Of a stretch of 64,000 nt of DNA, positions 1-64,000 are shown one piece after another. The DNA is from Streptomyces sp. NBC_00271 (lineage in GTDB: Bacteria > Actinomycetota > Actinomycetes > Streptomycetales > Streptomycetaceae): positions 7,192,001 through 7,256,000 of the forward strand of contig NZ_CP108070.1 of the NCBI RefSeq assembly GCF_036178845.1, written 5' to 3'. Below the pieces are notes generated by a model. It was not told where the DNA came from and ran no database searches. It worked only from the letters and a program-made list of their open reading frames with translations. The position numbers were made by a program, and so were the translations under genes. Numbering within the stretch: position 1 is the stretch's first letter; each line of letters begins with the position of its first letter.

Positions 1-66
1 CGCGGCGCCTACCGCCACGGAGTGCAGCGCGTGGCCCCCGTGATCCGGCGGATGGGGGAGCTGTGA
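1..66 (+). CDS. C-terminal end of an unidentified protein (cut by window start)
   Basis: Only the last 21 codons are present, ending MGEL-stop at 64-66. The stretch is basic (several Arg) and carries no diagnostic motif. It lies 73 bp upstream of the NeuA-type gene on the same strand, so it is probably the preceding gene of the same cell-wall glycopolymer operon. The family cannot be decided from this fragment. Confidence 0.55.
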   Translation, partial: RGAYRHGVQRVAPVIRRMGEL

Positions 67-139
67 CCACCACCGATCCCTCAGGTCTTCCGCCGATCCC
101 CCAAGCCTTCCCCGTGTCCCTCGTCAAGGAGAACAGCGC

Positions 140-1372
140 ATGACCAACTCGGAAGCGGGTCACGCGGCGCCGGTGCGCCGGGTGCTCGCGGTGATCCCCG
201 CGCGCGGCGGCTCCAAGGGCGTCCCCGCCAAGAACCTCCTCCCGGTCGGCGGAGTGCCGCTGGTGGCCCGCGCGGTGCGCGAGTGCCGGGCGACGCGGCT
301 CGTCACGGACGTCGTGGTCTCCACCGACGACCAGGCGATCGCCGCCGCCGCCCGCGAGGCGGGCGCCGAGGTCGTCCTGCGCCCCGCCGCCATCGCCGGT
401 GACACCGCCACCTCCGAGGCCGCCGTCCTGCACGCCCTGGACGCCCACGAGGCGCTGCACGGATCCGCGGTCGACGTGGTCCTGCTCGTCCAGTGCACCA
501 GCCCGTTCATCACGCGGGAGGACATCGACGGGGTCGCGGGCGCGGTCGTCGAGAACGGCGCCGACACCGCACTGACGGTGGCCAACTTCCACGGCTTCAT
601 CTGGCGCGACGCCGCCGAGGAGTCCACCGAGGGCGGCAACGGCGTCAACCACGACAAGTCCTTCCGGCCCCGCCGCCAGGACCGGCCCCAGGACCTCCTG
701 GAGACCGGAGCGGCCTACGCCATGGACGCGACGGGCCTGCGCGAGCACCAGCACCGCTTCTTCGGCCGCACGGAGCTCGTCCGCACCGACCCGGCCCGCG
801 TGCTGGAGATCGACGACCCGCACGACCTCGCCCGCGCCCGCGCGCTGGCCCCCCTCTTCGACGCGAACCGACCCGGTTCGCTCCCGACCGCGGAAGACAT
901 CGACGCGGTCGTCCTCGACTTCGACGGCACCCAGACCGACGACAGGGTGCTGATCGACTCCGACGGAAGGGAGCTCGTCTCCGTGCACCGCGGAGACGGC
1001 CTCGGTATCGCCGCCCTCCGCAAGAGCGGGCTGAAGATGCTGATCCTGTCCTCGGAACAGAACCCGGTGGTCGCCGCCCGGGCCCGGAAGCTCAAGATTC
1101 CGGTCCTGCACGGCATCGACCGCAAGGACCTCGCACTGAAGCAGTGGTGCGAGGAGCAGGGCATCGCGCCTGAGCGCGTGCTCTACGTCGGCAACGACGT
1201 CAACGACCTCCCGTGCTTCGCCCTCGTGGGCTGGCCCGTGGCGGTCGCGAGCGCCCACGACGTCGTGCGCGGCGCCGCACGCGCGGTCACCACCGTCCCC
1301 GGCGGCGACGGCGCGATCCGAGAGATCGCCAGCTGGATCCTCGGCCCTTCTCTCGACTCCCTCGACAAGTAA
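140..1372 (+). CDS. neuA: acylneuraminate cytidylyltransferase fused to HAD phosphatase
   Basis: A 410-aa two-domain protein. Residues about 12-235 form a CMP-nonulosonate synthetase: the nucleotide-binding loop reads IPARGGSKGVPAKN, followed by LVQCTSPF. Residues about 255-405 form a HAD phosphatase of the KdsC/YrbI type: motif I is DFDGTQTDD and motif IV is GNDVNDLPC. The fusion could dephosphorylate a nonulosonate 9-phosphate and then activate the sugar with CTP. The start is supported by AAGGAG at 127-132. neuB follows 14 bp downstream. In Streptomyces, homologous genes serve Kdn-containing teichulosonic acid synthesis; that the sugar is Kdn rather than another nonulosonate is inferred. 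Confidence 0.9.
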   Translation: MTNSEAGHAAPVRRVLAVIPARGGSKGVPAKNLLPVGGVPLVARAVRECRATRLVTDVVVSTDDQAIAAAAREAGAEVVLRPAAIAGDTATSEAAVLHALDAHEALHGSAVDVVLLVQCTSPFITREDIDGVAGAVVENGADTALTVANFHGFIWRDAAEESTEGGNGVNHDKSFRPRRQDRPQDLLETGAAYAMDATGLREHQHRFFGRTELVRTDPARVLEIDDPHDLARARALAPLFDANRPGSLPTAEDIDAVVLDFDGTQTDDRVLIDSDGRELVSVHRGDGLGIAALRKSGLKMLILSSEQNPVVAARARKLKIPVLHGIDRKDLALKQWCEEQGIAPERVLYVGNDVNDLPCFALVGWPVAVASAHDVVRGAARAVTTVPGGDGAIREIASWILGPSLDSLDK

Positions 1373-1386
1373 GGAACTTCTCCACC

Positions 1387-2325
1387 ATGAGCACCAACTC
1401 CCGTCTGCGCCAGTTCGGTTCGAAGACCGCCGGCCCCGGCCACCCCGTCTACGTCGTCGGCGAGATCGGCATCAACCACAACGGCGAGCTCGAGAACGCC
1501 TTCAAGCTGATCGACGCCGCCGCCGAGGCCGGCTGCGACGCGGTCAAGTTCCAGAAGCGCACCCCGGAGATCTGCACCCCGCGCGACCAGTGGGACATCG
1601 AGCGCGACACCCCCTGGGGCCGCATGACCTACATCGACTACCGCCACCGTGTGGAGTTCGGTGAGGACGAGTACCGCCAGATCGACGAGTACGCCAAGAG
1701 CAAGAACATCGACTGGTTCGCCTCCCCGTGGGACACCGAGGCCGTCGCCTTCCTCGAGAAGTTCGACGTCCCCGCCCACAAGGTCGCCTCCGCCTCCCTC
1801 ACCGACGACGAGCTGCTCCGCGCCCTGCGCGCCACCGGCCGCACGGTGATCCTCTCCACCGGCATGTCGACCCCGAAGCAGATCCGCCACGCGGTCGAGG
1901 TCCTCGGCTCGGACAACATCCTCATGTGCCACGCCACGTCGACGTACCCGGCGGTGGCCGAGGAGCTCAACCTCCGCGTCATCAACACCCTCCAGGCCGA
2001 GTACCCGAACGTGCCGATCGGCTACTCCGGCCACGAGACGGGCCTGCAGACCACGCTGGCCGCGGTCGCCCTGGGCGCCACCTTCGTCGAGCGTCACATC
2101 ACCCTCGACCGCGCGATGTGGGGCTCCGACCAGGCCGCCTCCGTCGAGCCGCAGGGCCTCACCCGCCTCGTCCGCGACATCCGCACCATCGAGGCCTCCC
2201 TCGGCGACGGCGTCAAGAAGGTCTACGAGTCCGAGCTCGGCCCCATGAAGAAGCTGCGCCGCGTCGCCGGTGTGGTCTCCGAGGCGGAGATCGCCGCGGC
2301 CGCCGGCGAGCCCGTTTCGGTTTGA
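1387..2325 (+). CDS. neuB: N-acetylneuraminate/Kdn synthase family protein
   Basis: A 312-aa protein of the NeuB family, which condenses phosphoenolpyruvate with a hexose or its 6-phosphate to make a nonulosonic acid. Seen: VGEIGINHNG near the N-terminus, DAVKFQKR, the barrel segment DWFASPWD, ILSTGMST, and the late motif GYSGHETG. The family often carries a C-terminal SAF (antifreeze-like) domain; this protein ends soon after the barrel, so that domain seems absent. The ATG at 1387 lies 14 bp after neuA; longer reading in this frame runs into neuA and is not plausible. It supplies the sugar for the neuA product. Confidence 0.9.
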   Translation: MSTNSRLRQFGSKTAGPGHPVYVVGEIGINHNGELENAFKLIDAAAEAGCDAVKFQKRTPEICTPRDQWDIERDTPWGRMTYIDYRHRVEFGEDEYRQIDEYAKSKNIDWFASPWDTEAVAFLEKFDVPAHKVASASLTDDELLRALRATGRTVILSTGMSTPKQIRHAVEVLGSDNILMCHATSTYPAVAEELNLRVINTLQAEYPNVPIGYSGHETGLQTTLAAVALGATFVERHITLDRAMWGSDQAASVEPQGLTRLVRDIRTIEASLGDGVKKVYESELGPMKKLRRVAGVVSEAEIAAAAGEPVSV

Positions 2326-2351
2326 GCGCCTTACGGGACGGTCGTACGCCG

Positions 2352-3530
2352 ATGAGCCCCCGCGCCGGATCCGCCGGCCACCACACGCTTGCCTTCGTCG
2401 AGAGCCCGGTACAGCTCCTGAACATGCTGGAGTGGGCCCATGCGCACGCGCTCCGCGCGACGGGGAGCGGTGCGCCCGGGCGCGGAGCGGTGATCCCCGC
2501 GCAGGGTGGCCGGCGGTCCGGGGCGGAGTGTACGGCGGACACCGGCGCGGGGGCGGTCCACCCGGCGCACAAGGGCATCACCCTCGTGGTGCTGTCCCCG
2601 ACCGACCCCATGACCCGCGGTCAGCTCCGCCGCATGGCGGAACTGGCCCGCGAAGAGGGCCACGAGGTCCGCTGGGAGGAGGCGCGCGGCGGTCCGACGG
2701 CGCCCTTCCACACGGTGGGCGGCCTCGCCCCGCTGCTGCGCCGGGCGCACCGGGTGGTGATGGGAGACCCCTTCTCCCGCTACGTACAGCTCCTGCTGAC
2801 GATCACCCGGGCGCGCGAGCTGGTGGTGGTGGACGACGGCACGGCGACGATGGAGTTCGTCGCCCAGCTCGCCCGTGGCGAACGCCTGGTGCGCTGGCAC
2901 CGCAAGGGCGGCCGCCCGGGCCCCCGCGACCTGCTCTTCGCCCCGGTGTCCTCCTCGGCGCGCCGCCGCCTGACGCCGAGCGCCCGGCGCACGGTCGAGA
3001 TCTTCTCTTCGATGCCGATCGACGAGACCCCGGCCGGAGTCACGGTGACGGCGAACGACTTCGCCTGGACCCGCTCCCGCTTCGGCCCGCCACGCCTCAC
3101 GAAGGGCGCGGACCTGGTCGGCACGTCCCTGGTCGAAACGGGCGTGGTGGACGGCGAGCGTTACCTGGAGGCGGTCCAGTCCCTCGCCAGGGCGCACGGC
3201 GCGACGCGTTACTTCGCCCACCGCCGCGAGAGTTCGGAGAAACTGCACCGCCTGGCGGTCGAGACGGGCCTGGAGGTGGTGCGCCCCGACCTCCCCCTGG
3301 AACTGATCGCCCGCCGCGGCCCCATCGGCCGTACGATCCTCAGCTTCCCGTCCACGGTCGTCCACACCCTGCCGCTGGCCCTGGTCGGCACGGAGGTCCG
3401 GGTGGCCGTCTGCGACATCGACCCGGCGTGGCTGACGGAGAACGCGTCACCGCGGGCGCAGGGCTTTCTGTCGGGGGTGACGGGGACGGCGCGGGATGTG
3501 GAGCGGCTGCCGTCGGTGAACGTGGTGTAG
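2352..3530 (+). CDS. polysialyltransferase-like glycosyltransferase candidate
   Basis: A 392-aa protein whose N-terminus (TLAFVESPVQLLN) resembles the start of bacterial alpha-2,8-polysialyltransferase-like and lipooligosaccharide sialyltransferase proteins. A GDPFSRY segment and a VVVDDG motif follow. No signal peptide or membrane segment is evident, so it is probably cytoplasmic. Its place 26 bp after neuB, on the same strand, suggests it transfers the activated nonulosonate during wall polymer synthesis. The start ATG 2352 was chosen because longer reading extends back into neuB. Residues about 38-80 are a low-complexity Gly/Ala/Arg insert. The function rests on local similarity and context only. 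Confidence 0.6.
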   Translation: MSPRAGSAGHHTLAFVESPVQLLNMLEWAHAHALRATGSGAPGRGAVIPAQGGRRSGAECTADTGAGAVHPAHKGITLVVLSPTDPMTRGQLRRMAELAREEGHEVRWEEARGGPTAPFHTVGGLAPLLRRAHRVVMGDPFSRYVQLLLTITRARELVVVDDGTATMEFVAQLARGERLVRWHRKGGRPGPRDLLFAPVSSSARRRLTPSARRTVEIFSSMPIDETPAGVTVTANDFAWTRSRFGPPRLTKGADLVGTSLVETGVVDGERYLEAVQSLARAHGATRYFAHRRESSEKLHRLAVETGLEVVRPDLPLELIARRGPIGRTILSFPSTVVHTLPLALVGTEVRVAVCDIDPAWLTENASPRAQGFLSGVTGTARDVERLPSVNVV

Positions 3531-3558
3531 CAGGATGCGCGGGTCTTTCGCAGAGGGC

Positions 3559-4860
3559 CTAGAAGCCCCTGTTCAACTGTACGTAGTGACGTAGGGAGTT
3601 GGCTTTGCCCGCCGCCGTGAGCAGGCTGTCGCCGGCGATGGTGACCAGGGCGCGGACACCGCTGTCGGCCCAGGCGCACATGGCGAAGGTCCGATTCCGG
3701 ATGGACAGCGCCTGGCACTTGAAGAGCACGGGCTGCTTCTTTTGGGTGTCGTCCCTCAAGACGATCAGCTCCGGCTTTTTCACCACCTTCACCCCAGGTG
3801 CCCCGGCGGCCGTCTCCAGCATGTGGTTCCGGGCCCGTCGAGGGTCCTCGATCCGGCCGTAGGCGCCGTCCAGAGTCAGCCAGTCATACGGATACCCCGA
3901 CACAGCCGGCCTGTACAGAGCGGACACCTCCGTCACGCTCTCGTGGTCCGGATCCGGCGCGGTGGCGATGGTCGGGACGTAGTCCGGCCGTTTCTCCTCC
4001 AGGATCGCGCCGCTGTCCCAGATCAGCTCAGGGGTTTCGAGGGTGGCCGGGCCGGCCGGGTACCCCCGGGTGAAGGTCTTGGTACCGAGCACTGGGCCGT
4101 GCACCACGCTCCAGGTGCCCAGCCCCGCGCAGAGAGCCGCCGCGGTGCACAACGCCCACATCGTCCGGCGCGCACGGGCGCGGGTCAGGAACAGTACGAG
4201 GACAGCGAGGACACCGAAACCGCCGGCCACGCCGAGCAGGGCGGCGCCGACGGTCTCCCGGCGTGCTCGACTCTCCTCGGTCTCGCCCTCCTCCTGGGGC
4301 GCCGGGGCCGTGACGAGGAAGCTCGCACCGTCGTCCTGCCGGTTCCTCCCATCGTCCGCTCCTCTGGCCATGGGGACGAAGACCACGCTGCCCATGTGAC
4401 CTATGAAGGCTTTGTCCACGTGGAACGTCAGCGGGGACACCGTGTCGCATCTGATGCGCAGACGACCCGGATCCGTAGCACTCTTCACCTTGCGGCAGCT
4501 CTTGTGCTCGTCAAGCCCGACCGGTGAGGTGTCCTCGGGCAGTCTGTACTTGATCGCAATGCCCGCCCCGAGGGGCGCCCCCTCCGGCACGTAGACACGC
4601 GAACCGTCCGGCCGGCTCGTGAAGACCTTGGGCCGCGCGGTAAGGGTCCCGCCCACGTCGCTGGTGAGATAGGGCTGCTCCAGCGAGAGCCCGTAGTCGG
4701 GCTTGGCGGGCTCGGACCGCTGTGCGGGCAGGGCCGTTGCGGGATTGGCCGCTCCCAGGGTGGTCAGGACCACCGTCGCGGCAACACCGAGCGGCACACG
4801 CATGGCACGCCTCAGCGATGACGCACGGCGTCCGCCCGGGTTGGTGCGGTGAGCGAACAT
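3559..4860 (-). CDS. exported membrane protein of unknown function, copy A
   Basis: I do not recognise the family. The 433-aa product has an N-terminal signal (Arg-rich start, hydrophobic stretch about 22-38, AxA-like site near residue 43). An extracytoplasmic domain with two Cys follows (about 45-200). Then come two membrane segments (about 203-225 and 232-253) and a second soluble domain to the end. It could be a two-domain sensor or an assembly protein. The ATG at 4860 is preceded by GAGGGGA. It is almost identical to the gene at 9218-10519: only the C-terminal codons differ (QLNRGF here, QLGDGF there). Orientation is opposite to the glycopolymer genes. Confidence 0.75.
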   Translation of the reverse strand: MFAHRTNPGGRRASSLRRAMRVPLGVAATVVLTTLGAANPATALPAQRSEPAKPDYGLSLEQPYLTSDVGGTLTARPKVFTSRPDGSRVYVPEGAPLGAGIAIKYRLPEDTSPVGLDEHKSCRKVKSATDPGRLRIRCDTVSPLTFHVDKAFIGHMGSVVFVPMARGADDGRNRQDDGASFLVTAPAPQEEGETEESRARRETVGAALLGVAGGFGVLAVLVLFLTRARARRTMWALCTAAALCAGLGTWSVVHGPVLGTKTFTRGYPAGPATLETPELIWDSGAILEEKRPDYVPTIATAPDPDHESVTEVSALYRPAVSGYPYDWLTLDGAYGRIEDPRRARNHMLETAAGAPGVKVVKKPELIVLRDDTQKKQPVLFKCQALSIRNRTFAMCAWADSGVRALVTIAGDSLLTAAGKANSLRHYVQLNRGF

Positions 4861-4924
4861 CTCTGGCCGTTCCCCTCGAGTCGAGTGGTGCACCCACCAG
4901 ACTCTCGGCACGGTCGCAGAGTTG
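3574..4924. repeat. 1,351-bp direct repeat, copy A
   Basis: This block appears identical to 9233-10583 at a constant offset of 5,659 bp. It contains all but the last six codons (including the stop) of the 433-aa membrane protein gene plus 64 bp upstream of its start. On the left, a 6-bp difference is followed by another 9 bp of identity over the stop codon. On the right, identity stops abruptly after GTTG. No terminal inverted repeats or transposase are visible. It is either a recent duplication or a gene-conversion tract between paralogues. Confidence 0.93.
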
Positions 4925-5100
4925 TACGGGCTTGCGCACACCGGGAGGCGCCTTGGACCACTCTCCGCCTCGGCCGTGCTGCCTCGGCGCGCCGCATCGG
5001 CGGTGCCGCTCAGCCCCGGCGGGGGAGGGGACTCCGGCTCAGCGCCGCGTTCGCGACGTGTCAGGCTGGGCATCGGCCTGATGCCGCACGCCTCCTGAAA

Positions 5101-5144
5101 AGGCCCTGCCCCCACCGCGAACCGAAGCGGTGGGGGCAGGGCCT
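5101..5144 (-). terminator. strong hairpin terminator after the S53 protease gene
   Basis: An 18-bp perfect inverted repeat (5101-5118 and 5127-5144) with an 8-nt loop lies 27 bp beyond the protease stop codon. It is placed as the terminator of the minus-strand gene. Confidence 0.85.
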
Positions 5145-5170
5145 CTGCCGAGCGGACTACTCGCAGTGGA

Positions 5171-8167
5171 CTACAGGTAGTACCCGAACAGGTCGGCGAT
5201 CACGTGCGCGCTGCCGGCGTTCGGACGGAAGTCGATCTTTCCGTTGACGACGGGCACGGTCACCAGGTTGGCCACGGTCTGGCCGGCGGTCCAGTTGAGG
5301 TTGGACGCGTTCGGCAGCGTGGTCCCGTCGGGCCAGACGGTCAGGAAGCCGTTGGTCGTCGGGGCCGTGACGGTGACGTTGAGGACCACGGCCTTGGCGT
5401 TCGCCAGGGTGTGGCCGTCGTTGATGTTCAGCACCTGGGTGGAGCCGCCGGCGACCGGCGCGGTGCCGGACGTGCCGAGGGCGTACCGGGTGTCGAGCAG
5501 CCGGCTCGGGCCCGCGGTGTGGAAGGACGAGCCCTCCGTCGTGGGCGTGTAGTAGCCGAAGACGTCCGCGATGAAGTGCACGGTGCCGAGGCCGGCGTTG
5601 TACAGGTTCACCTTGCCGTCCGCGCCGATGGGCAGGACGACCATGTTCGGACGAGTCTGACCCTTGAGCCAGTTGATGTTCGACGCGGTCGGGCGGGTCG
5701 CGCCGCTGGGGTACGCGATCAGGTGGCCGGTCGAGGTCGGCGCGGTGGCCGTGACGTTGAGGACCACGGCGGTGGCGCCCGTGGCGGGCACGCCGCCGAC
5801 GCCCGCGACCGTCAGGGACACGCTGCCCTGGCCGGCGACCGGGGTCTTGCCGGGGACGCCGATGGCGTTGCGGGTGTCGAGGATCCGGGCCGGGCCCTTG
5901 GGCAGGTAGGTGCTGCCGCCGACCTCGGTGGAGTAGTAGCCGGAGACGTCCGCGATGAAGTGCACGGTGCCGCTGCCGGCGTTGAAGAGGTCGATCGAGC
6001 CGTCCTTGCCGACCGGGACGGTCACCAGGTTCGGGACGATCTCGCCCTTGAGCCAGTTCATGTTGGACGAGGCCGGGCGGGTGGTGCCGCTCGGGTACGC
6101 GATGAGGTGACCGGTCGCGGTGGGCGCGGCGGCCGTGACGTTGACGACGACCGCGGTGACACCGGTGGCCGGGACGCCGCCGGCGCCCGTCACCTTCAGC
6201 TTGACTGTGCCGTTCGCGGCGACCGGGGAGGTGCCGGCGCGGCCGATGCCGTAGCGGGTGTCGAGGATGCGGGCCGGGGTCAGCGCGTTGAAGGTGCCGG
6301 CCGGGGAGCGCGGGACGGCCTGGCACAGGCCCTTGACGATCTCGCGGCCGTTCGGGGCGCCGAGGCCGGTCGCCAGGTCGTAGCCGGTGCCGGCCTGGTA
6401 CAGGCCGCTGACGTTGCCGGAGTCCGTCACGTTGTTGTTGCCGGTGGTGACGTCACGGAACGCGGTGGCCGGGAGCTTGTACAGCGCCGGGTGGACGTAG
6501 CCGACGGAGCCGTTGGCCTGGCAGGCGAGATCCTGGTCGGCCTGCGCCATGAGCGCGGCCCACACCGGGGCGGCGCCGCTGGTGCCGCCGATGATCGACC
6601 AGTACTGGCCGCCGGCGCCGTCCTGGCCGAAGGCGACCGGGTAGCCGGTGGCCGGGTCGCCCACGCCGGAAACGTCCGGGACCTGACGGCAGGTCCTGCC
6701 CTCTCCGGCGACGCAGGCGTCGGTGTAGCCGAGGCCGGTCCTGCCGGCCTGGAAGCCGTCGGCGGCCAGCGGGAAGTGCTGAGAGACGCCGCCGCCGGAG
6801 CCCGTCCAGGTCGTCTGGGAGGAGACCGAGGTCCGCATGGTGGTGCCGCCGACGCCGAGGACGTACGGCGAGCTCGCCGGGTTGTCGGTGGCCAGCTGGT
6901 CGGCGTTGGGCGCGCTGTAGGAGGGGCTGTAGCAGTCGGTGGAGCCGCTGTCGCCGGAGGCGGCGACGACGGTCTGGCCCTGGGCGGCGGCCTGCTGGAA
7001 CAGCAGGTTCTCGGCGTCCATCACCTCGGTCGGCGTGTTCCGCTCACAGCTGCCCCAGCTGACCGAGACGACCTTGGCCCGGTTCTCCGTGACGATGCTG
7101 CGGAAGACGTCCGTGCCGTCCTCCCAGGTGTTCGGGCCTTGGTAGACCAGGATCTTGGACTGCGGGGCGAGGCCGGCGATGGTCTCGACGTCCAGCGCGG
7201 TCTCCAGACCCACGCCGGTGTCCATGCTCGCCGGCTCCGTGGGACCGCCGTTGACCCGGACCGAGCTGACCGGAACCTTCGTGCCGTGGCACGCCTGGTA
7301 GCTCGCGATGTCCCGCAGGTCGTAGTTCTCCAGCGAGTAGACGGCGATCGTGGTGCCGGTCTGTACGTTGGGCTGGTCCGCCATGTTGTACTGGAGCGCC
7401 AGGGACCTGGCGCTCCAGTAGTCCTGCGTGTCGTAGGCGGCCGGGGGCGACGCGAACAGGTCCTTGATGTCCGTGCACATCGCCGGGGTGGTCCCCGTCA
7501 GGCGGGACTCGCGGGCGCCGTCGCCTGAAACCGTGGTCCGCTGCTTGCGGGCCGCGCCCTTCGCGCCGGTGTTCCTCGGCTGGTACGCCCCCAGCGTGTT
7601 CAGGCCGACCACCGCGCGGACGCCGCCCGCCGTCGCGCCGTCGAACTGCGGCGCGCGGGTGTTGGTGAAACCGGTCGTGCCGTTCTTCAGCTTGTAGCCG
7701 TCGAACTCGGTCGCGAAGGCCTTCGCCGCCTGCGCGACCGTCGCGTGCACCGGCAGCGTGAGCCCGTCGGACTCCAGCTCGCCGACGGTGAGGCCCTTCG
7801 CCTCCAGTTCGGTGCGGACCCGCCCCACGGTCTGCGGCAGCGCGCCGAAGGCGGCCGCGAACTCGCCCGTACCGAGGTACTGGTGGAAGTTCGGGGACCT
7901 TGGGTTGGAGACCTCGGCGACGAAACGGTTCAGCGCGGCCGGGTCGCGCGGCTCCAGGACGACGCTCAGGTCGAGCATCCGCCCTGCCGCCGGGTCCGCC
8001 GAACGGACGGCGCCCTGCGGGACCTTCGGCGCCGAGCCGACCCGCTGCGGGGCCGGCTTGTCCGTCGTGGCCGCGTACGACACCGGCGTCACGGTGGCGG
8101 CCACGGCCAGCGCGGCAACGGCTGCCGTGCCCCATCTAAATGCCTTCTCACGGGCGATATTGCCCAT
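5171..8167 (-). CDS. secreted S53 (sedolisin/kumamolisin-type) peptidase with three C-terminal repeats
   Basis: A 998-aa exported serine-carboxyl peptidase. After a signal peptide (cleavage near SYA) comes a pro-domain of the pro-kumamolisin type (about 50-190). The S53 catalytic domain follows: the Glu/Asp pair sits in GLETALDVE near residue 320, and the nucleophile Ser is in GGTSGAAP near residue 527. Beyond about residue 625 are three tandem repeats of roughly 120 aa, each opening with a RILDTRY/N-type motif and closing with HFIADVxGYY or a variant, probably a substrate- or wall-binding region. ATG 8167 is preferred over GTG 8173 because AAGGGGAG lies five bases before it. Such enzymes are acid-active endopeptidases acting outside the cell. 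Confidence 0.9.
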   Translation of the reverse strand: MGNIAREKAFRWGTAAVAALAVAATVTPVSYAATTDKPAPQRVGSAPKVPQGAVRSADPAAGRMLDLSVVLEPRDPAALNRFVAEVSNPRSPNFHQYLGTGEFAAAFGALPQTVGRVRTELEAKGLTVGELESDGLTLPVHATVAQAAKAFATEFDGYKLKNGTTGFTNTRAPQFDGATAGGVRAVVGLNTLGAYQPRNTGAKGAARKQRTTVSGDGARESRLTGTTPAMCTDIKDLFASPPAAYDTQDYWSARSLALQYNMADQPNVQTGTTIAVYSLENYDLRDIASYQACHGTKVPVSSVRVNGGPTEPASMDTGVGLETALDVETIAGLAPQSKILVYQGPNTWEDGTDVFRSIVTENRAKVVSVSWGSCERNTPTEVMDAENLLFQQAAAQGQTVVAASGDSGSTDCYSPSYSAPNADQLATDNPASSPYVLGVGGTTMRTSVSSQTTWTGSGGGVSQHFPLAADGFQAGRTGLGYTDACVAGEGRTCRQVPDVSGVGDPATGYPVAFGQDGAGGQYWSIIGGTSGAAPVWAALMAQADQDLACQANGSVGYVHPALYKLPATAFRDVTTGNNNVTDSGNVSGLYQAGTGYDLATGLGAPNGREIVKGLCQAVPRSPAGTFNALTPARILDTRYGIGRAGTSPVAANGTVKLKVTGAGGVPATGVTAVVVNVTAAAPTATGHLIAYPSGTTRPASSNMNWLKGEIVPNLVTVPVGKDGSIDLFNAGSGTVHFIADVSGYYSTEVGGSTYLPKGPARILDTRNAIGVPGKTPVAGQGSVSLTVAGVGGVPATGATAVVLNVTATAPTSTGHLIAYPSGATRPTASNINWLKGQTRPNMVVLPIGADGKVNLYNAGLGTVHFIADVFGYYTPTTEGSSFHTAGPSRLLDTRYALGTSGTAPVAGGSTQVLNINDGHTLANAKAVVLNVTVTAPTTNGFLTVWPDGTTLPNASNLNWTAGQTVANLVTVPVVNGKIDFRPNAGSAHVIADLFGYYL

Positions 8168-8635
8168 GCACACTCCCCTTTGCGATCCCTGTCGCCCGGG
8201 TGTGCGCGGGCAGGTGAAACCGCGGAGGGGTGCGACCGTGCGGGTATGCGGGCACGGCGAAAGCGTGAAGAGTCCGTCCAGGAGGTCCGGGCATGACCGG
8301 CCCAGGACCAGAACTACGTAAGCCCCCCCGGCGGTGTCACCGCTCCTGCGCGGCGGACGACAGCCAGAACTGAATCTTTATCAGCCGCGAAATCGACCCG
8401 CCAAGGGGGGTACCGGTCTTTATCGGACCGTGATCAGAACAAACCGTAACGTCTGAGGATGTTGATCACGTTTCGCCGAGCTGGGGACCGCACCGGCCTG
8501 CGCGGGCCCGGGGCGGTCACTGTGAGCTGCCTCGTCGAGATGGACGGAGGTCCAGGCCGGGCCGGTGGCACCGTCCGGCGCTACCGTGGAGGCAGCGATA
8601 CGCCCTGTAATCAGCGGAGGGCCGCGGAGACCAGC
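8168..8635. other. non-coding upstream region of the S53 protease
   Basis: About 470 bp with no convincing gene. The part near 8167 must hold the protease promoter and ribosome site. The stretch 8370-8450 is relatively AT-rich and has short GATAA-like repeats (TTTATCAG, TTTATCGG). No known operator was recognised. Confidence 0.6.
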
Positions 8636-9221
8636 ATGATCGAACGGCCGATGGCCATAGAGCCGACACCGACGGCCGGAGCGTTCGAGGACCTGCTCCG
8701 AATCGTCGAGCAGCTGGACACACCTGACGGCTACAAGGCCGAGCTCATCCGGGGGGAAGATCGTCGTGTCACCGGGGTCGAAGCTGCGCTACAAGAAGGC
8801 GATGAAGTCGCTGCGCCGACAGCTGGAGCCCCACGCACCCAAAGGGCACGACGTCGACGTGGCGCCGTTCCTCTTCGTCTTCCCCGGCGCGGAGCGGGGC
8901 TTCGGCCCCGATCTGCACGTCGCCGACGAAGCGGCCTTCGACGCCGAAGGCCGTCACGCCGATGGCGAGGCTCTCTCCCTGGTCGCCGAGCTGACCTCCA
9001 CGTCGACCAAGGACGTCGACTGGCTCGACAAGCTGGACGCGTACGGGCGCGTGGTCCCTGTCCACCTCGTCCTCGACATGCAGGCCTTCGAACAAGCTGC
9101 GAACACCCCGGATCCGGCCGGACCGCCGCTATCCCCCAGGCATACCGCACCCAGGGGCGACGGGCCGAAGAAGAATGTCCGGTACGACCTGAGGCGGAGA
9201 GAGCCTAGGCCCCGGCACTAG
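8636..9221 (+). pseudogene. Uma2-like (DUF820) restriction-endonuclease-fold gene, frameshifted and truncated
   Basis: The first part reads PDGYKAELIRG. An extra G in the run 8754-8759 then shifts the frame. Skipping it restores KIVVSPGSK, LEPHAPKGHD, FPGAERGFGPDLHVADE, LVAELTSTSTKD and VVPVHLVLDMQ, which are typical of the Uma2/DUF820 family so abundant in Streptomyces. After LDMQ the expected C-terminal third is missing, and the frame runs into the stop of the neighbouring repeat copy at 9221. The gene therefore carries two lesions. The frameshift could be a homopolymer sequencing error, but the missing tail could not. Confidence 0.8.
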
Positions 9222-10519
9222 AAGCCATCGCCCAACTGTACGTAGTGACGTAGGGAGTTGGCTTTGCCCGCCGCCGTGAGCAGGCTGTCGCCGGCGATGG
9301 TGACCAGGGCGCGGACACCGCTGTCGGCCCAGGCGCACATGGCGAAGGTCCGATTCCGGATGGACAGCGCCTGGCACTTGAAGAGCACGGGCTGCTTCTT
9401 TTGGGTGTCGTCCCTCAAGACGATCAGCTCCGGCTTTTTCACCACCTTCACCCCAGGTGCCCCGGCGGCCGTCTCCAGCATGTGGTTCCGGGCCCGTCGA
9501 GGGTCCTCGATCCGGCCGTAGGCGCCGTCCAGAGTCAGCCAGTCATACGGATACCCCGACACAGCCGGCCTGTACAGAGCGGACACCTCCGTCACGCTCT
9601 CGTGGTCCGGATCCGGCGCGGTGGCGATGGTCGGGACGTAGTCCGGCCGTTTCTCCTCCAGGATCGCGCCGCTGTCCCAGATCAGCTCAGGGGTTTCGAG
9701 GGTGGCCGGGCCGGCCGGGTACCCCCGGGTGAAGGTCTTGGTACCGAGCACTGGGCCGTGCACCACGCTCCAGGTGCCCAGCCCCGCGCAGAGAGCCGCC
9801 GCGGTGCACAACGCCCACATCGTCCGGCGCGCACGGGCGCGGGTCAGGAACAGTACGAGGACAGCGAGGACACCGAAACCGCCGGCCACGCCGAGCAGGG
9901 CGGCGCCGACGGTCTCCCGGCGTGCTCGACTCTCCTCGGTCTCGCCCTCCTCCTGGGGCGCCGGGGCCGTGACGAGGAAGCTCGCACCGTCGTCCTGCCG
10001 GTTCCTCCCATCGTCCGCTCCTCTGGCCATGGGGACGAAGACCACGCTGCCCATGTGACCTATGAAGGCTTTGTCCACGTGGAACGTCAGCGGGGACACC
10101 GTGTCGCATCTGATGCGCAGACGACCCGGATCCGTAGCACTCTTCACCTTGCGGCAGCTCTTGTGCTCGTCAAGCCCGACCGGTGAGGTGTCCTCGGGCA
10201 GTCTGTACTTGATCGCAATGCCCGCCCCGAGGGGCGCCCCCTCCGGCACGTAGACACGCGAACCGTCCGGCCGGCTCGTGAAGACCTTGGGCCGCGCGGT
10301 AAGGGTCCCGCCCACGTCGCTGGTGAGATAGGGCTGCTCCAGCGAGAGCCCGTAGTCGGGCTTGGCGGGCTCGGACCGCTGTGCGGGCAGGGCCGTTGCG
10401 GGATTGGCCGCTCCCAGGGTGGTCAGGACCACCGTCGCGGCAACACCGAGCGGCACACGCATGGCACGCCTCAGCGATGACGCACGGCGTCCGCCCGGGT
10501 TGGTGCGGTGAGCGAACAT
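9218..10519 (-). CDS. exported membrane protein of unknown function, copy B
   Basis: The second copy of the 433-aa protein at 3559-4860, with the same signal sequence, soluble domain, two membrane segments and C-terminal domain. It differs only near the C-terminus (QLGDGF instead of QLNRGF). The start ATG 10519 and its GAGGGGA site lie inside the duplicated block, so both copies share 64 bp of leader. Upstream sequence diverges just beyond, so the two copies may have different promoters. Its 3' end abuts the truncated Uma2-like gene and its upstream side abuts another broken gene, which suggests this is the younger location. Confidence 0.75.
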   Translation of the reverse strand: MFAHRTNPGGRRASSLRRAMRVPLGVAATVVLTTLGAANPATALPAQRSEPAKPDYGLSLEQPYLTSDVGGTLTARPKVFTSRPDGSRVYVPEGAPLGAGIAIKYRLPEDTSPVGLDEHKSCRKVKSATDPGRLRIRCDTVSPLTFHVDKAFIGHMGSVVFVPMARGADDGRNRQDDGASFLVTAPAPQEEGETEESRARRETVGAALLGVAGGFGVLAVLVLFLTRARARRTMWALCTAAALCAGLGTWSVVHGPVLGTKTFTRGYPAGPATLETPELIWDSGAILEEKRPDYVPTIATAPDPDHESVTEVSALYRPAVSGYPYDWLTLDGAYGRIEDPRRARNHMLETAAGAPGVKVVKKPELIVLRDDTQKKQPVLFKCQALSIRNRTFAMCAWADSGVRALVTIAGDSLLTAAGKANSLRHYVQLGDGF

Positions 10520-10583
10520 CTCTGGCCGTTCCCCTCGAGTCGAGTGGTGCACCCACCAGACTCTCGGCACGGTCGCAGAGTTG
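9233..10583. repeat. 1,351-bp direct repeat, copy B
   Basis: It matches 3574-4924 throughout as far as could be read, in the same orientation. It is bracketed by a truncated Uma2-like gene on the left and a 5'-truncated small gene on the right, as if it had replaced or been inserted into older sequence. Confidence 0.93.
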
Positions 10584-10816
10584 CCCTCGACGACTACGCC
10601 GCCGACACCCATCCCCAGCTTGTCGCCCGCCTGGTCGGCGAACTGCGCGAACTCCTCGCCCTGGAGCTGGACGAGTCCGACTACGCCCTGGCAGTCGCCG
10701 AACTGGGCATGGAGGTCGACCCACCGGCTCCCTAGAGCCCCAGCGGCTGGCTCACCCTCGTCGCCGAACGGCTCGCGGTGCCGCGAGCGGACTACGGGCC
10801 GGACGCCGGTCAGTAA
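10584..10816 (+). pseudogene. remnant of a small conserved protein gene, 5' truncated with internal amber codon
   Basis: From the repeat junction the plus strand reads LDDYAADTHPQLVARLVGEL, then AVAELGMEVDPPAP, then TAG at 10733-10735. It continues in the same frame as SPSGWLTLVAERLAVPRADY up to TAA at 10814-10816. The uninterrupted coding character on both sides of the TAG points to one former gene with a nonsense mutation. The natural start is missing because the repeat copy B lies in its place. The family is unnamed to me; it looks like a small acidic soluble protein. Confidence 0.7.
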
Positions 10817-11007
10817 GGCGCACGGCTCGTTCGCTGCCCCACGTACACCGCGAACGCCGCCCAGGCGGACGGGGCGACCGCGACCATGGGCCCCGTCACG
10901 TCCTTTGAGTCACGGACCGCGACGGTGCCGGGTATGTTGCGGGCGACTTCGACGCACTCGCCGTTGCCGCTGCTGTGACTGGACTTGGTGAACTCGAACT
11001 GCAGCAC
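10810..11007 (-). CDS. DUF397 domain protein
   Basis: A 65-aa protein with the DUF397 pattern: FTKSSHSSGNGECVEVA near the start, then VAVRDSKD. DUF397 proteins accompany XRE/DUF5753 regulators in Streptomyces and are thought to be partners or antitoxin-like antagonists of them. The GTG start at 11007 follows the regulator stop by three bases, so the two are co-transcribed and probably translationally coupled. The 3' end overlaps the neighbouring pseudogene by a few bases. Confidence 0.85.
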   Translation of the reverse strand: MLQFEFTKSSHSSGNGECVEVARNIPGTVAVRDSKDVTGPMVAVAPSAWAAFAVYVGQRTSRAPY

Positions 11008-11010
11008 AGC

Positions 11011-11892
11011 TCACAACTCCTTGCGGATGCGTTCGATCAGGGCGGTGGAATCGCGAAGAGCGAGTCCGCTCCGGACAATCCGCTCGAATGTGGCGTTGTG
11101 GCGCGCGGCGTCGGCCTCGCTCTCCAGCCACAGGGTAGACGAGGTGGTGTCCATGTAGACCACGTCCATCGCGCCGGGTTCGGCGAACGAGACGACGCTG
11201 AAGGCGCTGGTCATCCCGGGATGGGAACCGGCGAGGAAGGGAAGCACCTGAAGCCTGACGTTGGGCAGGCGGGACGCTTCCGCCAGGTGCGCCAGTTGTA
11301 CGCGCATGACCTCGCGGCCGCCGACAAGTTGGCGCAGAGCGCCCTCGCCCACGACAGCCCACAGGTTGAGAGGGTTCGTGTCCGTCAAGCGTGCCTGCCG
11401 CGCGATCTTCGCCTCGACGAAACGCTCGATGTCGTCGGGGTCATCCCAGTCGGCGTTGCCGATCGCGAGAGCCCGGGCGTAGTCCGGAGTCTGCAAGAGG
11501 CCGGGAACGAAGGCGCCTTGCCAGGTACGGATTCCGGTCGAGATGTCCTCGAGGGCCACGTACTCAACCAGAGAGCGAAGCTCGGGGTACTGGTTCCACC
11601 ACCCCTTGGCCTTACGGCGCCCCCGGTCGGTCTTGGCGAGGTTCAGCAGCCGCTCCACGACCTTGGGGTCGGTCACGCCGTACAGGTCGCACAGGATCTG
11701 GATGTCGGGATCGCGGAAGGGGACCCAGCCGCGCTCCATCTTGGCGACCTTGGCCGCAGTTGCCGACAGCGCCTCCGCGGCTTGTGGCTGCGTCAGGCCG
11801 GCTGTGTCGCGCAGCGTCAGCAGCTCACCGCCCAACTTGCGGGCGAGGACGGTGGATACGCGGTTGCCGCGCGTGAACGGGACTGCGGTCAC
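11011..11892 (-). CDS. XRE-family regulator with DUF5753 (WhiJ/Scr1-like)
   Basis: A 293-aa DNA-binding protein. The helix-turn-helix lies near residues 15-75 (LRDTAGLTQPQAAEAL, then AKMERGW). The C-terminal DUF5753 domain has the usual QGAFVPGLLQTPDYAR and ARQARLT segments. GTG 11892 is preceded by GGGAGGT. Together with the DUF397 gene downstream and the divergent ATPase gene it forms the WhiJ/AbaA-type cassette found in many paralogous copies in Streptomyces, where members influence sporulation and antibiotic production. The target here is unknown. Confidence 0.88.
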   Translation of the reverse strand: MTAVPFTRGNRVSTVLARKLGGELLTLRDTAGLTQPQAAEALSATAAKVAKMERGWVPFRDPDIQILCDLYGVTDPKVVERLLNLAKTDRGRRKAKGWWNQYPELRSLVEYVALEDISTGIRTWQGAFVPGLLQTPDYARALAIGNADWDDPDDIERFVEAKIARQARLTDTNPLNLWAVVGEGALRQLVGGREVMRVQLAHLAEASRLPNVRLQVLPFLAGSHPGMTSAFSVVSFAEPGAMDVVYMDTTSSTLWLESEADAARHNATFERIVRSGLALRDSTALIERIRKEL

Positions 11893-12123
11893 GTCGGATT
11901 ACCTCCCGGGTCGCGGCCAGTGTGCAGGTCGTCGAACAGGGTCGCAAAGCGAGGGGACATATTTCCCTGAGACTCCTTGCCTGTCATGCCGCCAGTCAAC
12001 TACTGTCAGTTTTCAAGCGACTACCCAACGACACCGGTTGGCGGAAGTGCACCGCGCTGCCCAAACCGGCACCGCGCGGCAGAGTCACCCCATCTGGCAC
12101 CCTCGCGCAAGGAGACGCACCCC

Positions 12124-12564
12124 GTGACCAACTCCTGCCCTCCCCCTCGCTTCCCCAAGGGCGACGACCGCTACGACTCCGTGGACTACACCCCCTACCC
12201 GAGCAACATCCCCCGCGCCCGTAGGCACGTCGCTCAACTCGCCGTCGACTGGGGTCACCCCGACGTCGCCGGGGACGCGGCGCTGCTGGCAAGCGAGTTG
12301 TGCACGAACGCCCTGCTCCACGGGTGCTTACGGGACCGCCTGTTCCGCGTCGAGACGTCGCTGACCGGCAACGCGCTGCGCGTCGCCGTGACCGACCCGA
12401 GGGGTGAGCGGCTTCCATATATCCCCACGCCCGTCGCCGATGACCAGTTCGGCCGCGGCCTCCTCATCGTCCGCGCGCTCGCGAACCGCTGGGCCGTGGA
12501 GAAACTCACCGTCGGTAAGACCGTCTGGGCGGAGCTGGAAACGCGCGGGGGCCTCGATGCCTAA
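12124..12564 (+). CDS. anti-sigma-factor-type ATP-binding protein (HATPase, RsbW-like)
   Basis: A 146-aa GHKL ATPase. Seen are the N-box region LLASELCTNALLHG, the G1-like VTDPRGE and the FGRGLLIVRALA motif. Such proteins bind ATP and often act as sigma-factor antagonists or regulatory kinases. GTG 12124 is supported by AAGGAG about ten bases upstream. A TTA leucine codon at 12328-12330 makes translation potentially dependent on bldA tRNA, linking it to development. It is divergent from the XRE/DUF397 pair, as is usual for this cassette. Confidence 0.85.
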   Translation: MTNSCPPPRFPKGDDRYDSVDYTPYPSNIPRARRHVAQLAVDWGHPDVAGDAALLASELCTNALLHGCLRDRLFRVETSLTGNALRVAVTDPRGERLPYIPTPVADDQFGRGLLIVRALANRWAVEKLTVGKTVWAELETRGGLDA

Positions 12565-12628
12565 CCTGCTGAGCCGTCTGCGTTGGTGCCGCGGCGGTAC
12601 CTTGGCCGCACGGCGAAAGGAGACGCGG

Positions 12629-12976
12629 ATGGCAGCCGAGTGGCAGAACGCGGTGGCCGAGGCTCAGGAGGCCACCGGGTTCACGGGTGAAATCGTCCGA
12701 CGTACCGTCGAAGGTATCGGGACAGCCCTGCGGCTCGATCACCGCGCCGACTTCTACGCGGAACTCGGCACCCTGGCCGACTCCGGCGGCTTCGAGGCGT
12801 TCCTCAATCACTGGTGGACCCAGGCGCTCGCCGACTCGGCTCCGAACGGAGACGCGCGCGAGGAGGCTGTCGACTTCGCCGATGTGGCCGTCTCCGTGTA
12901 TGCGAGGGCCGTGGGCGGCCCGACTGTCACGCAGGCCGAGATCGACGCCCTCGTCGCCGGAGCGGAAGCCTCTTGA
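12629..12976 (+). CDS. putative antitoxin partner of the RelE-like toxin
   Basis: A 115-aa acidic, mostly helical protein with no membrane segment. It has no DNA-binding motif that I can name. The start ATG 12629 follows AAAGGAG. Its end overlaps the start of the RelE-like gene (TTGA overlap), so the two are translationally coupled, in the usual antitoxin-first order. The antitoxin role is inferred from this arrangement alone. Confidence 0.6.
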   Translation: MAAEWQNAVAEAQEATGFTGEIVRRTVEGIGTALRLDHRADFYAELGTLADSGGFEAFLNHWWTQALADSAPNGDAREEAVDFADVAVSVYARAVGGPTVTQAEIDALVAGAEAS

Positions 12977-13227
12977 GCCACACGATCGTCTGGGAGCGGG
13001 CGGCCACCGAAGGCCTCAAACGACTCCGGGCTCGCGACGGCGACGCGGTGAAACCCCTGGTCAACGCAATCAACGCGCTGGCTGGGAACCCCGAACCCGC
13101 CGCCAGCAGCAAGCTCGGCAGCACCAACCTGCGGCGGCTGCGCGTGGGTGTCTACAGAGCCACGTATGAAATCGACGGAGTCACCGTCGCGATCAAGATC
13201 CTCATGGTCGGCACCACGGCCGCCTGA
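12973..13227 (+). CDS. RelE/ParE-family toxin-like protein
   Basis: An 84-aa basic protein. The pattern HTIVWERAATEGLKRL, KLGSTNLRRLRVGVYRATYEI, then VTVAIKILMVGTT matches the RelE fold, where the LRVGxYRxxY segment is the signature strand. RelE toxins cleave mRNA on the ribosome; ParE relatives poison gyrase. TTG 12973 was chosen as start because it overlaps the upstream stop and gives the usual family length. The family member cannot be assigned more closely. Confidence 0.75.
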   Translation: MSHTIVWERAATEGLKRLRARDGDAVKPLVNAINALAGNPEPAASSKLGSTNLRRLRVGVYRATYEIDGVTVAIKILMVGTTAA

Positions 13228-13766
13228 CGTCGTCGACCGATCAGGAGCCCCAGGTCATCCCCACGCCCCTCCGACGCGGACCCCGGCGGGGCCCCTCGTG
13301 CCCGGGTCGACAGGGAGTGGTGTTCCGGCATTCGTGCGCATGATCTTGGTCGGGTCTGTGGGACCGTAGGGGACGGGAATGAGCTCGGTCACCCCGAGCG
13401 TTCCCCTATGGGAGTTCGCCGGCAGCCCCGGTGGACTGGATCGAGAGAGGGGCGGCGGCCCGCATCAAGGGCCCGCGTCACCCCGTGGTCACGGACCGTC
13501 ACCGCAGTCGGCCATCGTGGCGGACATGGCAGTCGGCCATCGTCCCGGACGCGACAGTCGGCCTTCGGCCCGGATGCGGTCCGGGCAGGGCGCGCATACC
13601 GTCTGGCTCAAGATCCCATCGTCCGGAAAGGCGGGCGAGCTTACCCATCCCACCGGAAACCTATGCGGCGCGTGGCCAAGTTTCTTCCCCTAACGGGCTG
13701 AAGTTTTGTTGATCGTGGGTCAGTTGGCCGCCCCGCCGCCCTACCCTTCAAAGGGTGAACCAATTG
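13228..13766. other. non-coding region with a 25-bp tandem repeat
   Basis: About 540 bp between the toxin gene and the amidohydrolase. Open frames exist in all plus-strand frames over 13379-13712 but encode low-complexity sequence without family features or a ribosome site. A 3 x 25 bp tandem repeat lies at 13505-13579. The last 80 bp, relatively AT-rich, must hold the amidohydrolase promoter. Confidence 0.6.
13505..13579. repeat. three tandem 25-bp repeats
   Basis: Units start at 13505, 13530 and 13555. Each opens CAGTCGGCCATCGT or, in the third unit, CAGTCGGCCTTCGG, and the tails diverge. No spacers and no nearby cas genes, so this is not a CRISPR array. Confidence 0.85.
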
Positions 13767-15053
13767 ATGTCCCGAGAGTACGAGGCCGATGTCCCCGGGG
13801 GAGCAGCGCTCCCCGGCACCCTGCCCGACGCCCTGCGTGCCGAGCTGATCGCGTTCCGGCGCGACCTGCACATGCACCCGGAGCTCGGCAACCAGGAGTT
13901 CCGCACCACCGCGGCACTCAAGGCACGCCTGGAGCAGGCGGGCCTCAAGCCCCGCGTGCTCGACATCGGGACCGGGCTCATCTGTGACATCGGGATCGAC
14001 GCCGGTGAAGGTGCGGGGGAGGGCGAAGGGGACGGGGCACGGGACCGCGTACGGGACCGTGCGGTCGACGGCGGACGCGGCATGCTCGCCCTGCGCGCCG
14101 ACATCGACGCGCTGCCCATCCCGGACGCGAAGAGTGACTGCGCGTACCGCTCGACCGTGCCCGACCGCGCGCACGCCTGCGGCCACGACGTGCACACGAC
14201 CGTCGTCCTCGGCGCCGGGCTCGTCCTCGCCGAGCTGCATCGCCAGGGGCTCCTGCCGCATCCCGTACGGCTGATCTTCCAGCCCGCCGAAGAGGTCCTG
14301 CCCGGGGGCGCGCCCGACGCCATCGAGTCCGGAGTGCTGGAGGGCGTGGGGCGGATCATCGGCGTGCACTGCGACCCGAAGGTCGACGCCGGACGGATCG
14401 GACTGCGCCACGGTCCCATCACCTCCGCCTGCGACCGGCTGGAAGTCTCACTCGACGGCGCCGGCGGCCACACCGCGCGCCCCCACCTCACCACCGACCT
14501 CGTCACCGCCGCCGCGCGCGTCGTCACCGACGTACCGTCCCTCGTCGCCCGGCGTGTGGACGCCCGCAGCGGGCTCGCGGTGACCTGGGGACGGGTCGAG
14601 TCCGGGCACGCCTGCAACGTCATCCCGCAGCACGCCGAGCTCTCCGGGACCGTCCGCTGCCTCGACCTCGAGGCCTGGCGGCAGGCGCCCGACCTGGTGC
14701 ACGCGGCCATCGACGAGATCGCGAACCTGTACCGCGCCAAGTCCGAGATCAACTACATCCGGGGCGTCCCGCCGGTCGTCAACGACCCGGCGGTCACGGA
14801 ACTCCTCCATGACGCCATGACCTCGCGGCGCGGCGCGCACTCCGTCGAGGACACCGAGCAGAGCCTCGGCGGCGAGGACTTCTCCTGGTACCTGGAGCAC
14901 GTGCCCGGCGCCATGGCGCGCCTCGGCGTCCGTACGCCGGGCGAGCGCACCACCCGTGACCTGCACCGCGGCGACTTCGACGCCGACGAGTCGGCCATCA
15001 CGGTCGGAGTCGAGCTCTTCACCGCGGCGGCCCTGCTGGACGCGATCCGCTAG
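13767..15053 (+). CDS. M20-family amidohydrolase / aminoacylase-like metallopeptidase
   Basis: A 428-aa cytoplasmic enzyme of the M20 amidohydrolase (hippuricase/IAA-amino-acid hydrolase) type. Features: RRDLHMHPELGNQEF, the metal-binding CGHDVHT, the general base region QPAEEVLPGGA, a dimerisation segment with DGAGGHTARPH, and late GGEDFSWYL. ATG 13767 is preferred over GTG 13755 because AAGGGTG lies about nine bases upstream of it. An insert of roughly 30 residues rich in Gly, Glu and Arg (about 75-105), made of GGGAC-like repeats, is unusual. It is transcribed toward the nucleoside operon but separated from it by about 270 bp. The substrate is unknown. Confidence 0.85.
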   Translation: MSREYEADVPGGAALPGTLPDALRAELIAFRRDLHMHPELGNQEFRTTAALKARLEQAGLKPRVLDIGTGLICDIGIDAGEGAGEGEGDGARDRVRDRAVDGGRGMLALRADIDALPIPDAKSDCAYRSTVPDRAHACGHDVHTTVVLGAGLVLAELHRQGLLPHPVRLIFQPAEEVLPGGAPDAIESGVLEGVGRIIGVHCDPKVDAGRIGLRHGPITSACDRLEVSLDGAGGHTARPHLTTDLVTAAARVVTDVPSLVARRVDARSGLAVTWGRVESGHACNVIPQHAELSGTVRCLDLEAWRQAPDLVHAAIDEIANLYRAKSEINYIRGVPPVVNDPAVTELLHDAMTSRRGAHSVEDTEQSLGGEDFSWYLEHVPGAMARLGVRTPGERTTRDLHRGDFDADESAITVGVELFTAAALLDAIR

Positions 15054-15233
15054 GCCCCCTCCATGGCGGCGCACAAGTGACGCAGGGGTACCCGGGCCGC
15101 CGGTCCGCCCGATGCCCCGATCGGCACCCCTTCGTCCGCTTGCGTCACCCCGCCGTAACGGGTGGCGCGCAAACGTAACCCGGTGGCGGCACGGTTCGAT
15201 AACGGCCCGGAGAAACCCCGTTCCCCTCCCCTT

Positions 15234-15245
15234 CTACGCGCGTTA
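15234..15245. promoter_or_regulatory. nucleoside-regulon operator upstream of the first BMP gene
   Basis: Reads CTACGCGCGTTA, matching 10 of 12 positions of the palindrome CTACGCGCGTAG found upstream of ada, deoC, the PNP gene and the ABC ATPase gene. It lies about 80 bp before the gene start, and its flank is shared with the site at 16824. Confidence 0.7.
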
Positions 15246-15324
15246 CTGTGCGCCGAAATCGCTGCGTTGGTGGCGTGTTGGGGAAGCGGACCGGCGACGG
15301 CCGTGGGGATGAAGGGTGCTTGCT

Positions 15325-16410
15325 GTGCGTCTGATGTCTCGGAGGACCAGGTTCTCCCAAGCAGCGGTGGCCGTCTCGGTCATCGCCCTCGCGGCGGTCG
15401 GTTGTGGCAAGTCGAGCACCGACACGAGTAGCGACTCGAACAAGAGCTCGTCCAAGAACTCGTCGGGCTACACCGGAAAGGGCATCGGTCTCGCGTACGA
15501 CATCGGCGGCAAGGGCGACCAGTCCTTCAACGACGCCGCGTACGCCGGGTTCCAGAAGGCCGAGACGGAGTTCAAAATCGGCGGCCGGGACCTCGAGCCG
15601 ACCGACGGTGAGTCGGACGCCGACAAGGTGCAGCGCCTGGAGCAGCTCGCCAAGACCGGCTACAACCCCGTGATCGGCGTCGGCTTCGCCTACGCGCCGG
15701 CCATCAAGGAGGTCGCCGCGAAGTACCCGAAGACCACCTTCGGCATCATCGACGACGAGCAGGACAAGGCGGCCAATGTCGCCGACATGGTCTTCTCCGA
15801 GGAGCAGTCCTCCTACCTCGCGGGCGTGGCCGCGGCCAAGGCGACCAAGAAGAACCACATCGGCTTCATCGGCGGCGTGGACATCCCCCTCATCCACAAG
15901 TTCGAGGCGGGCTTCGACCAGGGCGCCAAGTCGGTCAACCCGAGCATCAAGATCGAGTCGCAGTACCTGACGCAGACCCCCGCCGAGGGCGGCTTCTCCA
16001 GCCCCGACAAGGGCAAGGACGCGGCGGCCGGCCAGATCGAAAAGGGCGCCGACGTGCTTTACCACGCCGCCGGTCTGTCCGGTCAGGGCGTGATCTCCGA
16101 GGCCGCCGCCAAGAAGGTGTGGGCCATCGGCGTCGACTCCGACCAGTACGCGCAGTCGGCCCTCGCCAAGTACAAGGACTACATCCTGGGCTCGGCGCTG
16201 AAGAACGTCGGCGGCGCGGTCTACGACCTGGTGAAGTCGGTCGTGGACGGCAAGCCCCTCTCGGGCGTCGTGCGCGGCGACCTGAAGTCCGGCGGCGTCG
16301 GCTTCGCGGACACCAACCCGAAGTACAAGGCCATGACGGACGCCGTCGCGGCGGTCGACAAGGCCAAGCAGGACATCATCGGCGGCAAGGTCACCGTCAA
16401 CACGAAGTAA
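15325..16410 (+). CDS. BMP-family nucleoside-binding lipoprotein 1
   Basis: A 361-aa lipoprotein: a signal peptide with lipobox ending VGC, then a Ser/Lys-rich linker and a PnrA/Med-type BMP domain. Typical segments are YDIGGKGDQSFNDAAY, GVGFAYAPAIKEVA, FGIIDDEQDKAAN, GFIGGVDIPLI and HAAGLSGQGV. BMP proteins are the extracellular nucleoside receptors of Nup-type ABC importers. GTG 15325 is chosen because GAAGGG lies eight bases upstream; GTG 15316 and ATG 15334 are alternatives. It is followed by a strong terminator, so it may be expressed partly independently of its paralogue downstream. Confidence 0.9.
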   Translation: MRLMSRRTRFSQAAVAVSVIALAAVGCGKSSTDTSSDSNKSSSKNSSGYTGKGIGLAYDIGGKGDQSFNDAAYAGFQKAETEFKIGGRDLEPTDGESDADKVQRLEQLAKTGYNPVIGVGFAYAPAIKEVAAKYPKTTFGIIDDEQDKAANVADMVFSEEQSSYLAGVAAAKATKKNHIGFIGGVDIPLIHKFEAGFDQGAKSVNPSIKIESQYLTQTPAEGGFSSPDKGKDAAAGQIEKGADVLYHAAGLSGQGVISEAAAKKVWAIGVDSDQYAQSALAKYKDYILGSALKNVGGAVYDLVKSVVDGKPLSGVVRGDLKSGGVGFADTNPKYKAMTDAVAAVDKAKQDIIGGKVTVNTK

Positions 16411-16445
16411 CTCCGTCGGCCAGGCGGATCAAGCGGATCAACCAC

Positions 16446-16495
16446 GCCCCGCCCCCGGACGCGCCCCCATGGGCACGCCGGGGGCGGGGCGCTTT
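16446..16495 (+). terminator. hairpin terminator between the two BMP genes
   Basis: A perfect 13-bp GC-rich stem (16446-16458 with 16478-16490) is followed by GCTTTC, 35 bp after the stop codon of the first BMP gene. The region 16496-16823 beyond it (about 330 bp) has no gene; it is pyrimidine-rich around 16650-16740. Confidence 0.8.
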
Positions 16496-16823
16496 CACGA
16501 CATGGACGTGGCCACGACCGACGTAACCCCTGAGGGGCGTCTGTCCGGGGTAGCGGAGACGGGGGAGGCTGCGGACGCCCCCGAGGGCCGGACCGGTGGG
16601 TGGGGTCGGTGGGTGGGGCCGGGGATGGTTCCCGGGCCGCCCGCCCCCCGGTACCGCCGCGCATCCCACCCCTCACCCCCTCCCCGCACCCCCCATGCCA
16701 CCGCACAGCCCCCGCCCCCCTTTGCTTTGCCTCCCGCAAGCGCCCCGACGCGTTCCGTAATCTGGGCGGCATCTGTGGCCACAGCTCGGTAACGGACCGG
16801 ACAGAAGGGGTTTTCCGTCTGGT

Positions 16824-16835
16824 CTACGCGCGTTA
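16824..16835. promoter_or_regulatory. nucleoside-regulon operator upstream of the second BMP gene
   Basis: Reads CTACGCGCGTTA, the same variant as at 15234. The two promoter regions also share bases on both sides (TCTACGCGCGTTAC, then a CGGAATC/CGAAATC-like tail), as expected if gene and promoter were duplicated together. Confidence 0.7.
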
Positions 16836-16890
16836 CGCTGCGGCGGAATCAGCGCCTGGTATGGGCGCTTGCACAAAGGAGTCAAGTTCC

Positions 16891-17946
16891 ATGCGCCGGG
16901 TGTCCCGAATCACAGTTGCGGGCGTTGCGACCGCTACCCTCGCCGTTGCTCTCTCCGCCTGTGGCGGAACGTCCAGCGACGCCACCAGCTCCAGCTCCAG
17001 CGGCGGCAAGACCAAGGGTCTCGCCCTCGCGTACGACGTCGGCGGCAAGGGCGACCAGTCCTTCAATGATGCCGCCACCGTGGGCATGACGAAGGCCGAC
17101 AAGGAGTTCGGCTACACCTCGCAGGCCGTCGAGCCGACCGACGGTGAGTCGGACGCCGACAAGGTGCAGCGCCTCGAGCAGCTCGCCAAGCAGGGCTTCA
17201 ACCCGGTGATCGGCGTCGGCTTCGCCTACGCGCCGGCCGTCAAGGAGGTCGCGGCGAAGTACCCGAAGATCACCTTCGGCATCATCGACGACGAGCAGGA
17301 CAAGGCGGCCAACATCGCCGACCTGGTCTTCCACGAGGAGCAGGCTTCCTACCTCGCCGGTGTCGCCGCCGCCAAGACCACCAAGTCGAACACCGTCGGC
17401 TTCATCGGCGGTGTGGACGTCCCGCTGATCCACAAGTTCGAGGCGGGCTTCAAGCAGGGCGTCGAGGACACCAAGAAGGGCGTCAAGGTCAAGTCGCAGT
17501 ACCTGACCGAGACTGCCGCCGAGGGTGGCTTCTCCAGCCCGGACAAGGGTGCGAGCGCCGCGCAGGGCCAGATCGACGCGGGCGCCGACGTCGTCTACGC
17601 CGCCGCGGGTCTGTCCGGGCAGGGCGTCATCCAGACCGCGTCCAAGGACAAGGTCTGGGCGATCGGCGTGGACTCCGACCAGTACAAGCAGGACGCGCTG
17701 GCGAAGTACAAGGACGCCATCCTGACCTCGGCCATGAAGGACGTCGCCGGGGCCGTGTACAACCTCGCGAAGTCGGTCCACGACGGCAAGCCCGAGACCG
17801 GCGTCGTCCGCGCCAGCCTCGCCACCGGCGGTGTCAGCCTCGCCGACTCGAACCCGGTGTTCAAGAACAACGCCGACCTGCAGGCCGCGCTGAAGAAGGC
17901 CGAGGCGGGCATCAAGGACGGCTCGATCACGGTCAAGACCTCCTGA
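16891..17946 (+). CDS. BMP-family nucleoside-binding lipoprotein 2
   Basis: A 351-aa paralogue of the preceding lipoprotein, with lipobox LSAC and the same BMP landmarks (YDVGGKGDQSFNDAA, GVGFAYAPAVKEVA, GIIDDEQDKAAN, AAGLSGQGVI). ATG 16891 is supported by AAAGGAG nine bases upstream. The two proteins are very similar over most of their length, clearly a tandem duplication, but differ in the linker and in regions that may face the ligand. They may bind different nucleosides and share the ABC core encoded downstream. Confidence 0.92.
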   Translation: MRRVSRITVAGVATATLAVALSACGGTSSDATSSSSSGGKTKGLALAYDVGGKGDQSFNDAATVGMTKADKEFGYTSQAVEPTDGESDADKVQRLEQLAKQGFNPVIGVGFAYAPAVKEVAAKYPKITFGIIDDEQDKAANIADLVFHEEQASYLAGVAAAKTTKSNTVGFIGGVDVPLIHKFEAGFKQGVEDTKKGVKVKSQYLTETAAEGGFSSPDKGASAAQGQIDAGADVVYAAAGLSGQGVIQTASKDKVWAIGVDSDQYKQDALAKYKDAILTSAMKDVAGAVYNLAKSVHDGKPETGVVRASLATGGVSLADSNPVFKNNADLQAALKKAEAGIKDGSITVKTS

Positions 17947-18130
17947 ACGCGCTGACTCCCGGCCAAGGTCAAGACGTCATCACCGGGCGATAACCACTCG
18001 CCATCACCGGACGTCGAAACCATGGCCAAGGCAACGCTGTAATGGAAGCGTTACGGCCACGGAACGGGGTGTGGGGAGGATGACCTTCCCGCGCCCCGTT
18101 CGCGCGGCAGAATGCTCGGACCGGACGTAG

Positions 18131-18203
18131 CCGAATCAGATCGAGAACCCGATTGAATCCGGTCGAACCAGATCGAACTCGATCGAGAATGAGATCGAAT
18201 CGG
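18131..18203. repeat. degenerate GATCGA repeat cluster
   Basis: About 73 bp contain repeated AGATCGAR, GATTGAATC and GGTCGAACC words with irregular spacing, unlike the GC-rich surroundings. It lies upstream of the ABC ATPase operator, in a 334-bp region (17947-18280) that otherwise has no gene. Confidence 0.7.
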
Positions 18204-18239
18204 GCCCGGCCAGTCCGAGCACTATTTAAAGCAGGGGCG

Positions 18240-18251
18240 CTACGCGCGTAG
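18240..18251. promoter_or_regulatory. nucleoside-regulon operator upstream of the ABC ATPase gene
   Basis: A perfect palindrome CTACGCGCGTAG, 29 bp before the proposed ATC start codon. A TATTTAAA-like AT-rich stretch just upstream (18222-18230) may be part of the promoter. Confidence 0.75.
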
Positions 18252-18280
18252 ATCGGCCCCTTTTCCAAGGAGAGTGCGCC

Positions 18281-19968
<1,688 letters not shown>

Positions 19969-19972
<4 letters not shown>

Positions 19973-21096
19973 AGAAGTTCGACAAGGAGCGCGTGCTCCT
20001 CGCGGTGGCCGGCCCGGTCATCGCGCTCGTCGCGGCGGTCGCCCTGACGTCGATCGTGCTGCTCGCCTCGGGCAAGAGCCCGTTCGAGCCGTACTCCCTG
20101 ATGCTGGAGCAGGCCACCTACTCCGACATCCAGGTCCTGATCCTCAACCAGGCGTCGATGTACTACATCGCCGCGCTGGCGGTGGCCATCGGCTTCCGGA
20201 TGAACCTGTTCAACATCGGTGTCGACGGCCAGTACCGCCTCGCCGCGATGATGACCGCGGTGGTCGGCGCGCACCTCGCGTTCCCGTCCTTCCTGCAGAT
20301 CCCCGTGCTGATGCTGGTCGCCATGCTCACCGGCGCCATGTGGGCCGGTATCGCGGGCGTCCTCAAGGTCACCCGGGGTGTCAGCGAGGTCGTCGCGACG
20401 ATCATGCTGAACGCGATCGCCACCAGCGTCATCGGCTACCTCACCCTCTCCGACAAGTTCGGTGTGCAGCTCGGCAACAACATGACCACCGGCGTCATGA
20501 AGAAGTCCGGCTGGTTCCCCGGCATCAACCTCGGCTCGGACGTCGGCGAGATCTACGGCCTCGTCTTCCTCGCGATCCTCATGGGCGTCCTGTACTGGCT
20601 CGTCCTCAACCGCACCCGCTTCGGCTTCGACCTGCGCGCCACCGGCGCCTCCGAGACCGCCGCTGCGGCCTCCGGCGTCGACGCCAAGAAGATGGTGCTC
20701 ACCGCGATGCTGATCTCCGGCGCGGTCGCGGGCCTGTCCGGTCTGCCGCTGCTGCTCGGCGACGCCCACACCTACAGCCTGACCTTCCCGACGGGACTGG
20801 GCTTCACCGCCATCACCATCGCCCTGCTCGGCCGCAACAGCCCCGTCGGCATCGCCTTCGCCTCCCTCCTGATCGCCTTCCTCGACAAGGCGTCCCCCGC
20901 TCTCGACTACGCGACCCCGGTGGCGTACGAGAAGGAGATCGCCACGATCATGCAGGGCCTGATCGTCTTCGCGGTCGTCATCTCCTACGAGGCCGTACGC
21001 GTCTGGGGCCTGCGCCGCCAGCAGAAGCAGGTCGGTGAGGAACTGGCCGCGGCCGCCGCCAACAACAACTCCCCGAAGGAGGTGGCTGCCCGATGA
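19969..21096 (+). CDS. nucleoside ABC transporter permease 1
   Basis: A 375-aa integral membrane protein of the BPD_transp_2 family (YufP/NupB type) with about nine hydrophobic segments. Characteristic stretches are GFRMNLFNIGVDGQY, VSEVVATIMLNAIA and the coupling region TGASETAAAASGVD. The ATG overlaps the ATPase stop codon. Together with the next gene it forms the heterodimeric membrane channel for nucleosides delivered by the BMP lipoproteins. Confidence 0.93.
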
Positions 21097-22355
21097 GCAC
21101 CGCGACCGTCGCCAAGCCGCAGGCGCAGCAGCCCGGCAAGGGCAGCCGCCGATTCTCGCTCCCCGTACTCCTGCTGATCATCGCGGGCGTACTGATCCTG
21201 ACCTCGGTCGTCCGCCTGATCACCGGTGCGGACGGCATCACCTCGACCGGACAGATGTCCACGGCGCTGCGCCTCGCGGTGCCGATCGGACTCGCGGGCC
21301 TCGGCGGTCTGTGGGCCGAGCGCGCGGGCGTCGTCAACATCGGCCTCGAGGGCATGATGATCCTCGGCACCTGGTTCGGCGCCTGGGCCGGCTACCAGTG
21401 GGGCCCGTGGACCGGTGTCGCCTTCGGCATCATCGGCGGCTGCCTCGGCGGCGTCCTGCACGCCATCGCCACGGTGACCTTCAACGTCAACCACATCGTC
21501 TCCGGTGTGGCCGTCAACATCCTGGCGCTCGGCACCACCCGCTATCTGTCGAAGTTCACCTTCGAGGGCGTCCCGCAGGGCTCCTCCAAGCAGTCGCCCC
21601 CGGTCGACTCGCTCGGCACGTTCTCCATCCCAGGGCTCTCCAGCGGTCTGGACACGCTCAACCACAAGGGCTGGTTCCTGATCTCGGACATCGCCGGTCT
21701 GCTCGCGGGTCTGATCACCGACCTGTCGCCGCTCACCGTCGTCGCGGTCGCCCTCGTACCGATCACCTGGTGGGTGCTGTGGCGCACGGCCTTCGGCCTG
21801 CGGCTGCGCTCCTGCGGTGAGAACCCGGTGGCCGCCGAGTCCCTCGGCGTCAACGTCTACAAGTACAAGTACATCGCCGTGATCATCTCGGGCGGCTTCG
21901 CCGGCCTCGGCGGTGCCTTCCTGTCGATCGTGGCGTCCAACGTGTATCTGGACGGCCAGACGGCCGGCCGCGGTTACATCGGTCTCGCCGCGATGATCTT
22001 CGGCAACTGGATGCCGGGCGGCCTGGCCCTCGGCGCGGGCCTGTTCGGCTACACCGACAGCCTCAACCTGCGCGGCGGCGGTACGAACGTCCACGCGCTG
22101 ATCCTGCTGCTGGCGATCCTGCTGGTCTTCGGCGCGGCCTACCTGGTGTGGAAGAAGCGGTACACCCCCGCCGTCATCACCGCCCTGATCTCGGCGCTGA
22201 TGTTCGTCTGGTACACCTCCACCAACGAGGTGCCCAAGCAGGTCGTGACCGCGACCCCGTACATCGTGACCCTGCTCGTTCTCTCGCTGTCCGCACAGCA
22301 CCTGCGGATGCCGAAGGCGGACGGCATGCCGTACCGGAGAGGACAGGGCAAGTGA
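21093..22355 (+). CDS. nucleoside ABC transporter permease 2
   Basis: A 420-aa membrane protein of the same permease family (YufQ/NupC type). Seen are ERAGVVNIGLEGMMILG and FNVNHIVSGVAVNILALG, plus the coupling-loop region SCGENPVAAESLGVNV. The long C-terminal part after VWKKRYTPA adds further hydrophobic segments. It starts inside the previous gene (ATGA overlap) and overlaps the cytidine deaminase start, so import and catabolism are translationally coupled. Confidence 0.93.
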   Translation: MSTATVAKPQAQQPGKGSRRFSLPVLLLIIAGVLILTSVVRLITGADGITSTGQMSTALRLAVPIGLAGLGGLWAERAGVVNIGLEGMMILGTWFGAWAGYQWGPWTGVAFGIIGGCLGGVLHAIATVTFNVNHIVSGVAVNILALGTTRYLSKFTFEGVPQGSSKQSPPVDSLGTFSIPGLSSGLDTLNHKGWFLISDIAGLLAGLITDLSPLTVVAVALVPITWWVLWRTAFGLRLRSCGENPVAAESLGVNVYKYKYIAVIISGGFAGLGGAFLSIVASNVYLDGQTAGRGYIGLAAMIFGNWMPGGLALGAGLFGYTDSLNLRGGGTNVHALILLLAILLVFGAAYLVWKKRYTPAVITALISALMFVWYTSTNEVPKQVVTATPYIVTLLVLSLSAQHLRMPKADGMPYRRGQGK

Positions 22356-22765
22356 CGTCCGCCGACGCCGGGTCCACGGCCGTCGACTGGGAGGCTCTGC
22401 GGGAGCACGCGCGGGACGCCATGTCCCGGGCGTACGCCCCCTACTCGGGCTTCCCGGTCGGTGTCGCGGCGCTCGTCGACGACGGCCGGACCGTCACCGG
22501 CTGCAACGTCGAGAACGCCTCGTACGGGCTCGGCCTGTGCGCCGAGTGCGGTCTGGTCTCCCAGCTGCTGAACACCGGTGGCGGTCGGCTGACGCACTTC
22601 ACCTGCGTCGACGGACAGGGCGAGATCCTCGTCCCGTGCGGACGCTGCCGCCAGCTGCTGTACGAGTTCGGTGGGGCCGATCTGCTCCTGGAGACCCCGG
22701 CCGGAATCCTGCCGCTCTCCGAGATGCTGCCGCAGGCCTTCGGGCCGGAGAATCTCATCAAGTAA
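22352..22765 (+). CDS. cdd: cytidine deaminase
   Basis: A 137-aa enzyme converting cytidine and deoxycytidine to uridine and deoxyuridine. The zinc site is seen as CAECG (Cys-Ala-Glu) and PCGRC. Substrate-binding VENASYG and the N-terminal AYAPYSGFPVG are also present. The Cys variant of the first zinc ligand is typical of small tetrameric bacterial enzymes. GTG 22352 overlaps the stop of the permease gene. The gene fits the salvage role of the operon. Confidence 0.95.
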   Translation: MTSADAGSTAVDWEALREHARDAMSRAYAPYSGFPVGVAALVDDGRTVTGCNVENASYGLGLCAECGLVSQLLNTGGGRLTHFTCVDGQGEILVPCGRCRQLLYEFGGADLLLETPAGILPLSEMLPQAFGPENLIK

Positions 22766-22772
22766 CGCCTGC

Positions 22773-22822
22773 GCGGCCCCTCCCGACGACCGGACGATGA
22801 ACGACCGATCGGGAGGGGCCGC
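22773..22822 (+). terminator. hairpin between cdd and deoA
   Basis: A perfect 14-bp stem (22773-22786 with 22809-22822), loop 22 nt, followed by GGATTTTC. As deoA starts 30 bp later on the same strand, it may be an attenuator or mRNA-stabilising end that lowers deoA expression relative to the transporter. Confidence 0.7.
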
Positions 22823-22852
22823 GGATTTTCGGAAGTCTTCGGAAGGAAAGCC

Positions 22853-24136
22853 ATGGCCATGGACGCCGTCTCCGTCATCCGCACCAAGCGGGACCGCGCC
22901 GAGCTCAGCGACGCGCAGATCGACTGGGTCATCGACGCGTACACCCGCGGCGAGGTCGCCGACTACCAGATGGCCGCCCTCAACATGGCGATCCTGCTCA
23001 ACGGCATGAACCGGCGCGAGATCGCCCGCTGGACCGCCGCGATGATCGCCTCCGGCGAGCGCATGGAGTTCTCCTCCCTCTCCCGCCCGACCGCCGACAA
23101 GCACTCCACGGGCGGCGTCGGCGACAAGATCACCCTTCCGCTGGCGCCGTTGGTCGCCGCCTGCGGCGCGGCGGTCCCGCAGCTGTCCGGACGCGGCCTC
23201 GGCCACACCGGCGGCACGCTGGACAAGCTGGAGTCGATCCCGGGCTGGCGCGCCCTGCTGTCGAACGAGGAGATGCTGAACGTCCTCGACACGACCGGTG
23301 CGGTCATCTGCGCGGCGGGCGACGGACTGGCCCCGGCGGACAAGAAGCTCTACGCGCTGCGCGACGTCACCGGCACGGTCGAGGCGATCCCCCTCATCGC
23401 CTCCTCCATCATGTCGAAGAAGATCGCGGAGGGCACGGGCTCGCTGGTCCTGGACGTGAAGGTCGGCACCGGCGCCTTCATGAAGACCATCGAGGACGCC
23501 CGCGAACTCGCCTCCACGATGGTCGGGTTGGGCACCGACCACGGCGTGAAGACGGTCGCGCTCCTCACGGACATGTCGACCCCGCTGGGCCTGACGGCGG
23601 GCAACGCGCTCGAAGTACGGGAGTCGGTGGAGGTCCTGGCGGGCGGCGGTCCGGCCGACGTCGTCGAGCTCACCATCGCCCTGGCGCGCGAGATGCTGGA
23701 CTCGGCGGGCATCAAGGACGCCGATCCGGCGAAGGCCCTCGCGGACGGCTCCGCGATGGACGTCTGGCGCCGCATGATCGCCGCGCAGGGCGGTGACCCG
23801 GACGCCGCGCTGCCCACCTCCCGCGAGCAGCACGTGGTGACGGCCCCGTCCTCCGGCGTCCTGACCCGTCTGGACGCCTACGACATCGGCATCGCCGCCT
23901 GGCGCCTGGGCGCGGGCCGCGCCCGCAAGGAGGACCCGGTGCAGGCCGCCGCGGGCGTCGAGCTGCACGCCAAGCCCGGCGACACCGTCACCGCGGGCCA
24001 GCCCCTGCTGACCCTCCACACCGACACCCCCGAGCGCTTCGAGTACGCCCTGGAGTCGGTCGAGGGTTCCTACGACATCGCGGCCGCGGGCACGGACTTC
24101 AAGGCCGCGCCGGTCGTGCTGGAACGTATCGCCTGA
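22853..24136 (+). CDS. deoA: thymidine (pyrimidine-nucleoside) phosphorylase
   Basis: A 427-aa enzyme that splits thymidine, deoxyuridine or uridine with phosphate to give base and (deoxy)ribose-1-phosphate. The phosphorylase signature is clear: KHSTGGVGDK, then SGRGLGHTGGTLDKLE. The phosphate and pyrimidine-site segments DGLAPADKKLYALRDVTGTV and SIMSKKIAEG follow, and the PYNP C-terminal domain ends the protein. AGGAAAG precedes the ATG at 22853; a second ATG lies two codons in. The product feeds DeoC, encoded elsewhere in the window. Confidence 0.95.
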   Translation: MAMDAVSVIRTKRDRAELSDAQIDWVIDAYTRGEVADYQMAALNMAILLNGMNRREIARWTAAMIASGERMEFSSLSRPTADKHSTGGVGDKITLPLAPLVAACGAAVPQLSGRGLGHTGGTLDKLESIPGWRALLSNEEMLNVLDTTGAVICAAGDGLAPADKKLYALRDVTGTVEAIPLIASSIMSKKIAEGTGSLVLDVKVGTGAFMKTIEDARELASTMVGLGTDHGVKTVALLTDMSTPLGLTAGNALEVRESVEVLAGGGPADVVELTIALAREMLDSAGIKDADPAKALADGSAMDVWRRMIAAQGGDPDAALPTSREQHVVTAPSSGVLTRLDAYDIGIAAWRLGAGRARKEDPVQAAAGVELHAKPGDTVTAGQPLLTLHTDTPERFEYALESVEGSYDIAAAGTDFKAAPVVLERIA

Positions 24137-24185
24137 CTCCGTACGGCAGTTGCCCCGTCCGGCAGCTGATTCCGTACGGCGGTGG

Positions 24186-24215
24186 AGGGGCCGACGCGTC
24201 TGCGCCGGCCCCTTT
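24186..24215. terminator. bidirectional hairpin terminator between deoA and the AEC transporter gene
   Basis: Stem 24186-24193 with 24206-24213, followed by TTT on the plus strand. It lies between two convergent genes, 50 bp after deoA and 10 bp before the stop of the minus-strand gene. Confidence 0.7.
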
Positions 24216-24224
24216 CGCGTGCCG

Positions 24225-25145
24225 TCAGCCGAGTACGGCCGCGATCACCACCAGCACCGGCACCGACAGGATCGTCGACAGCAGGATCGACTCCCGGGCC
24301 AGCGTCTCGCCGACCCGGTAACGCGAGGCGTAGGTGAAGAGGTTCTGGGCGGCGGGCAGCGCCGAGGTGACCACGACGTCGAGCAGCGGCGCGCCGTGCA
24401 GCCCGAACAGGCCCACGGCCAGGGCCCAGGCGGCCAGCGGCTGGCCCACCGACTTCAGGACGACGGACAGCAGCACCGGGTACCGGTCCGCGCCCCGGCC
24501 GGGCAGCGTGCTGCCGCACAGCGAGATGCCGAACGCCAGCAGGACCGCGGGCACCGACATGTTGCCGATCAGTGTGAGCGGGTCCATGACCGGTCCCGGC
24601 AGCGTCAGACCGGTCGCCGACACCGCGACCCCGCTCAGCGAGCCGACCGCGATGGGATTGCGCAGGGGAGTGATCAGCCGCTGCCACAGAGAGCCCTTCT
24701 CGCCGTCCCCCGACAGGTCGAGGACGGTGAGTGCGATGGGCGTGACCATGATCTGCTGGAAGAGCAGTACGGGCGCGACGAGCGAGGCGTCCCCCAGCAC
24801 GTACACCGCGATCGGGATGCCGAGGTTGCCCGAGTTGACGTAGCTGGAGCAGAGCGCGCCGATCGTCGTCCGGCCCACGCCCCAGCCGCGTACGACCCCG
24901 ATCGCGACGAAGACGCCGGCCGCCGCGGCCGTGCTCATCGCCGTCACCAGGAGCCGGCTGGAGAAGATCACCGACAGGTCGGCCCGGGCGAGCGTGGTGA
25001 ACAGCAGCGCGGGGGAGGCCACGTGGAAGGCGAGCTTCGTCAGCACCTCCCGCCCGTTCTCCCCGAGATAGCCGCGGCGTCCGATGACGTAACCGACCCC
25101 GATGACGACGGCGATGACCGCGAAGCCCGTCAGCACGCCTTGCAC
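24225..25145 (-). CDS. AEC-family (auxin efflux carrier-like) transporter
   Basis: A 306-aa membrane protein with about ten hydrophobic segments. Family landmarks: GYVIGRRGYLG after the first segment, LAFHVASPALLF, and the central SSYVNSGNLGIPIAVYVLGD motif. Members export small organic acids or amino-acid derivatives driven by the proton gradient; the substrate here is unknown. GTG 25145 is preceded by AAGGAGG. It is convergent with deoA and not part of that operon. Confidence 0.9.
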   Translation of the reverse strand: MQGVLTGFAVIAVVIGVGYVIGRRGYLGENGREVLTKLAFHVASPALLFTTLARADLSVIFSSRLLVTAMSTAAAAGVFVAIGVVRGWGVGRTTIGALCSSYVNSGNLGIPIAVYVLGDASLVAPVLLFQQIMVTPIALTVLDLSGDGEKGSLWQRLITPLRNPIAVGSLSGVAVSATGLTLPGPVMDPLTLIGNMSVPAVLLAFGISLCGSTLPGRGADRYPVLLSVVLKSVGQPLAAWALAVGLFGLHGAPLLDVVVTSALPAAQNLFTYASRYRVGETLARESILLSTILSVPVLVVIAAVLG

Positions 25146-25290
25146 GGTGCCTCCTTCGCGTGGAGGAGGCCGTCGGGTATCACGGAAGGCGCTGATTCAT
25201 GGGGCATACACCCAACCCTCTGGGGCGGGAGGGGCGCAGGTCAATGTGATCCTTTGCGGGCGCGCGGCTCGAACCGGTCGGTTCTCCGCG

Positions 25291-25677
25291 ATGAGTTCCG
25301 TGCCCCCGGCCGGTCTACTGACCGTGGACGCCACGACACCCGCCGTACTCGTGCTGCCCGGCCCCGTCACTCGTGACCAGGTGCCGGGGCTCTGTGACGA
25401 CGTGCGCGCGCGGCTGGCGGCGAGCGGTGCCGGGGTGGTGGTCTGCGATGTCGGGGGCCTCGGTCCACCCGGCCTGGCCACCGTCGACGCCCTGGCCAGG
25501 ATGCAGCTCGCCGCCCGCCGGGCTGGGGGCCGTGTCCGTCTGCGCGCCCCGGACCCGTCCCTCCTCCTGCTTCTCGATCTAGTCGGACTTTGCTTCGAGG
25601 TGGAGGGGGAGGCCGAAGAGCGGGAACCAGCGCTTGGTGTCCAGGAAGCAGTGGAACCCGGTGATGCGACCGTCTGA
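25291..25677 (+). CDS. STAS-domain protein (anti-sigma-factor antagonist-like)
   Basis: A 128-aa protein with a STAS-like fold: AVLVLPGPVTRDQV, then VVVCDVGGLGPPGLATVDALARMQ, then GGRVRLRAPDPSLLLLLDLVGL. In anti-sigma antagonists a Ser or Thr in the DxxxLxxxG(L/S)T region is phosphorylated; here it is replaced by Gly-Pro, so control by that switch is doubtful. ATG 25291 is used; GTG 25324 is possible. The last 33 codons run antisense across the C-terminal codons of the sigma-factor gene and read as Glu-rich (EVEGEAEEREPALG). Confidence 0.7.
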   Translation: MSSVPPAGLLTVDATTPAVLVLPGPVTRDQVPGLCDDVRARLAASGAGVVVCDVGGLGPPGLATVDALARMQLAARRAGGRVRLRAPDPSLLLLLDLVGLCFEVEGEAEEREPALGVQEAVEPGDATV

Positions 25678-26568
25678 GATCTCCAGGGCCTGGATCGCCC
25701 AGGCACTGAAGCCGCCCTCCTCCGGATCCGGCTTGTAGTGCGCGAATCCCGGCAGACCGTTGACCGCGACCGGCAGCAGGCGCGAACCCGCGCAGGAGGC
25801 ACCGAGGGTCGTCATGAAACCGGTGATGTCGCCGGTGCCGCGCAGCCACAGGTCGAACGGCGGCATCGTCATGATCGCGTCCTCGTGGAGCAACGCGGTC
25901 AGCGCCGTCATGTCGTACCCCTCGAACGCGGCGACATAGCGCTCGAGCAGCTTCTGCTGCTCCTCGTCGAGCGGGTCGGAGACGGCGGCCTCGGCGCCGT
26001 CGCTCTCCGCGAGGGTCGCGCGGGCCCGCTGCAACGCGCTGTTGACCGAGGCGACCGTCGTCCCGAGCAGCTCGGCGACCTCCGACGCCTTCCAGGCCAG
26101 GACCTCGCGCAGGATGAGCACGGCGCGCTGCTTGGGCGGCAGTTGCTGCAGGGCGGCCATGAAGGCGAGACGCACCGACTCCTTGGCCACCGCGGCCTCG
26201 GCCGGGTCACTGACCGTGGGCAGCACGCGCGCGTCGGGCACCGGCTCCAGCCAGGTGTTGTCCGGGCGCGGGGTGAGCGCCGCCTGGGCCAGGGGTGAGG
26301 GACCGCTCAGATCCATCGGACGCGCCCTTCGGTTGCCCGCGTTCAGCATGTCGAGGCAGACGTTGGTGGCGATCCGGTACAGCCAGGACCGCATCGACGA
26401 ACGGCCCTCGAACTTGTCGTAGCTCCGCCAGGCGCGGACCATCGTGTCCTGCACCGCGTCCTCCGCCTCGAAGGAGGAGCCGAGCATCCGATAGCAGTAC
26501 CCGGTCAGCTCGACCCGGTGCTTCTCCAGCCGCACGTCCAGATCTGTCGTCGCCGTACCGTCGCTCAT
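25579..26568 (-). CDS. ECF sigma factor with C-terminal SnoaL-like domain
   Basis: A 329-aa group IV sigma factor. Region 2 contains GSSFEAEDAVQDTMVRAWRS and SWLYRIATNVCLDML. Region 4 contains LPPKQRAVLILREVLAWKASEVAELL and VASVNSALQRARATL. From about residue 210 a SnoaL/NTF2-like domain follows (DEEQQKLLERYVAAFEGYD, MPPFDLWLRG), as in sigma factors that regulate themselves through this tail instead of a separate anti-sigma factor. ATG 26568 is preferred to upstream options because family similarity begins there. The 3' end overlaps the STAS gene on the other strand by about 100 bp. Confidence 0.88.
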   Translation of the reverse strand: MSDGTATTDLDVRLEKHRVELTGYCYRMLGSSFEAEDAVQDTMVRAWRSYDKFEGRSSMRSWLYRIATNVCLDMLNAGNRRARPMDLSGPSPLAQAALTPRPDNTWLEPVPDARVLPTVSDPAEAAVAKESVRLAFMAALQQLPPKQRAVLILREVLAWKASEVAELLGTTVASVNSALQRARATLAESDGAEAAVSDPLDEEQQKLLERYVAAFEGYDMTALTALLHEDAIMTMPPFDLWLRGTGDITGFMTTLGASCAGSRLLPVAVNGLPGFAHYKPDPEEGGFSAWAIQALEISDGRITGFHCFLDTKRWFPLFGLPLHLEAKSD

Positions 26569-26810
26569 AGCCAACCCACCCCTGTGGCCGTTCCCGTCGC
26601 ACCGTCGCGTCGTTGCGCCGGCACTTCGGAAGCTACCGCAGCCCACTGACAATGGCCCCCGGAGTGGGAAAAAGCGGAGCTCAGACCAATTGCTTCACGG
26701 ACATGAGCAATTGCCGCTGCACACCGCCCGCTTCACTCCCGGCTGCTCGAAGGAGTTCAGGGCGTCCAGAGAACGGACCCCCAGGGGGAACGTAGGAGTG
26801 TCAGGGACGC

Positions 26811-28100
26811 TCAGTGTGCCAGGGCCGGTTCGCGGTGGGGCTGGGTGCGGGCCGCGTGGGAGCCGAGCAGGGTGATCGTGACGACGCCGAGGACCGCGAA
26901 CAGTCCGAGTGCCACCGTCCCGGCCCACCCGCCCGCGTGGAAGGCGACCGCGCCGAGCGTGCTGCCCGCGCTGGAGCCGATGTAGTACGCGGACTGGTAG
27001 AGGGCGGAGGCCTGGGCGCGGCCCTGCTTGGCGGTGTGGCTGACCGACGAGGACGCCACCGCGTGGCCCGCGAAGAAGCCCGCGGTGATCAGCACCAGGC
27101 CGAGCAGGACGAGGGGCAGGGAGTCGACCAGGGAGAGGAGCAGGCCGGCGGTCGTGGTGCCGCCCGCCAGGTACAGGGAGCCGCGTCGGCCCAGGCGGGC
27201 GACCAGCCTGCCCGCCGTGGACGCCGACACCGTACCGACCAGGTACACCAGGAAGATCGAGCCGATGATGCCCTGGGGGAGGGAGAACGGGGCCTCGGTC
27301 AGGCGGTAGCCGATCACCGTGTAGACCCCGCCGAAGACCATCATGAACAGCGCGCCGATCGCGTACAGCCGGCGCAGCAGCGGGTTCGCGAGGTGGTCAC
27401 GGACCGTACGGGCCAGCACCCGCGGCCGCAGCGAGCCGGGCGTGAAGTGCTTCGGCGCGGGCAGGAGCATACGGAAGGCGACCGCGCAGGCCACCGCGAT
27501 GATCCCGATCGCGGCGACGGCCACCCGCCAGCCCCACTCCTGCGCGACCCAGCCGGTGATGACCCGGCCGCTCATCCCGCCGACGCTGTTGCCCGCCACG
27601 AAGAGGCCGATCGCCGTGATCAGGGCCTTGGGGCGGACCTCCTCCGCCAGATAGGCCGTCGCGGAGGCCGGAAGGCCCGCCAGCGCCGCGCCCTGCACCG
27701 CCCGCAGCGCGACCAGCGCGCCGATCGACGGGGCGAAGGGGACCAGGAGCCCGACCGTCACCGCGACCGCCAGCGACGCCGTCATCAACGTACGCCGTCC
27801 GAACCGCTCCGACAGCGCGCTCATGGGGAGGACGAACAGTGCCAGCGCACCCGTCGCCGCGGACACCGTCCAGCTCGCCTCGCTCGCGCTGACCCCGAAG
27901 TCCGTGGAGACGAGCGGGAGGAGGGCCTGCGTGGAGTAGAGGAGCGCGAAGGTCGCCACACCCGCGAGGAAGAGCGCGAAGCTCATGCGGCGGTAGCCGG
28001 GCCCACCCGGGGTGAGACGGGAGTCGACGGCGGCGGTGGGGGACGTGACGGAGGAGGTGGCGCCCACGGTGGTGGACGCCCCGGTACTGGCGGAAGGCAT
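26811..28100 (-). CDS. MFS transporter
   Basis: A 429-aa permease with about twelve hydrophobic segments after a Ser/Thr-rich N-terminus. The loop 2-3 motif (MSALSERFGRRTLM) and the EVRPKALITAIG segment are typical of drug or metabolite exporters of the DHA1/CynX-like branches. It is divergently transcribed from a LysR-type regulator gene 62 bp away, the standard arrangement for a regulator controlling its exporter. The substrate is not predictable. Confidence 0.9.
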   Translation of the reverse strand: MPSASTGASTTVGATSSVTSPTAAVDSRLTPGGPGYRRMSFALFLAGVATFALLYSTQALLPLVSTDFGVSASEASWTVSAATGALALFVLPMSALSERFGRRTLMTASLAVAVTVGLLVPFAPSIGALVALRAVQGAALAGLPASATAYLAEEVRPKALITAIGLFVAGNSVGGMSGRVITGWVAQEWGWRVAVAAIGIIAVACAVAFRMLLPAPKHFTPGSLRPRVLARTVRDHLANPLLRRLYAIGALFMMVFGGVYTVIGYRLTEAPFSLPQGIIGSIFLVYLVGTVSASTAGRLVARLGRRGSLYLAGGTTTAGLLLSLVDSLPLVLLGLVLITAGFFAGHAVASSSVSHTAKQGRAQASALYQSAYYIGSSAGSTLGAVAFHAGGWAGTVALGLFAVLGVVTITLLGSHAARTQPHREPALAH

Positions 28101-28162
28101 ACTTCGAAACTAAAGAGCCGCCGTTCATCCGTCCAATGCATGGAATCGCCATAATCGTTCCC
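28101..28162. promoter_or_regulatory. divergent promoter region of the MFS/LysR pair
   Basis: This AT-richer 62-bp gap holds nested ATGCAT and CCATAATCGTT elements around 28136-28160. They could form the LysR-type operator, but the classic T-N11-A dyad is not unambiguous. Confidence 0.5.
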
Positions 28163-29125
28163 ATGGTGCATCAGCAAAGGTCAGGGCCTCACCTGTCACC
28201 GTCCAGTGACACAGAAGACAGCGCGGGCATGTCGAGGCTGCTCGCCCCACGCCTCGCGTACTTCGCCGGGGTCGCCCGCACGGAGCACGTCACACGCGCC
28301 GCGCAGGAGATGCGGGTCCCCCAGTCGACCCTTTCGCGCGCCATGGTCCGGCTCGAACAGGACCTGGGCGTCGAGCTGTTCGCACGCCGGGGCCGCACGG
28401 TCTCCCTCACCCCCGCGGGCCGTACGTTCCTCTCCTCCGTCGAGCGGGCCCTCGCCGAGATCGAGCGCGCCGCCGAGGAGGTGCGCGCGGACGCCGACCC
28501 GGCCACCGGCAAGGTCGCGTTCGGCTTCCTGCACACCATGGGCTCGGAGACCGTCCCCGGCCTGATCCGCGCCTTCCGCGCCGACCACCCCCGGGTCCGC
28601 TTCAGCCTCGTCCAGAACTACGGCGAGGCGATGCTGGAGGGGCTGCGCTCGGGCGAGCTGGACCTGTGCCTCACCTCGCCGGTGCCGGACGCGCCCGACC
28701 TGGTGGGCCGCCTCCTCGACGAGCAGAAGCTCCGGCTCGTCGTGCCGGCCGACCACCGCCTCGCCGCCCGCAAGCGCATCCGCCTCGCCGAGGCCGCCGA
28801 CGAGACCTTCGTGACCCTCGAACCCGGCTACGGCATGCGCCGCATCACCGACGACCTCTGCCAGGAGGCCGGCTTCAAGCCCCGCATCGCCTTCGAGGGC
28901 GAGGAGGCCGAGACCCTACGGGGCCTGGTGGCCGCCGGCCTCGGAGTCGCCCTCCTGCCCCCACCGGCCGTGCCCCGCCCAGGGGTGGTCGAACTGACGG
29001 TCACGGCCCCGAGAGCGGTCCGCGAGATCGGCGTGGCATGGCTGGACGGCCACCCGGACACGCCCCCGGTGGCAGCCTTCAAAAGGTTCCTACTGTCGCG
29101 AAGGGGACGGCTCCTTCCTGACTGA
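28163..29125 (+). CDS. LysR-family transcriptional regulator
   Basis: A 320-aa regulator. The winged helix-turn-helix is at about residues 25-85 (YFAGVARTEHVTRAAQEM, VPQSTLSRAMVRLEQDLGVELFARRGR). The effector domain follows with GFLHTMGSETVPGLI and VAAGLGVALLPPPAV. ATG 28163 is used; ATG 28136 in the same frame is possible, and neither has a strong ribosome site. It probably controls the divergent exporter gene in response to a small molecule. Confidence 0.9.
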   Translation: MVHQQRSGPHLSPSSDTEDSAGMSRLLAPRLAYFAGVARTEHVTRAAQEMRVPQSTLSRAMVRLEQDLGVELFARRGRTVSLTPAGRTFLSSVERALAEIERAAEEVRADADPATGKVAFGFLHTMGSETVPGLIRAFRADHPRVRFSLVQNYGEAMLEGLRSGELDLCLTSPVPDAPDLVGRLLDEQKLRLVVPADHRLAARKRIRLAEAADETFVTLEPGYGMRRITDDLCQEAGFKPRIAFEGEEAETLRGLVAAGLGVALLPPPAVPRPGVVELTVTAPRAVREIGVAWLDGHPDTPPVAAFKRFLLSRRGRLLPD

Positions 29126-29150
29126 CGGCACGAGCAGTGCCGCTGTCTTA

Positions 29151-29170
29151 GGGGCGCGGGGAACTGCGCG
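29151..29170 (+). repeat. Streptomyces dispersed intergenic repeat, copy 1
   Basis: Core GGGGCGCGGGGAACTGCGCG followed by a CAAGCCCCCA-type tail. The same core is found at 32888, 41946 and 60453 in this window, always between genes. Confidence 0.85.
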
Positions 29171-29204
29171 ACAAGCCCCCACCGTGCCGCAGACAAAACC
29201 CAAC

Positions 29205-29966
29205 CTAACGACGCAACGCCTTCCCGAAGCCGGAGGCAAGCGGCATCCGCAACCCCAACGGCGGCGGAGCAGCCAACGCATCCTCCAACGGCCGCGCCAA
29301 CCCGCGCCCGAACAACGCCCCCATCACGAAGTCCTCCGCCAGCGCATGCACTTCGGACCGGTACTGGTGCAACCCGTGCCCGTCGGAGTGGACCTCGAAC
29401 CGGCAGATGTCCCGGTTGGACTTCTTCGCCCGCGCCGCGAGCCGGAAGGACAACTCCGGGTCGGTGCGCTCGTCGTTGGTGCCGTGCACGATCAGCACGC
29501 GCCGCCCGGCGAGCTGCTTCACCGGTTCGGGTGGCGCCGCCACGTCGTCCTCGGGGAGCCAGGGGGCGAGCGCCAGAACGGAGTTGACGGCGGTGTGCCC
29601 GGCCGCGCGCAGCGCCGCCCGGCCTCCCATGCCCACACCGGCGAGGCACACCGGCACGTCTCCGTAGCGGCGTACGACCTCGTCGGCGGCCCAGGACGCG
29701 TCGTTCGCGAGATGCGCCTCGCTGCCGTTCCAGCCGCGGAAGCGGTAGTGCACGACATGGGCGGCCAGGCCTTCCGCGTGTCCCGCGCGCATGAGCCGGC
29801 GGCCGAGCGCGCGTACGGAGGCGGTCGCCAACATCGGGGACGGTCTGCGCGCGGAGACCTCGTCGCCGCCCGGGAGCAGCAGAACCACTCCGCTGACGGC
29901 CGTCGGCTCCGGGCCGATCGTCCTCCCCAGCCGGGCCCTGCGAACCGGCGTCGCTTGCTGTGCCAT
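29205..29966 (-). CDS. alpha/beta hydrolase
   Basis: A 253-aa predicted cytoplasmic hydrolase. The oxyanion/nucleophile elbow reads GVGMGG, with Met in the nucleophile position normally held by Ser. Late segments GTNDERTDPELS and HSDGHGLHQY provide Asp and His. Dienelactone-hydrolase-like and esterase relatives use a Ser-Asp-His triad, so activity with Met at the elbow is questionable. It is divergent from ada. The biological role is unknown. Confidence 0.75.
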   Translation of the reverse strand: MAQQATPVRRARLGRTIGPEPTAVSGVVLLLPGGDEVSARRPSPMLATASVRALGRRLMRAGHAEGLAAHVVHYRFRGWNGSEAHLANDASWAADEVVRRYGDVPVCLAGVGMGGRAALRAAGHTAVNSVLALAPWLPEDDVAAPPEPVKQLAGRRVLIVHGTNDERTDPELSFRLAARAKKSNRDICRFEVHSDGHGLHQYRSEVHALAEDFVMGALFGRGLARPLEDALAAPPPLGLRMPLASGFGKALRR

Positions 29967-30050
29967 GACAGAACAGTGTCAGAAGTGACCGTGTACGCCA
30001 CCCGTCCGCCTGGTCACCGTTACGTATCGACGGACGGCACGACAGGAGAT

Positions 30051-30062
30051 CTACGCGCGTAG
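30051..30062. promoter_or_regulatory. nucleoside-regulon operator in the ada promoter
   Basis: A perfect CTACGCGCGTAG palindrome. Four bases later is a -10-like TACAGT (30067-30072), and six bases after that the ATG of ada. The operator therefore sits in the -35/-10 spacer, where a bound repressor would block polymerase, and the transcript is probably leaderless. Confidence 0.8.
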
Positions 30063-30078
30063 GGGCTACAGTGCGAAA

Positions 30079-31233
30079 ATGACGAGCCAGATCCGGAACA
30101 CCCCGAGCTCGGAACAGATCCGCCGGGCGCCCAAGGTCCTGCTGCACGATCACCTCGACGGGGGCCTGCGCCCCGGGACGATCGTGGAACTCGCCCAGGA
30201 GACCGGCTATTCCGGGCTCCCCGAGACCGACCCCGACAAACTCGGCGTCTGGTTCCGCGAGGCCGCCGACTCCGGGTCCCTGGAGCGGTACCTGGAGACC
30301 TTCGCCCATACCTGCGCCGTCATGCAGACGCGCGAGGCGCTGGTCCGGGTCGCCGCCGAGTGCGCCGAGGATCTCGCCGAGGACGGGGTCGTCTACGCCG
30401 AGGTGCGCTACGCGCCCGAGCAGCACCTGGAGACCGGGCTCACCCTCGAAGAGGTCGTCGAGGCCGTCAACGAGGGCTTCCGGGAGGGCGAACGGCGTGC
30501 CCGGGAGAACGGTCACCGCATCCGGGTCGGCGCCCTGCTCACCGCCATGCGGCACGCGGCCCGTGCCCTGGAGATCGCCGAACTGGCCAACCGCTACCGC
30601 GACCTGGGTGTGGTGGGCTTCGACATCGCGGGCGCCGAGGCGGGCTTCCCGCCCACCCGTCACCTCGACGCCTTCGAGTACCTCAAGCGCGAGAACAACC
30701 ACTTCACCATCCACGCGGGCGAGGCCTTCGGGCTCCCCTCCATCTGGCAGGCGCTCCAGTGGTGCGGTGCGGACCGGCTCGGCCACGGTGTGCGGATCAT
30801 CGACGACATCCAGGTCGCGGCGGACGGCTCGGTGAAGCTCGGACGGCTGGCCTCGTACGTCCGTGACAAGCGCGTCCCGTTGGAACTGTGCCCCAGCTCC
30901 AACCTCCAGACCGGCGCCGCCGACTCCTACGCGGAGCACCCGATCGGTCTGCTGCGGCGCCTGCACTTCCGGGCGACCGTGAACACGGACAACCGGCTCA
31001 TGTCGGGGACGAGCATGTCGCGCGAATTCGAGCACCTGGTCGAGGCGTTCGGTTATTCGCTCGATGATATGCAGTGGTTCTCTGTCAATGCTATGAAGTC
31101 AGCATTCATTCCTTTCGATGAACGACTGGCCATGATCAATGACGTGATCAAGCCTGGATATGCAGAACTCAAGTCCGAATGGCTGTTCCAGCAGACCGCC
31201 TCCACCAGCGGTTCCGTGGGGGAACAGGGCTGA
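30079..31233 (+). CDS. ada: adenosine deaminase
   Basis: A 384-aa zinc enzyme that converts adenosine and deoxyadenosine to inosine and deoxyinosine. Motifs: the metal-binding [12 protein letters not shown] near the N-terminus, [34 protein letters not shown] and [14 protein letters not shown] 30079 is six bases after a -10-like hexamer, which suggests a leaderless mRNA; no ribosome site is present. The inosine product is the substrate of the purine nucleoside phosphorylase encoded near 61 kb. Codon use becomes noticeably AT-richer in the last 60 codons. Confidence 0.95.
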
Positions 31234-31245
31234 TCGGAGGAGCGA

Positions 31246-31289
31246 AAAGCAGCCGGGTCTTCACTTGTTCTCCATGACTCGGCTGCTTT
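31246..31289 (+). terminator. hairpin terminator after ada
   Basis: A 14-bp stem with one mismatch (31246-31259 with 31276-31289) flanked by A and T residues, 13 bp after the ada stop codon. Confidence 0.7.
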
Positions 31290-31374
31290 CTGATGTTTGC
31301 GGAGGGTGGCTCGGCGTGTTTACGTTTTTGGACCGCTCACATCCCCGTCACACGGATCCAAGGACGCATTCAAT

Positions 31375-31728
31375 ATGAAGCAGTCTGCTGCCAAGACCCT
31401 CGGCGTCGCCGCTCTCGGTGCCGCATTCGCCGCCGTCGGCGCGGGCGCCGCGAACGCCGCCCCGGCCGTGCCGGATGCCTCCCAGGCGCTGGACACCGTT
31501 ACCCAGACGCTGCCCGCGCAGAACGCCGCGGCGGCGCTCCCGGGTGCGGGAGAAGCGCTCACTCAGGGGCAGGGCGCGCTCGGCGCGGGGGTGGCCGCGG
31601 CCCAGCCCGCCGTCGCGAAGGTCCTTGCCGACGGGCCGGCGGCGCCGGTGGCCGGGCTGCTCGGGGGGCTGCCGCTGCAGGGCCTGCCGACGCACGGTCT
31701 GCCGGTGAACGGGCTGCCGCTCGGCTGA
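31375..31728 (+). CDS. small secreted protein of unknown function
   Basis: A 117-aa protein with a clear signal peptide (KQSAAKTLGVAAL, hydrophobic core, AxA site before APAVPD). The mature part of about 90 residues is rich in Ala, Gly, Leu and Pro, has no Cys, and ends in a repeated GLPxxGLP pattern. The ATG at 31375 has only a weak AAGGA upstream. A similar small Ala/Gly-rich exported protein is encoded at 37962. No activity can be predicted; such proteins may be surface or matrix components. Confidence 0.75.
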   Translation: MKQSAAKTLGVAALGAAFAAVGAGAANAAPAVPDASQALDTVTQTLPAQNAAAALPGAGEALTQGQGALGAGVAAAQPAVAKVLADGPAAPVAGLLGGLPLQGLPTHGLPVNGLPLG

Positions 31729-31763
31729 CGCCTTCCGCTTGTTTCGGTCTTTCGCCTGTACGA

Positions 31764-31807
31764 ACGCCGGTGGGGCGCACCCTGTTGGGGGTGCGCCCCA
31801 CCGGCGT
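31764..31807. terminator. 19-bp perfect hairpin between convergent genes
   Basis: Arms 31764-31782 and 31789-31807 with a six-base loop, between the secreted protein gene and the minus-strand PspC gene. A bidirectional terminator is likely. Confidence 0.88.
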
Positions 31808-31833
31808 GTCATGCCGTGGGTGGAGGCCGGGGG

Positions 31834-32034
31834 TCACCAGGCCGTGCGGGCCTTGTCCTCGGAGGGGAACAGGATCCACAGCGCTATGTAGAGCAGGAAC
31901 TGCGGGCCCGGGAGCAGGCAGGAGAGAACGAAGATCACGCGCATCGTGGTCGCGGAGGTGCCGAAGCGCCGCGCCAGCGCTGCGCACACTCCGCCGATCA
32001 TGCGGCCGTTGGTGGGGCGGGCAAGGGCGGTCAT
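31834..32034 (-). CDS. PspC-domain membrane protein
   Basis: A 66-aa protein made almost wholly of a PspC domain: RMIGGVCAALARRFG, then a hydrophobic helix (FVLSCLLPGPQFLLYIALWIL) followed by FPSED. PspC proteins are envelope-stress sensors in the phage-shock response; small stand-alone versions occur in many actinobacteria. ATG 32034 is preceded by AAGGAG. The next gene upstream on this strand is VanZ-like, 130 bp away. Confidence 0.88.
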   Translation of the reverse strand: MTALARPTNGRMIGGVCAALARRFGTSATTMRVIFVLSCLLPGPQFLLYIALWILFPSEDKARTAW

Positions 32035-32164
32035 GATGGCTCCTTCGTGAACCGTGGCGGGATGCCGGGGTGTTGGGACATCGACGTCTTCTTCGGCGTC
32101 TTCTTCGATGTCTCCGGCTTCGATGTCTTCAACGCTACGGTGACGAAGGGGGCGAAGCGTCGCT

Positions 32165-32683
32165 CTATGGGGCGATGCCGACCCTGGGAATCGTCGGGGT
32201 CCGACCCTGAGCCGTGTCCTCCCGGGGGAGGGCCGCGCGGCGCCGGGTCTCGGCCCGGCGGCGGAGCCTGACCCTGGCGGCCGGCACGATCGCGAGATGG
32301 GCCAGGGCGACGCCGACCGTGTTGAGCAGCAGGGAGTCGACGTCCACGACCTGGCCGGGAACGCCGGTCTGCAGCAGTTCGATGCCCAGCGAGATCAGGG
32401 CGCCCGCGGCGACCGTGCGGACGAGGGAGCCGAGCGGGGACGCCGTCAGCTTGCCGCCGGCCATGGGGAGCAGGACTCCGAGCGGGGCGAGCAGGCCGAG
32501 ACCCTCGCCCATCCGGCGGGCGGCTTCCGTCGGGCCCAGCGCGAGATCGGCTCTGATGCCGGCGAACGGGCGGAGGTTGGCGGGGCTCACCCAGGGGACG
32601 TCCAAGGGACGCAGGGTGATCCAGGCGACGAGCGCGAGATGTGCGACGAGGAGGAGAGCTCCTGCCGCACGGACGCGGGTCAC
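32165..32683 (-). CDS. VanZ-family membrane protein
   Basis: A roughly 172-aa protein with about four hydrophobic segments and VanZ features: ITLRPLDVPWV after the first segment, GLLAPLGVLLPM, and GIELLQTGVPGQVVDVDSLLLNTVGVALA. VanZ relatives are linked to low-level glycopeptide or lipophilic stress resistance, with the biochemistry unresolved. GTG 32683 is taken as start because the first membrane segment begins soon after; TTG 32725 is the alternative. The Arg-rich C-terminal tail is probably cytoplasmic. Confidence 0.8.
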   Translation of the reverse strand: MTRVRAAGALLLVAHLALVAWITLRPLDVPWVSPANLRPFAGIRADLALGPTEAARRMGEGLGLLAPLGVLLPMAGGKLTASPLGSLVRTVAAGALISLGIELLQTGVPGQVVDVDSLLLNTVGVALAHLAIVPAARVRLRRRAETRRRAALPREDTAQGRTPTIPRVGIAP

Positions 32684-32820
32684 GGCGCTGCCGCCGCCTT
32701 CGCCTTGACGTTGCACGCCTCCCAAGACGCGGGGGTCGGCAGGATCGGTTCCGGGTTGTCGGTGAGCTTGGGACTGAGGGGTGAGGGATGCGCCACACGT
32801 ACGGGGCGGAGCGGGAACGG

Positions 32821-32872
32821 TTCGGCGCCGCGCGTTGGGGTTCGGCGCCGCGCGTAGGGGTTCGGCCGCGGG
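32821..32872. repeat. 20-bp tandem repeat, two and a half units
   Basis: Units begin at 32821 and 32841 with TTCGGCGCCGCGCGT followed by TGGGG or AGGGG; a partial third starts at 32861. It lies in the 220-bp gap before the minus-strand VanZ gene, next to a dispersed repeat core at 32888. Confidence 0.8.
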
Positions 32873-32887
32873 CCGGTGGGGGCGGGC

Positions 32888-32907
32888 CGCGCAGTTCCCC
32901 GCGCCCC
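32888..32907 (-). repeat. Streptomyces dispersed intergenic repeat, copy 2
   Basis: The core in reverse orientation (CGCGCAGTTCCCCGCGCCCC), preceded by GGTGGGGGC and followed by a CGGGGCTTCGCCCCG hairpin. It lies downstream of the afsQ-linked lipoprotein gene. Confidence 0.85.
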
Positions 32908-32945
32908 TGAGCCCGGGGCTTCGCCCCGGATCCCCGCGCCCCTGA

Positions 32946-33593
32946 CTACGCGCCGGCGACCTTCGTGGACGGCGGGGACTTGGTGGTGGGGTTGGCGCGG
33001 ACGTCGGTGGGGCACTCGTAGCTGCGCAACGGGGTGGCGTCGGGCCCGCCGAGGATGACCGAACCGTCGTCCTGCGCGGCGGCGGAGTCGGAGAAGGTGC
33101 AGATGATCTGGGCGAGGGCGGCCGAAGTCAGGTCCTGGGGAGGGGTGCTGAGACGGAGCGCGGCCTCGGGGTCCTTGGGCCGAGGCCCGCTCACCGTCAT
33201 CCCGCCCCGCACATCGGTCGTGTAGCCGGCCTGCTGCTCGGGCGTGGAGGGCGTCTCGGCGAGCTCGTCGAGGAGCCCCTGCGCCACCAGAACCCGCCGC
33301 GCCCCCTCCGCCGTACCGTCGGGAATCCGCACGGACCGGTCGACCGTCACCAGTTGCCCGGAGCAGATCAGGAAGACCTGGACCGGGATGCCACGGGAGG
33401 ACTGGGTGGTGATGTCCTGGCCGGACAGCGCGCACGGGACCCGGGACGGCGCCGGGCCGAAGTCCGTCGGGACCTGGGTGGAGCGGATACCGCAGCCCGC
33501 GAGCAGGACGGTGAGGAGAGGGAGGGAGAGGAGGGAGAGAGAAGCGAGAGGCGTCCGTCGGCGCCCGTCTCGGCCTCGTACCAAGGTCGTCAT
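32946..33593 (-). CDS. lipoprotein encoded downstream of afsQ2
   Basis: A 215-aa lipoprotein: a basic N-terminus, a Leu-rich core and lipobox LLAGC near residue 33. The mature domain has four Cys (PCALSGQD, LICSG, IICTF, YECP), which may form two disulfides. A VDRSVRIPDGTAEGARRVL segment is reminiscent of GerMN-type domains. ATG 33593 overlaps the afsQ2 stop (ATGA), so it is the third gene of the operon. By analogy with CseA in the sigE-cseABC system it may modulate the sensor kinase; this is inference. Confidence 0.8.
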   Translation of the reverse strand: MTTLVRGRDGRRRTPLASLSLLSLPLLTVLLAGCGIRSTQVPTDFGPAPSRVPCALSGQDITTQSSRGIPVQVFLICSGQLVTVDRSVRIPDGTAEGARRVLVAQGLLDELAETPSTPEQQAGYTTDVRGGMTVSGPRPKDPEAALRLSTPPQDLTSAALAQIICTFSDSAAAQDDGSVILGGPDATPLRSYECPTDVRANPTTKSPPSTKVAGA

Positions 33594-35167
33594 CCGGCGC
33601 TGCCCTCCGTACCGTTCCCGTTCCGTCCGCGCTCGCGCTCGTCGTCGGCGAGCAGCTCCGAGGCGTCCTGGGGGAGGCGGAGCGTGAAGACGGCGCCCCC
33701 CTTGGGCGCGTTGGCCGCGGTGATCTCGCCGCCGTGGATGTGCGCGTTCTCCAGGGCGATGGAGAGACCCAGACCGCTCCCCTCGGAGCGCGGGCGGGAG
33801 GCGCTCGCCTTGTAGAAGCGGTCGAAGACGTGCGGGAGGACATCCTCGGGGATGCCGGGCCCGTGGTCCTGGACCTCGATGAGCAGGTCGTCGGCCTCTA
33901 CGCGGACCGAGACACGGACCGGACTGCCGCCGTGCTTCAGCGCGTTGCCGATGAGGTTCGCGAGGATCACGTCCAGGCGGCGCGGGTCGAGGCGCGCCAT
34001 GATGCCGCGCTCGGCGTCCAGGTCGACGGCGTCCAGCCAGGCACGCGCGTCTATGCACGCGGTGATCTGGTCGGCGATGTCCACGTCGTCGAGGACCAGC
34101 CGGGCGGTGCCCGCGTCGAAGCGGGTGACCTCCATGAGGTTCTCGACCAGGTCGTTGAGGCGGCGGGTCTCGCTGACGACCAGCCGGACGGCCGGTTCGA
34201 TCATCGGGTCGACACTGCCGGTCTCCGCGTCGAGTTCCTCTTCCAGGATCTCCGTCACGGCGGTGATCGCGGTGAGCGGCGTACGGAGTTCGTGGGACAT
34301 GTCCGCCACGAAGCGGCGGGACGCCTCCTCGCGGGCGCTCATGTCGTCCACGCGCTTCTCGAGGGACTCCGCGGTGTGGTTGAACGTACGGGAGAGATCC
34401 GCGAGTTCGTCCGTACCCGAGACGCGCAGCCGGGTGTCGAGCTTGCCCTCGCCCAGACGGCGGGCCGCGATGCCGAGGCGGTGCACCGGCTTGAGGACCG
34501 TCGTCGCGGCGGCCTGGGCGAGCAGCGCCGAGCCGATCAGGGCCAGGCCGGTCGCGATGCCCAGCGACCAGGCCAGCGAGTTGAGGTCCTTGGCCTCGGG
34601 CTCCAGGGACTTGAGCATGTAGCCGGTCGTCGTCCCGCCGATCACCTTCGCGCCGCCCACCAGGTACGGCTTGTCGTGGTCGGTGATGCGCTGCCAGTAC
34701 AGGTGATAGGCCGACTTGTTGTTCGAGGAGAGCGACTGCTCCTTGTTCACGGCCTTCTGGAGGGACTTGGGTACGTCGTCCAGCGTGAAGGTGTCCAGCG
34801 CGGAGTTGCCGATGACCGTCTTGCCGGTGCCGTCCTGGGCGACGAGGAGCACGCTGAAGCGCTGGCTGCTGTTGGCCATCTGGCCCGCCGTGCGCTGCAG
34901 TTCGTCCTGCGCCGGGTGCACCGGCAGCATGCTCGCGTGGTTGCGCATCTCCTGCTGGAAGTCGCGCAGCACCGCGTCCTGCGTACGCGTCAGCACGGCC
35001 TCGCGGTTGAGCCAGTACGCGATGCCCGACGCCGACACGGCGGCCGTGAGCGCGACGAGTCCGAACACCACGACCAGCCGCAGTCTCAGACTCGTGAAGC
35101 GCACCCCCGCCAGGATCGCCCGGCGCGCCGCGGCCCAGCCGCGGAGCTCGTCGTGCGGTGGGGTCAC
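33590..35167 (-). CDS. afsQ2: AfsQ2-type sensor histidine kinase
   Basis: A 525-aa membrane kinase. The first membrane segment is near residues 28-50 and the second near 185-210, enclosing an extracellular sensor of about 140 aa. HAMP, HisKA (FVADMSHELRTPLTAIT, phospho-accepting His) and HATPase regions follow (NLIGNALKHG, DHGPGIPEDVLPHVFDRFYKA, GSGLGLS). GTG 35167 overlaps the afsQ1 stop. Identification as AfsQ2 rests on the full locus: AfsQ1-like regulator, lipoprotein gene downstream and divergent SigQ-like gene. In S. coelicolor this system links nitrogen status to antibiotic production and development. Confidence 0.88.
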   Translation of the reverse strand: MTPPHDELRGWAAARRAILAGVRFTSLRLRLVVVFGLVALTAAVSASGIAYWLNREAVLTRTQDAVLRDFQQEMRNHASMLPVHPAQDELQRTAGQMANSSQRFSVLLVAQDGTGKTVIGNSALDTFTLDDVPKSLQKAVNKEQSLSSNNKSAYHLYWQRITDHDKPYLVGGAKVIGGTTTGYMLKSLEPEAKDLNSLAWSLGIATGLALIGSALLAQAAATTVLKPVHRLGIAARRLGEGKLDTRLRVSGTDELADLSRTFNHTAESLEKRVDDMSAREEASRRFVADMSHELRTPLTAITAVTEILEEELDAETGSVDPMIEPAVRLVVSETRRLNDLVENLMEVTRFDAGTARLVLDDVDIADQITACIDARAWLDAVDLDAERGIMARLDPRRLDVILANLIGNALKHGGSPVRVSVRVEADDLLIEVQDHGPGIPEDVLPHVFDRFYKASASRPRSEGSGLGLSIALENAHIHGGEITAANAPKGGAVFTLRLPQDASELLADDERERGRNGNGTEGSAG

Positions 35168-35850
35168 TGAGGAGTGTCCAGTCGGTAGCCGACTCCGCGA
35201 ACCGTACGGATCAGGGTGGGCGAGGACGGAACGTCCTCGATCTTCGCGCGCAGCCGCTGGACACACGCGTCCACCAGCCGCGAGTCGCCCAGGTAGTCGT
35301 GCTCCCACACCAGGCGCAGCAACTGCTGGCGGGACAGCGCCTGTCCGGGCCGGCGGCTCAGCTCCAGGAGCAGCCGCAGCTCGGTGGGCGTCAGCTGCAG
35401 ATCCTCGCCGTTCTTGGTGACCGTCATGGCCGCACGGTCGATGACGAGGGAACCGAACGTCGCCGCGTCGTTGGCCTCGCGCTCCCCGCGCCGCAGCACG
35501 GCCCTGATACGGGCGTCGAGCACCCGCCCCTGCACGGGCTTGACGACATAGTCGTCGGCACCGGACTCGAGTCCGACCACGACGTCGATGTCGTCGCTGC
35601 GCGCGGTCAGCAGAATGATCGGCAGCTGGTCCGTTCGCCGGATGCGCCGGCACACCTCGAACCCGTCGATGCCGGGCAGCATCACGTCCAGCACGATCAG
35701 ATCCGGCCGCTGCTCACGCAACAGCTTCAGACCGTCCTCGCCGGTGGCAGCGGTGGCCACCCGGTGTCCCTGGCGCGTCAAAGAGAGCTCCAGGGCCGTC
35801 CGGATGGCGTCGTCGTCCTCGATCAGCAACAGGGAAGGCACGAACGTCAT
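35164..35850 (-). CDS. afsQ1: AfsQ1-type response regulator
   Basis: A 228-aa OmpR/PhoB-family regulator. The receiver has the acidic pair IEDDDA, phospho-acceptor Asp in LDVMLPG, Thr in LLTARS and Lys in VVKPV. The winged-helix DNA-binding domain follows (LTPTELRLLLELSRRPGQ, VDACVQRLRAKIED, RTVRGVGYRLD). ATG 35850 was chosen because the receiver begins directly after it. The divergent spacer toward sigQ carries five half-sites matching the known AfsQ1 consensus (see 35958-36019). Confidence 0.92.
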   Translation of the reverse strand: MTFVPSLLLIEDDDAIRTALELSLTRQGHRVATAATGEDGLKLLREQRPDLIVLDVMLPGIDGFEVCRRIRRTDQLPIILLTARSDDIDVVVGLESGADDYVVKPVQGRVLDARIRAVLRRGEREANDAATFGSLVIDRAAMTVTKNGEDLQLTPTELRLLLELSRRPGQALSRQQLLRLVWEHDYLGDSRLVDACVQRLRAKIEDVPSSPTLIRTVRGVGYRLDTPQ

Positions 35851-35957
35851 TCTGGCCCATGGCGAGGGACTCTTTCGACAGTTGGAGCGCTCCCACTCAT
35901 CTCCCGCACAGAAGGAGGCGCCCGAAGGGCGTCCGCGTAGCCGTACCGCGCTCCTCT

Positions 35958-36019
35958 GTGACCGCGCTGTGATCGTGCCGTGACGCGCCTGGGGAGGGGC
36001 CCTGTGACAGGTCTGTGAC
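35958..36019. promoter_or_regulatory. array of AfsQ1-type binding half-sites in the afsQ1-sigQ spacer
   Basis: GTGAC at 35958, GTGAT at 35969, GTGAC at 35980, then GTGAC at 36004 and 36015. Within each group the spacing is exactly 11 bp, so the layout is GTnAC-n6-GTnAC as published for AfsQ1 (the middle site has T for C). It gives one three-site and one two-site group, 20 bp apart edge to edge. Confidence 0.85.
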
Positions 36020-36150
36020 AGTCGGCGGACACGGCCATGAAGTGGCCCGGGCAAGCTTTTCGACACAAGCAAGAGAGCACGACGGCAAGACGGCAACACA
36101 GCACGACGGAAAGAACCGAAGAACCGGAACTCCACGACGGGGGGCGCGAG

Positions 36151-36903
36151 ATGAACACGCTGCACAGCACCAGCACTAGCGCAGTTGTCACGCGGCTCCA
36201 CGACGTCAGGGGTTCGGAGAAGTCCGGTGCCGTGAGCGGGCGGGGGTGCGCTCGCGGCACCGGGCGTCAGCACACCACGTACATGACGGTGGTTGACGCC
36301 TTCACGGGGGAGAACGGCGGTAACGGGGGAGCTCACGGGGGAGCCGCGTACAGGGAGGCCACGGGGGAACGTCGCTCGGTGTCGGAGGCGGAGTTCACCG
36401 CCTACGTCCAGGAGCGCCGCGCCTCCCTGTACGCAACCGCCTACCACCTGACCGGGGACCGCTTCGAGGCCGAGGACCTGCTGCAGAGCGCGCTGTTCTC
36501 GACGTACCGGGCCTGGGACCGGATCAGTGACAAGGCCGCGGTCGGGGGCTACCTCCGCCGCACCATGACCAATCTGCACATCAGCGCGTGGCGCCGCCGC
36601 AAGCTGAACGAGTACCCGACCGAGGAACTGCCGGAGACCGCCGGTGACACGGACGCGATGCGCGGCACCGAGCTGCGCGCCGTGCTGTGGCAGGCGCTGG
36701 CCCGGCTGCCCGAACTCCAGCGCACCATGCTGGTCCTTCGTTACTACGAGGGCCGCACGGACCCGGAGATCGCGGAGATCCTCGACATCAGTGTCGGCAC
36801 GGTGAAGTCGAGCATCTGGCGGTCGCTGCGCCGGATGCGTGAGGACGAGGTCCTCAGCTTCGGCCGTGACGAGGAGGAGTCCTTCGGGGAGCTCGTCGCC
36901 TGA
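36151..36903 (+). CDS. sigQ: SigE-family ECF sigma factor SigQ
   Basis: A 250-aa sigma factor whose domains begin near residue 80. Region 2 reads FEAEDLLQSALFSTYRAWDRI; region 4 reads LPELQRTMLVLRYYEGRTDPEIAEILD and VGTVKSSIWRSLRRMRE, typical of the SigE-fam_strep group. It is divergent from afsQ1, as sigQ is in S. coelicolor, where it is an AfsQ1 target and restrains antibiotic synthesis. The Gly-rich 75-residue N-terminus has GGNGG-type repeats and may be mis-assigned: ATG 36283 (MTVVDAF) is the main alternative start. Confidence 0.85.
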   Translation: MNTLHSTSTSAVVTRLHDVRGSEKSGAVSGRGCARGTGRQHTTYMTVVDAFTGENGGNGGAHGGAAYREATGERRSVSEAEFTAYVQERRASLYATAYHLTGDRFEAEDLLQSALFSTYRAWDRISDKAAVGGYLRRTMTNLHISAWRRRKLNEYPTEELPETAGDTDAMRGTELRAVLWQALARLPELQRTMLVLRYYEGRTDPEIAEILDISVGTVKSSIWRSLRRMREDEVLSFGRDEEESFGELVA

Positions 36904-37015
36904 AGGTCTGTGGGGGAGCGGGCAACCGGTAGTACCGGTTGGTACGGGGGAGCAGTACCGGGGGGAAAACCAACGGGGTCGGGGGACCCCTGAGGAGCAC
37001 GGGGGAAACGAGAAA

Positions 37016-37052
37016 AGGTCCGGGCGGACGGGGGGTCCGCCTGGGCCTCTTT
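37016..37052 (+). terminator. hairpin terminator after sigQ
   Basis: A 14-bp stem with two G-U pairs (37016-37029 with 37035-37048) followed by CTTTTCG. It also lies beyond the 3' end of the convergent uridine kinase-like gene. Confidence 0.75.
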
Positions 37053-37112
37053 TCGTGTGGTGGCCCCCTTCGGCGAGGGGCCTCCTCACGTGTCCTCGCG
37101 CAGGGACTCTGA

Positions 37113-37772
37113 CTACGCCGGTGCCGTGCAGCGTCCTGCGGCAGCCGCGGCCAGTCGGCCCAGGGCCTCGGCCTTGTCACAGGGGTGCGCGCCCAGCGCG
37201 CTCTGCCGGGCCACGATGGAACGTTCGGAGCGCATCAGGCGCCAGCCGCGGCGCAGCAGGAACGGCACCGACTTGCGGCCCTCCCGCAGATCCCGCAGGA
37301 AGCGGCGGCGGAACGTGGTCAGCGGGCCGCGCGACAGACACAGCGCGTCGGCCAGGATCCCCAGCTCCCGGCAGCGCTCGACGATCTCGGCGGCGAAGAT
37401 GCCCTCCGCGATGAACAGCGGCGTCCGCTCGATGTGCAGCGCCTCCGCGCCGGTACGGGCGCTCAGCGAGATGTCGTAGACGGGAATGGTCGTACGTCCC
37501 GTACGGCACAGCTCCTCGATCGCCGCGACCGCGATGTCCGCGTCCCACGACTGCGGATGGTCCCAGTCGATGTCGGAGCTGCCCTCGACCTGGGGGAGCG
37601 TCGGGTCGGTGCCCTCTTTGTAGAAGTCGTCGAGGCGGAGCACGGGGAGTCCGGAGTCGGCCGCGAGAAGGGACTTTCCAGAGCCGGAGGGGCCGCAGAG
37701 CAGCACCACACGGGTGGGTATCGGAGGATGGGAACCCAATTCTCTGTACCTTCTGTGACTCGGCCGGGCCAC
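37113..37772 (-). CDS. uridine kinase-like P-loop protein
   Basis: A 219-aa nucleotide kinase of the uridine kinase/phosphoribulokinase-like class. Walker A is GPSGSGKS near residue 27; LRLDDFYKEGTDPTLP resembles the substrate-binding loop of uridine kinases, and the DWDHPQSWD segment follows. An Arg-rich lid (RRRFLRDLREGRKS) comes later. GTG 37772 has no strong ribosome site. A uridine phosphorylating role would fit with the nucleoside genes around it, but no nucleoside-regulon operator lies upstream. Confidence 0.8.
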   Translation of the reverse strand: MARPSHRRYRELGSHPPIPTRVVLLCGPSGSGKSLLAADSGLPVLRLDDFYKEGTDPTLPQVEGSSDIDWDHPQSWDADIAVAAIEELCRTGRTTIPVYDISLSARTGAEALHIERTPLFIAEGIFAAEIVERCRELGILADALCLSRGPLTTFRRRFLRDLREGRKSVPFLLRRGWRLMRSERSIVARQSALGAHPCDKAEALGRLAAAAAGRCTAPA

Positions 37773-37961
37773 GCCGCGCTTCGGCGGGCCTCCGGAACAT
37801 TATCCCGAAGGATTATCGGGGTTACGTCCGTATGTCTGTTGACCCGCACAGGGGAATCCGCCGCCATCGCCGCCCGCGGCGGCATCTGGTTCAACTACTC
37901 TGCGTGCGATTCCCGTTGCTCTCCGCCCGCATTCGCTCACGCTCACCGAAGAGGACATCCG

Positions 37962-38378
37962 ATGGCGCGACACGCACACCAACAGACCCCCCTGGCCCGC
38001 ACCACCGCGCGCGTCGCCGTCGCGCTCGGGGTGGTCGCCGCCGGTGCGGCCGCCGCCGCGAGTCCGGCCGTCGCGGACGCGGCCCCCGCCGTGGATCTGA
38101 CGCGCACCCAGCCGACCTCGCTGGGACACCTCGACCCGCAGGCGGGCCTGGGGGTCCTGACCGGCTCGGTGGGATATGTCACCGGTCCGATCGCGGGCCT
38201 CAAGCCCAACCCGCTCGCCGGCACGGGGGTCGACCCGCTCGACAACGGGGTGGGCACCCAGCTCGCGGACTTCAAGCCGCTGACCTCGCGGGCCCTGACG
38301 GGGCCGCTGGCGCAGGCGCAGTCGGTGGGGAGCGTGCCGGTGGCGGGACAGGCGTTGGGGTTGCTGGGGGGTGTGTGA
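37962..38378 (+). CDS. small secreted protein of unknown function
   Basis: A 138-aa exported protein: a signal peptide (TTARVAVALGVVAAG, Ala-rich core, AxA site at VADA), then about 100 residues without Cys. The mature region has short GLxxLTGSVGY and IAGLKPNPLAGTG-type segments and ends LGLLGGV. It resembles the small protein at 31375 in composition only. ATG 37962 has GAAGAGGA upstream. A wall or matrix role is possible; nothing more can be said. Confidence 0.72.
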   Translation: MARHAHQQTPLARTTARVAVALGVVAAGAAAAASPAVADAAPAVDLTRTQPTSLGHLDPQAGLGVLTGSVGYVTGPIAGLKPNPLAGTGVDPLDNGVGTQLADFKPLTSRALTGPLAQAQSVGSVPVAGQALGLLGGV

Positions 38379-38397
38379 GTCGCCGGGAGGGGTGAGC

Positions 38398-38428
38398 TTC
38401 CCCGTGCCCCGGGACGGGGCACGGGGAA
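38398..38428. terminator. 13-bp hairpin between convergent genes
   Basis: Arms 38398-38410 and 38416-38428, loop five bases. It lies between the secreted protein gene and the end of the minus-strand aldehyde dehydrogenase-like gene. Confidence 0.82.
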
Positions 38429-38432
38429 CCGC

Positions 38433-39341
38433 TCAGTAGGACGAGCCGGAGGCGCCGAGCGCGCCCGTCGGGTGCCAGACCGTCTTCGTCTCCAGGAAGG
38501 CCGTCAGGCGCTCGATGCCGGGCGTCCGTGAATAATCCACAGCCTGTGGACGGACGACCCGCTTCAGGTTGTCGGCCGCGGCGATCTCCAGCTCCTTCGC
38601 CAGTACGTCGTCCGCGCCCGCGAGGTCGATCGCGTTGACGTCCTGGTGCGCGGCGAGGGGAGCGGCGATCTCCGCCGTCCTGCCGGAGAGGACGTTGACG
38701 ACACCGCCCGGCAGGTCGGACGTGGCCAGCACCTCGCCCAGCGACAGCGCCGGGAGTGGGGACTTCTCGCTCGCGATCACGACCACCGTGTTGCCGGTCG
38801 CGATCACCGGGGCGATCACCGAGACCAGGCCCAGGAAGGACGACTCCTGGGGCGCGAGGACGGTGACGACGCCCGTCGGCTCCGGGGTGGACAGGTTGAA
38901 GAAGGGACCCGCGACCGGGTTGCCGCCGCCCACCACCTGGGCGATCTTGTCGGTCCAGCCCGCGTACCAGACCCAGCGGTCGATCGCCGCGTCGACGACC
39001 GCGGCAGCCTTGGACTTCGACAGGCCCTCCGCGTCCGCGACCTCACGGACGAACTGGTCCTTGCGACCCTCCAGCATCTCGGCGACGCGGTAGAGGATCT
39101 GACCGCGGTTGTACGCCGTCGCACCGGACCAGCCGCCGAACGCCTTGCGGGCGGCGACCACCGCGTCACGGGCGTCCTTGCGGGAGGAGAGGGGCGCGTT
39201 GGCCAGCCACTTGCCCTTGGAGTCCGTCACCTCGTACACCCGGCCGCTCTCGGAACGCGGGAACTTCCCGCCCACGTACAGCTTGTAGGTCTTGAAGACG
39301 CTCAGTCGCTGCTGCTCGGTCTTGTCGGTCTTCTCAGACAT
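38433..39341 (-). CDS. aldehyde dehydrogenase-like protein without a catalytic domain
   Basis: A 302-aa protein aligned by eye with the N-terminal two thirds of aldehyde dehydrogenases: YKLYVGGKFPRSESGRVYEV, AFGGWSGATAYNRGQILYRVAEML and the NAD-binding VIATGNTVVVIASE. It lacks the strand with the catalytic Cys (the GQVCC segment of its neighbour) and the rest of the catalytic domain. The reading frame is intact and ends cleanly, so it is a conserved-looking short form, not an obvious pseudogene. Its start overlaps the end of the full-length gene by 8 bp. It may act as a partner subunit. Confidence 0.85.
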   Translation of the reverse strand: MSEKTDKTEQQRLSVFKTYKLYVGGKFPRSESGRVYEVTDSKGKWLANAPLSSRKDARDAVVAARKAFGGWSGATAYNRGQILYRVAEMLEGRKDQFVREVADAEGLSKSKAAAVVDAAIDRWVWYAGWTDKIAQVVGGGNPVAGPFFNLSTPEPTGVVTVLAPQESSFLGLVSVIAPVIATGNTVVVIASEKSPLPALSLGEVLATSDLPGGVVNVLSGRTAEIAAPLAAHQDVNAIDLAGADDVLAKELEIAAADNLKRVVRPQAVDYSRTPGIERLTAFLETKTVWHPTGALGASGSSY

Positions 39342-40776
39342 CGAGGTACGCCTCCAGGCCGTGGCGACCGCCCTCGCGGCCGAAGCCCGACTCCTTGTAA
39401 CCGCCGAACGGCGAGGTCGGGTCGAACTTGTTGAACGTGTTGGACCAGATGACGCCCGCGCGCAGCTTGCTCGCGACGGCGAGGATCCGGGAGCCCTTCT
39501 CGGTCCAGATGCCGGCGGAGAGGCCGTACTGGGAGTTGTTGGCCTTGGCGACGGCCTCGTCGGGGGTCCGGAAGGTGAGGACGGACAGGACAGGGCCGAA
39601 GATCTCGTCGCGCGCGATGGTGTGCGCCTGGGTGACGTTCGTGAAGAGCGTCGGGGCGAACCAGTAGCCGGAGGAGGGGAGTTCACAGGCCGGGGACCAG
39701 CGCTCGGCGCCCTCGGCCTCGCCCTGCTCGACGAGCGAGGTGATACGGGACAGCTGCTCGGCGGAGTTGATCGCGCCGATGTCCGTGTTCTTGTCCAGGG
39801 GGTCGCCGAGGCGGAGGGTGGACAGACGGCGCTTGAGCGAGTCCAGCAGCTCGTCGTGGATCGACTCCTGGACGAGGAGACGGGAGCCCGCGCAGCAGAC
39901 CTGGCCCTGGTTGAAGAAGATGCCGGTGACGACGCCCTCGACGGCCTGGTCGATGGGGGCGTCGTCGAAGACGATGTTCGCGCCCTTGCCGCCGAGTTCG
40001 AGGGTCACCTTCTTGTCCGTGCCCGCGACCTGGCGGGCGATCGCCTTGCCGACGGCGGTGGAGCCGGTGAAGGCCACCTTGTTCACGTCGGGGTGCTCGA
40101 CGAGCGCGGCGCCCGCGTCGCCGTATCCCGGAAGGATGTTGACGACGCCCTTGGGCAGGCCCGCCTGGCGGCAGATGTCCGCGAAGAACAGGGCGGAGAG
40201 GGGGGTGGTCTCGGCGGGCTTGAGGACCACGGTGTTGCCGGTGGCGAGCGCGGGGGCGATCTTCCACGCCAGCATCAGGAGGGGGAAGTTCCAGGGGATG
40301 ACCTGGCCCGCGACGCCCAGCGGGCGGGGGTTCGCGCCGAAGCCCGCGTGGTCGAGCTTGTCGGCCCAGCCCGCGTAGTAGAAGAAGTGCGCGGCGACCA
40401 GGGGGAGGTCGGCGTCGCGGGTCTCCTTGATCGGCTTGCCGTTGTCGAGGGTCTCCAGGACGGCGAGCTCGCGGGAGCGCTCCTGGATGATCCGGGCGAT
40501 GCGGAAGAGGTACTTGGCGCGCTCGGAGCCCGGCAGGGCCGACCACTTCTCGAAGGCCCTGCGGGCGGCCTTCACGGCGCGGTCCACGTCCTCCGCGCCC
40601 GCCTGGGCGACCTCGGACAGGACCTCTTCGGTGGAGGGGGAGACGGTCTTGAAGACCTTGCCGTCCGCGGCCTCGGTGAACTCGCCGTCGATGAACAGGC
40701 CGTAGGAGGGCGCGATGTCGACGACGGAGCGGGACTCGGGCGCCGGTGCGTACTCGAAAGCGGATGCGGATGCCAT
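39334..40776 (-). CDS. aldehyde dehydrogenase
   Basis: A 480-aa NAD(P)-dependent enzyme. Seen: VIPWNFPLLMLAWK, the NAD-binding KPAETTPLSAL and GSTAVGKAI, the general base in LELGGKGANI, the nucleophile Cys in GQVCCAGSR and EIFGPVLSVL. It lies 5 bp downstream of deoC. DeoC releases acetaldehyde from deoxyribose-5-phosphate, so this enzyme probably oxidises it to acetate; that link is inferred from position. ATG 40776 precedes MASASAFE. Confidence 0.93.
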   Translation of the reverse strand: MASASAFEYAPAPESRSVVDIAPSYGLFIDGEFTEAADGKVFKTVSPSTEEVLSEVAQAGAEDVDRAVKAARRAFEKWSALPGSERAKYLFRIARIIQERSRELAVLETLDNGKPIKETRDADLPLVAAHFFYYAGWADKLDHAGFGANPRPLGVAGQVIPWNFPLLMLAWKIAPALATGNTVVLKPAETTPLSALFFADICRQAGLPKGVVNILPGYGDAGAALVEHPDVNKVAFTGSTAVGKAIARQVAGTDKKVTLELGGKGANIVFDDAPIDQAVEGVVTGIFFNQGQVCCAGSRLLVQESIHDELLDSLKRRLSTLRLGDPLDKNTDIGAINSAEQLSRITSLVEQGEAEGAERWSPACELPSSGYWFAPTLFTNVTQAHTIARDEIFGPVLSVLTFRTPDEAVAKANNSQYGLSAGIWTEKGSRILAVASKLRAGVIWSNTFNKFDPTSPFGGYKESGFGREGGRHGLEAYLDV

Positions 40777-40781
40777 GGTGA

Positions 40782-41738
40782 TCAGTCCACCGTCACGTAG
40801 TCGGGGCCGGAGTAGCGGCCGGTGGCCAGCTTCTGACGCTGCATCAGCAGGTCGTTCAGGAGCGAGGACGCGCCGAAGCGGAACCAGTGGTTGTCCAGCC
40901 AGTCCGCGCCCGCGGTCTCGTTCACCAGGACCAGGAACTTGATGGCGTCCTTGGTGGTGCGGATGCCGCCGGCGGGCTTCACGCCGACCTGGACGCCGGT
41001 CTGGGCGCGGAAGTCGCGGACCGCCTCCAGCATGAGGAGCGTGTTCGCCGGGGTCGCGTTGACGGCGACCTTGCCGGTCGAGGTCTTGATGAAGTCCGCG
41101 CCGGCCAGCATGCCGAGCCAGCTCGCGCGGCGGATGTTGTCGTACGTCGAGAGCTCGCCGGTCTCGAAGATGACCTTCAGGCGGGCGCTGGTCCCGCAGG
41201 CCTCCTTCACGGCGGTGATCTCGTCGTACACCTTCATGTACTTGCCCGCGAGGAACGCCCCGCGGTCGATGACCATGTCGATCTCGTCCGCGCCGGCGGC
41301 GACAGCGTCGCGTACGTCGGCGAGCTTCACGTCGAGGGCCGCGCGGCCGGCCGGGAAGGCGGTGGCGACCGAGGCGACCTTCACGCCGGAGCCGGCGACG
41401 GCTTCCTTGGCGGTGGCCACCATGTCGGGGTACACGCAGACGGCCGCGGTGGAGGGCGTCGTACGGTCCGTGGGGTCGGGGTGGACCGCCTTGGCGCCGA
41501 GCGCCCGGACCTTGCCCGGGGTGTCCGCGCCTTCCAGCGTCGTCAGGTCGACCATCGAGATGGCGAGGTCGATGGCGTAGGCCTTCGCGGTCGTCTTGAT
41601 GGAACGGGTTCCGAGCGAGGCGGCGCGCGCCTCCAGGCCGACCGTGTCGACGCCGGGGAGCCCGTGGAGGAAGCGGCGCAGCGTGCTGTCCGACGCGGTT
41701 ACGTCGCCGAGTGCGGGTGCAGTGGTGGGCATGGTCAC
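40782..41738 (-). CDS. deoC: deoxyribose-phosphate aldolase
   Basis: A class I aldolase splitting 2-deoxyribose-5-phosphate into acetaldehyde and glyceraldehyde-3-phosphate. The Schiff-base Lys is in DFIKTSTGK. Other motifs: VCVYPDMV, DEIDMVIDRGAFL, LKVIFETGEL and VGVKPAGGIRT. Two starts two codons apart are possible: GTG 41738, six bases after a TATGCT -10-like box and so leaderless, or ATG 41732. The first is preferred because ada and the PNP gene share this geometry. It is the first gene of an operon with two aldehyde-dehydrogenase genes. Confidence 0.94.
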   Translation of the reverse strand: MTMPTTAPALGDVTASDSTLRRFLHGLPGVDTVGLEARAASLGTRSIKTTAKAYAIDLAISMVDLTTLEGADTPGKVRALGAKAVHPDPTDRTTPSTAAVCVYPDMVATAKEAVAGSGVKVASVATAFPAGRAALDVKLADVRDAVAAGADEIDMVIDRGAFLAGKYMKVYDEITAVKEACGTSARLKVIFETGELSTYDNIRRASWLGMLAGADFIKTSTGKVAVNATPANTLLMLEAVRDFRAQTGVQVGVKPAGGIRTTKDAIKFLVLVNETAGADWLDNHWFRFGASSLLNDLLMQRQKLATGRYSGPDYVTVD

Positions 41739-41751
41739 GAGCTGAGCATAT

Positions 41752-41763
41752 CTACGCGCGTAG
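41752..41763. promoter_or_regulatory. nucleoside-regulon operator in the deoC promoter
   Basis: A perfect CTACGCGCGTAG. On the minus strand it is followed by one base, then TATGCT (41750-41745), six bases and GTG. A -35-like TGTACA lies 17 bases upstream of TATGCT, so the operator fills the spacer. Confidence 0.8.
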
Positions 41764-42162
41764 CGGCTGTACAGCCCCGGGTACGGGTGTGGGGGAGCCC
41801 ACGCCCGGACGCTCCCTGCCCCTACCCTCCCCCTGCTCGGCTTCACTCGAGCAGGGGGACTCCATCATCCCCAGGGGCTCCGCCCCTACCCTCCCCCATC
41901 GTCCGAAGGGCTCGCTCTCGAACGCGGGGTGCGCCGAGGCTTTTAGGGGCGCGGGGAACTGCGCGATCGGCCCGCACTCGTCCGCAGCCGGGCGACCTGG
42001 AGTGGGCGGGGATTCGGGGCGCAGCCCCGCCCGGGCGTGGGGACCGCGCGATCAGTCCTCGGCCACCCGCAGACGAACGAATCCCCGCCCGCCCGTGGCG
42101 ACGCGGCGGCGTGGGGCGGGGGTGAAGGAAGTGTTCAGGGGGCGTCGGGCAGAATCGGTGGC
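41764..42162. other. non-coding region rich in hairpins and dispersed repeats
   Basis: About 400 bp between divergent genes. It holds a 12-bp stem (41828-41839 with 41848-41859), the dispersed-repeat core at 41946-41965 and several GC-rich palindromes (GGGGCGCAGCCCCG near 42017). The deoC promoter is at the left edge. No gene is supported. Confidence 0.7.
41946..41965 (+). repeat. Streptomyces dispersed intergenic repeat, copy 3
   Basis: Core GGGGCGCGGGGAACTGCGCG preceded by TTTTA, with an ATCGGCCCGC tail. Confidence 0.85.
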
Positions 42163-42804
42163 ATGACGACCCCGGATGACCAGCCACCCGTGCCGGACGC
42201 CTCGCGACCCGAGTCGCAGGACCGGATCTACCGGTCGCACGCCGGTATCGCGGGCGGCGTACTGCTGCTCGCCATCACGGGCTGGCTCGGCATCGACGCG
42301 CTGGTCTCCGGCCACGGCCGCACCCCCTGGCTGGCTCTCGCCGCGCTGATCCTCCTGGTTCCGCTGGTGGCCGCCTTCACCCTGCGCCCCGCCGTCTACG
42401 CCAACGAGGACCGGCTGCGCGTCCGTAACCCGTTCCGTGTCGTCGTGCTGCCCTGGAGCAAGGTCGCCTCACTGCGCTCCGGGTACTCCAACGAGGTGGT
42501 CGACGCCGAGGGCGCCAAGTTCCAGCTCTGGGCGATCCCCGTCTCCCTGCGCGCCCGCAAGGCCGCGGCCCGACGGCAGGCGCGCAACGCCGCCGCGGAC
42601 AGCAGCGGCCGCACCTCCTCGGTGGCGAGCGGGCCCACCCGTTCGCACTCCGACCAGGTCATGGACGACCTGCGCGAACTCGCCGAGGCCCGGGCGGCCG
42701 CGGAGGGCGCGCAGGGCGAGGTGAGCGTGCGGTGGGCGTACGAGGTCATCGGTCCCGCGCTCGCGGGAGCCGTGGTCCTGGCGATCCTGCTGGCGGTGGG
42801 GTGA
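42163..42804 (+). CDS. PH-domain membrane protein
   Basis: A 213-aa protein with an N-terminal Pro-rich stretch, two hydrophobic segments (about 28-48 and 58-78) and a small bacterial PH domain (AVYANEDRLRVRNPFRVVVLPWSKVASLR). A charged region of about 70 residues and a C-terminal hydrophobic anchor (ALAGAVVLAILLAVG) follow. Proteins of this actinobacterial PH type are of unknown function. ATG 42163 is preceded by GGTGG. It is convergent with the secreted protein gene beyond the repeat region. Confidence 0.82.
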   Translation: MTTPDDQPPVPDASRPESQDRIYRSHAGIAGGVLLLAITGWLGIDALVSGHGRTPWLALAALILLVPLVAAFTLRPAVYANEDRLRVRNPFRVVVLPWSKVASLRSGYSNEVVDAEGAKFQLWAIPVSLRARKAAARRQARNAAADSSGRTSSVASGPTRSHSDQVMDDLRELAEARAAAEGAQGEVSVRWAYEVIGPALAGAVVLAILLAVG

Positions 42805-42877
42805 CACCAGGGGGGTGCGGCGGACGGGTGTCCGTCGTCGCCCAGGTCGGGCCCTGCGGGCCCTGACCCGTCGCTCC

Positions 42878-43062
42878 GTACGGCATCAGGCCGCCCGTGT
42901 TCCCGGTCCCGTACGGCATGAGGCCCCCGTGTTCCGGACCCTGCACGCCGTCGGGCCGCTCGTGTCCCTGGTCCCGTCGCCGTCGGGCCGCCCGCGTTCC
43001 CGGACCCGTCGCCGTCATGTCGCCGGTGTTCCCCGTCCCGTGCGGCGCCGGGCCGCCCCCGA
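42878..43062. repeat. degenerate tandem repeat, about six units of 32-33 bp
   Basis: Successive units share CCGTACGGCATNAGGCCGCC and CGTGTTCCCGGTC-type halves, decaying to the right (CCGTCGCCGTCGGGCCGC). It lies just after the stop codons of two convergent genes (42804 and 43090). In one minus-strand frame it reads as LMPYGTGNTGG-like repeats, but no start supports coding. Confidence 0.8.
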
Positions 43063-43089
43063 GGGGTGCCCGGCGCCGTTCGCTCGGGG

Positions 43090-43857
43090 TCAGCCGACCA
43101 CGTCGACGAAGGTGCCCGCCGACACCGCGGCCGCGGTGTCGGCCGTGCCGGCGTAGGACCAGCGGTAGGAGCCGTCGGTGTAGGCGCGGACGGTGGTGGA
43201 GAGGGTGCCGCCGGTCACGGTCGGCACGGTCTTGAGCGTGCAGTACGTGCTGCTGCCCTTCGGGCGGAACTGCAGGCTCACGGGCCGGCCGGCCGCGGCG
43301 CCGACGGACGTGCCGGTCGCCCAGTCCGCGTTGCGCACGCCGCCCGTGACGGTGAGGACGCGGCCCCACTTCACCGGCTTGGGAGTGGCCTCGACGGTCA
43401 CCTGGCTGTCGCGCAGCACGCTGACGGTGGCGGCGCTGTCCAGGAACACGGCGTCGCTGTCGGGAGCGATCGCGTAGGCGCTGAGGTGCCAGTCGCCGGC
43501 CAGCGAGTCGTCGGCCGGGGCGGTGCCGGGGGTCAGGGTGAAGGTCAGGGTGCAGGTGGTCGTGGTGGCGACCGTCGGACCGCAGGCCGCCGTCGAGGCC
43601 ACGGTGCTGTCCGGGGCGCCGAAGGGGCCGTGGTAGAGCGTCGCGTTGACCTGCTGGAGACCGGACGGGTCGGTCGCGGTGACCTCGGCGGTGACGGTTC
43701 TCGCGTCGGTGCCGACGACGACGGGGTTGCCGTCGTTGACGACCACGCCGGTGATGTCGGTGTCGCCGAACCTCTCGTCCGCGTGCGCGGCCGGAACGGT
43801 GAGGGCGGACAGGGCGACGACGCCACACGCAGCGGCGACAGCTGAACTCATACGCAT
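43090..43857 (-). CDS. secreted beta-rich protein of unknown function
   Basis: A 255-aa exported protein. The signal peptide ends near AHA-DERFG. The mature chain has four Cys and a pattern of alternating strands (VTAEVTATDPSGLQQVNATLYH, GRVLTVTGGVRNADW, YRWSYAG) typical of bacterial Ig-like or calcium-binding beta domains. ATG 43857 or 43851 can serve as start. A role at the cell surface is likely; the family is not recognised. Confidence 0.78.
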   Translation of the reverse strand: MRMSSAVAAACGVVALSALTVPAAHADERFGDTDITGVVVNDGNPVVVGTDARTVTAEVTATDPSGLQQVNATLYHGPFGAPDSTVASTAACGPTVATTTTCTLTFTLTPGTAPADDSLAGDWHLSAYAIAPDSDAVFLDSAATVSVLRDSQVTVEATPKPVKWGRVLTVTGGVRNADWATGTSVGAAAGRPVSLQFRPKGSSTYCTLKTVPTVTGGTLSTTVRAYTDGSYRWSYAGTADTAAAVSAGTFVDVVG

Positions 43858-44345
43858 GCGAATTCCCCAATGTGAATGCCGCGGCCTGTCAATTTCACAC
43901 CGGCAGGCCCGAATTGACGTGTGCAGCGTACTCGTTGCCTTGGGATTTCGGAACGTTTGTATGAGAGTTTTGTGAGTCGCCGATTTCCCGGTGAAGAGAA
44001 TGCGCGCGAATATCGAGTGTGCCGTTTCCGTGGAAAGCCGAAGGGGAAATTCGGTTCAAATTTCAGCGGACCTGGAGGCCACCTACGTGTACCGCCCCTC
44101 TTCGTGGTGGGCCGGGAGGGCGGGTGTCCCGGGGCGCCCCCCCCGCCGGCGCGTCGGGAAATTCGCCCACTCTTGAGGCGACCTGATGGTCGACCGCATG
44201 AACGAGGGGCAACCTTCGCGTGAAATGTGTTTCACGCGTGGATCAAGTTTCTCTTTGGTCTCACTAATCTGCGTGTGCCGCATGACCGACGAATCCGCGT
44301 CGACTCATGCGGCTTCCTGATATGGGGATACAGGAGTGGGGATGG
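43858..44345. other. non-coding divergent region, AT-richer than average
   Basis: About 490 bp with promoters for the secreted protein and the DUF1508 gene. Visible elements are a run of C at 44136-44143 and the 22-bp palindrome at 44217-44238. Short open frames show no family features. Confidence 0.6.
44217..44238. promoter_or_regulatory. 22-bp inverted repeat, operator-like
   Basis: CGCGTGAAA, four bases, TTTCACGCG: a perfect dyad about 110 bp before the DUF1508 gene. Its size and AT-containing arms resemble a repressor site more than a terminator. The cognate regulator is unknown. Confidence 0.7.
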
Positions 44346-44732
44346 ATGGCGGCAAGAATGGGGGGCGCGGCCGTACCGGGCACGCGCTGTCAAATAGATA
44401 TAGGTGCAGACGGCACTTACTCGTGGCGACTCACTGCCACGAACGGGCGGGTGATCGCCGTCGCCGCGAGGACGTACCGGAACTACGGCGAGTGCCGTGC
44501 GGCGTTCGAGCGCTTGTGCACCGACATCGGGAAATTACCCGGCGCGGTGCATCACACCGCGGAAGGCAGTGGATGGGTCTGGCGGCTGCGTGACGGCACC
44601 GGCGGCGTCGTGGCCGTGTCCTCGCGTGCCTACGAGCGGCACTCGACGTGCCAGGCCGCCTATGAACGCTTCCGGGCTCTCCTGGCCGAGCTCGGGTCGG
44701 GTGGGGCGATTCCGTGGGACGACGCCGAGTGA
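44346..44732 (+). CDS. DUF1508 (YegP-like) repeat protein with a TTA codon
   Basis: A 128-aa protein made of two YegP/DUF1508-type units: TYSWRLTATNGRVIAVAARTYRNY followed later by WVWRLRDGTGGVVAVSSRAYER. ATG 44346 is chosen because AGGAG (44332-44336) lies nine bases upstream. A TTA codon at 44535-44537 implies bldA-dependent translation, hence expression linked to development. The stop lies inside the first of three 18-bp tandem units (44715-44768). The function of the family is unknown. Confidence 0.82.
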   Translation: MAARMGGAAVPGTRCQIDIGADGTYSWRLTATNGRVIAVAARTYRNYGECRAAFERLCTDIGKLPGAVHHTAEGSGWVWRLRDGTGGVVAVSSRAYERHSTCQAAYERFRALLAELGSGGAIPWDDAE

Positions 44733-44768
44733 GGGAACGACGCCGAGCGAGGGGACGACCCCGAGAGA
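44715..44768. repeat. three tandem 18-bp repeats spanning a stop codon
   Basis: Units at 44715, 44733 and 44751 share GGGAmCGACGCCGAGyGA-like sequence. The TGA stop of the DUF1508 gene ends unit 1; the same frame reads on through units 2 and 3 as NDAER and DDPER. Confidence 0.8.
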
Positions 44769-44796
44769 GCGGACGGGGCTGACGGATCGATCGTGC

Positions 44797-44845
44797 GCGT
44801 GAGGGGCTGGGGTGCGCCACAAGAGCGCATCCCAGTCCCTCACGC
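44797..44845 (+). terminator. 21-bp hairpin terminator before the Pst-like island
   Basis: Arms 44797-44817 and 44825-44845 pair fully with two G-U pairs, loop seven bases. It separates the DUF1508 gene from the transporter island, which therefore needs its own promoter in 44846-44953. Two CGTTCACGT words lie 40 bp apart there (44861, 44901). Confidence 0.85.
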
Positions 44846-44953
44846 GTTCTCCTGTCGCCGCGTTCACGTCAACATCGGAAGTTGCCCCTCGGGGGCGTCT
44901 CGTTCACGTTCGTGTGCGCGTGCGTCCATCACGCGTCAGGAGTGTCGTCCCAT

Positions 44954-45970
44954 GTGACGACGCGAATCTTTGAGCGATCTGTGGCTCCGGGGGACGACCC
45001 TCCGAGACGCCTGCACCCCGATCGGGGGCTGCCCGACCGCGTGTTCAGGGGCATCCTGCGCGGCGGCGGCGGGCTGGTCCTCGCGATCATGCTGCTGGTC
45101 GGCGGCTTCCTGACGTACCGGGCCTGGCAGGCGCTGTCGGTCGCGAAGTGGGACTTCGTCACCACCGAGGCGTGGGAGCCCGAAGGCGGGCACTTCGGCA
45201 TCGCGGCCGTGCTCGTCGGGACGGTGCTGATCGCCATGGTCGCCATCGTGTTCGCCGTACCGCTGGCGCTCGGCACCGCGCTCTACATCTCCGAGTACGC
45301 GCCGCCGCGGATCCGCCAGACCCTCATCAGCGTCGTGGACCTGATGGCGGCCGTGCCGTCGGTCGTCTACGGCCTGTGGGGCCTGTTCTTCTTCCAGGGG
45401 CACGTGGTCAGCGTGTCCCGCTGGATCTCGACCTACTTCGGTTGGATCCCCCTCTTCAAGGTCGACGGCGTCGATCCGAAGGACCCGCTCGCCACCGCGA
45501 CGGTCTACACCTCCTCCACCTTCATCGCGGGCATGGTCGTGTCCTTGATGGTCGCGCCGATCATCTGCTCGGTGGTGCGGGAGGTCTTCTCGCAGGCTCC
45601 GGTCGGCGAGCGGGAGGGCGCGTACGCGCTCGGCGCCAACCGCTGGGGCATGATCCGCAGCGTCGTCCTGCCCTTCGGCAGGGGCGGCATGATCGGCGGC
45701 ACCATGCTGGGCCTGGGCCGGGCGCTCGGCGAGACCATCGCCGTGTACCTGATCATCTCGCCGGTGTTCGTGATCCAGCCGCACATCCTGCAGAACGGCA
45801 CCAGCTCGGTCTCGTCCCTGATCGCCCTGCGCTACGGCGAGGCGAGCCCCATGGGCATGTCGGCGCTGATGGCCGCGGGCCTCGCGCTCTTCCTGATGAC
45901 CCTCGTGGTCAACTTCGCCGCTTCGTCGATCGTCGCCCGCAGCCGTTCCGGCGCGACGAGCGACTCCTGA
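44954..45970 (+). CDS. PstC-like ABC transporter permease
   Basis: A 338-aa membrane protein of the PstC family with about six hydrophobic segments. Landmarks: ALYISEYAPPRIRQ, DLMAAVPSVVYGLWG and the coupling motif EREGAYALGANRWGMIRSVVLPFGRGG, then GRALGETIAV. GTG 44954 is 11 bases after AGGAG. It opens a run of nine co-oriented genes. PstC normally imports phosphate, but the three unusual binding-protein-like genes that follow make the substrate uncertain. Confidence 0.9.
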   Translation: MTTRIFERSVAPGDDPPRRLHPDRGLPDRVFRGILRGGGGLVLAIMLLVGGFLTYRAWQALSVAKWDFVTTEAWEPEGGHFGIAAVLVGTVLIAMVAIVFAVPLALGTALYISEYAPPRIRQTLISVVDLMAAVPSVVYGLWGLFFFQGHVVSVSRWISTYFGWIPLFKVDGVDPKDPLATATVYTSSTFIAGMVVSLMVAPIICSVVREVFSQAPVGEREGAYALGANRWGMIRSVVLPFGRGGMIGGTMLGLGRALGETIAVYLIISPVFVIQPHILQNGTSSVSSLIALRYGEASPMGMSALMAAGLALFLMTLVVNFAASSIVARSRSGATSDS

Positions 45971-45984
45971 GGAGACCGAGCCCG

Positions 45985-47301
45985 ATGACCGTCACCGCTC
46001 CGCAGAGCCCACCCGGCGACCAGGGGCAGGGGGCCGATCCGAGCCCCGCGGGTGCGCCGAAAACGCCGCCCCCGGCCCCACTCACCCACCTGCCCGCACG
46101 CCGGCCCGGCGCGAGTTCAACGCGCGGAGACTCGCGCCGCAACCTCTCCACGCTGCGCGCCAGCGACGTGTACGCCATGGTCGGCGCCGGCGCCGCGTCC
46201 CTCGCCCTCACCTGGCTGATCTTCGACCGGCTGCTGCCCTTCAACGGCGCCCTGGGCTTCGTCGTCATCGCCTACGCGCTCTTCATCGGCCTGTACGCGC
46301 TGCTGGTCTCCTGCGACGAGGACGGTCCCGCGGTCCGTGACCGGGTGGCCGCCGCGATCGTCCAGAGCCTCGGCCTGGTGATGCTGACCGTGCTGGCCTT
46401 CGTGGTCGTCTACACCCTCTACGAGGGGCGTGAGGCGCTGCCGCACCTGAACTTCTACACCGAGTCGATGGCCGACGCGGGTCCGCTGGAGCCCCTCAGC
46501 GTCGGCGGCATCGTGCACGCCATCGTCGGCACGCTGTGGCAGATCTCCATCGCCCTGGTGATCTGCATACCGACCGGGCTGGTGTGCGCGGTCTTCCTCA
46601 ACGAGGTCCCGGGCGCCTTCAGCCGGTTCGTCCGCACCATCGTCGAGGCGATGACAGCGTTGCCATCCATCGTGGCCGGCCTGTTCATCTACGCGACCTT
46701 CATCCTGAGCCTCGGTTTCGGTCAGTCCGGCCTCGCCGCCGGGCTCGCGATCTCCGTGATGATGCTGCCGATCATCATCCGCGCGGCGGACGTGGTGATC
46801 CGACTGGTCCCCGGCACGCTGCGCGAGGCGTCCTACGCGCTCGGCACCTCACGGTGGCGCACGGTCTGGCACGTGGTGCTCCCCACCTCGCGGTCCGGGC
46901 TGACCACGGCGGTCATCCTGGGCACCGCGCGCGGTGTGGGCGAGACCTCGCCGGTCCTGCTGACCGCCGGTTTCACCCAGGAGCTCAACACCAACCCGCT
47001 CCACGACCCGATGGTGTCGCTGCCGCTGGCGGCCTTCAAGCTCGTCGAGTCCCCCGAGCCCACCTACATCGCCCGCGGCTTCGGCACCGCGGCGGTGCTC
47101 CTGGTGCTGGTGCTCGTCCTGTTCGTCGCGGCCCGCGTCGTCGGCGGCCGTGGGCCGGGCAAGCTGACCCGCCGCCAGGAACACCGCCGGGTCAGGGCGT
47201 CGCGCCGTGACGCGCAGCGCTTCGACGTGTACGCAACCGCCGGCCGGCCGTCGGCCGGCCCCGCCTCGACCAGTCCCGCATCGACGAGGAGCACCCCGTG
47301 A
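45985..47301 (+). CDS. PstA-like ABC transporter permease with extended N-terminus
   Basis: A 438-aa permease. A Pro-rich cytoplasmic tail (about 1-55) and two extra hydrophobic segments precede a PstA core: LNEVPGAFSRFVRTIVEAMTALPSIVAG, MLPIIIRAADVVIRLVP, coupling motif REASYALGTSRWRTVWHVVLP and ARGVGETSPVLLTAG. The long basic C-terminal tail (RRQEHRRVRASRRD) is unusual. ATG 45985 is preceded by GAGGAGA. The end overlaps the next gene (GTGA). Confidence 0.9.
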   Translation: MTVTAPQSPPGDQGQGADPSPAGAPKTPPPAPLTHLPARRPGASSTRGDSRRNLSTLRASDVYAMVGAGAASLALTWLIFDRLLPFNGALGFVVIAYALFIGLYALLVSCDEDGPAVRDRVAAAIVQSLGLVMLTVLAFVVVYTLYEGREALPHLNFYTESMADAGPLEPLSVGGIVHAIVGTLWQISIALVICIPTGLVCAVFLNEVPGAFSRFVRTIVEAMTALPSIVAGLFIYATFILSLGFGQSGLAAGLAISVMMLPIIIRAADVVIRLVPGTLREASYALGTSRWRTVWHVVLPTSRSGLTTAVILGTARGVGETSPVLLTAGFTQELNTNPLHDPMVSLPLAAFKLVESPEPTYIARGFGTAAVLLVLVLVLFVAARVVGGRGPGKLTRRQEHRRVRASRRDAQRFDVYATAGRPSAGPASTSPASTRSTP

Positions 47302-49031
47302 TATCCGCACCCGTCCGTCGTCCGCGCAGCGTGCGCGTGTACCAGGCACTGGCGCTGGTCGTCGCACTGGTCTGCGCGCTCATGGCCGTACATCCGCCAG
47401 GTGCCTTCGCGGTCACCTACGTGAAGATCAGTGGCTCCGGCTCGACATGGAGCGCCAACGCCATCGAGCAGTGGCGCCGCAACGTACGCCAGCAGGGCAT
47501 GACCGTGAACTACGCGTCGGTGGGCTCGTCGGTCGGACGTACCCAGTTCGCGAACGGCACGTCCGACTTCGGGGTGTCCGAGATCCCCTACGGCCTCAAG
47601 GAGTTCGGTACGACCGACACTCCGCCGCAGCGCAAGTACGCCTACATGCCGATCGTGGCCGGCGGTACGTCGTTCATGTACAACCTGAAGATCGGCGGCA
47701 ACCGGGTCACCAACCTGCGGCTGTCCGGGGAGGTCCTCAGCAAGATCTTCACCGGCAAGCTCACGATGTGGAACGCGCCGGAGATCAGGGCGGACAACCC
47801 CAAGCTGGCCCTGCCCGCCCGCCGTATCGTCCCGGTCATCCGCTCCGACGGCTCCGGCACCACCGCGCAGTTCACCCTGTGGATGTCCAAGCAGTACGGC
47901 ACCCTGTGGAACGACTACTGCCGTCGGGCGGGCAAGCCCACGCCCTGCGGCCTGACGTCGTACTTCCCGAACATCCCCGGCTCGGGCTTCGTCGCCCAGT
48001 CCGGCTCGCTCGGCGTCGCGGGCTACACCAAGCAGCCCCAGGCCGAGGGCGCCATCACCTACGTCGAGTACTCCTACGCCAGGAACGCGGGCTTCCCGGT
48101 CGTCAAGGTCCTCAACAAGTCCGGGTACTACGTCGAGCCGACCGCCTCCAGTGTGGCCGTCGCCCTGACCCAGGCGCAGATCAACAACGACTCGCGGTCC
48201 GCGAACTACCTCACCCAGAACCTGGACGGGGTCTACACGTACGGCGACCGGCGCACCTACCCGCTGTCCAGCTACAGCTACATGATCGTCCCGACCAAGG
48301 AGGAGATGGGGTTCACCAAGGCCAAGGGCGCCACGCTGAGCGCGTTCGACAACTACTTCCTCTGCGAGGGCCAGCAACTGGCCGACCGGCTCGGCTACTC
48401 GCCGCTGCCGATCAACCTCGTGCAGGCGGCCATGGAGCAGGTGCGCAAGATCCCCGGTGCCGTGTCGGACAACATCAACATCAAGAACTGCAACAACCCG
48501 ACGTTCTCCAGTGACGGGAAGAACCTCCTGGCGCAGAACGCCCCGTATCCCGCGGCGTGCGACAAGAAGGGTTCGGACCAGTGCGCCACCGGCACCGGCG
48601 GCGCCCATCAGTCCACCTCGCCGAGCGGCTCCGGTACGTCCGGCGGCGGCACCGGCTCGGGCGGTTCGGGTACGACCGGCGGTTCGGGCACGTCCGGCGG
48701 TTCCGGTTCGACGGGCGGTTCGGGTGCGACGGGAACGGCCGGTGCCACCACCGGCGGCAGCGGTACGGCGGGCAGCACCGGCGGTACGGGTGGGGCGACG
48801 GCAGGTAGCGTCGTCGCCCCCGACACCGGCCAGGTGCTCAGCGGCGGCGGGGGCACCGGCGACACCTCGGTCGCCGCCAGCCCGGTCTCCCTCGGCACCG
48901 GCGACGCCCTCGGTCTGCGCACCGCGCTGATGGCACTGTCGGCCGTGCTCCTGATCGGCGTGGTCGTCGGGCCACCCCTGATCGGACGCATGATGTCGAA
49001 CCGCGCCCGCCGCAAGGGGGGCGTGGCATGA
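47298..49031 (+). CDS. PstS-like binding protein with Gly/Ser/Thr linker and C-terminal membrane anchor
   Basis: A 577-aa exoprotein: a signal peptide ending near AFA, then a PstS-like domain (SGSGSTWSANAIEQW, the ligand loop SDGSGTTAQFTLWM, LGVAGYTKQP). From about residue 430 a linker of some 90 residues consists of GGSGT-type repeats. The chain ends with a hydrophobic helix (LRTALMALSAVLLIGVVV) and a basic tail, so it stays in the membrane instead of being a lipoprotein. The linker could let the binding domain reach out from the membrane. It overlaps both neighbours by four bases. Confidence 0.88.
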   Translation: MISAPVRRPRSVRVYQALALVVALVCALMAVHPPGAFAVTYVKISGSGSTWSANAIEQWRRNVRQQGMTVNYASVGSSVGRTQFANGTSDFGVSEIPYGLKEFGTTDTPPQRKYAYMPIVAGGTSFMYNLKIGGNRVTNLRLSGEVLSKIFTGKLTMWNAPEIRADNPKLALPARRIVPVIRSDGSGTTAQFTLWMSKQYGTLWNDYCRRAGKPTPCGLTSYFPNIPGSGFVAQSGSLGVAGYTKQPQAEGAITYVEYSYARNAGFPVVKVLNKSGYYVEPTASSVAVALTQAQINNDSRSANYLTQNLDGVYTYGDRRTYPLSSYSYMIVPTKEEMGFTKAKGATLSAFDNYFLCEGQQLADRLGYSPLPINLVQAAMEQVRKIPGAVSDNINIKNCNNPTFSSDGKNLLAQNAPYPAACDKKGSDQCATGTGGAHQSTSPSGSGTSGGGTGSGGSGTTGGSGTSGGSGSTGGSGATGTAGATTGGSGTAGSTGGTGGATAGSVVAPDTGQVLSGGGGTGDTSVAASPVSLGTGDALGLRTALMALSAVLLIGVVVGPPLIGRMMSNRARRKGGVA

Positions 49032-51472
49032 CCGCCATGACTCCCATGCCCCGGTCCCGGCGGCGCGTCGTCGCCGCCGTGAGCGCGCTGCTGGCCGCGC
49101 TGGTCCTGGCCCTGCTCCCGCTGCCTTCCGCCACCACGTCCGCCGCGGCGGCGGACGGCACGGCGGAGGACTCCGCGGTCACGGTGACGGGGAAGCAGGG
49201 CAAGTACGACGACTTCTCCAAGCTGAAGGTGACCGTCCACCAGACGAAGAACCTGCGGTCGCAGGGGGTGCGGGTCACCTGGCAGGGCGGGGCGCCGACG
49301 ATCGACGGGCAGAACGCCGCCGTCAACTTCCTGCAGATCATGCAGTGTTGGGGCGATGATCCGGCCGGACCCGACCGTGATCAGTGCGTCTTCGGCGGCG
49401 ACGGCTCGATCCTCGGGGCCGGAAACGGCCGACTGGTCGGCACCGATCCGGGGGAGACCCAGTACCCCGGTGGCTTCGTCCCGTTCCGCCCGGTCGGTGA
49501 CCTGCCCCCCACCAAGTCCTCCCACGACTTCACCTACTTCGGTCCGCTGGACACCAACGAGCAGCGGTTCGCCAGAACCTATGCCGACGGCACGGGCGAG
49601 GTGACCTTCGAGGCGCAGGACGGCATCCAGGCGTCCCACCTGGGCTGCGGCATGAACACGGCGCCTGCCGGGAGTGACGCCGTTCCGCGGCACTGCTGGC
49701 TGGTCGTCGTCCCGCGCGGCACGCACGACGCGGACGGCACCGAGATCACCCAACCGAACCAGGCGGGCAACTCACTGCAGAGCTCGCCGCTGTCCGCGAC
49801 GAACTGGGCTCAGCGGATGGTCGTCCGTCTGGACTTCCAGCCGGTCGACGCGTTCTGTCCGGAGGGCCAGCCGGAGCTGCCCACGGTCGGCTCCGAACTG
49901 ATGACGGACGCCGTCACTTCCTGGCAGCCGAAGCTGTGCTCGTCCACGGGGAGCACGTTCGCCTTCACTCAGGGCGGCGAGGAGGAGGCCAGGGGCCAGG
50001 TCCTGGGCACGTCGGCCGACACGCCCCTGCTGGGCTTCACCGTCGACCCGGTCGCCCGGCCGGACGACGGATCCAAGGTCGTGCACGCACCGGTGGCGGT
50101 GTCCGGACTGGCGATCGCCTTCTTCATAGAAGGTCCGTCCGGCGTGGTCCAGGGAATGAAACTGAATCCGCGGCTCGTCGCGAAGATGCTCACTCATTCC
50201 TATGTGGAAGACGTGACGCTGGGCGCCACTCCTGATTATTTGAATGGGAACAGCCCTTCCCTGGTCCAGGATCCGGAATTCAAGGAATTGAATCCAGGTT
50301 TTCCGCAGTTGACCAATCACCAGCTGAGGAGCCTCATGGTTCCGCTGCAGTCTTCCGACACCACGCGGATCGTCTGGAACTGGCTCCAGTCGGACGCGGA
50401 CGCCCGTGGCTTCCTCTCCGGGACGAAGGACCGGTGGGGGATGCGGGTGAACCGCTATTTCCAGGACCTGAAGCTGGCGCAGAACACCACGCTGACCGAC
50501 TACCCCAAGGTGGACCCGACGACCACGCCGGCCCTCGGCAACGGGACACCCCCTCTCAGCTACGCGATCACCGACCTGGACCCGTACACGGCCGACCTGC
50601 ACGACGGGGCCGTGCGAACCCGCCGGGGCAACAACACCCGCACCATCCAGTGGCAGTCGGGGGACACCGCCCAGTCGCCGGCCAAGCTCATCAACGACGC
50701 GCCTATGTCGGGTCAGCGTGCCGTGATGGCGATCGTCGACGCCGCGTCTGCGGAGCGTTACGGGTTGACGACCGCGGCGCTGCGCAACGCGGACGGCAAC
50801 TTCGTGAAGCCCTCGGCCGCCACGCTCACGGCCGACGTCGCGACCATGCGGCCGTCGTCCGAAGACGCTTCGGTGCTCAAGCCGGACCCGGCGCGCGCCA
50901 AGGGGCAGGCGTATCCGCTGACGGCCGTCGCCTACGCCGCGGCCTCGGTGAACCAGGACGCGAAGGCCCGCAAGGCGTACGCCCGGTTCATCAGGTACGT
51001 CGCGGGATCGGGCCAGACGCTCGGCGTGTCGGCGGGCCAACTGCCCTTCGGCTACGCGCCCTTGCCGGCCCAGCAACGTCTGCAGGCGCGGACCGCCGCC
51101 GACGCCCTGGAGCGCGGCGAGACCGTGACCGGCCCTTCGTCCGACGGGTCGAACCAGGGTGACACGGGAGGGCTCGGATCCGGAGCCGGCACCGGAGGAA
51201 CCTCCTCCGGCGGTGGCACCGGCGGAGCGTCCGCGGGCGGGACGGGCGGCGGCGCCACCCCCTCGGCCTCGGACTCCGCCGCCGCGGTGAACGGCTCCGC
51301 GTCACCCTCCTCCGGGCCGCAGCAGAATGTCGCGGAAGCCAAGGCGGGATTCACTCCAGGAGAGATCCTGGGAATTATCCGATGGATTCTTCTCGTCGTC
51401 CTGTTCGTGGGCGGGGCGGCAGGACTTTCGGGTCCGATAATGCTGCATTTCGCGCAGCGTCGGACTCCCTAG
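49028..51472 (+). CDS. large membrane-anchored exoprotein, distantly PstS-like
   Basis: An 814-aa protein with a signal peptide (cleavage near AAAADG), a long extracellular region and a C-terminal hydrophobic anchor (about 781-803) followed by HFAQRRTP. The part VHAPVAVSGLAIAFFIEG and the following MKLNPRLVAKMLTHSY resemble the hinge region of phosphate-binding-like proteins; the first 250 residues match nothing I know. A Gly/Ser/Thr-rich linker (about 690-760) precedes the anchor. Codon use drops in GC at about 50,200-50,320. The ATG overlaps the previous stop. Confidence 0.8.
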   Translation: MTAMTPMPRSRRRVVAAVSALLAALVLALLPLPSATTSAAAADGTAEDSAVTVTGKQGKYDDFSKLKVTVHQTKNLRSQGVRVTWQGGAPTIDGQNAAVNFLQIMQCWGDDPAGPDRDQCVFGGDGSILGAGNGRLVGTDPGETQYPGGFVPFRPVGDLPPTKSSHDFTYFGPLDTNEQRFARTYADGTGEVTFEAQDGIQASHLGCGMNTAPAGSDAVPRHCWLVVVPRGTHDADGTEITQPNQAGNSLQSSPLSATNWAQRMVVRLDFQPVDAFCPEGQPELPTVGSELMTDAVTSWQPKLCSSTGSTFAFTQGGEEEARGQVLGTSADTPLLGFTVDPVARPDDGSKVVHAPVAVSGLAIAFFIEGPSGVVQGMKLNPRLVAKMLTHSYVEDVTLGATPDYLNGNSPSLVQDPEFKELNPGFPQLTNHQLRSLMVPLQSSDTTRIVWNWLQSDADARGFLSGTKDRWGMRVNRYFQDLKLAQNTTLTDYPKVDPTTTPALGNGTPPLSYAITDLDPYTADLHDGAVRTRRGNNTRTIQWQSGDTAQSPAKLINDAPMSGQRAVMAIVDAASAERYGLTTAALRNADGNFVKPSAATLTADVATMRPSSEDASVLKPDPARAKGQAYPLTAVAYAAASVNQDAKARKAYARFIRYVAGSGQTLGVSAGQLPFGYAPLPAQQRLQARTAADALERGETVTGPSSDGSNQGDTGGLGSGAGTGGTSSGGGTGGASAGGTGGGATPSASDSAAAVNGSASPSSGPQQNVAEAKAGFTPGEILGIIRWILLVVLFVGGAAGLSGPIMLHFAQRRTP

Positions 51473-51642
51473 GAGGCACCTAGGAGGCCTGCCCGTAACC
51501 TTTCTCTCACGGGGAATTGGTTGGTCACCGCGCGGAAATCCTGGAATTGTTTGCGGTGGCCGACCGACGGGCCGGCAGGAAAAAGATCCGGATTTTGCTT
51601 GAACGGCCAGCCTTCGAAATCCAGAAAACAAGGGGTTCAGAA

Positions 51643-52632
51643 GTGAACGTCAAGTCTCGCGCCAAGGTCGGCGCTGCTTTCGGTGTCGCGGCTCTCGGTC
51701 TCGGCATCCTGGCCTCTCCCGCTTCGGCGGACCCGAGCCCGGTCACCGACTACCGTCAGCTGGCGGGTGTCGGTTCGGACACCACGCAGTACGTCATGAA
51801 CGGCATCGGCGACGCCGTCACGAATGCCAACGGCAAGATCGTCGCGTCGTGGAACGCCACCGGCACCGCCACCGTGAAGACCAAGGCGACCGGCTGTGAC
51901 ACCGTCGCCCGCCCGGACGGCTCCTCGGCCGGTATCAACGCGCTGAACGCCGACATCACCGCCGGCACCCACTGCATCGACTTCGCCCGCTCCTCGCGTG
52001 GCCCGGTGGACACCACCACCACGGACCTCACGTGGATCCCGTACGCCAAGGACGGTGTGACCTACGCCACCGACCTGGGCAGCACGCTGCCGACGAACCT
52101 GACGAAGGCACAGTTGGCCGCGATCTACCAGTGCAACTCCACCGAGTTCCCGAACGCGCAGCCGCTGCTGCCGCAGTCCGGCTCCGGTACCCGGACCTTC
52201 TGGCTGTCGGCCATCGGGATCACCGAGGCGCAGGTCGGCTCCTGCGTCGACGGCACCATCCAGGAGCACAACGGCGCGGCGATCCTCAACGGCAACCAGC
52301 TCATGCCGTACTCGATCGCCCAGTGGATCGCCCAGGGCAAGGGCCTCTCCGACGTCCCGAACCGTCGCGGTGAGTCGCGTCTGCGCAGCATCAACGGCCT
52401 GGCCCCCACCACGGGCACGGGCTCCGCGATCGCGCTCAACACGGCCTTCGACGCCGGCTTCCTCCGCGACGTCTACAACGTCGTCCCGACCGCCAACGTC
52501 TCGGACTCGGTCGTCGCCGGGACCTTCGTCGGTTCGGGCTCGAAGGTCTGCGCCGCCGGCTCCACGATCGCGACCTACGGCTTCGGCGCCGTGTCCAACT
52601 GCGGTGCCACCACGCTCACGGGCGAGCGGTAA
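51643..52632 (+). CDS. secreted PstS-like binding protein without anchor
   Basis: A 329-aa protein: a signal peptide ending ASA before DPSPVTD, then a domain with GVGSDTTQYVMNGIGDAV, IDFARSSRGP and SGSGTRTFWLSAIGI, the last being the ligand-loop type of PBP-like proteins. Unlike its neighbours it has no linker, lipobox or membrane segment, so it should be released. GTG 51643 follows AAGGGG. A 170-bp AT-richer gap upstream (51473-51642) probably has its own promoter, so expression may exceed that of the transporter. The four Cys in the second half may form disulfides. Confidence 0.83.
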   Translation: MNVKSRAKVGAAFGVAALGLGILASPASADPSPVTDYRQLAGVGSDTTQYVMNGIGDAVTNANGKIVASWNATGTATVKTKATGCDTVARPDGSSAGINALNADITAGTHCIDFARSSRGPVDTTTTDLTWIPYAKDGVTYATDLGSTLPTNLTKAQLAAIYQCNSTEFPNAQPLLPQSGSGTRTFWLSAIGITEAQVGSCVDGTIQEHNGAAILNGNQLMPYSIAQWIAQGKGLSDVPNRRGESRLRSINGLAPTTGTGSAIALNTAFDAGFLRDVYNVVPTANVSDSVVAGTFVGSGSKVCAAGSTIATYGFGAVSNCGATTLTGER

Positions 52633-52662
52633 TCCGTGATCGTCGTCTGATCCTCGCGTGAC

Positions 52663-52689
52663 GGCCGGGCACCCTCCAGGTGCCCGGCC
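52663..52689 (+). terminator. hairpin terminator after the secreted binding protein gene
   Basis: An 11-bp stem (52663-52673 with 52679-52689) with a five-base loop, extended by outer GCGTG/CACGC pairs, 30 bp after the stop codon. Confidence 0.82.
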
Positions 52690-52745
52690 CCACGCGCTGT
52701 CATCCGTCCACGTAATCCGTCAACCGTCCCCCGGGGGGCATCGCC

Positions 52746-54203
52746 GTGACAGTGCCACAACCATTCCGAAGAGCGGCCGCGATCGTGGCCGCCTGTGCCT
52801 TACTCGCCATGGGCCTCGTGGTCCTGGCCATGTCCCAGTCCCAGCCTGCCCGGGCGGCGTCCGTCGGCGAGTTCACCATGACGCCCACCGGCGGCAAGCT
52901 GAGTGACCCGCAGCCCATCGCCGGCTCGATCGGTATCCCCGGCGCATGTCCCGCCGCCACCATCGAAGACCTCAACTGGAACAGCGTCCTCGCCCTGTAC
53001 GTCGTCAAGGCCGACGGCACCGAGGTGAAGGCGCTCAACGGGATCACCAGCAAGGCCCCCTACACCGCGGCGACCTCGGCGGTCTCGCTGGTCGCGGCGG
53101 ACAACGCGGGGATGGTGGTCAGCAGCCTGTCGGACGCCATCACGGGCGACGGCACGTACGAGTTGCGCCTGCGGTGCGTGGACAACTACGACTGGGCCGT
53201 TCCGCCCGACTCGATCGTCCCGGGCGACCCGTACTGGACCCAGAAGATCACCGTCACCGGCGACAACTGGGTGGTAGGGGAAGGCGCGGAGGCCACCCAG
53301 GTCGCGCTGACCGCCTCCCCCGCCGTGGTCGCGCCCAGCGAGGAGACCACGCTCACCGCGACGGTGTCGCCCGCGGCGGCGGCCGGCACCGTCACCTTCC
53401 TGGAAGGCGCGACGACGCTGGGCCAGGCCACGGTCGCGAGTGGCAAGGCCGAGTTCAAGACGTCGACGCTGGCCGAGGGGGACCACGGCGTCACGGCCCG
53501 CTTCACTCCGGGGAACGCCGCCGAGTGGGGAGCCTCGGAATCCGCGCCCTTCGAGGTGACCGTGCAGCTGCCGAGGTACGAGATGCGCGACGCCGCGGGG
53601 AAGCTGCTGGCCTACAACCCCGAGTTGCAGCGCGGCCAGACCGTGAAGGTCCTCATCCGCGGATGCCGGCCGAGCGCGTCGTACTCGATGACCATGTTCC
53701 ACAACGACGCCACCTTCCCCGCCGCCACGGCCGACGCGAGCGGGACGGTCACCTGGTCCACTCTGACCGTGCCGGACGACGCCGTGGCGGGGGCGAGCAA
53801 CTGGGACTACAGCCCGGACTGCACCGGCGGCAAGAACCCCGTGCGCGCGGTGGACTTCACCGTCCCCGAGCCGTCCTCCGAGTCCCCGTCGGCGAGCCCG
53901 ACCGACTCCCCGACGGACAACCCCTCCGACGAGCCCACCGACGGCTCCAGCAGTGAACCGACCGACGGCTCTTCGGGCGACTCGTCCGGCACCACGTCCG
54001 GCACCACCACGACCGGTGGCAGCGGCACCGGCGGCGACTCCACCTCCGGCGGGACCTCGCCCACCGGGGGCCTCGCCTCCACCGGCAGTCAGATCGCGCT
54101 GTTCTCCGGCCTCGGAGCCGTCATCCTCGTCACGGCCGGCGTCCTCGCCGTGCGGTACGGCCGCCGCGAGGGGCTGCTGAAGTTCGGCGACCCCCGCTCG
54201 TAG
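52746..54203 (+). CDS. surface protein with Ig-like domain and LASTG sorting signal
   Basis: A 485-aa exoprotein. After the signal peptide (to about residue 38) come an N-terminal domain of some 145 residues, a bacterial Ig-like repeat (about 185-275: VTFLEGATTLGQATV, GVTARFTPGN) and another beta domain. A Ser/Thr/Gly/Pro-rich stalk leads to LASTG at about 443-447, followed by a hydrophobic helix and a basic tail (RYGRREG). LAxTG is the known recognition motif of class E sortases in Streptomyces, for example in long chaplins, so wall attachment is predicted. GTG 52746 is the start. Confidence 0.87.
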   Translation: MTVPQPFRRAAAIVAACALLAMGLVVLAMSQSQPARAASVGEFTMTPTGGKLSDPQPIAGSIGIPGACPAATIEDLNWNSVLALYVVKADGTEVKALNGITSKAPYTAATSAVSLVAADNAGMVVSSLSDAITGDGTYELRLRCVDNYDWAVPPDSIVPGDPYWTQKITVTGDNWVVGEGAEATQVALTASPAVVAPSEETTLTATVSPAAAAGTVTFLEGATTLGQATVASGKAEFKTSTLAEGDHGVTARFTPGNAAEWGASESAPFEVTVQLPRYEMRDAAGKLLAYNPELQRGQTVKVLIRGCRPSASYSMTMFHNDATFPAATADASGTVTWSTLTVPDDAVAGASNWDYSPDCTGGKNPVRAVDFTVPEPSSESPSASPTDSPTDNPSDEPTDGSSSEPTDGSSGDSSGTTSGTTTTGGSGTGGDSTSGGTSPTGGLASTGSQIALFSGLGAVILVTAGVLAVRYGRREGLLKFGDPRS

Positions 54204-54290
54204 CGGCTCGGGAGCACGGGCGGCGGGCCCCCACCCCGCCGCCCGCGTCTTCGTATCTCCACCACACACCTCTCCACAGGAGCGCTCCCC

Positions 54291-55232
54291 GTGACCGTGT
54301 TGTCCCCGCCCCCGCCGGCCGACGCGCCGCCGGTGCCGGCGCCCGCACCCGAGCCCAGGTCCGCCGCGGGGCCGCCGCGGGCCGAGCGCCCCGGCTTCGC
54401 GTTCGCCGGGGCCGCGCTGTGCGTGCTCGCCGCGCTGCTGCTCGGCTTCGCCGCCAACCTCACCATCGTCGGCCACCTCCAGCACGCGCGTGACCAGCAG
54501 ACCGCGTACGACGAGTTCCGCCGTCAACTCGCCCTCGGAACGGCACCGGTGGGCCAGCGGGGTTACGACGGCAAGATGCTGGAGCCCGGCGCGCCCGTCG
54601 CCCTGCTGCGCATCCCGGCGCTGGGCCTGAAGGAGGTCGTGGGGGAGGGCACCACCTCCGGGGTGCTGATGTCCGGCCCCGGCCACCGCCGGGACACCCC
54701 GCTGCCGGGACAGGCCGGCACCAGCGTGCTCATGGGCCGTCAGTGGGGGTACGGCAGCCCGTTCAACGACCTGCACCAACTGCCCCTCGGCACCGAGATC
54801 CGGCTGACGACCGGTCAGGGCACCGCCACCTACAAGGTCTCCTCCATCCGCCGCAAGGGCGACCCACTGCCGCCCACGCTCAAGGAGGGCCAGGGCCGGC
54901 TCACGCTCATCACCGCCGACGGCGCGCCCTACACCCCCTCCGGCACCCTCCGCGTGGACGCGACCCTGGCGAGTGCCGTACAGCCCGCGCCGCCCCGCCC
55001 GCTGACGCTCGGCTGGATCGACGAGTCGGAGCAGGCCCTGGGCACGGAGAACGCCGCCTGGCTCTCGGTCTTCCTCTGGTCGCAGGGGCTGCTCGGCGCG
55101 GCCCTGCTCACCATGGCCGCGTACCGCGTGTGGGGCCGCTGGCAGACCTGGATCGTCTGCGTGCCCGTGCTGACCGCCCTCGGCCTCGCCGTCTCCGGCG
55201 CCGCCACCCGCCTGCTGCCCAACCTGCTCTGA
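54291..55232 (+). CDS. sortase-like protein lacking catalytic His and Cys
   Basis: A 313-aa membrane protein: a Pro-rich N-terminus, a hydrophobic segment at about 40-60, a sortase-like beta domain (about 100-225), and two C-terminal hydrophobic segments. The fold landmarks are present (VALLRIPALGL, GSPFNDLHQLPLG, YKVSSIR). The catalytic His position in the usual GH motif is Arg150 (LMGRQWG), and the Cys of the TLTTC strand is Ala209 (LITADG). An Arg at 221 (TLRVDA) is kept. It cannot be a normal transpeptidase and may be a scaffold or substrate presenter. GTG 54291 follows AGGAG. Confidence 0.78.
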   Translation: MTVLSPPPPADAPPVPAPAPEPRSAAGPPRAERPGFAFAGAALCVLAALLLGFAANLTIVGHLQHARDQQTAYDEFRRQLALGTAPVGQRGYDGKMLEPGAPVALLRIPALGLKEVVGEGTTSGVLMSGPGHRRDTPLPGQAGTSVLMGRQWGYGSPFNDLHQLPLGTEIRLTTGQGTATYKVSSIRRKGDPLPPTLKEGQGRLTLITADGAPYTPSGTLRVDATLASAVQPAPPRPLTLGWIDESEQALGTENAAWLSVFLWSQGLLGAALLTMAAYRVWGRWQTWIVCVPVLTALGLAVSGAATRLLPNLL

Positions 55233-55253
55233 CCGACGAGGAGTTCCACCATC

Positions 55254-56141
55254 ATGTCCGACACGAACCCGACACTCGTCGACGAGATCCTCGACCCGAC
55301 GGTGAAGATGCGGAGCACCAAGGCGAGCAGGCCCGCCGTCTCCGGCGCCGGTCCCGGCGAGAGCAATCCGGCGACCCTGGAGGCCGACTCCATCTCGGCC
55401 TGGTTCGCCGACCACAAGGTCCTGGAGCACGTGTCGCTCACCATGCCCGCCCGCAAGGTCACCGCGCTCATCGGCCCGTCCGGCTGCGGCAAGTCCACGT
55501 TCCTGCGGATCCTCAACCGCATGCACGAACTGATCGGCTCCGCCTCCCTCGCGGGCCGGGTGCTGCTGGACGGCGAGGACATCTACGACCGTGGCCGCCG
55601 CATCACCCACGCCCGCCGCCAGATCGGCATGGTCTTCCAGAAGCCGAACCCCTTCCCGGCGATGTCCATCTACGACAACGTCACCGCAGGACTGAAGCTC
55701 GGCGGCATCAAGGCCGGCCGTGAGAACAAGGACTGGCTCGTCGAGGAGTGCCTGACGAAGGCGGGCCTGTGGAAAGAGGTCCGGGACCGGCTCCGGCAGC
55801 CCGGCGGCGCGCTCTCCGGCGGCCAGCAGCAGCGTCTGTGCATCGCGCGTTCGCTGGCCGTACGACCGCGGGTCCTGCTCATGGACGAGCCGTGCTCGGC
55901 GCTGGACCCGACCTCGACACGGCGCATCGAGGAGACGATCCACGAGCTGTCCGAAGAGGTCACCATCGTGATCGTCACCCACAACATGCAGCAGGCCGCC
56001 CGGGTCTCCGACCAGTGCGCGTTCTTCCTCGCCGAGCAGGGCACCCCCGGCGCCATCGTCGAACACGGCACCACGGACGCCATGTTCAACAACCCGCAGG
56101 ACCCGCGTACGACGGACTACGTGAACGGACGCTTCGGATAG
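55254..56141 (+). CDS. PstB-like ABC transporter ATP-binding protein
   Basis: A 295-aa ATPase of the PstB family: Walker [10 protein letters not shown] near residue 75, Q-loop [15 protein letters not shown], signature LSGGQQQRL, Walker [14 protein letters not shown] and H-loop VTHNM. The 35-residue N-terminal extension is longer than in classical PstB. It energises the permease pair encoded about 8 kb upstream; finding it between two sortase-like genes ties transporter and surface proteins into one unit. It starts 21 bp after the sortase-like gene. Confidence 0.92.
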
Positions 56142-56171
56142 GACGACCGACCACACCGACGGAGGCCTCGG

Positions 56172-56975
56172 ATGCCAGGCACCCTCCGAGCGACGAGCGA
56201 GGGACGACCCCGCCGCGCGGTGGCCCGTACCGCGGCCGTCCTGGCCGCTGTCGCCCTCGCCGGCTGCGCCGTCCCCGGAGCGCCCGAGAAGGCGTTGGCG
56301 GGCCCACCCGCGTCCGTCCCGCTCACCGAGCGGACGGCCCCGGACCCGGCCGACCCCACCCCGCTCGGGACATCGGCCCGCCCCCGCACGCCCGAACCCA
56401 CTCCCACTCCACCGCCCCGCGACCCCGCTCCGGCGTCCTCGCCGTCCCCCAGCGCGCCCACCGTGTCGCCGACGACGAAGCTCCCGGACCTGGGCACGCC
56501 ACCCCGGTCCACCTCGCCGCGCCCCGGCACCACGCCCGCGAAGCCGCCACCGAAGCCGCCGGCCGGTGCCGATGCCGGTGCCGAGACGTTCGGTCGGCGT
56601 GGCCCGGACGGTTCGACCACCCTGCGCATCGGCTCCTGGTCGGCCCGGGTGGTACGCGGTGGGCAGGAGGCGGTGGACGCGTGCCGCGACGCCGTGCAGT
56701 GGACGGGGCCCGACCTGGGGACGGAGGACGGCTACGCGCTGCGTACCGCCGTCGTCGTCGGCCACGACTACTGCGGCTTCGAACGTTTCGCCAAGCTGCC
56801 CGTGGGCACCGTCGTCACGGCCACGACGCCACGCGGCACGTTCGAGTACCGCGTGTACGCCCACTACGTCAGCCCCGGCCGCGGCACCCCGTCCCAGGGC
56901 CTGTACTGGGGCGACCTCACGCTCCAGTCCTGCGTCGGCCCGGACACGGGCTTCAGCTACCTCATGCGTGTGTGA
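56172..56975 (+). CDS. lipoprotein with C-terminal sortase-like domain (His-Cys-Arg present)
   Basis: A 267-aa protein. The signal sequence ends in the lipobox LAGC (Cys32). A Pro/Thr/Ser-rich stalk of about 110 residues follows, then a domain of about 120 residues. This domain carries VVVGHDYCG (His198), FERFAKLPVGTVVTATTPRG, FEYRVYAHY, LTLQSC (Cys254) and a terminal Arg266, the order and spacing of a sortase His-Cys-Arg triad. Sortases are normally anchored by an N-terminal membrane helix; a lipid anchor is unusual. It is the only candidate in this island for a sortase able to act on the LASTG protein. Confidence 0.7.
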   Translation: MPGTLRATSEGRPRRAVARTAAVLAAVALAGCAVPGAPEKALAGPPASVPLTERTAPDPADPTPLGTSARPRTPEPTPTPPPRDPAPASSPSPSAPTVSPTTKLPDLGTPPRSTSPRPGTTPAKPPPKPPAGADAGAETFGRRGPDGSTTLRIGSWSARVVRGGQEAVDACRDAVQWTGPDLGTEDGYALRTAVVVGHDYCGFERFAKLPVGTVVTATTPRGTFEYRVYAHYVSPGRGTPSQGLYWGDLTLQSCVGPDTGFSYLMRV

Positions 56976-56994
56976 GGCGGCGCGGCCGGAGCCC

Positions 56995-57038
56995 GACACG
57001 GGGTTCAGTTGCCTGGGGGGCGGGCTGAACCCCGTGTC
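56995..57038 (+). terminator. 14-bp hairpin terminating the island
   Basis: A perfect stem (56995-57008 with 57025-57038) with a 16-base loop, 20 bp after the last gene. The rest of the gap to 57252 has no gene. Confidence 0.82.
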
Positions 57039-57252
57039 CGGCCCATGCGCGGCGTCCCGCCCAACGTGGTGATGGGGGCGCGGGACACCTGGCGGGCGGA
57101 TGCGTCCAAGGGGGGGTGAGGAGCACATCCGCGCTTCCCTCCAGCGTGAGACGCGCGGGGACGGAGCAGGCAGCCGAGGAGCATGCGACAGCCCAACTCC
57201 CCGTGAATCGAGAGACGTACGAATCCAGGTGTGGTGCCGTACGGACGCCCGC

Positions 57253-58590
57253 TCAGGGCGCGCTCGGCCACACCAGCGCCATGTACGCGCTCCAGTACGC
57301 CGAACCCAGCAGCGCCGCGGTCACGGCGAGGGCCCGGAAGCGGGGTGAGGCGCGGGACAGATGGAGGGCCAGCGGGAGCAGGAGCGGGAAGCCGGGCAGG
57401 AGGAAGCGGGCACGGGGGAAGTAGACGCCGCCGCTGCCCAGCACGATCAGCAGCAGGACGCCGGTGAAGACCAGCAGAGGGAGCGGCTGCCGGTCCCAGG
57501 CGCCCAGGGCGTAGAGGACCACGGACACGATCAGCGTGAGCGTCACCATCACCAGGAACAGCTCCGGCCTGGAGTCGAGCACGAGGACCTCCCGCATACG
57601 GCGCAGGGTCTCCGCGCCGCCGTCCCAGTCGTTGTGCCACAGCCGCTGCACGGCGAAGTAGCCGTCCCATCGGCCCAGGCGCACGCCCACCCAGCCGACG
57701 TAGGCGAACCAGCCCGCCGGGGCGAGGGCCGCGGCCGCGAGGACGCGGGGCGAGAAGCGGTGCCGCAGGGAGAGCAGGGCCGTGACGGTGACCGCGGCCG
57801 CCGCCGCGATGCCCGTCGGGCGGGTCAGGCCCGACAACGACGCCAAGGCGCCCGCCCAGAGCCAGCGGCCGGTGAGCACCGCGTACAGCGACCAGGCGGC
57901 GAACGCCGTGAAGAGGGACTCCGTGTAGCCCATCCACTGGACCAGGCCGACCGGAAGAGCCGCCCACAGGAAGGTCAGCAGTATGGCCACGCGCCGGCCG
58001 TGGAGATGGTGGCCGACGGCGAAGACTCCCCACGCGGCGAGGAAGGAGGCGACGATCGAGATCGCCAGGCCCGTCGTGGCGCGCGTACCCGGGGTCAGGA
58101 CCGCGACCGCCTTGACCAGGATCGGGTACAGCGGGAAGAACGCGAGGTTGTTCGCGTCGTACCGGGTGCCCAGGTGGCGGGTGTAGCCGTGCTGGGCGAT
58201 GCCCAGATACCAGTCCGCGTCCCACTGGGTGGCCAGGACGGGCCACACGCCATGGTGTTGATGGTGCGCCCACAGGGTGAGGAGCAGCAGACTCACGAGG
58301 CGTACGGCCCCGTAGGCGAGCAGGGCGGGGGCCGCCCGGCGCAGCTGGGTGCGGAGGGAGCACAGGATGCCTGTGCTCCTACTCGTCCCCGCACCCGTAC
58401 CCGTACTCGTGTTCGCGTTCGTGGTCGCGGGGAAGTCGCCGGGAGCGTTCCGGGGTGGGGAGGATGTCGGCCGGGAAGCGGTCGAGGACACGCGGCAGCT
58501 CCTGGGGCTCGGCGGTGCGCTACCGCCAACCGTTCCTCGGTCGGATGGTGGCGCACCGGAGCGCTGCGTCAACTGCCGGGCGGAAATCAC
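57253..58590 (-). CDS. mannosyltransferase-family (PIG-V-like GT-C) membrane protein
   Basis: A protein of up to 445 aa with about ten hydrophobic segments. The first extracytoplasmic loop has WDADWYLGIAQHGY, the acidic motif of GT-C glycosyltransferases of the PIG-V/mannosyltransferase group, and LAFFPLYPILV follows. Such enzymes use polyprenyl-phosphate sugars at the outer face of the membrane. The first 80 residues are low-complexity (Ser/Pro/Thr), partly encoded by CCCGTA/CTCGTG-type repeats near 58380-58435, so the true start may be downstream of GTG 58590. It is convergent with the sortase/Pst-like island. Confidence 0.82.
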   Translation of the reverse strand: MISARQLTQRSGAPPSDRGTVGGSAPPSPRSCRVSSTASRPTSSPPRNAPGDFPATTNANTSTGTGAGTSRSTGILCSLRTQLRRAAPALLAYGAVRLVSLLLLTLWAHHQHHGVWPVLATQWDADWYLGIAQHGYTRHLGTRYDANNLAFFPLYPILVKAVAVLTPGTRATTGLAISIVASFLAAWGVFAVGHHLHGRRVAILLTFLWAALPVGLVQWMGYTESLFTAFAAWSLYAVLTGRWLWAGALASLSGLTRPTGIAAAAAVTVTALLSLRHRFSPRVLAAAALAPAGWFAYVGWVGVRLGRWDGYFAVQRLWHNDWDGGAETLRRMREVLVLDSRPELFLVMVTLTLIVSVVLYALGAWDRQPLPLLVFTGVLLLIVLGSGGVYFPRARFLLPGFPLLLPLALHLSRASPRFRALAVTAALLGSAYWSAYMALVWPSAP

Positions 58591-58665
58591 CCGTACGTGG
58601 CTGAGCCCTGGACTTGGGCCCTCGCGAAGGCGCGGGATCCGAGATGCGGGACCCGAGGCGCGGGA

Positions 58666-60297
58666 TCAGATGCCGGCCGCCGCCGACAGGTCCCGCTTGA
58701 TCCCCGCGAGCAGCTCGGCGGCCTTCGCGTGGGCCGTGGGCAGCTCGGTGTGCGAGCCGACCGGGACCACGACCTCCAGGTAGCACTTCAGCTTCGGCTC
58801 GGTGCCGCTGGGGCGGACGATGACGCGGGCGCCGTCCAGCGTGTAGCGCAGTCCGTCGGTCGGCGGAAGCGTGTCCGTGCCCTTCGTCAGGTCCTCGGAC
58901 CCGGTGATGGGCAGGCCCGCCAGCTCCGTCGGGGGCTGCTCGCGCAGCCGGCCCATCGCGTTCGCGATGACCGACAGGTCCTCCACGCGGACCGAGAGCT
59001 GGTCGGTGGCGTGCAGACCGTGCGCCACGGCGATGTCGTCGAGGAGATCGAGGAGGGTGCGGCCCGCCTCCTTCAGCTCGGAGGCGAGTTCCGTGATGAG
59101 CAGGGCCGCGGTGATGCCGTCCTTGTCGCGTACGCCGTCCGGGTCGACGCAGTAACCGAGCGCCTCCTCGTAGCCGTAGCGCAGGCCCTCCACCCGGGCG
59201 ATCCACTTGAAGCCGGTGAGGGTCTCCTCGTAGGGGAGGCCCGCCTTCTCGGCGATCCGGCCGAGGAGGGAGGAGGAGACGATCGACTCCGCGAAGGTGC
59301 CGCGCGCGCCGCGGTTCACCAGGTGCTGGGCGAGCAGCGTGCCGACCTCGTCGCCGCGCAGCATGCGCCAGTCGGCACCGTCCCTGACGGCCACCGCGCA
59401 GCGGTCCGCGTCCGGGTCGTTGGCGATGATCAGGTCGGGGTCGGTCTCGCGGGCCTTCGCGAAGGCCAGGTCCATCGCGCCGGGCTCTTCCGGGTTGGGG
59501 AAGGCGACGGTGGGAAAGTCGGGGTCCGGTTCCGCCTGCTCGGCGACGAGCACGGGCTCCGGGAAGCCGGCCCGGGCGAAGGCGGCGAGCAGGACGTCCT
59601 TGCCGACACCGTGCATCGCCGTGTAGACGCTGCGGGCGGTGCGGGGGGAGTCCTGGGCGAGTACGGCGTCCGTACGGGCCAGGTAGGCGTTCAGGACGCT
59701 CTCGTCGAGGGTCTCCCAGCCGGAGTCCGGGCGGGGGACGTCGGCGAGGCCGGCGACGGCGGCGATCTCGGCGGCGATCTCGGCGTCCGCCGGGGGGACG
59801 ATCTGCGAACCGTCGCCCAGGTAGACCTTGTAGCCGTTGTCGCGGGGCGGGTTGTGGCTGGCGGTGACCTCCACGCCGGCCGCGGCGCCGAGATGCCGTA
59901 TGGCGTACGCCAGGACGGGCGTGGGCAGGGGGCGGGGGAGGACGGCGGCGCGCAGGCCCGCGCCCGTCATCGCCGCGGCGGTGTCGCGTGCGAAGTCGGC
60001 GGACTTGTGGCGGGCGTCGTAGCCGATGACGACGAGGCCGTCCGTCTCGCCTTGCTTCCTGAGGTACGCCGCCAGGCCGGCGGCGGCACGGATGACCACC
60101 GCGCGGTTCATGCGCATCGGGCCCGCGCCGAGTTCGCCCCGCAGGCCCGCGGTGCCGAACTGGAGGGTGCCGCTGAAGCGTGCGGTGAGCTCGGGGACGT
60201 CCTTGGCGGCGATGAGCTCGGCGAGCTCTTCGCGGGTGTCCGGGTCGGGGTCCTCGGCGAGCCACGCCTCGGCCCGTGCGATGAGTTCGTCCTGCAC
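58666..60297 (-). CDS. phospho-sugar mutase (phosphomannomutase family)
   Basis: A 543-aa alpha-D-phosphohexomutase. The phospho-Ser loop is VTASHNP, the metal loop is DPDADR, the sugar-binding region is YEEALGY, and the C-terminal phosphate loop is RPSGTEPK. The family interconverts 1- and 6-phosphates of hexoses. Because the gene is 246 bp downstream of the PNP gene on the same strand, activity on ribose- or deoxyribose-1-phosphate (phosphopentomutase role) is a reasonable alternative that would complete nucleoside breakdown. GTG 60297 is preceded by AGAGAGG. Confidence 0.9.
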   Translation of the reverse strand: MQDELIARAEAWLAEDPDPDTREELAELIAAKDVPELTARFSGTLQFGTAGLRGELGAGPMRMNRAVVIRAAAGLAAYLRKQGETDGLVVIGYDARHKSADFARDTAAAMTGAGLRAAVLPRPLPTPVLAYAIRHLGAAAGVEVTASHNPPRDNGYKVYLGDGSQIVPPADAEIAAEIAAVAGLADVPRPDSGWETLDESVLNAYLARTDAVLAQDSPRTARSVYTAMHGVGKDVLLAAFARAGFPEPVLVAEQAEPDPDFPTVAFPNPEEPGAMDLAFAKARETDPDLIIANDPDADRCAVAVRDGADWRMLRGDEVGTLLAQHLVNRGARGTFAESIVSSSLLGRIAEKAGLPYEETLTGFKWIARVEGLRYGYEEALGYCVDPDGVRDKDGITAALLITELASELKEAGRTLLDLLDDIAVAHGLHATDQLSVRVEDLSVIANAMGRLREQPPTELAGLPITGSEDLTKGTDTLPPTDGLRYTLDGARVIVRPSGTEPKLKCYLEVVVPVGSHTELPTAHAKAAELLAGIKRDLSAAAGI

Positions 60298-60452
60298 GTC
60301 GGGTGAACCTCTCTGTCTTGTGCTGCCCTTGCTGTGTACCCGGCCAGGGGTGCTTTCTCGCGCCCCCGCCGCCCCTACCCGTCCCATCCCTGAGGGCTGC
60401 GCCCCCGGACCCCCGGGTGCGACCGTCGGCTGCGGGCCGCGGTGGGGGTCGG

Positions 60453-60473
60453 TCGCGCAGTTCCCCGCGCCCC
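60453..60473 (-). repeat. Streptomyces dispersed intergenic repeat, copy 4
   Basis: Reverse-oriented core (CGCGCAGTTCCCCGCGCCCC) preceded by GGTGGGGGTCGG. A second short element with CAGCCCGTCCGGCGTTTGAG (60498-60517), also familiar from Streptomyces intergenic regions, lies 25 bp further on. Confidence 0.85.
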
Positions 60474-60543
60474 TGAAGGGGCGCTGCGCGCGTCTTCAGC
60501 CCGTCCGGCGTTTGAGGATGGGACGGGCGGGGGCGATGAAGCT

Positions 60544-61368
60544 CTACAGGCGGTCCAGGACCTGGGTGAGGAGGGCGCCCATGCGGGTCGCGGAGTCGCG
60601 GCCCGCCTGGAGGACCTCTTCGTGGTTGAGAGGCTCGCCCGTCATACCGGCGGCGAGGTTGGTGACGAGGGAGATGCCGAGAACCTCCGCACCGGCCTCA
60701 CGCGCGGCGATCGCTTCGAGAACCGTCGACATGCCGACGAGGTCCGCGCCGAGGACACGGGCCATCCGGATCTCGGCCGGCGTCTCGTAGTGCGGCCCGG
60801 TGAACTGCGCGTAGACGCCCTCCTCCAGGGTGGGGTCGACCTCCTTGCAGAGGGCGCGCAGCCGCGGCGAGTACAGGTCGGTGAGGTCGACGAAGTTCGC
60901 CCCGACGATCGGGGACGTCGCCGTCAGGTTGATGTGGTCGCTGATCAGCACCGGCTGGCCGGGGCGCATGTCCGCGCGCAGACCACCGCAGCCGTTGGTG
61001 AGCACGATGGTCTTGCAGCCCGCGGCGACGGCGGTACGCACGCCGTGCGCGACGGCGGCGACCCCGCGGCCCTCGTAGTAGTGGGTGCGGCCGAGGAAGA
61101 CCAGGGCCCGCTTGTCACCGACCTTGTACGAGCGGATCTTGCCGCCGTGCCCCTCGACCGCCGGCGGGGGGAACCCGGGCAGCTCGGTGACCTGGAACTC
61201 GGCCTCGGGGGTGCCGAGGGCGTCCACGGCCGGAGCCCAGCCGGAGCCCATCACGAGCGCGACGTCGTGGGTCTCGGCGCCCGTCAGCTCCCGCAGGCGG
61301 GTGGCTGCGGCGTCAGCGGCGGCGTGGGGGTCGCCCTGGATGTCGTCCGGAAGAAGAGATGCGTTCAC
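60544..61368 (-). CDS. purine nucleoside phosphorylase
   Basis: A trimeric-type PNP of about 274 aa, which splits inosine and guanosine (and deoxy forms) with phosphate. Seen: phosphate loop [53 protein letters not shown] and [10 protein letters not shown]. The start is either GTG 61368 (7 bases after TACCCT, leaderless) or ATG 61374. The first is preferred because ada and deoC show the same layout. It uses inosine made by the adenosine deaminase. Confidence 0.93.
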
Positions 61369-61393
61369 GCGCATGAGGGTAGCCGGTCCAGGC

Positions 61394-61405
61394 CTACGCG
61401 CGTAG
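61394..61405. promoter_or_regulatory. nucleoside-regulon operator in the PNP gene promoter
   Basis: A perfect CTACGCGCGTAG. On the minus strand a -10-like TACCCT (61381-61376) follows after 12 bases, and a GTG seven bases later. The operator would overlap the -35 region. Confidence 0.8.
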
Positions 61406-61531
61406 ATGACAGAGGTCACGGTCTTGCGATCGTTGTCTTGTCGTTTCCAACGAACGGGTGGGAACGAGGCGGACCGGCGCTTCCCACGAGGGGCGTCGGC
61501 GGCAGGGTCGCCCGGGGCGCGGAAGGGCCCC

Positions 61532-61969
61532 TCAGCAGGGACGCTTGCGCAGTTCCATCACGTAGTCGTGGGGCGCGCCCGCCGACTCCGCAGCGTCGGC
61601 GATCTCACCGAGGTAGCGCGCGGAGGGGAGTCCGCCCTCGTACCCGTTCAGTACGTACACCCACGCGGGTTCCTCGCCCTCCAGCGTGTGCACCCGTACG
61701 CGCATCCGGCGATATATGTCGAGGCCCACGCCCTCCCAGCGGTCCATGGAGTCCTCGTCCAGGGGGGCGATGTCGTACAGCGCCACGAAGACCTGCGAGC
61801 GGGGGGCCTCGACGAGGGTCGCCAGCGCGCCTTCCCAGCCCATGTGCTCGCCCCCGAACGTCAGCCGCCAGCCGTTCAGCCAGCCCGTGGCGCGCAGCGG
61901 CGAGTGCGGGGCGCGGCGCGTCATGAGCCGCGGGTCGAGATTGCCGGCGTACGCGGCGTAGAGCGACAT
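61532..61969 (-). CDS. gamma-glutamylcyclotransferase-like (AIG2/GGCT) protein
   Basis: A 145-aa small enzyme-like protein. The N-terminal [13 protein letters not shown] corresponds to the YGSNL substrate loop of the family. The expected acidic residue occurs in the [10 protein letters not shown] and VYVLNGYEG region. Relatives cyclise gamma-glutamyl amino acids or amines to release 5-oxoproline. ATG 61969 was chosen because the family begins there; longer reading is arbitrary. It is divergent from the LpdA-type gene. Confidence 0.82.
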
Positions 61970-62112
61970 GAGGTCGAGGGTACGGCAGGGAACACAGGAG
62001 CCTCTTGCGTAACAGAACGCATAAGCGCATAACGGATGAGTGCATAACGGAAGGGGCTCGGATGCGGGCGGGCGCGGCCCCCGGGCGGAAGCATCTTGAA
62101 GCGTGCGGGACA

Positions 62113-63561
62113 ATGGAGTACGTGACTCGGATCGTGATCATCGGTGGCGGACCCGGCGGATATGAGGCGGCGCTGGTAGCCGCCCAGCTCGGCGCGGAGG
62201 TGACCGTCGTCGACTGCGACGGTCTGGGCGGGGCGTCGGTGCTCACCGACTGCGTACCGTCGAAGACCCTTATCGCGACGGCCGAGGTGATGACCACCTT
62301 CGACTCGTCGTACGAGGAGCTGGGGATCATCGTCGCCGACGACACCCCTCCCGCGGAGCAGGCGGCCCGGGTCGTCGGCGTCGACCTCGGGAAGGTCAAC
62401 CGGCGTGTGAAGCGGCTCGCGCTCGCGCAGTCGCACGACATCACGGCCTCCGTGACGCGGGCCGGCGCGCGGGTGCTGCGCGGGCGTGGGCGACTGGAGG
62501 GCATGCAGTCCCTGGACGGCTCGCGCAAGGTCGTCGTACGGGCCGCGGACGGGACCGAGGAGACGCTCGTCGCCGACGCGGTGCTGATCGCCACCGGCGG
62601 GCATCCGCGTGAGCTGCCCGACGCGCAGCCGGACGGCGAGCGGATTCTGAACTGGACGCAGGTCTACGACCTCGACGAGCTCCCGGAGGAGCTCATCGTC
62701 GTCGGTTCCGGTGTCACCGGTGCCGAGTTCGCCGGTGCCTACCAGGCGCTCGGGTCGCGCGTCACGCTCGTCTCCAGCCGCGACCGCGTGCTGCCGGGCG
62801 AGGACCCGGACGCCGCCGCCGTGCTGGAGGACGTGTTCCGGCGCCGTGGCATGAACGTCATGGCCCGCTCCCGTGCCGAGTCCGCCAAGCGGGTCGGCGA
62901 CCGGGTCGAGGTCACGCTCTCCGACGGCCGGGTCATCAGCGGCTCGCACTGTCTGATGGCCGTCGGCGCCATCCCGAACAGCAGCGGCATGGGTCTGGAG
63001 GAGGCCGGGGTCAGGGTCAGGGACTCCGGGCACATCTGGACCGACAAGGTCTCCAGGACCACCGCCCCGGGCGTGTACGCCGCCGGTGACGTGACGGGCG
63101 TCTTCGCCCTCGCCTCCGTCGCGGCGATGCAGGGACGTATCGCCATGTACCACTTCCTGGGCGACGCGGTCGCTCCGCTGAACCTGAAGACCGTCTCGTC
63201 CAACGTCTTCACCGACCCCGAGATCGCCACCGTCGGCTACTCGCAGGCCGACGTGGACGCGGGCAAGATCGACGCCCGGGTCGTCAAGCTGCCCCTGCTG
63301 CGCAACCCGCGCGCCAAGATGCAGGGCATCCGGGACGGTTTCGTCAAGATCTTCTGCCGCCCCGGCACCGGGATCATCGTCGGTGGTGTGGTCGTCGCGC
63401 CGCGCGCCTCGGAACTGATCCATCCCATCTCGATCGCGGTCGACAACAATCTGACGGTCGAACAGATCGCGAACGCGTTCACCGTGTACCCCTCCCTTTC
63501 GGGCTCGATCGCCGAGGTCGCCCGGCAGTTGCACACCCGCAAGGCGGGCGACGAAGGCTGA
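62113..63561 (+). CDS. LpdA-type NAD(P)H quinone dehydrogenase (flavoprotein disulfide-reductase family)
   Basis: A 482-aa flavoprotein. FAD binding: VIIGGGPGGYEAA at the N-terminus and VYAAGDVTG later; NAD(P) binding: VVGSGVTGAEFA. The redox-disulfide region reads GGASVLTDCVPSKT, so only the second Cys is kept, as in mycobacterial LpdA, which is a quinone reductase instead of a lipoamide dehydrogenase. The C-terminal dimer domain (FTDPEIATVGYS) also lacks the usual HAHPT motif. ATG 62113 was chosen because the FAD motif follows at once. Confidence 0.9.
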   Translation: MEYVTRIVIIGGGPGGYEAALVAAQLGAEVTVVDCDGLGGASVLTDCVPSKTLIATAEVMTTFDSSYEELGIIVADDTPPAEQAARVVGVDLGKVNRRVKRLALAQSHDITASVTRAGARVLRGRGRLEGMQSLDGSRKVVVRAADGTEETLVADAVLIATGGHPRELPDAQPDGERILNWTQVYDLDELPEELIVVGSGVTGAEFAGAYQALGSRVTLVSSRDRVLPGEDPDAAAVLEDVFRRRGMNVMARSRAESAKRVGDRVEVTLSDGRVISGSHCLMAVGAIPNSSGMGLEEAGVRVRDSGHIWTDKVSRTTAPGVYAAGDVTGVFALASVAAMQGRIAMYHFLGDAVAPLNLKTVSSNVFTDPEIATVGYSQADVDAGKIDARVVKLPLLRNPRAKMQGIRDGFVKIFCRPGTGIIVGGVVVAPRASELIHPISIAVDNNLTVEQIANAFTVYPSLSGSIAEVARQLHTRKAGDEG

Positions 63562-63629
63562 CGTCCCACCCCGACTTCCCGCTGGTCACGGGGAGTTGTC
63601 GACCATTCGTACGGCATAGGCGGCGCGAG

Positions 63630-63639
63630 TAGGCGCGTA
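63630..63639. promoter_or_regulatory. possible degenerate nucleoside operator upstream of the DeoR gene
   Basis: TAGGCGCGTA differs by one base from the core TACGCGCGTA of the operator set. It is about 90 bp before the DeoR start, so at most a weak autoregulatory site. Confidence 0.4.
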
Positions 63640-63692
63640 TACCACTTCACGTACTGCCATGCGAACAACTTCTGTTATTCGGCGCAAACTGC

Positions 63693-63728
63693 TGAAAGCA
63701 GACGGTCGTTGGGGTTACTGTCAGTTTC
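63693..63728 (+). promoter_or_regulatory. probable leaderless promoter of the DeoR gene
   Basis: A -10-like TACTGT at 63716-63721 is followed by seven bases and GTG 63729. A -35-like CTGAAA lies about 18 bases further upstream. No ribosome site precedes the GTG. Confidence 0.6.
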
Positions 63729-64000
63729 GTGTTCGCTGCAGAACGTCGCCAATTGATCCTCGAAATGGTGCGAGCGAACGGGGCCGTGTCGCTCCGTGAG
63801 CTCGCCCGCGTCGTCCAGACCTCCGAAGTGACCGTACGGCGGGACGTGCGCGCACTGGAGGCAGAAGGACTCCTCGACCGCCGGCATGGCGGTGCGGTAT
63901 TGCCGGGCGGGTTCACGCGGGAGTCCGGCTTTCCGCAGAAATCGCATCTCGCGACCGCCGAGAAGACGGCCATCGCCGATCTCGCCGCGGGTCTCGTCGA
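63729..64000 (+). CDS. DeoR-family transcriptional regulator (cut by window end)
   Basis: The first 90 residues are present. They contain the DeoR helix-turn-helix: ERRQLILEMVRANGAVSLRELARVVQTSEVTVRRDVRALEAEGLLDRRHGGAV, interrupted here only by the window, with the start of the effector domain following (FPQKSHLATAEKTAIADLA). DeoR proteins bind a phosphorylated sugar as effector. Its position next to the nucleoside genes makes it a candidate regulator of the CTACGCGCGTAG sites, but DeoR operators are often different and no direct evidence is visible. Confidence 0.88.
   Translation, partial: MFAAERRQLILEMVRANGAVSLRELARVVQTSEVTVRRDVRALEAEGLLDRRHGGAVLPGGFTRESGFPQKSHLATAEKTAIADLAAGLV

Follow-up and report, generated by a model that had tools for sequence, protein, structure and literature searches.

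A locus of ten genes in Streptomyces sp. NBC_00271 probably encodes a second, specialised Pst-type importer of phosphate or a phosphate-like oxyanion that is under Pho control, with surface-tethered receptors, an Isd-like relay and a dead sortase for docking (our rough probability is 0.6). There is good support for an import function with a phosphate-like oxyanion as substrate. The docking role of the sortase-fold protein, SrtX, is one that we infer.

Architecture of the locus

The system spans positions 44307-56975 of the window, the 64,000-nucleotide stretch of DNA analyzed here, and consists of the following elements.

44307..44732, + strand, DUF1508 protein of 141 aa, the tenth gene, upstream of pstC (PF07411)
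44862..44930, + strand, PHO-box-like region (GTTCAC at 44862 and 44902, GTTGCC at 44881, GTCCAT at 44924)
44954..45970, + strand, PstC-type permease (TIGR02138, above cut-off)
45985..47301, + strand, PstA-type permease (TIGR00974, above cut-off)
47298..49031, + strand, S1, PstS-type binding protein with a C-terminal hydrophobic stretch (TIGR00975, above cut-off)
49028..51472, + strand, S2, N-terminal domain and PstS-like domain with a C-terminal hydrophobic stretch (profile matches to PstS)
51643..52632, + strand, S3, secreted PstS-family binding protein without a C-terminal anchor (profile matches)
52746..54203, + strand, Ig-like wall protein with a LASTG class-E-type sorting signal (Big_3_5; signal read directly)
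54291..55232, + strand, SrtX, membrane pseudosortase (PF04203; active-site columns)
55254..56141, + strand, PstB-type ATPase (TIGR00972 score and invariant motifs)
56172..56975, + strand, SrtL, lipoprotein with a compact sortase-like domain (weak PF04203; LAGC lipobox read directly)

The nine genes of the first-pass annotation, from pstC onwards, are all open, share one orientation and are correctly placed. The 4-bp overlaps that it described as affecting several genes are restricted to PstA/S1 and S1/S2, with the remaining intra-operon gaps measuring 14-170 nt. The start of S3 is probably at 51643 rather than at 51517. The DUF1508 gene scores 36.9 bits against PF07411 (cut-off 22) and is present in 57 of the 79 loci anchored on S2, and was not detected in the other 22. 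Scans for sigma-70 promoters and terminators gave nothing informative.

Transporter core

PstC (253 bits, TIGR02138 cut-off 196) and PstA (215 bits, TIGR00974 cut-off 193) score clearly as phosphate permeases, and PstB reaches 342.4 bits, 0.8 bit below the TIGR00972 cut-off of 343.2. Arg256 and Glu260 of PstC are kept in 102/102 relatives, as is Glu320 of PstA, while Arg316 of PstA is found in 100/102. The Walker A, signature, Walker B and H-loop motifs of PstB are invariant in 89/89 relatives; in four loci (L101, L103, L104 and L105), no PstB was detected in the roughly 4 kb that follow SrtX.

In a tree, the PstC proteins of the system (a chosen set of 50) split without error from 19 classical PstC, with a support of 0.72. 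At least two pstC genes above cut-off are present in 32 of 34 genomes, the exceptions being G137 and the fragmented G140; this count covered the 28 genomes with S2, G137 and five genomes from outside the class, and left out G015, G050 and G060. The system is therefore not the usual replacement of classical Pst.

Binding proteins

S1 scores 208.5 bits against the TIGR00975 PstS model (cut-off 205) and retains the residues of the phosphate site except for D56, replaced by E, and F11, replaced by W. Among 101 S1 sequences, S38 is kept in 96, R135 in 93, D137 in 92 and G140 in all 101, and position T141 is T or S in 96. Glu occupies the position of D56 in 85 of the 101, so the ligand may be other than plain phosphate. 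A hydrophobic stretch is located at residues 537-567.

S2 is composed of an N-terminal domain of about 280 aa, with an invariant Cys, and a PstS-like domain (288-695) that lacks the GSGT loop. Without this phosphate loop, S2 may not bind a ligand. Neither S2 nor S3 has any Pfam match, and their NCBIfam PstS matches are weak. The S2 profile matches solved PstS chains (best E 6.7e-9) and, by hhalign, S1 (probability 97.3); the S3 profile matches 1twy (E 1.9e-11) and 4gd5 (E 5.8e-11), with a weak hhalign match to S1 (probability 21.7). Judged by these profiles, both proteins belong with the PstS-type proteins. An alignment read by eye suggests that S3 lacks equivalents of R135 and D137. Its only hydrophobic stretch is N-terminal, in agreement with the earlier description of two membrane-anchored binding proteins (S1 and S2) and a released one.

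In two loci, L074 and L095, S3 is fused to Ig domains, and no separate Ig gene lies between S3 and SrtX. Of the 1297 database matches to S2, 120 were listed, and almost all of these carry the annotation "hypothetical protein".

SrtX, a pseudosortase

SrtX scores 56.6 bits against the Pfam Sortase family PF04203 (cut-off 26.6). Its best NCBIfam match is class E sortase (67.5 bits, below the cut-off of 160), and it matches PDB 5cuw weakly (E 0.0008). The catalytic His and Cys are absent, wherever readable, from all 108 SrtX sequences, namely 103 aligned ones and five from outside the class that have the same active-site losses. Among the 103, the His site is R in 96, K in 4 and a gap in 3 (R150 in the SrtX of the window), and the Cys site is A in 80 (as in the window), S in 14, G in 5, T in 2, V in 1 and a gap in 1. 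The column of the catalytic Arg contains mainly V, I, T, A and L, whereas the comparison sortases have R in 6/7 and a gap in 1/7; these seven rows comprise four of the nine own-genome matches (L005-L013) and L137-L139, two of the rows being the same gene. Nine sortase matches outside such loci keep the Cys in 9/9 and the His in 8/9.

As the catalytic residues are missing from every copy examined and real sortases elsewhere keep theirs, SrtX is a dedicated pseudosortase, and its earlier description as catalytically degenerate holds for each of them. The recurrence of the same losses across 108 sequences also rejects the decay of a pseudogene in one strain. Two further residues, R187 (97/103) and D223 (94/103), are conserved in SrtX and not in the real sortases compared, suggesting selection for a non-enzymatic role. 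At the position of the class E Tyr, 80/103 have R. The net charge of the SrtX domain (median +1) is ordinary beside that of real sortases (-1 to +6).

SrtX carries the annotation "sortase". Three off-locus pieces (L147, L149 and L152) have weak ABC-ATPase matches of 33-41 bits on the opposite strand.

Wall protein and SrtL

The Ig-like protein scores 56.2 against Big_3_5 (cut-off 35.5). Such wall-bound Ig, WxL or LAxTG proteins differ by lineage, and some loci contain WxL/WxLIP proteins. SrtL scores 19.3 bits against Pfam Sortase, below the cut-off of 26.6. Its His, Cys and Arg are found in sortase order in 8/9 aligned rows; in the ninth, L050, the reading frame that we took does not include the Cys part. 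From these residues, SrtL looks catalytically equipped. It has 149 database relatives, and the named ones among the 120 matches listed are all from Streptomyces.

Conservation of the locus

The core PstC-PstA-S1-S2-S3-SrtX-PstB is found in exactly that order in 62/79 S2-anchored loci. In 197 genomes, SrtX is present in 30, S2 in 28 and both in 26 (Fisher p = 5e-26, uncorrected for shared ancestry). An independent search of the 197 genomes for SrtX yielded 40 pieces, of which three are real sortases. Core genes accompany 35 of the other 37, and the remaining two (L105 and L135) lie at contig ends. SrtX is missing from 14 of the 79 S2-anchored loci, where 0-5.5 kb of sequence is left after S2: at most 3.2 kb in 12 of them, 5.1 kb in L059 and 5.5 kb in L062. 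Since the distance from S2 to the start of SrtX is 1.4-7.6 kb in the 65 loci that have both, the absence of SrtX from L059 or L062 may be real.

Gene order and co-occurrence repeat across many genera and outside the class, which rejects a chance adjacency of sortase and Pst genes and strongly supports a conserved system, dedicated as the first-pass annotation proposed, that links Pst-like genes to sortase/surface genes. That proposal was to fall if the two groups were never neighbors in other genomes; they are recurrent neighbors in both S2-anchored and SrtX-anchored loci. SrtX occurs in only 2/16 of the genomes listed for the genus of the window (its own genome included), indicating that the system is dispensable.

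A PHO-box-like promoter

The PHO box consists of two 11-nt direct repeats with the core GTTCACC. We scanned a 260-nt segment at the pstC start in 77 loci and this window, and found the core GTTCAC/GTTAAC upstream in 47/78, a count that includes L057, whose sole match lies inside pstC. Shuffled sequences gave a mean of 6.1 and a maximum of 14, and control counts were 6/78 and 16/158; the exact core is missing from 31/78. In this window, GTTCACG occurs twice, and GTTCAC, GTTGCC, GTTCAC and GTCCAT follow each other with a spacing of 19/21/22 rather than as a plain 11-nt pair.

Where DUF1508 lies within 60 nt of pstC, GTTCAC/GTTCAT/GTTAAC is found upstream of DUF1508 in 17/23 loci and upstream of pstC in 2/23; in the remaining loci the counts are 11/42 and 33/42. 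The predicted PHO-like site shifts along with the operon start, and the operon is probably induced by phosphate starvation. A core between S2 and S3 in 9/56 (shuffle mean 2.9, maximum 11) is not convincing.

Proposed mechanism and alternatives

In our model, the wall proteins would hold or present S3 within the wall, S3 and S2 would hand the ligand to S1, and S1 would deliver it to PstCA, powered by PstB. SrtX would be a fixed docking subunit that, at the mouth of the permease, grips a partner (S2, S3 or a tail peptide) in its former sortase groove; the C-terminal tail of S3 is one idea for its ligand. In Streptomyces, the LASTG protein could be anchored by SrtL or by a housekeeping SrtE. The whole would parallel the heme relay of Isd systems, except that phosphate would be carried rather than heme and that the sortase fold would be non-enzymatic.

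A bolder, speculative extension makes the sortase fold a working subunit of the ABC importer. Its groove, with the conserved arginines R133, R134, R150 (the His site) and R187, would act as an anion relay to the permease, handing over phosphate or else a tail of S3 that is phosphorylated or acidic. As the bulk charge of SrtX is ordinary, this idea depends on the placing of the arginines. If so, the fold would have a function new for sortases, ABC importers would have a new type of accessory subunit, and both would serve an old second phosphate system found across Actinomycetota.

Three differing PstS-type proteins, the changes of D56 and F11 in the S1 signature, the large new domain of S2 and the wall-binding WxL/WxLIP partners would also suit a transporter that takes up a phosphorylated organic molecule or a piece of polymer (e.g., from teichoic acid, or a sugar-phosphate), the organic moiety being bound by S2 and S3 and the phosphate by S1. 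The second pstC in 32/34 genomes points the same way, since a further importer of plain phosphate needs a reason. However, the phosphate pocket of S1 is nearly complete, the permeases show the residues typical of Pst, and phosphatase or sugar genes are absent from the families that recur at the locus, as distinct from all neighbors; we regard this reading as possible and rather doubtful. For the capture of a phosphorylated polymer, as suggested earlier, we find no positive evidence. The coexisting pstC and the PHO-box-like promoter could likewise indicate a signaling complex, in which SrtX and S1-S3 report outside phosphate to a regulator, like PstSCAB with PhoU/PhoR. This is unlikely: family searches of the ten window genes revealed no regulator, kinase or PhoU, and three binding proteins plus wall proteins are too much for sensing.

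An apparatus that uses ATP to export or assemble a component of the wall, the other function considered in the first-pass annotation, would account for the wall proteins, the sortase-type genes and, in some loci, the WxL/WxLIP proteins. It is very improbable, because the permeases are of the importer type with near-invariant Pst residues, the operon encodes PstB and PstS-type receptors, S1 retains its phosphate site and the residues that anchoring chemistry requires are missing from SrtX. SrtX could instead be a non-cleaving receptor of the LAxTG/LPxTG signal, keeping the wall protein by the transporter until an active sortase anchors it, as its retained fold and the LAxTG/LPxTG genes directly upstream in many loci might suggest. 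Elsewhere, however, SrtX directly follows S3 with no such gene in between, the class E Tyr is mostly replaced, and the Arg of SrtE1 that contacts the signal, in the available account of that enzyme (PMC5148588), is lost; we give this little credence.

Relation to known systems

The importer that we favor resembles PstSCAB (TIGR02138/00974/00972/00975) in the intact motifs of its PstC, PstA, PstB and PstS-type S1, and in its PHO-box-like promoter. It differs in the separate clade of its PstC in our tree, in having two additional PstS-type proteins as well as DUF1508, the wall proteins and the pseudosortase, and in S1, which has E for D56 of PstS and is held by a C-terminal helix instead of a lipid.

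The closest parallels in overall design, as far as described in PMC5026354, are the Isd heme systems with sortase B of S. aureus, B. anthracis and L. monocytogenes, and cht of C. perfringens. These starvation-induced loci also unite an ABC importer with genes for a sortase and for wall proteins; for our locus, starvation induction is a prediction. In contrast to the NEAT domains and active sortase described there (PMC5026354), our locus has PstS-type receptors and a non-catalytic sortase fold, and no NEAT domain was detected in nine window proteins at E 0.1. Catalytic residues are absent from SrtX and retained in SrtL, the candidate active sortase of Streptomyces loci. The statement that no such system had been described stands insofar as our literature search, with most subscription papers beyond its reach, found none, and is weakened by these Isd-type loci, in which an ABC importer likewise stands beside a sortase and wall proteins (PMC5026354).

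If the proposed importer exists, many actinobacteria hold a second phosphate-type scavenging machine hidden by annotation, and Isd-like surface capture extends from metals and heme to phosphate. This would bear on how soil bacteria handle phosphate starvation, which influences their antibiotic production. We know of no earlier conserved pseudosortase with a role in transport, and SrtX would, to our knowledge, be the first.

The znu cluster of C. diphtheriae, which encodes the zinc-binding wall protein ZnuF, ZnuG and the membrane protein ZnuE (PMC12445094), similarly places ligand-binding surface proteins and an additional membrane protein next to an ABC importer. Its ligand is zinc, and the accessible part of that report mentions no sortase gene in the cluster. 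SrtE1 of S. coelicolor (5cuw) represents class E, to which the best NCBIfam match of SrtX belongs; its His251, Cys320 and Arg329, as given in the available account (PMC5148588), are replaced in SrtX, and the equivalent of its Tyr229 is the position occupied by R in most copies.

Organization of the operon and its transporter core

Ten co-oriented genes span positions 44307–56975 of the window (bases 7192001–7256000 of contig C1, in a genome of 12.28 Mb). They encode DUF1508, PstC, PstA, the PstS-type proteins S1, S2 and S3, an Ig/LASTG wall protein, the sortase-like membrane protein SrtX, PstB and the lipoprotein sortase SrtL, with 4-bp overlaps only between PstA and S1 and between S1 and S2. 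PstC, PstA and S1 exceed their NCBIfam equivalog cut-offs, and PstB lies 0.8 bit below. The PstCAB motifs are intact when compared with relatives. PstS-, PstC- and PstB-type matches at C1:5746007–5749981, away from this operon, mark the classical pst operon of the same genome.

The three binding proteins

The membrane-anchored S1 is a PstS that carries a Ser/Gly linker and, at its C terminus, a hydrophobic stretch. Its phosphate-site columns, in E. coli numbering, are kept in most relatives: S38 (96/101), R135 (93/101), D137 (92/101), G140 (101/101) and T141 (T or S, 96/101). Departures are D56 to E (85/101) and F11 to W (99/101).

The second anchored protein, S2, gave no match in a Pfam search. 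Residues 288–695 align to S1 (hhalign probability 97.3), the GSGT loop being absent from S2 in this alignment, and the C-terminal part resembles solved PstS chains (7xg7, E 6.7e-9). The N-terminal ~280 residues (window 49028–49870) are an extracellular domain that holds invariant cysteines and a nearly invariant QxMQCWGD motif; a search found no family match for it. The released S3 matches the solved phosphate-binding proteins 1twy and 4gd5, aligns weakly to S1 (hhalign probability 21.7) and shows no C-terminal anchor.

Conservation and distribution

The best 80 of 177 S2-relative stretches (genome_contigs) yielded 79 loci. The order PstC-PstA-S1-S2-S3-SrtX-PstB is found in 62 of them; in other loci the order differs, frequently to S2-SrtX-S3 with PstB at either end. 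SrtX is present in 65/79. The remaining 14 loci end 0–5.5 kb past S2, within the usual S2–SrtX distance (1.4–7.6 kb elsewhere), and so are probably cut off. Records include Streptomyces, Actinoplanes, Amycolatopsis, Actinokineospora, Nocardioides, Cellulomonas and Curtobacterium, together with Rhodoluna and Microcella MAGs. S2-S3-Ig is also carried by contig L059, whose title reads Bifidobacterium breve MAG and which is perhaps misbinned.

In 197 genomes of the class picked independently of S2, SrtX matches occur in 32, two of which (G022, G052) are real sortases, and S2 in 28. Both proteins are found in 26 genomes, SrtX only in 4, S2 only in 2 and neither in 165 (Fisher p 5e-26, a statistic that ignores relatedness); genomes with only one are mostly incomplete. 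Core genes lie on 35 of the 37 genuine SrtX pieces, the other two (L105, L135) being at contig ends. Of 16 listed genomes from the genus of the window, 2 have SrtX, its own counted. Among 296 genomes of the phylum, the system occurs in five from outside the class, with the genes ordered differently; six further matches there are real sortases without it.

SrtX, a sortase fold without catalytic residues

We aligned 103 SrtX sequences: that of the window, 65 from the 79 S2-anchored loci and 37 of 40 pieces from the 197 genomes. The catalytic-His column holds R 96, K 4 and gap 3; the Cys column A 80, S 14, G 5, T 2, V 1 and gap 1; the Arg column mainly V 58, I 13, T 12, A 10 and L 4. Real-sortase rows have R in 6/7 and a gap in 1/7 of the last column (six distinct genes). 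His and Cys are also missing in five further copies from outside the class. Nine sortase matches outside such loci keep Cys in 9/9 and His in 8/9.

SrtX conserves other residues instead, R134 (90/103), R187 (97/103) and D223 (94/103), and we read it, from the alignment columns taken together, as a putative pseudoenzyme family under selection. A Tyr of SrtE1 is proposed to read LAxTG (PMC5148588); SrtX has R at this position in 80/103. The window SrtX is 97–98% identical to proteins named Streptomyces mirabilis. Named proteins among the 120 matches listed of 1379 are annotated as sortase, class E sortase, sortase A or LPXTG-site transpeptidase.

Loci L146, L133 and L145 are divergent or rearranged. 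In L146, SrtX lacks His and Cys and retains a class-E-like segment with Arg past the Cys site; it is a possible intermediate in the loss of catalysis.

Unlike SrtX, SrtL keeps His, Cys and Arg in 8/9 alignment rows, and its named relatives, among 120 listed of 149, are all Streptomyces. In genome G000 (C1:4857955–4861368; L006, L004), a strong sortase match and, ~2.6 kb away on the opposite strand, a partial match to PBP_like_2 (E 1.6e-6) are perhaps another binding-protein/sortase pairing.

Wall proteins

Three lineage types of wall protein occur in the loci. The first is Ig/LAxTG, as in the window. The second comprises an Ig-WxL protein, a WxLIP protein and LPxTG/LAxTG proteins; in L056 the WxL/WxLIP matches score 27.5 for PF13731 (cut-off 25) and 29.2 for PF06030 (27.3). 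Actinobacterial WxL and WxLIP genes lie inside a phosphate-type operon at L056:13403–16061 and L058:15242–17212, which connects the WxL system with an ABC importer. In the third, a long S3 is followed directly by SrtX. In L074 and L095 the long S3 carries fused Big_3_5 domains, which links S3 to wall proteins; that of L064 gave no match in a Pfam search.

PHO-box-like promoter sites

The S. coelicolor PHO box has the core GTTCACC (PMC4415409). GTTCAC or GTTAAC occurs in 47/78 of the 260-nt windows taken at the start of pstC, against a mean of 6.1 (maximum 14) in shuffled windows, 6/78 inside pstA and 16/158 at locus ends. Where DUF1508 lies at most 60 nt from pstC, GTTCAC, GTTCAT or GTTAAC is found upstream of DUF1508 in 17/23 and of pstC in 2/23; with a larger gap, the counts are 11/42 and 33/42. 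Because the upstream counts shift with this gap, the PHO-core site follows the operon start.

Proposed function and relation to other systems

From the intact PstCAB motifs and S1 we predict that phosphate, or a near relative of it, is imported at the expense of ATP. Capture at a distance would be added by S2, S3 and the wall proteins, and we infer a relay order among binding and wall proteins; the steps downstream of S1 are those of standard Pst. SrtX would most likely dock a partner, since it is the sole extracytoplasmic part of the conserved core that is not a binding protein.

A literature search, whose coverage of subscription papers was small, found the system nowhere described, and the part of PMC13251363 available mentions no phosphate transporter. 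By analogy, the operon would work like Isd, for which PMC5026354 places wall receptors, sortase and ABC importer in one locus; the operon likewise groups wall proteins, sortase-type genes and an ABC importer, but is no Isd member. It is similar to the C. diphtheriae zinc cluster (PMC12445094), yet no member of it.

Another pstC is present in 32/34 genomes examined, which points to a specialised second system. When 50 chosen PstC of the system were placed in one tree with classical PstC (19 of the 20 fetched), each kind grouped apart without error, though the split has a support of just 0.72. In one 1.5-Mb genome (G137:C9, L133), the sole pstC over the cut-off adjoins a divergent SrtX, and the system may be its sole Pst.
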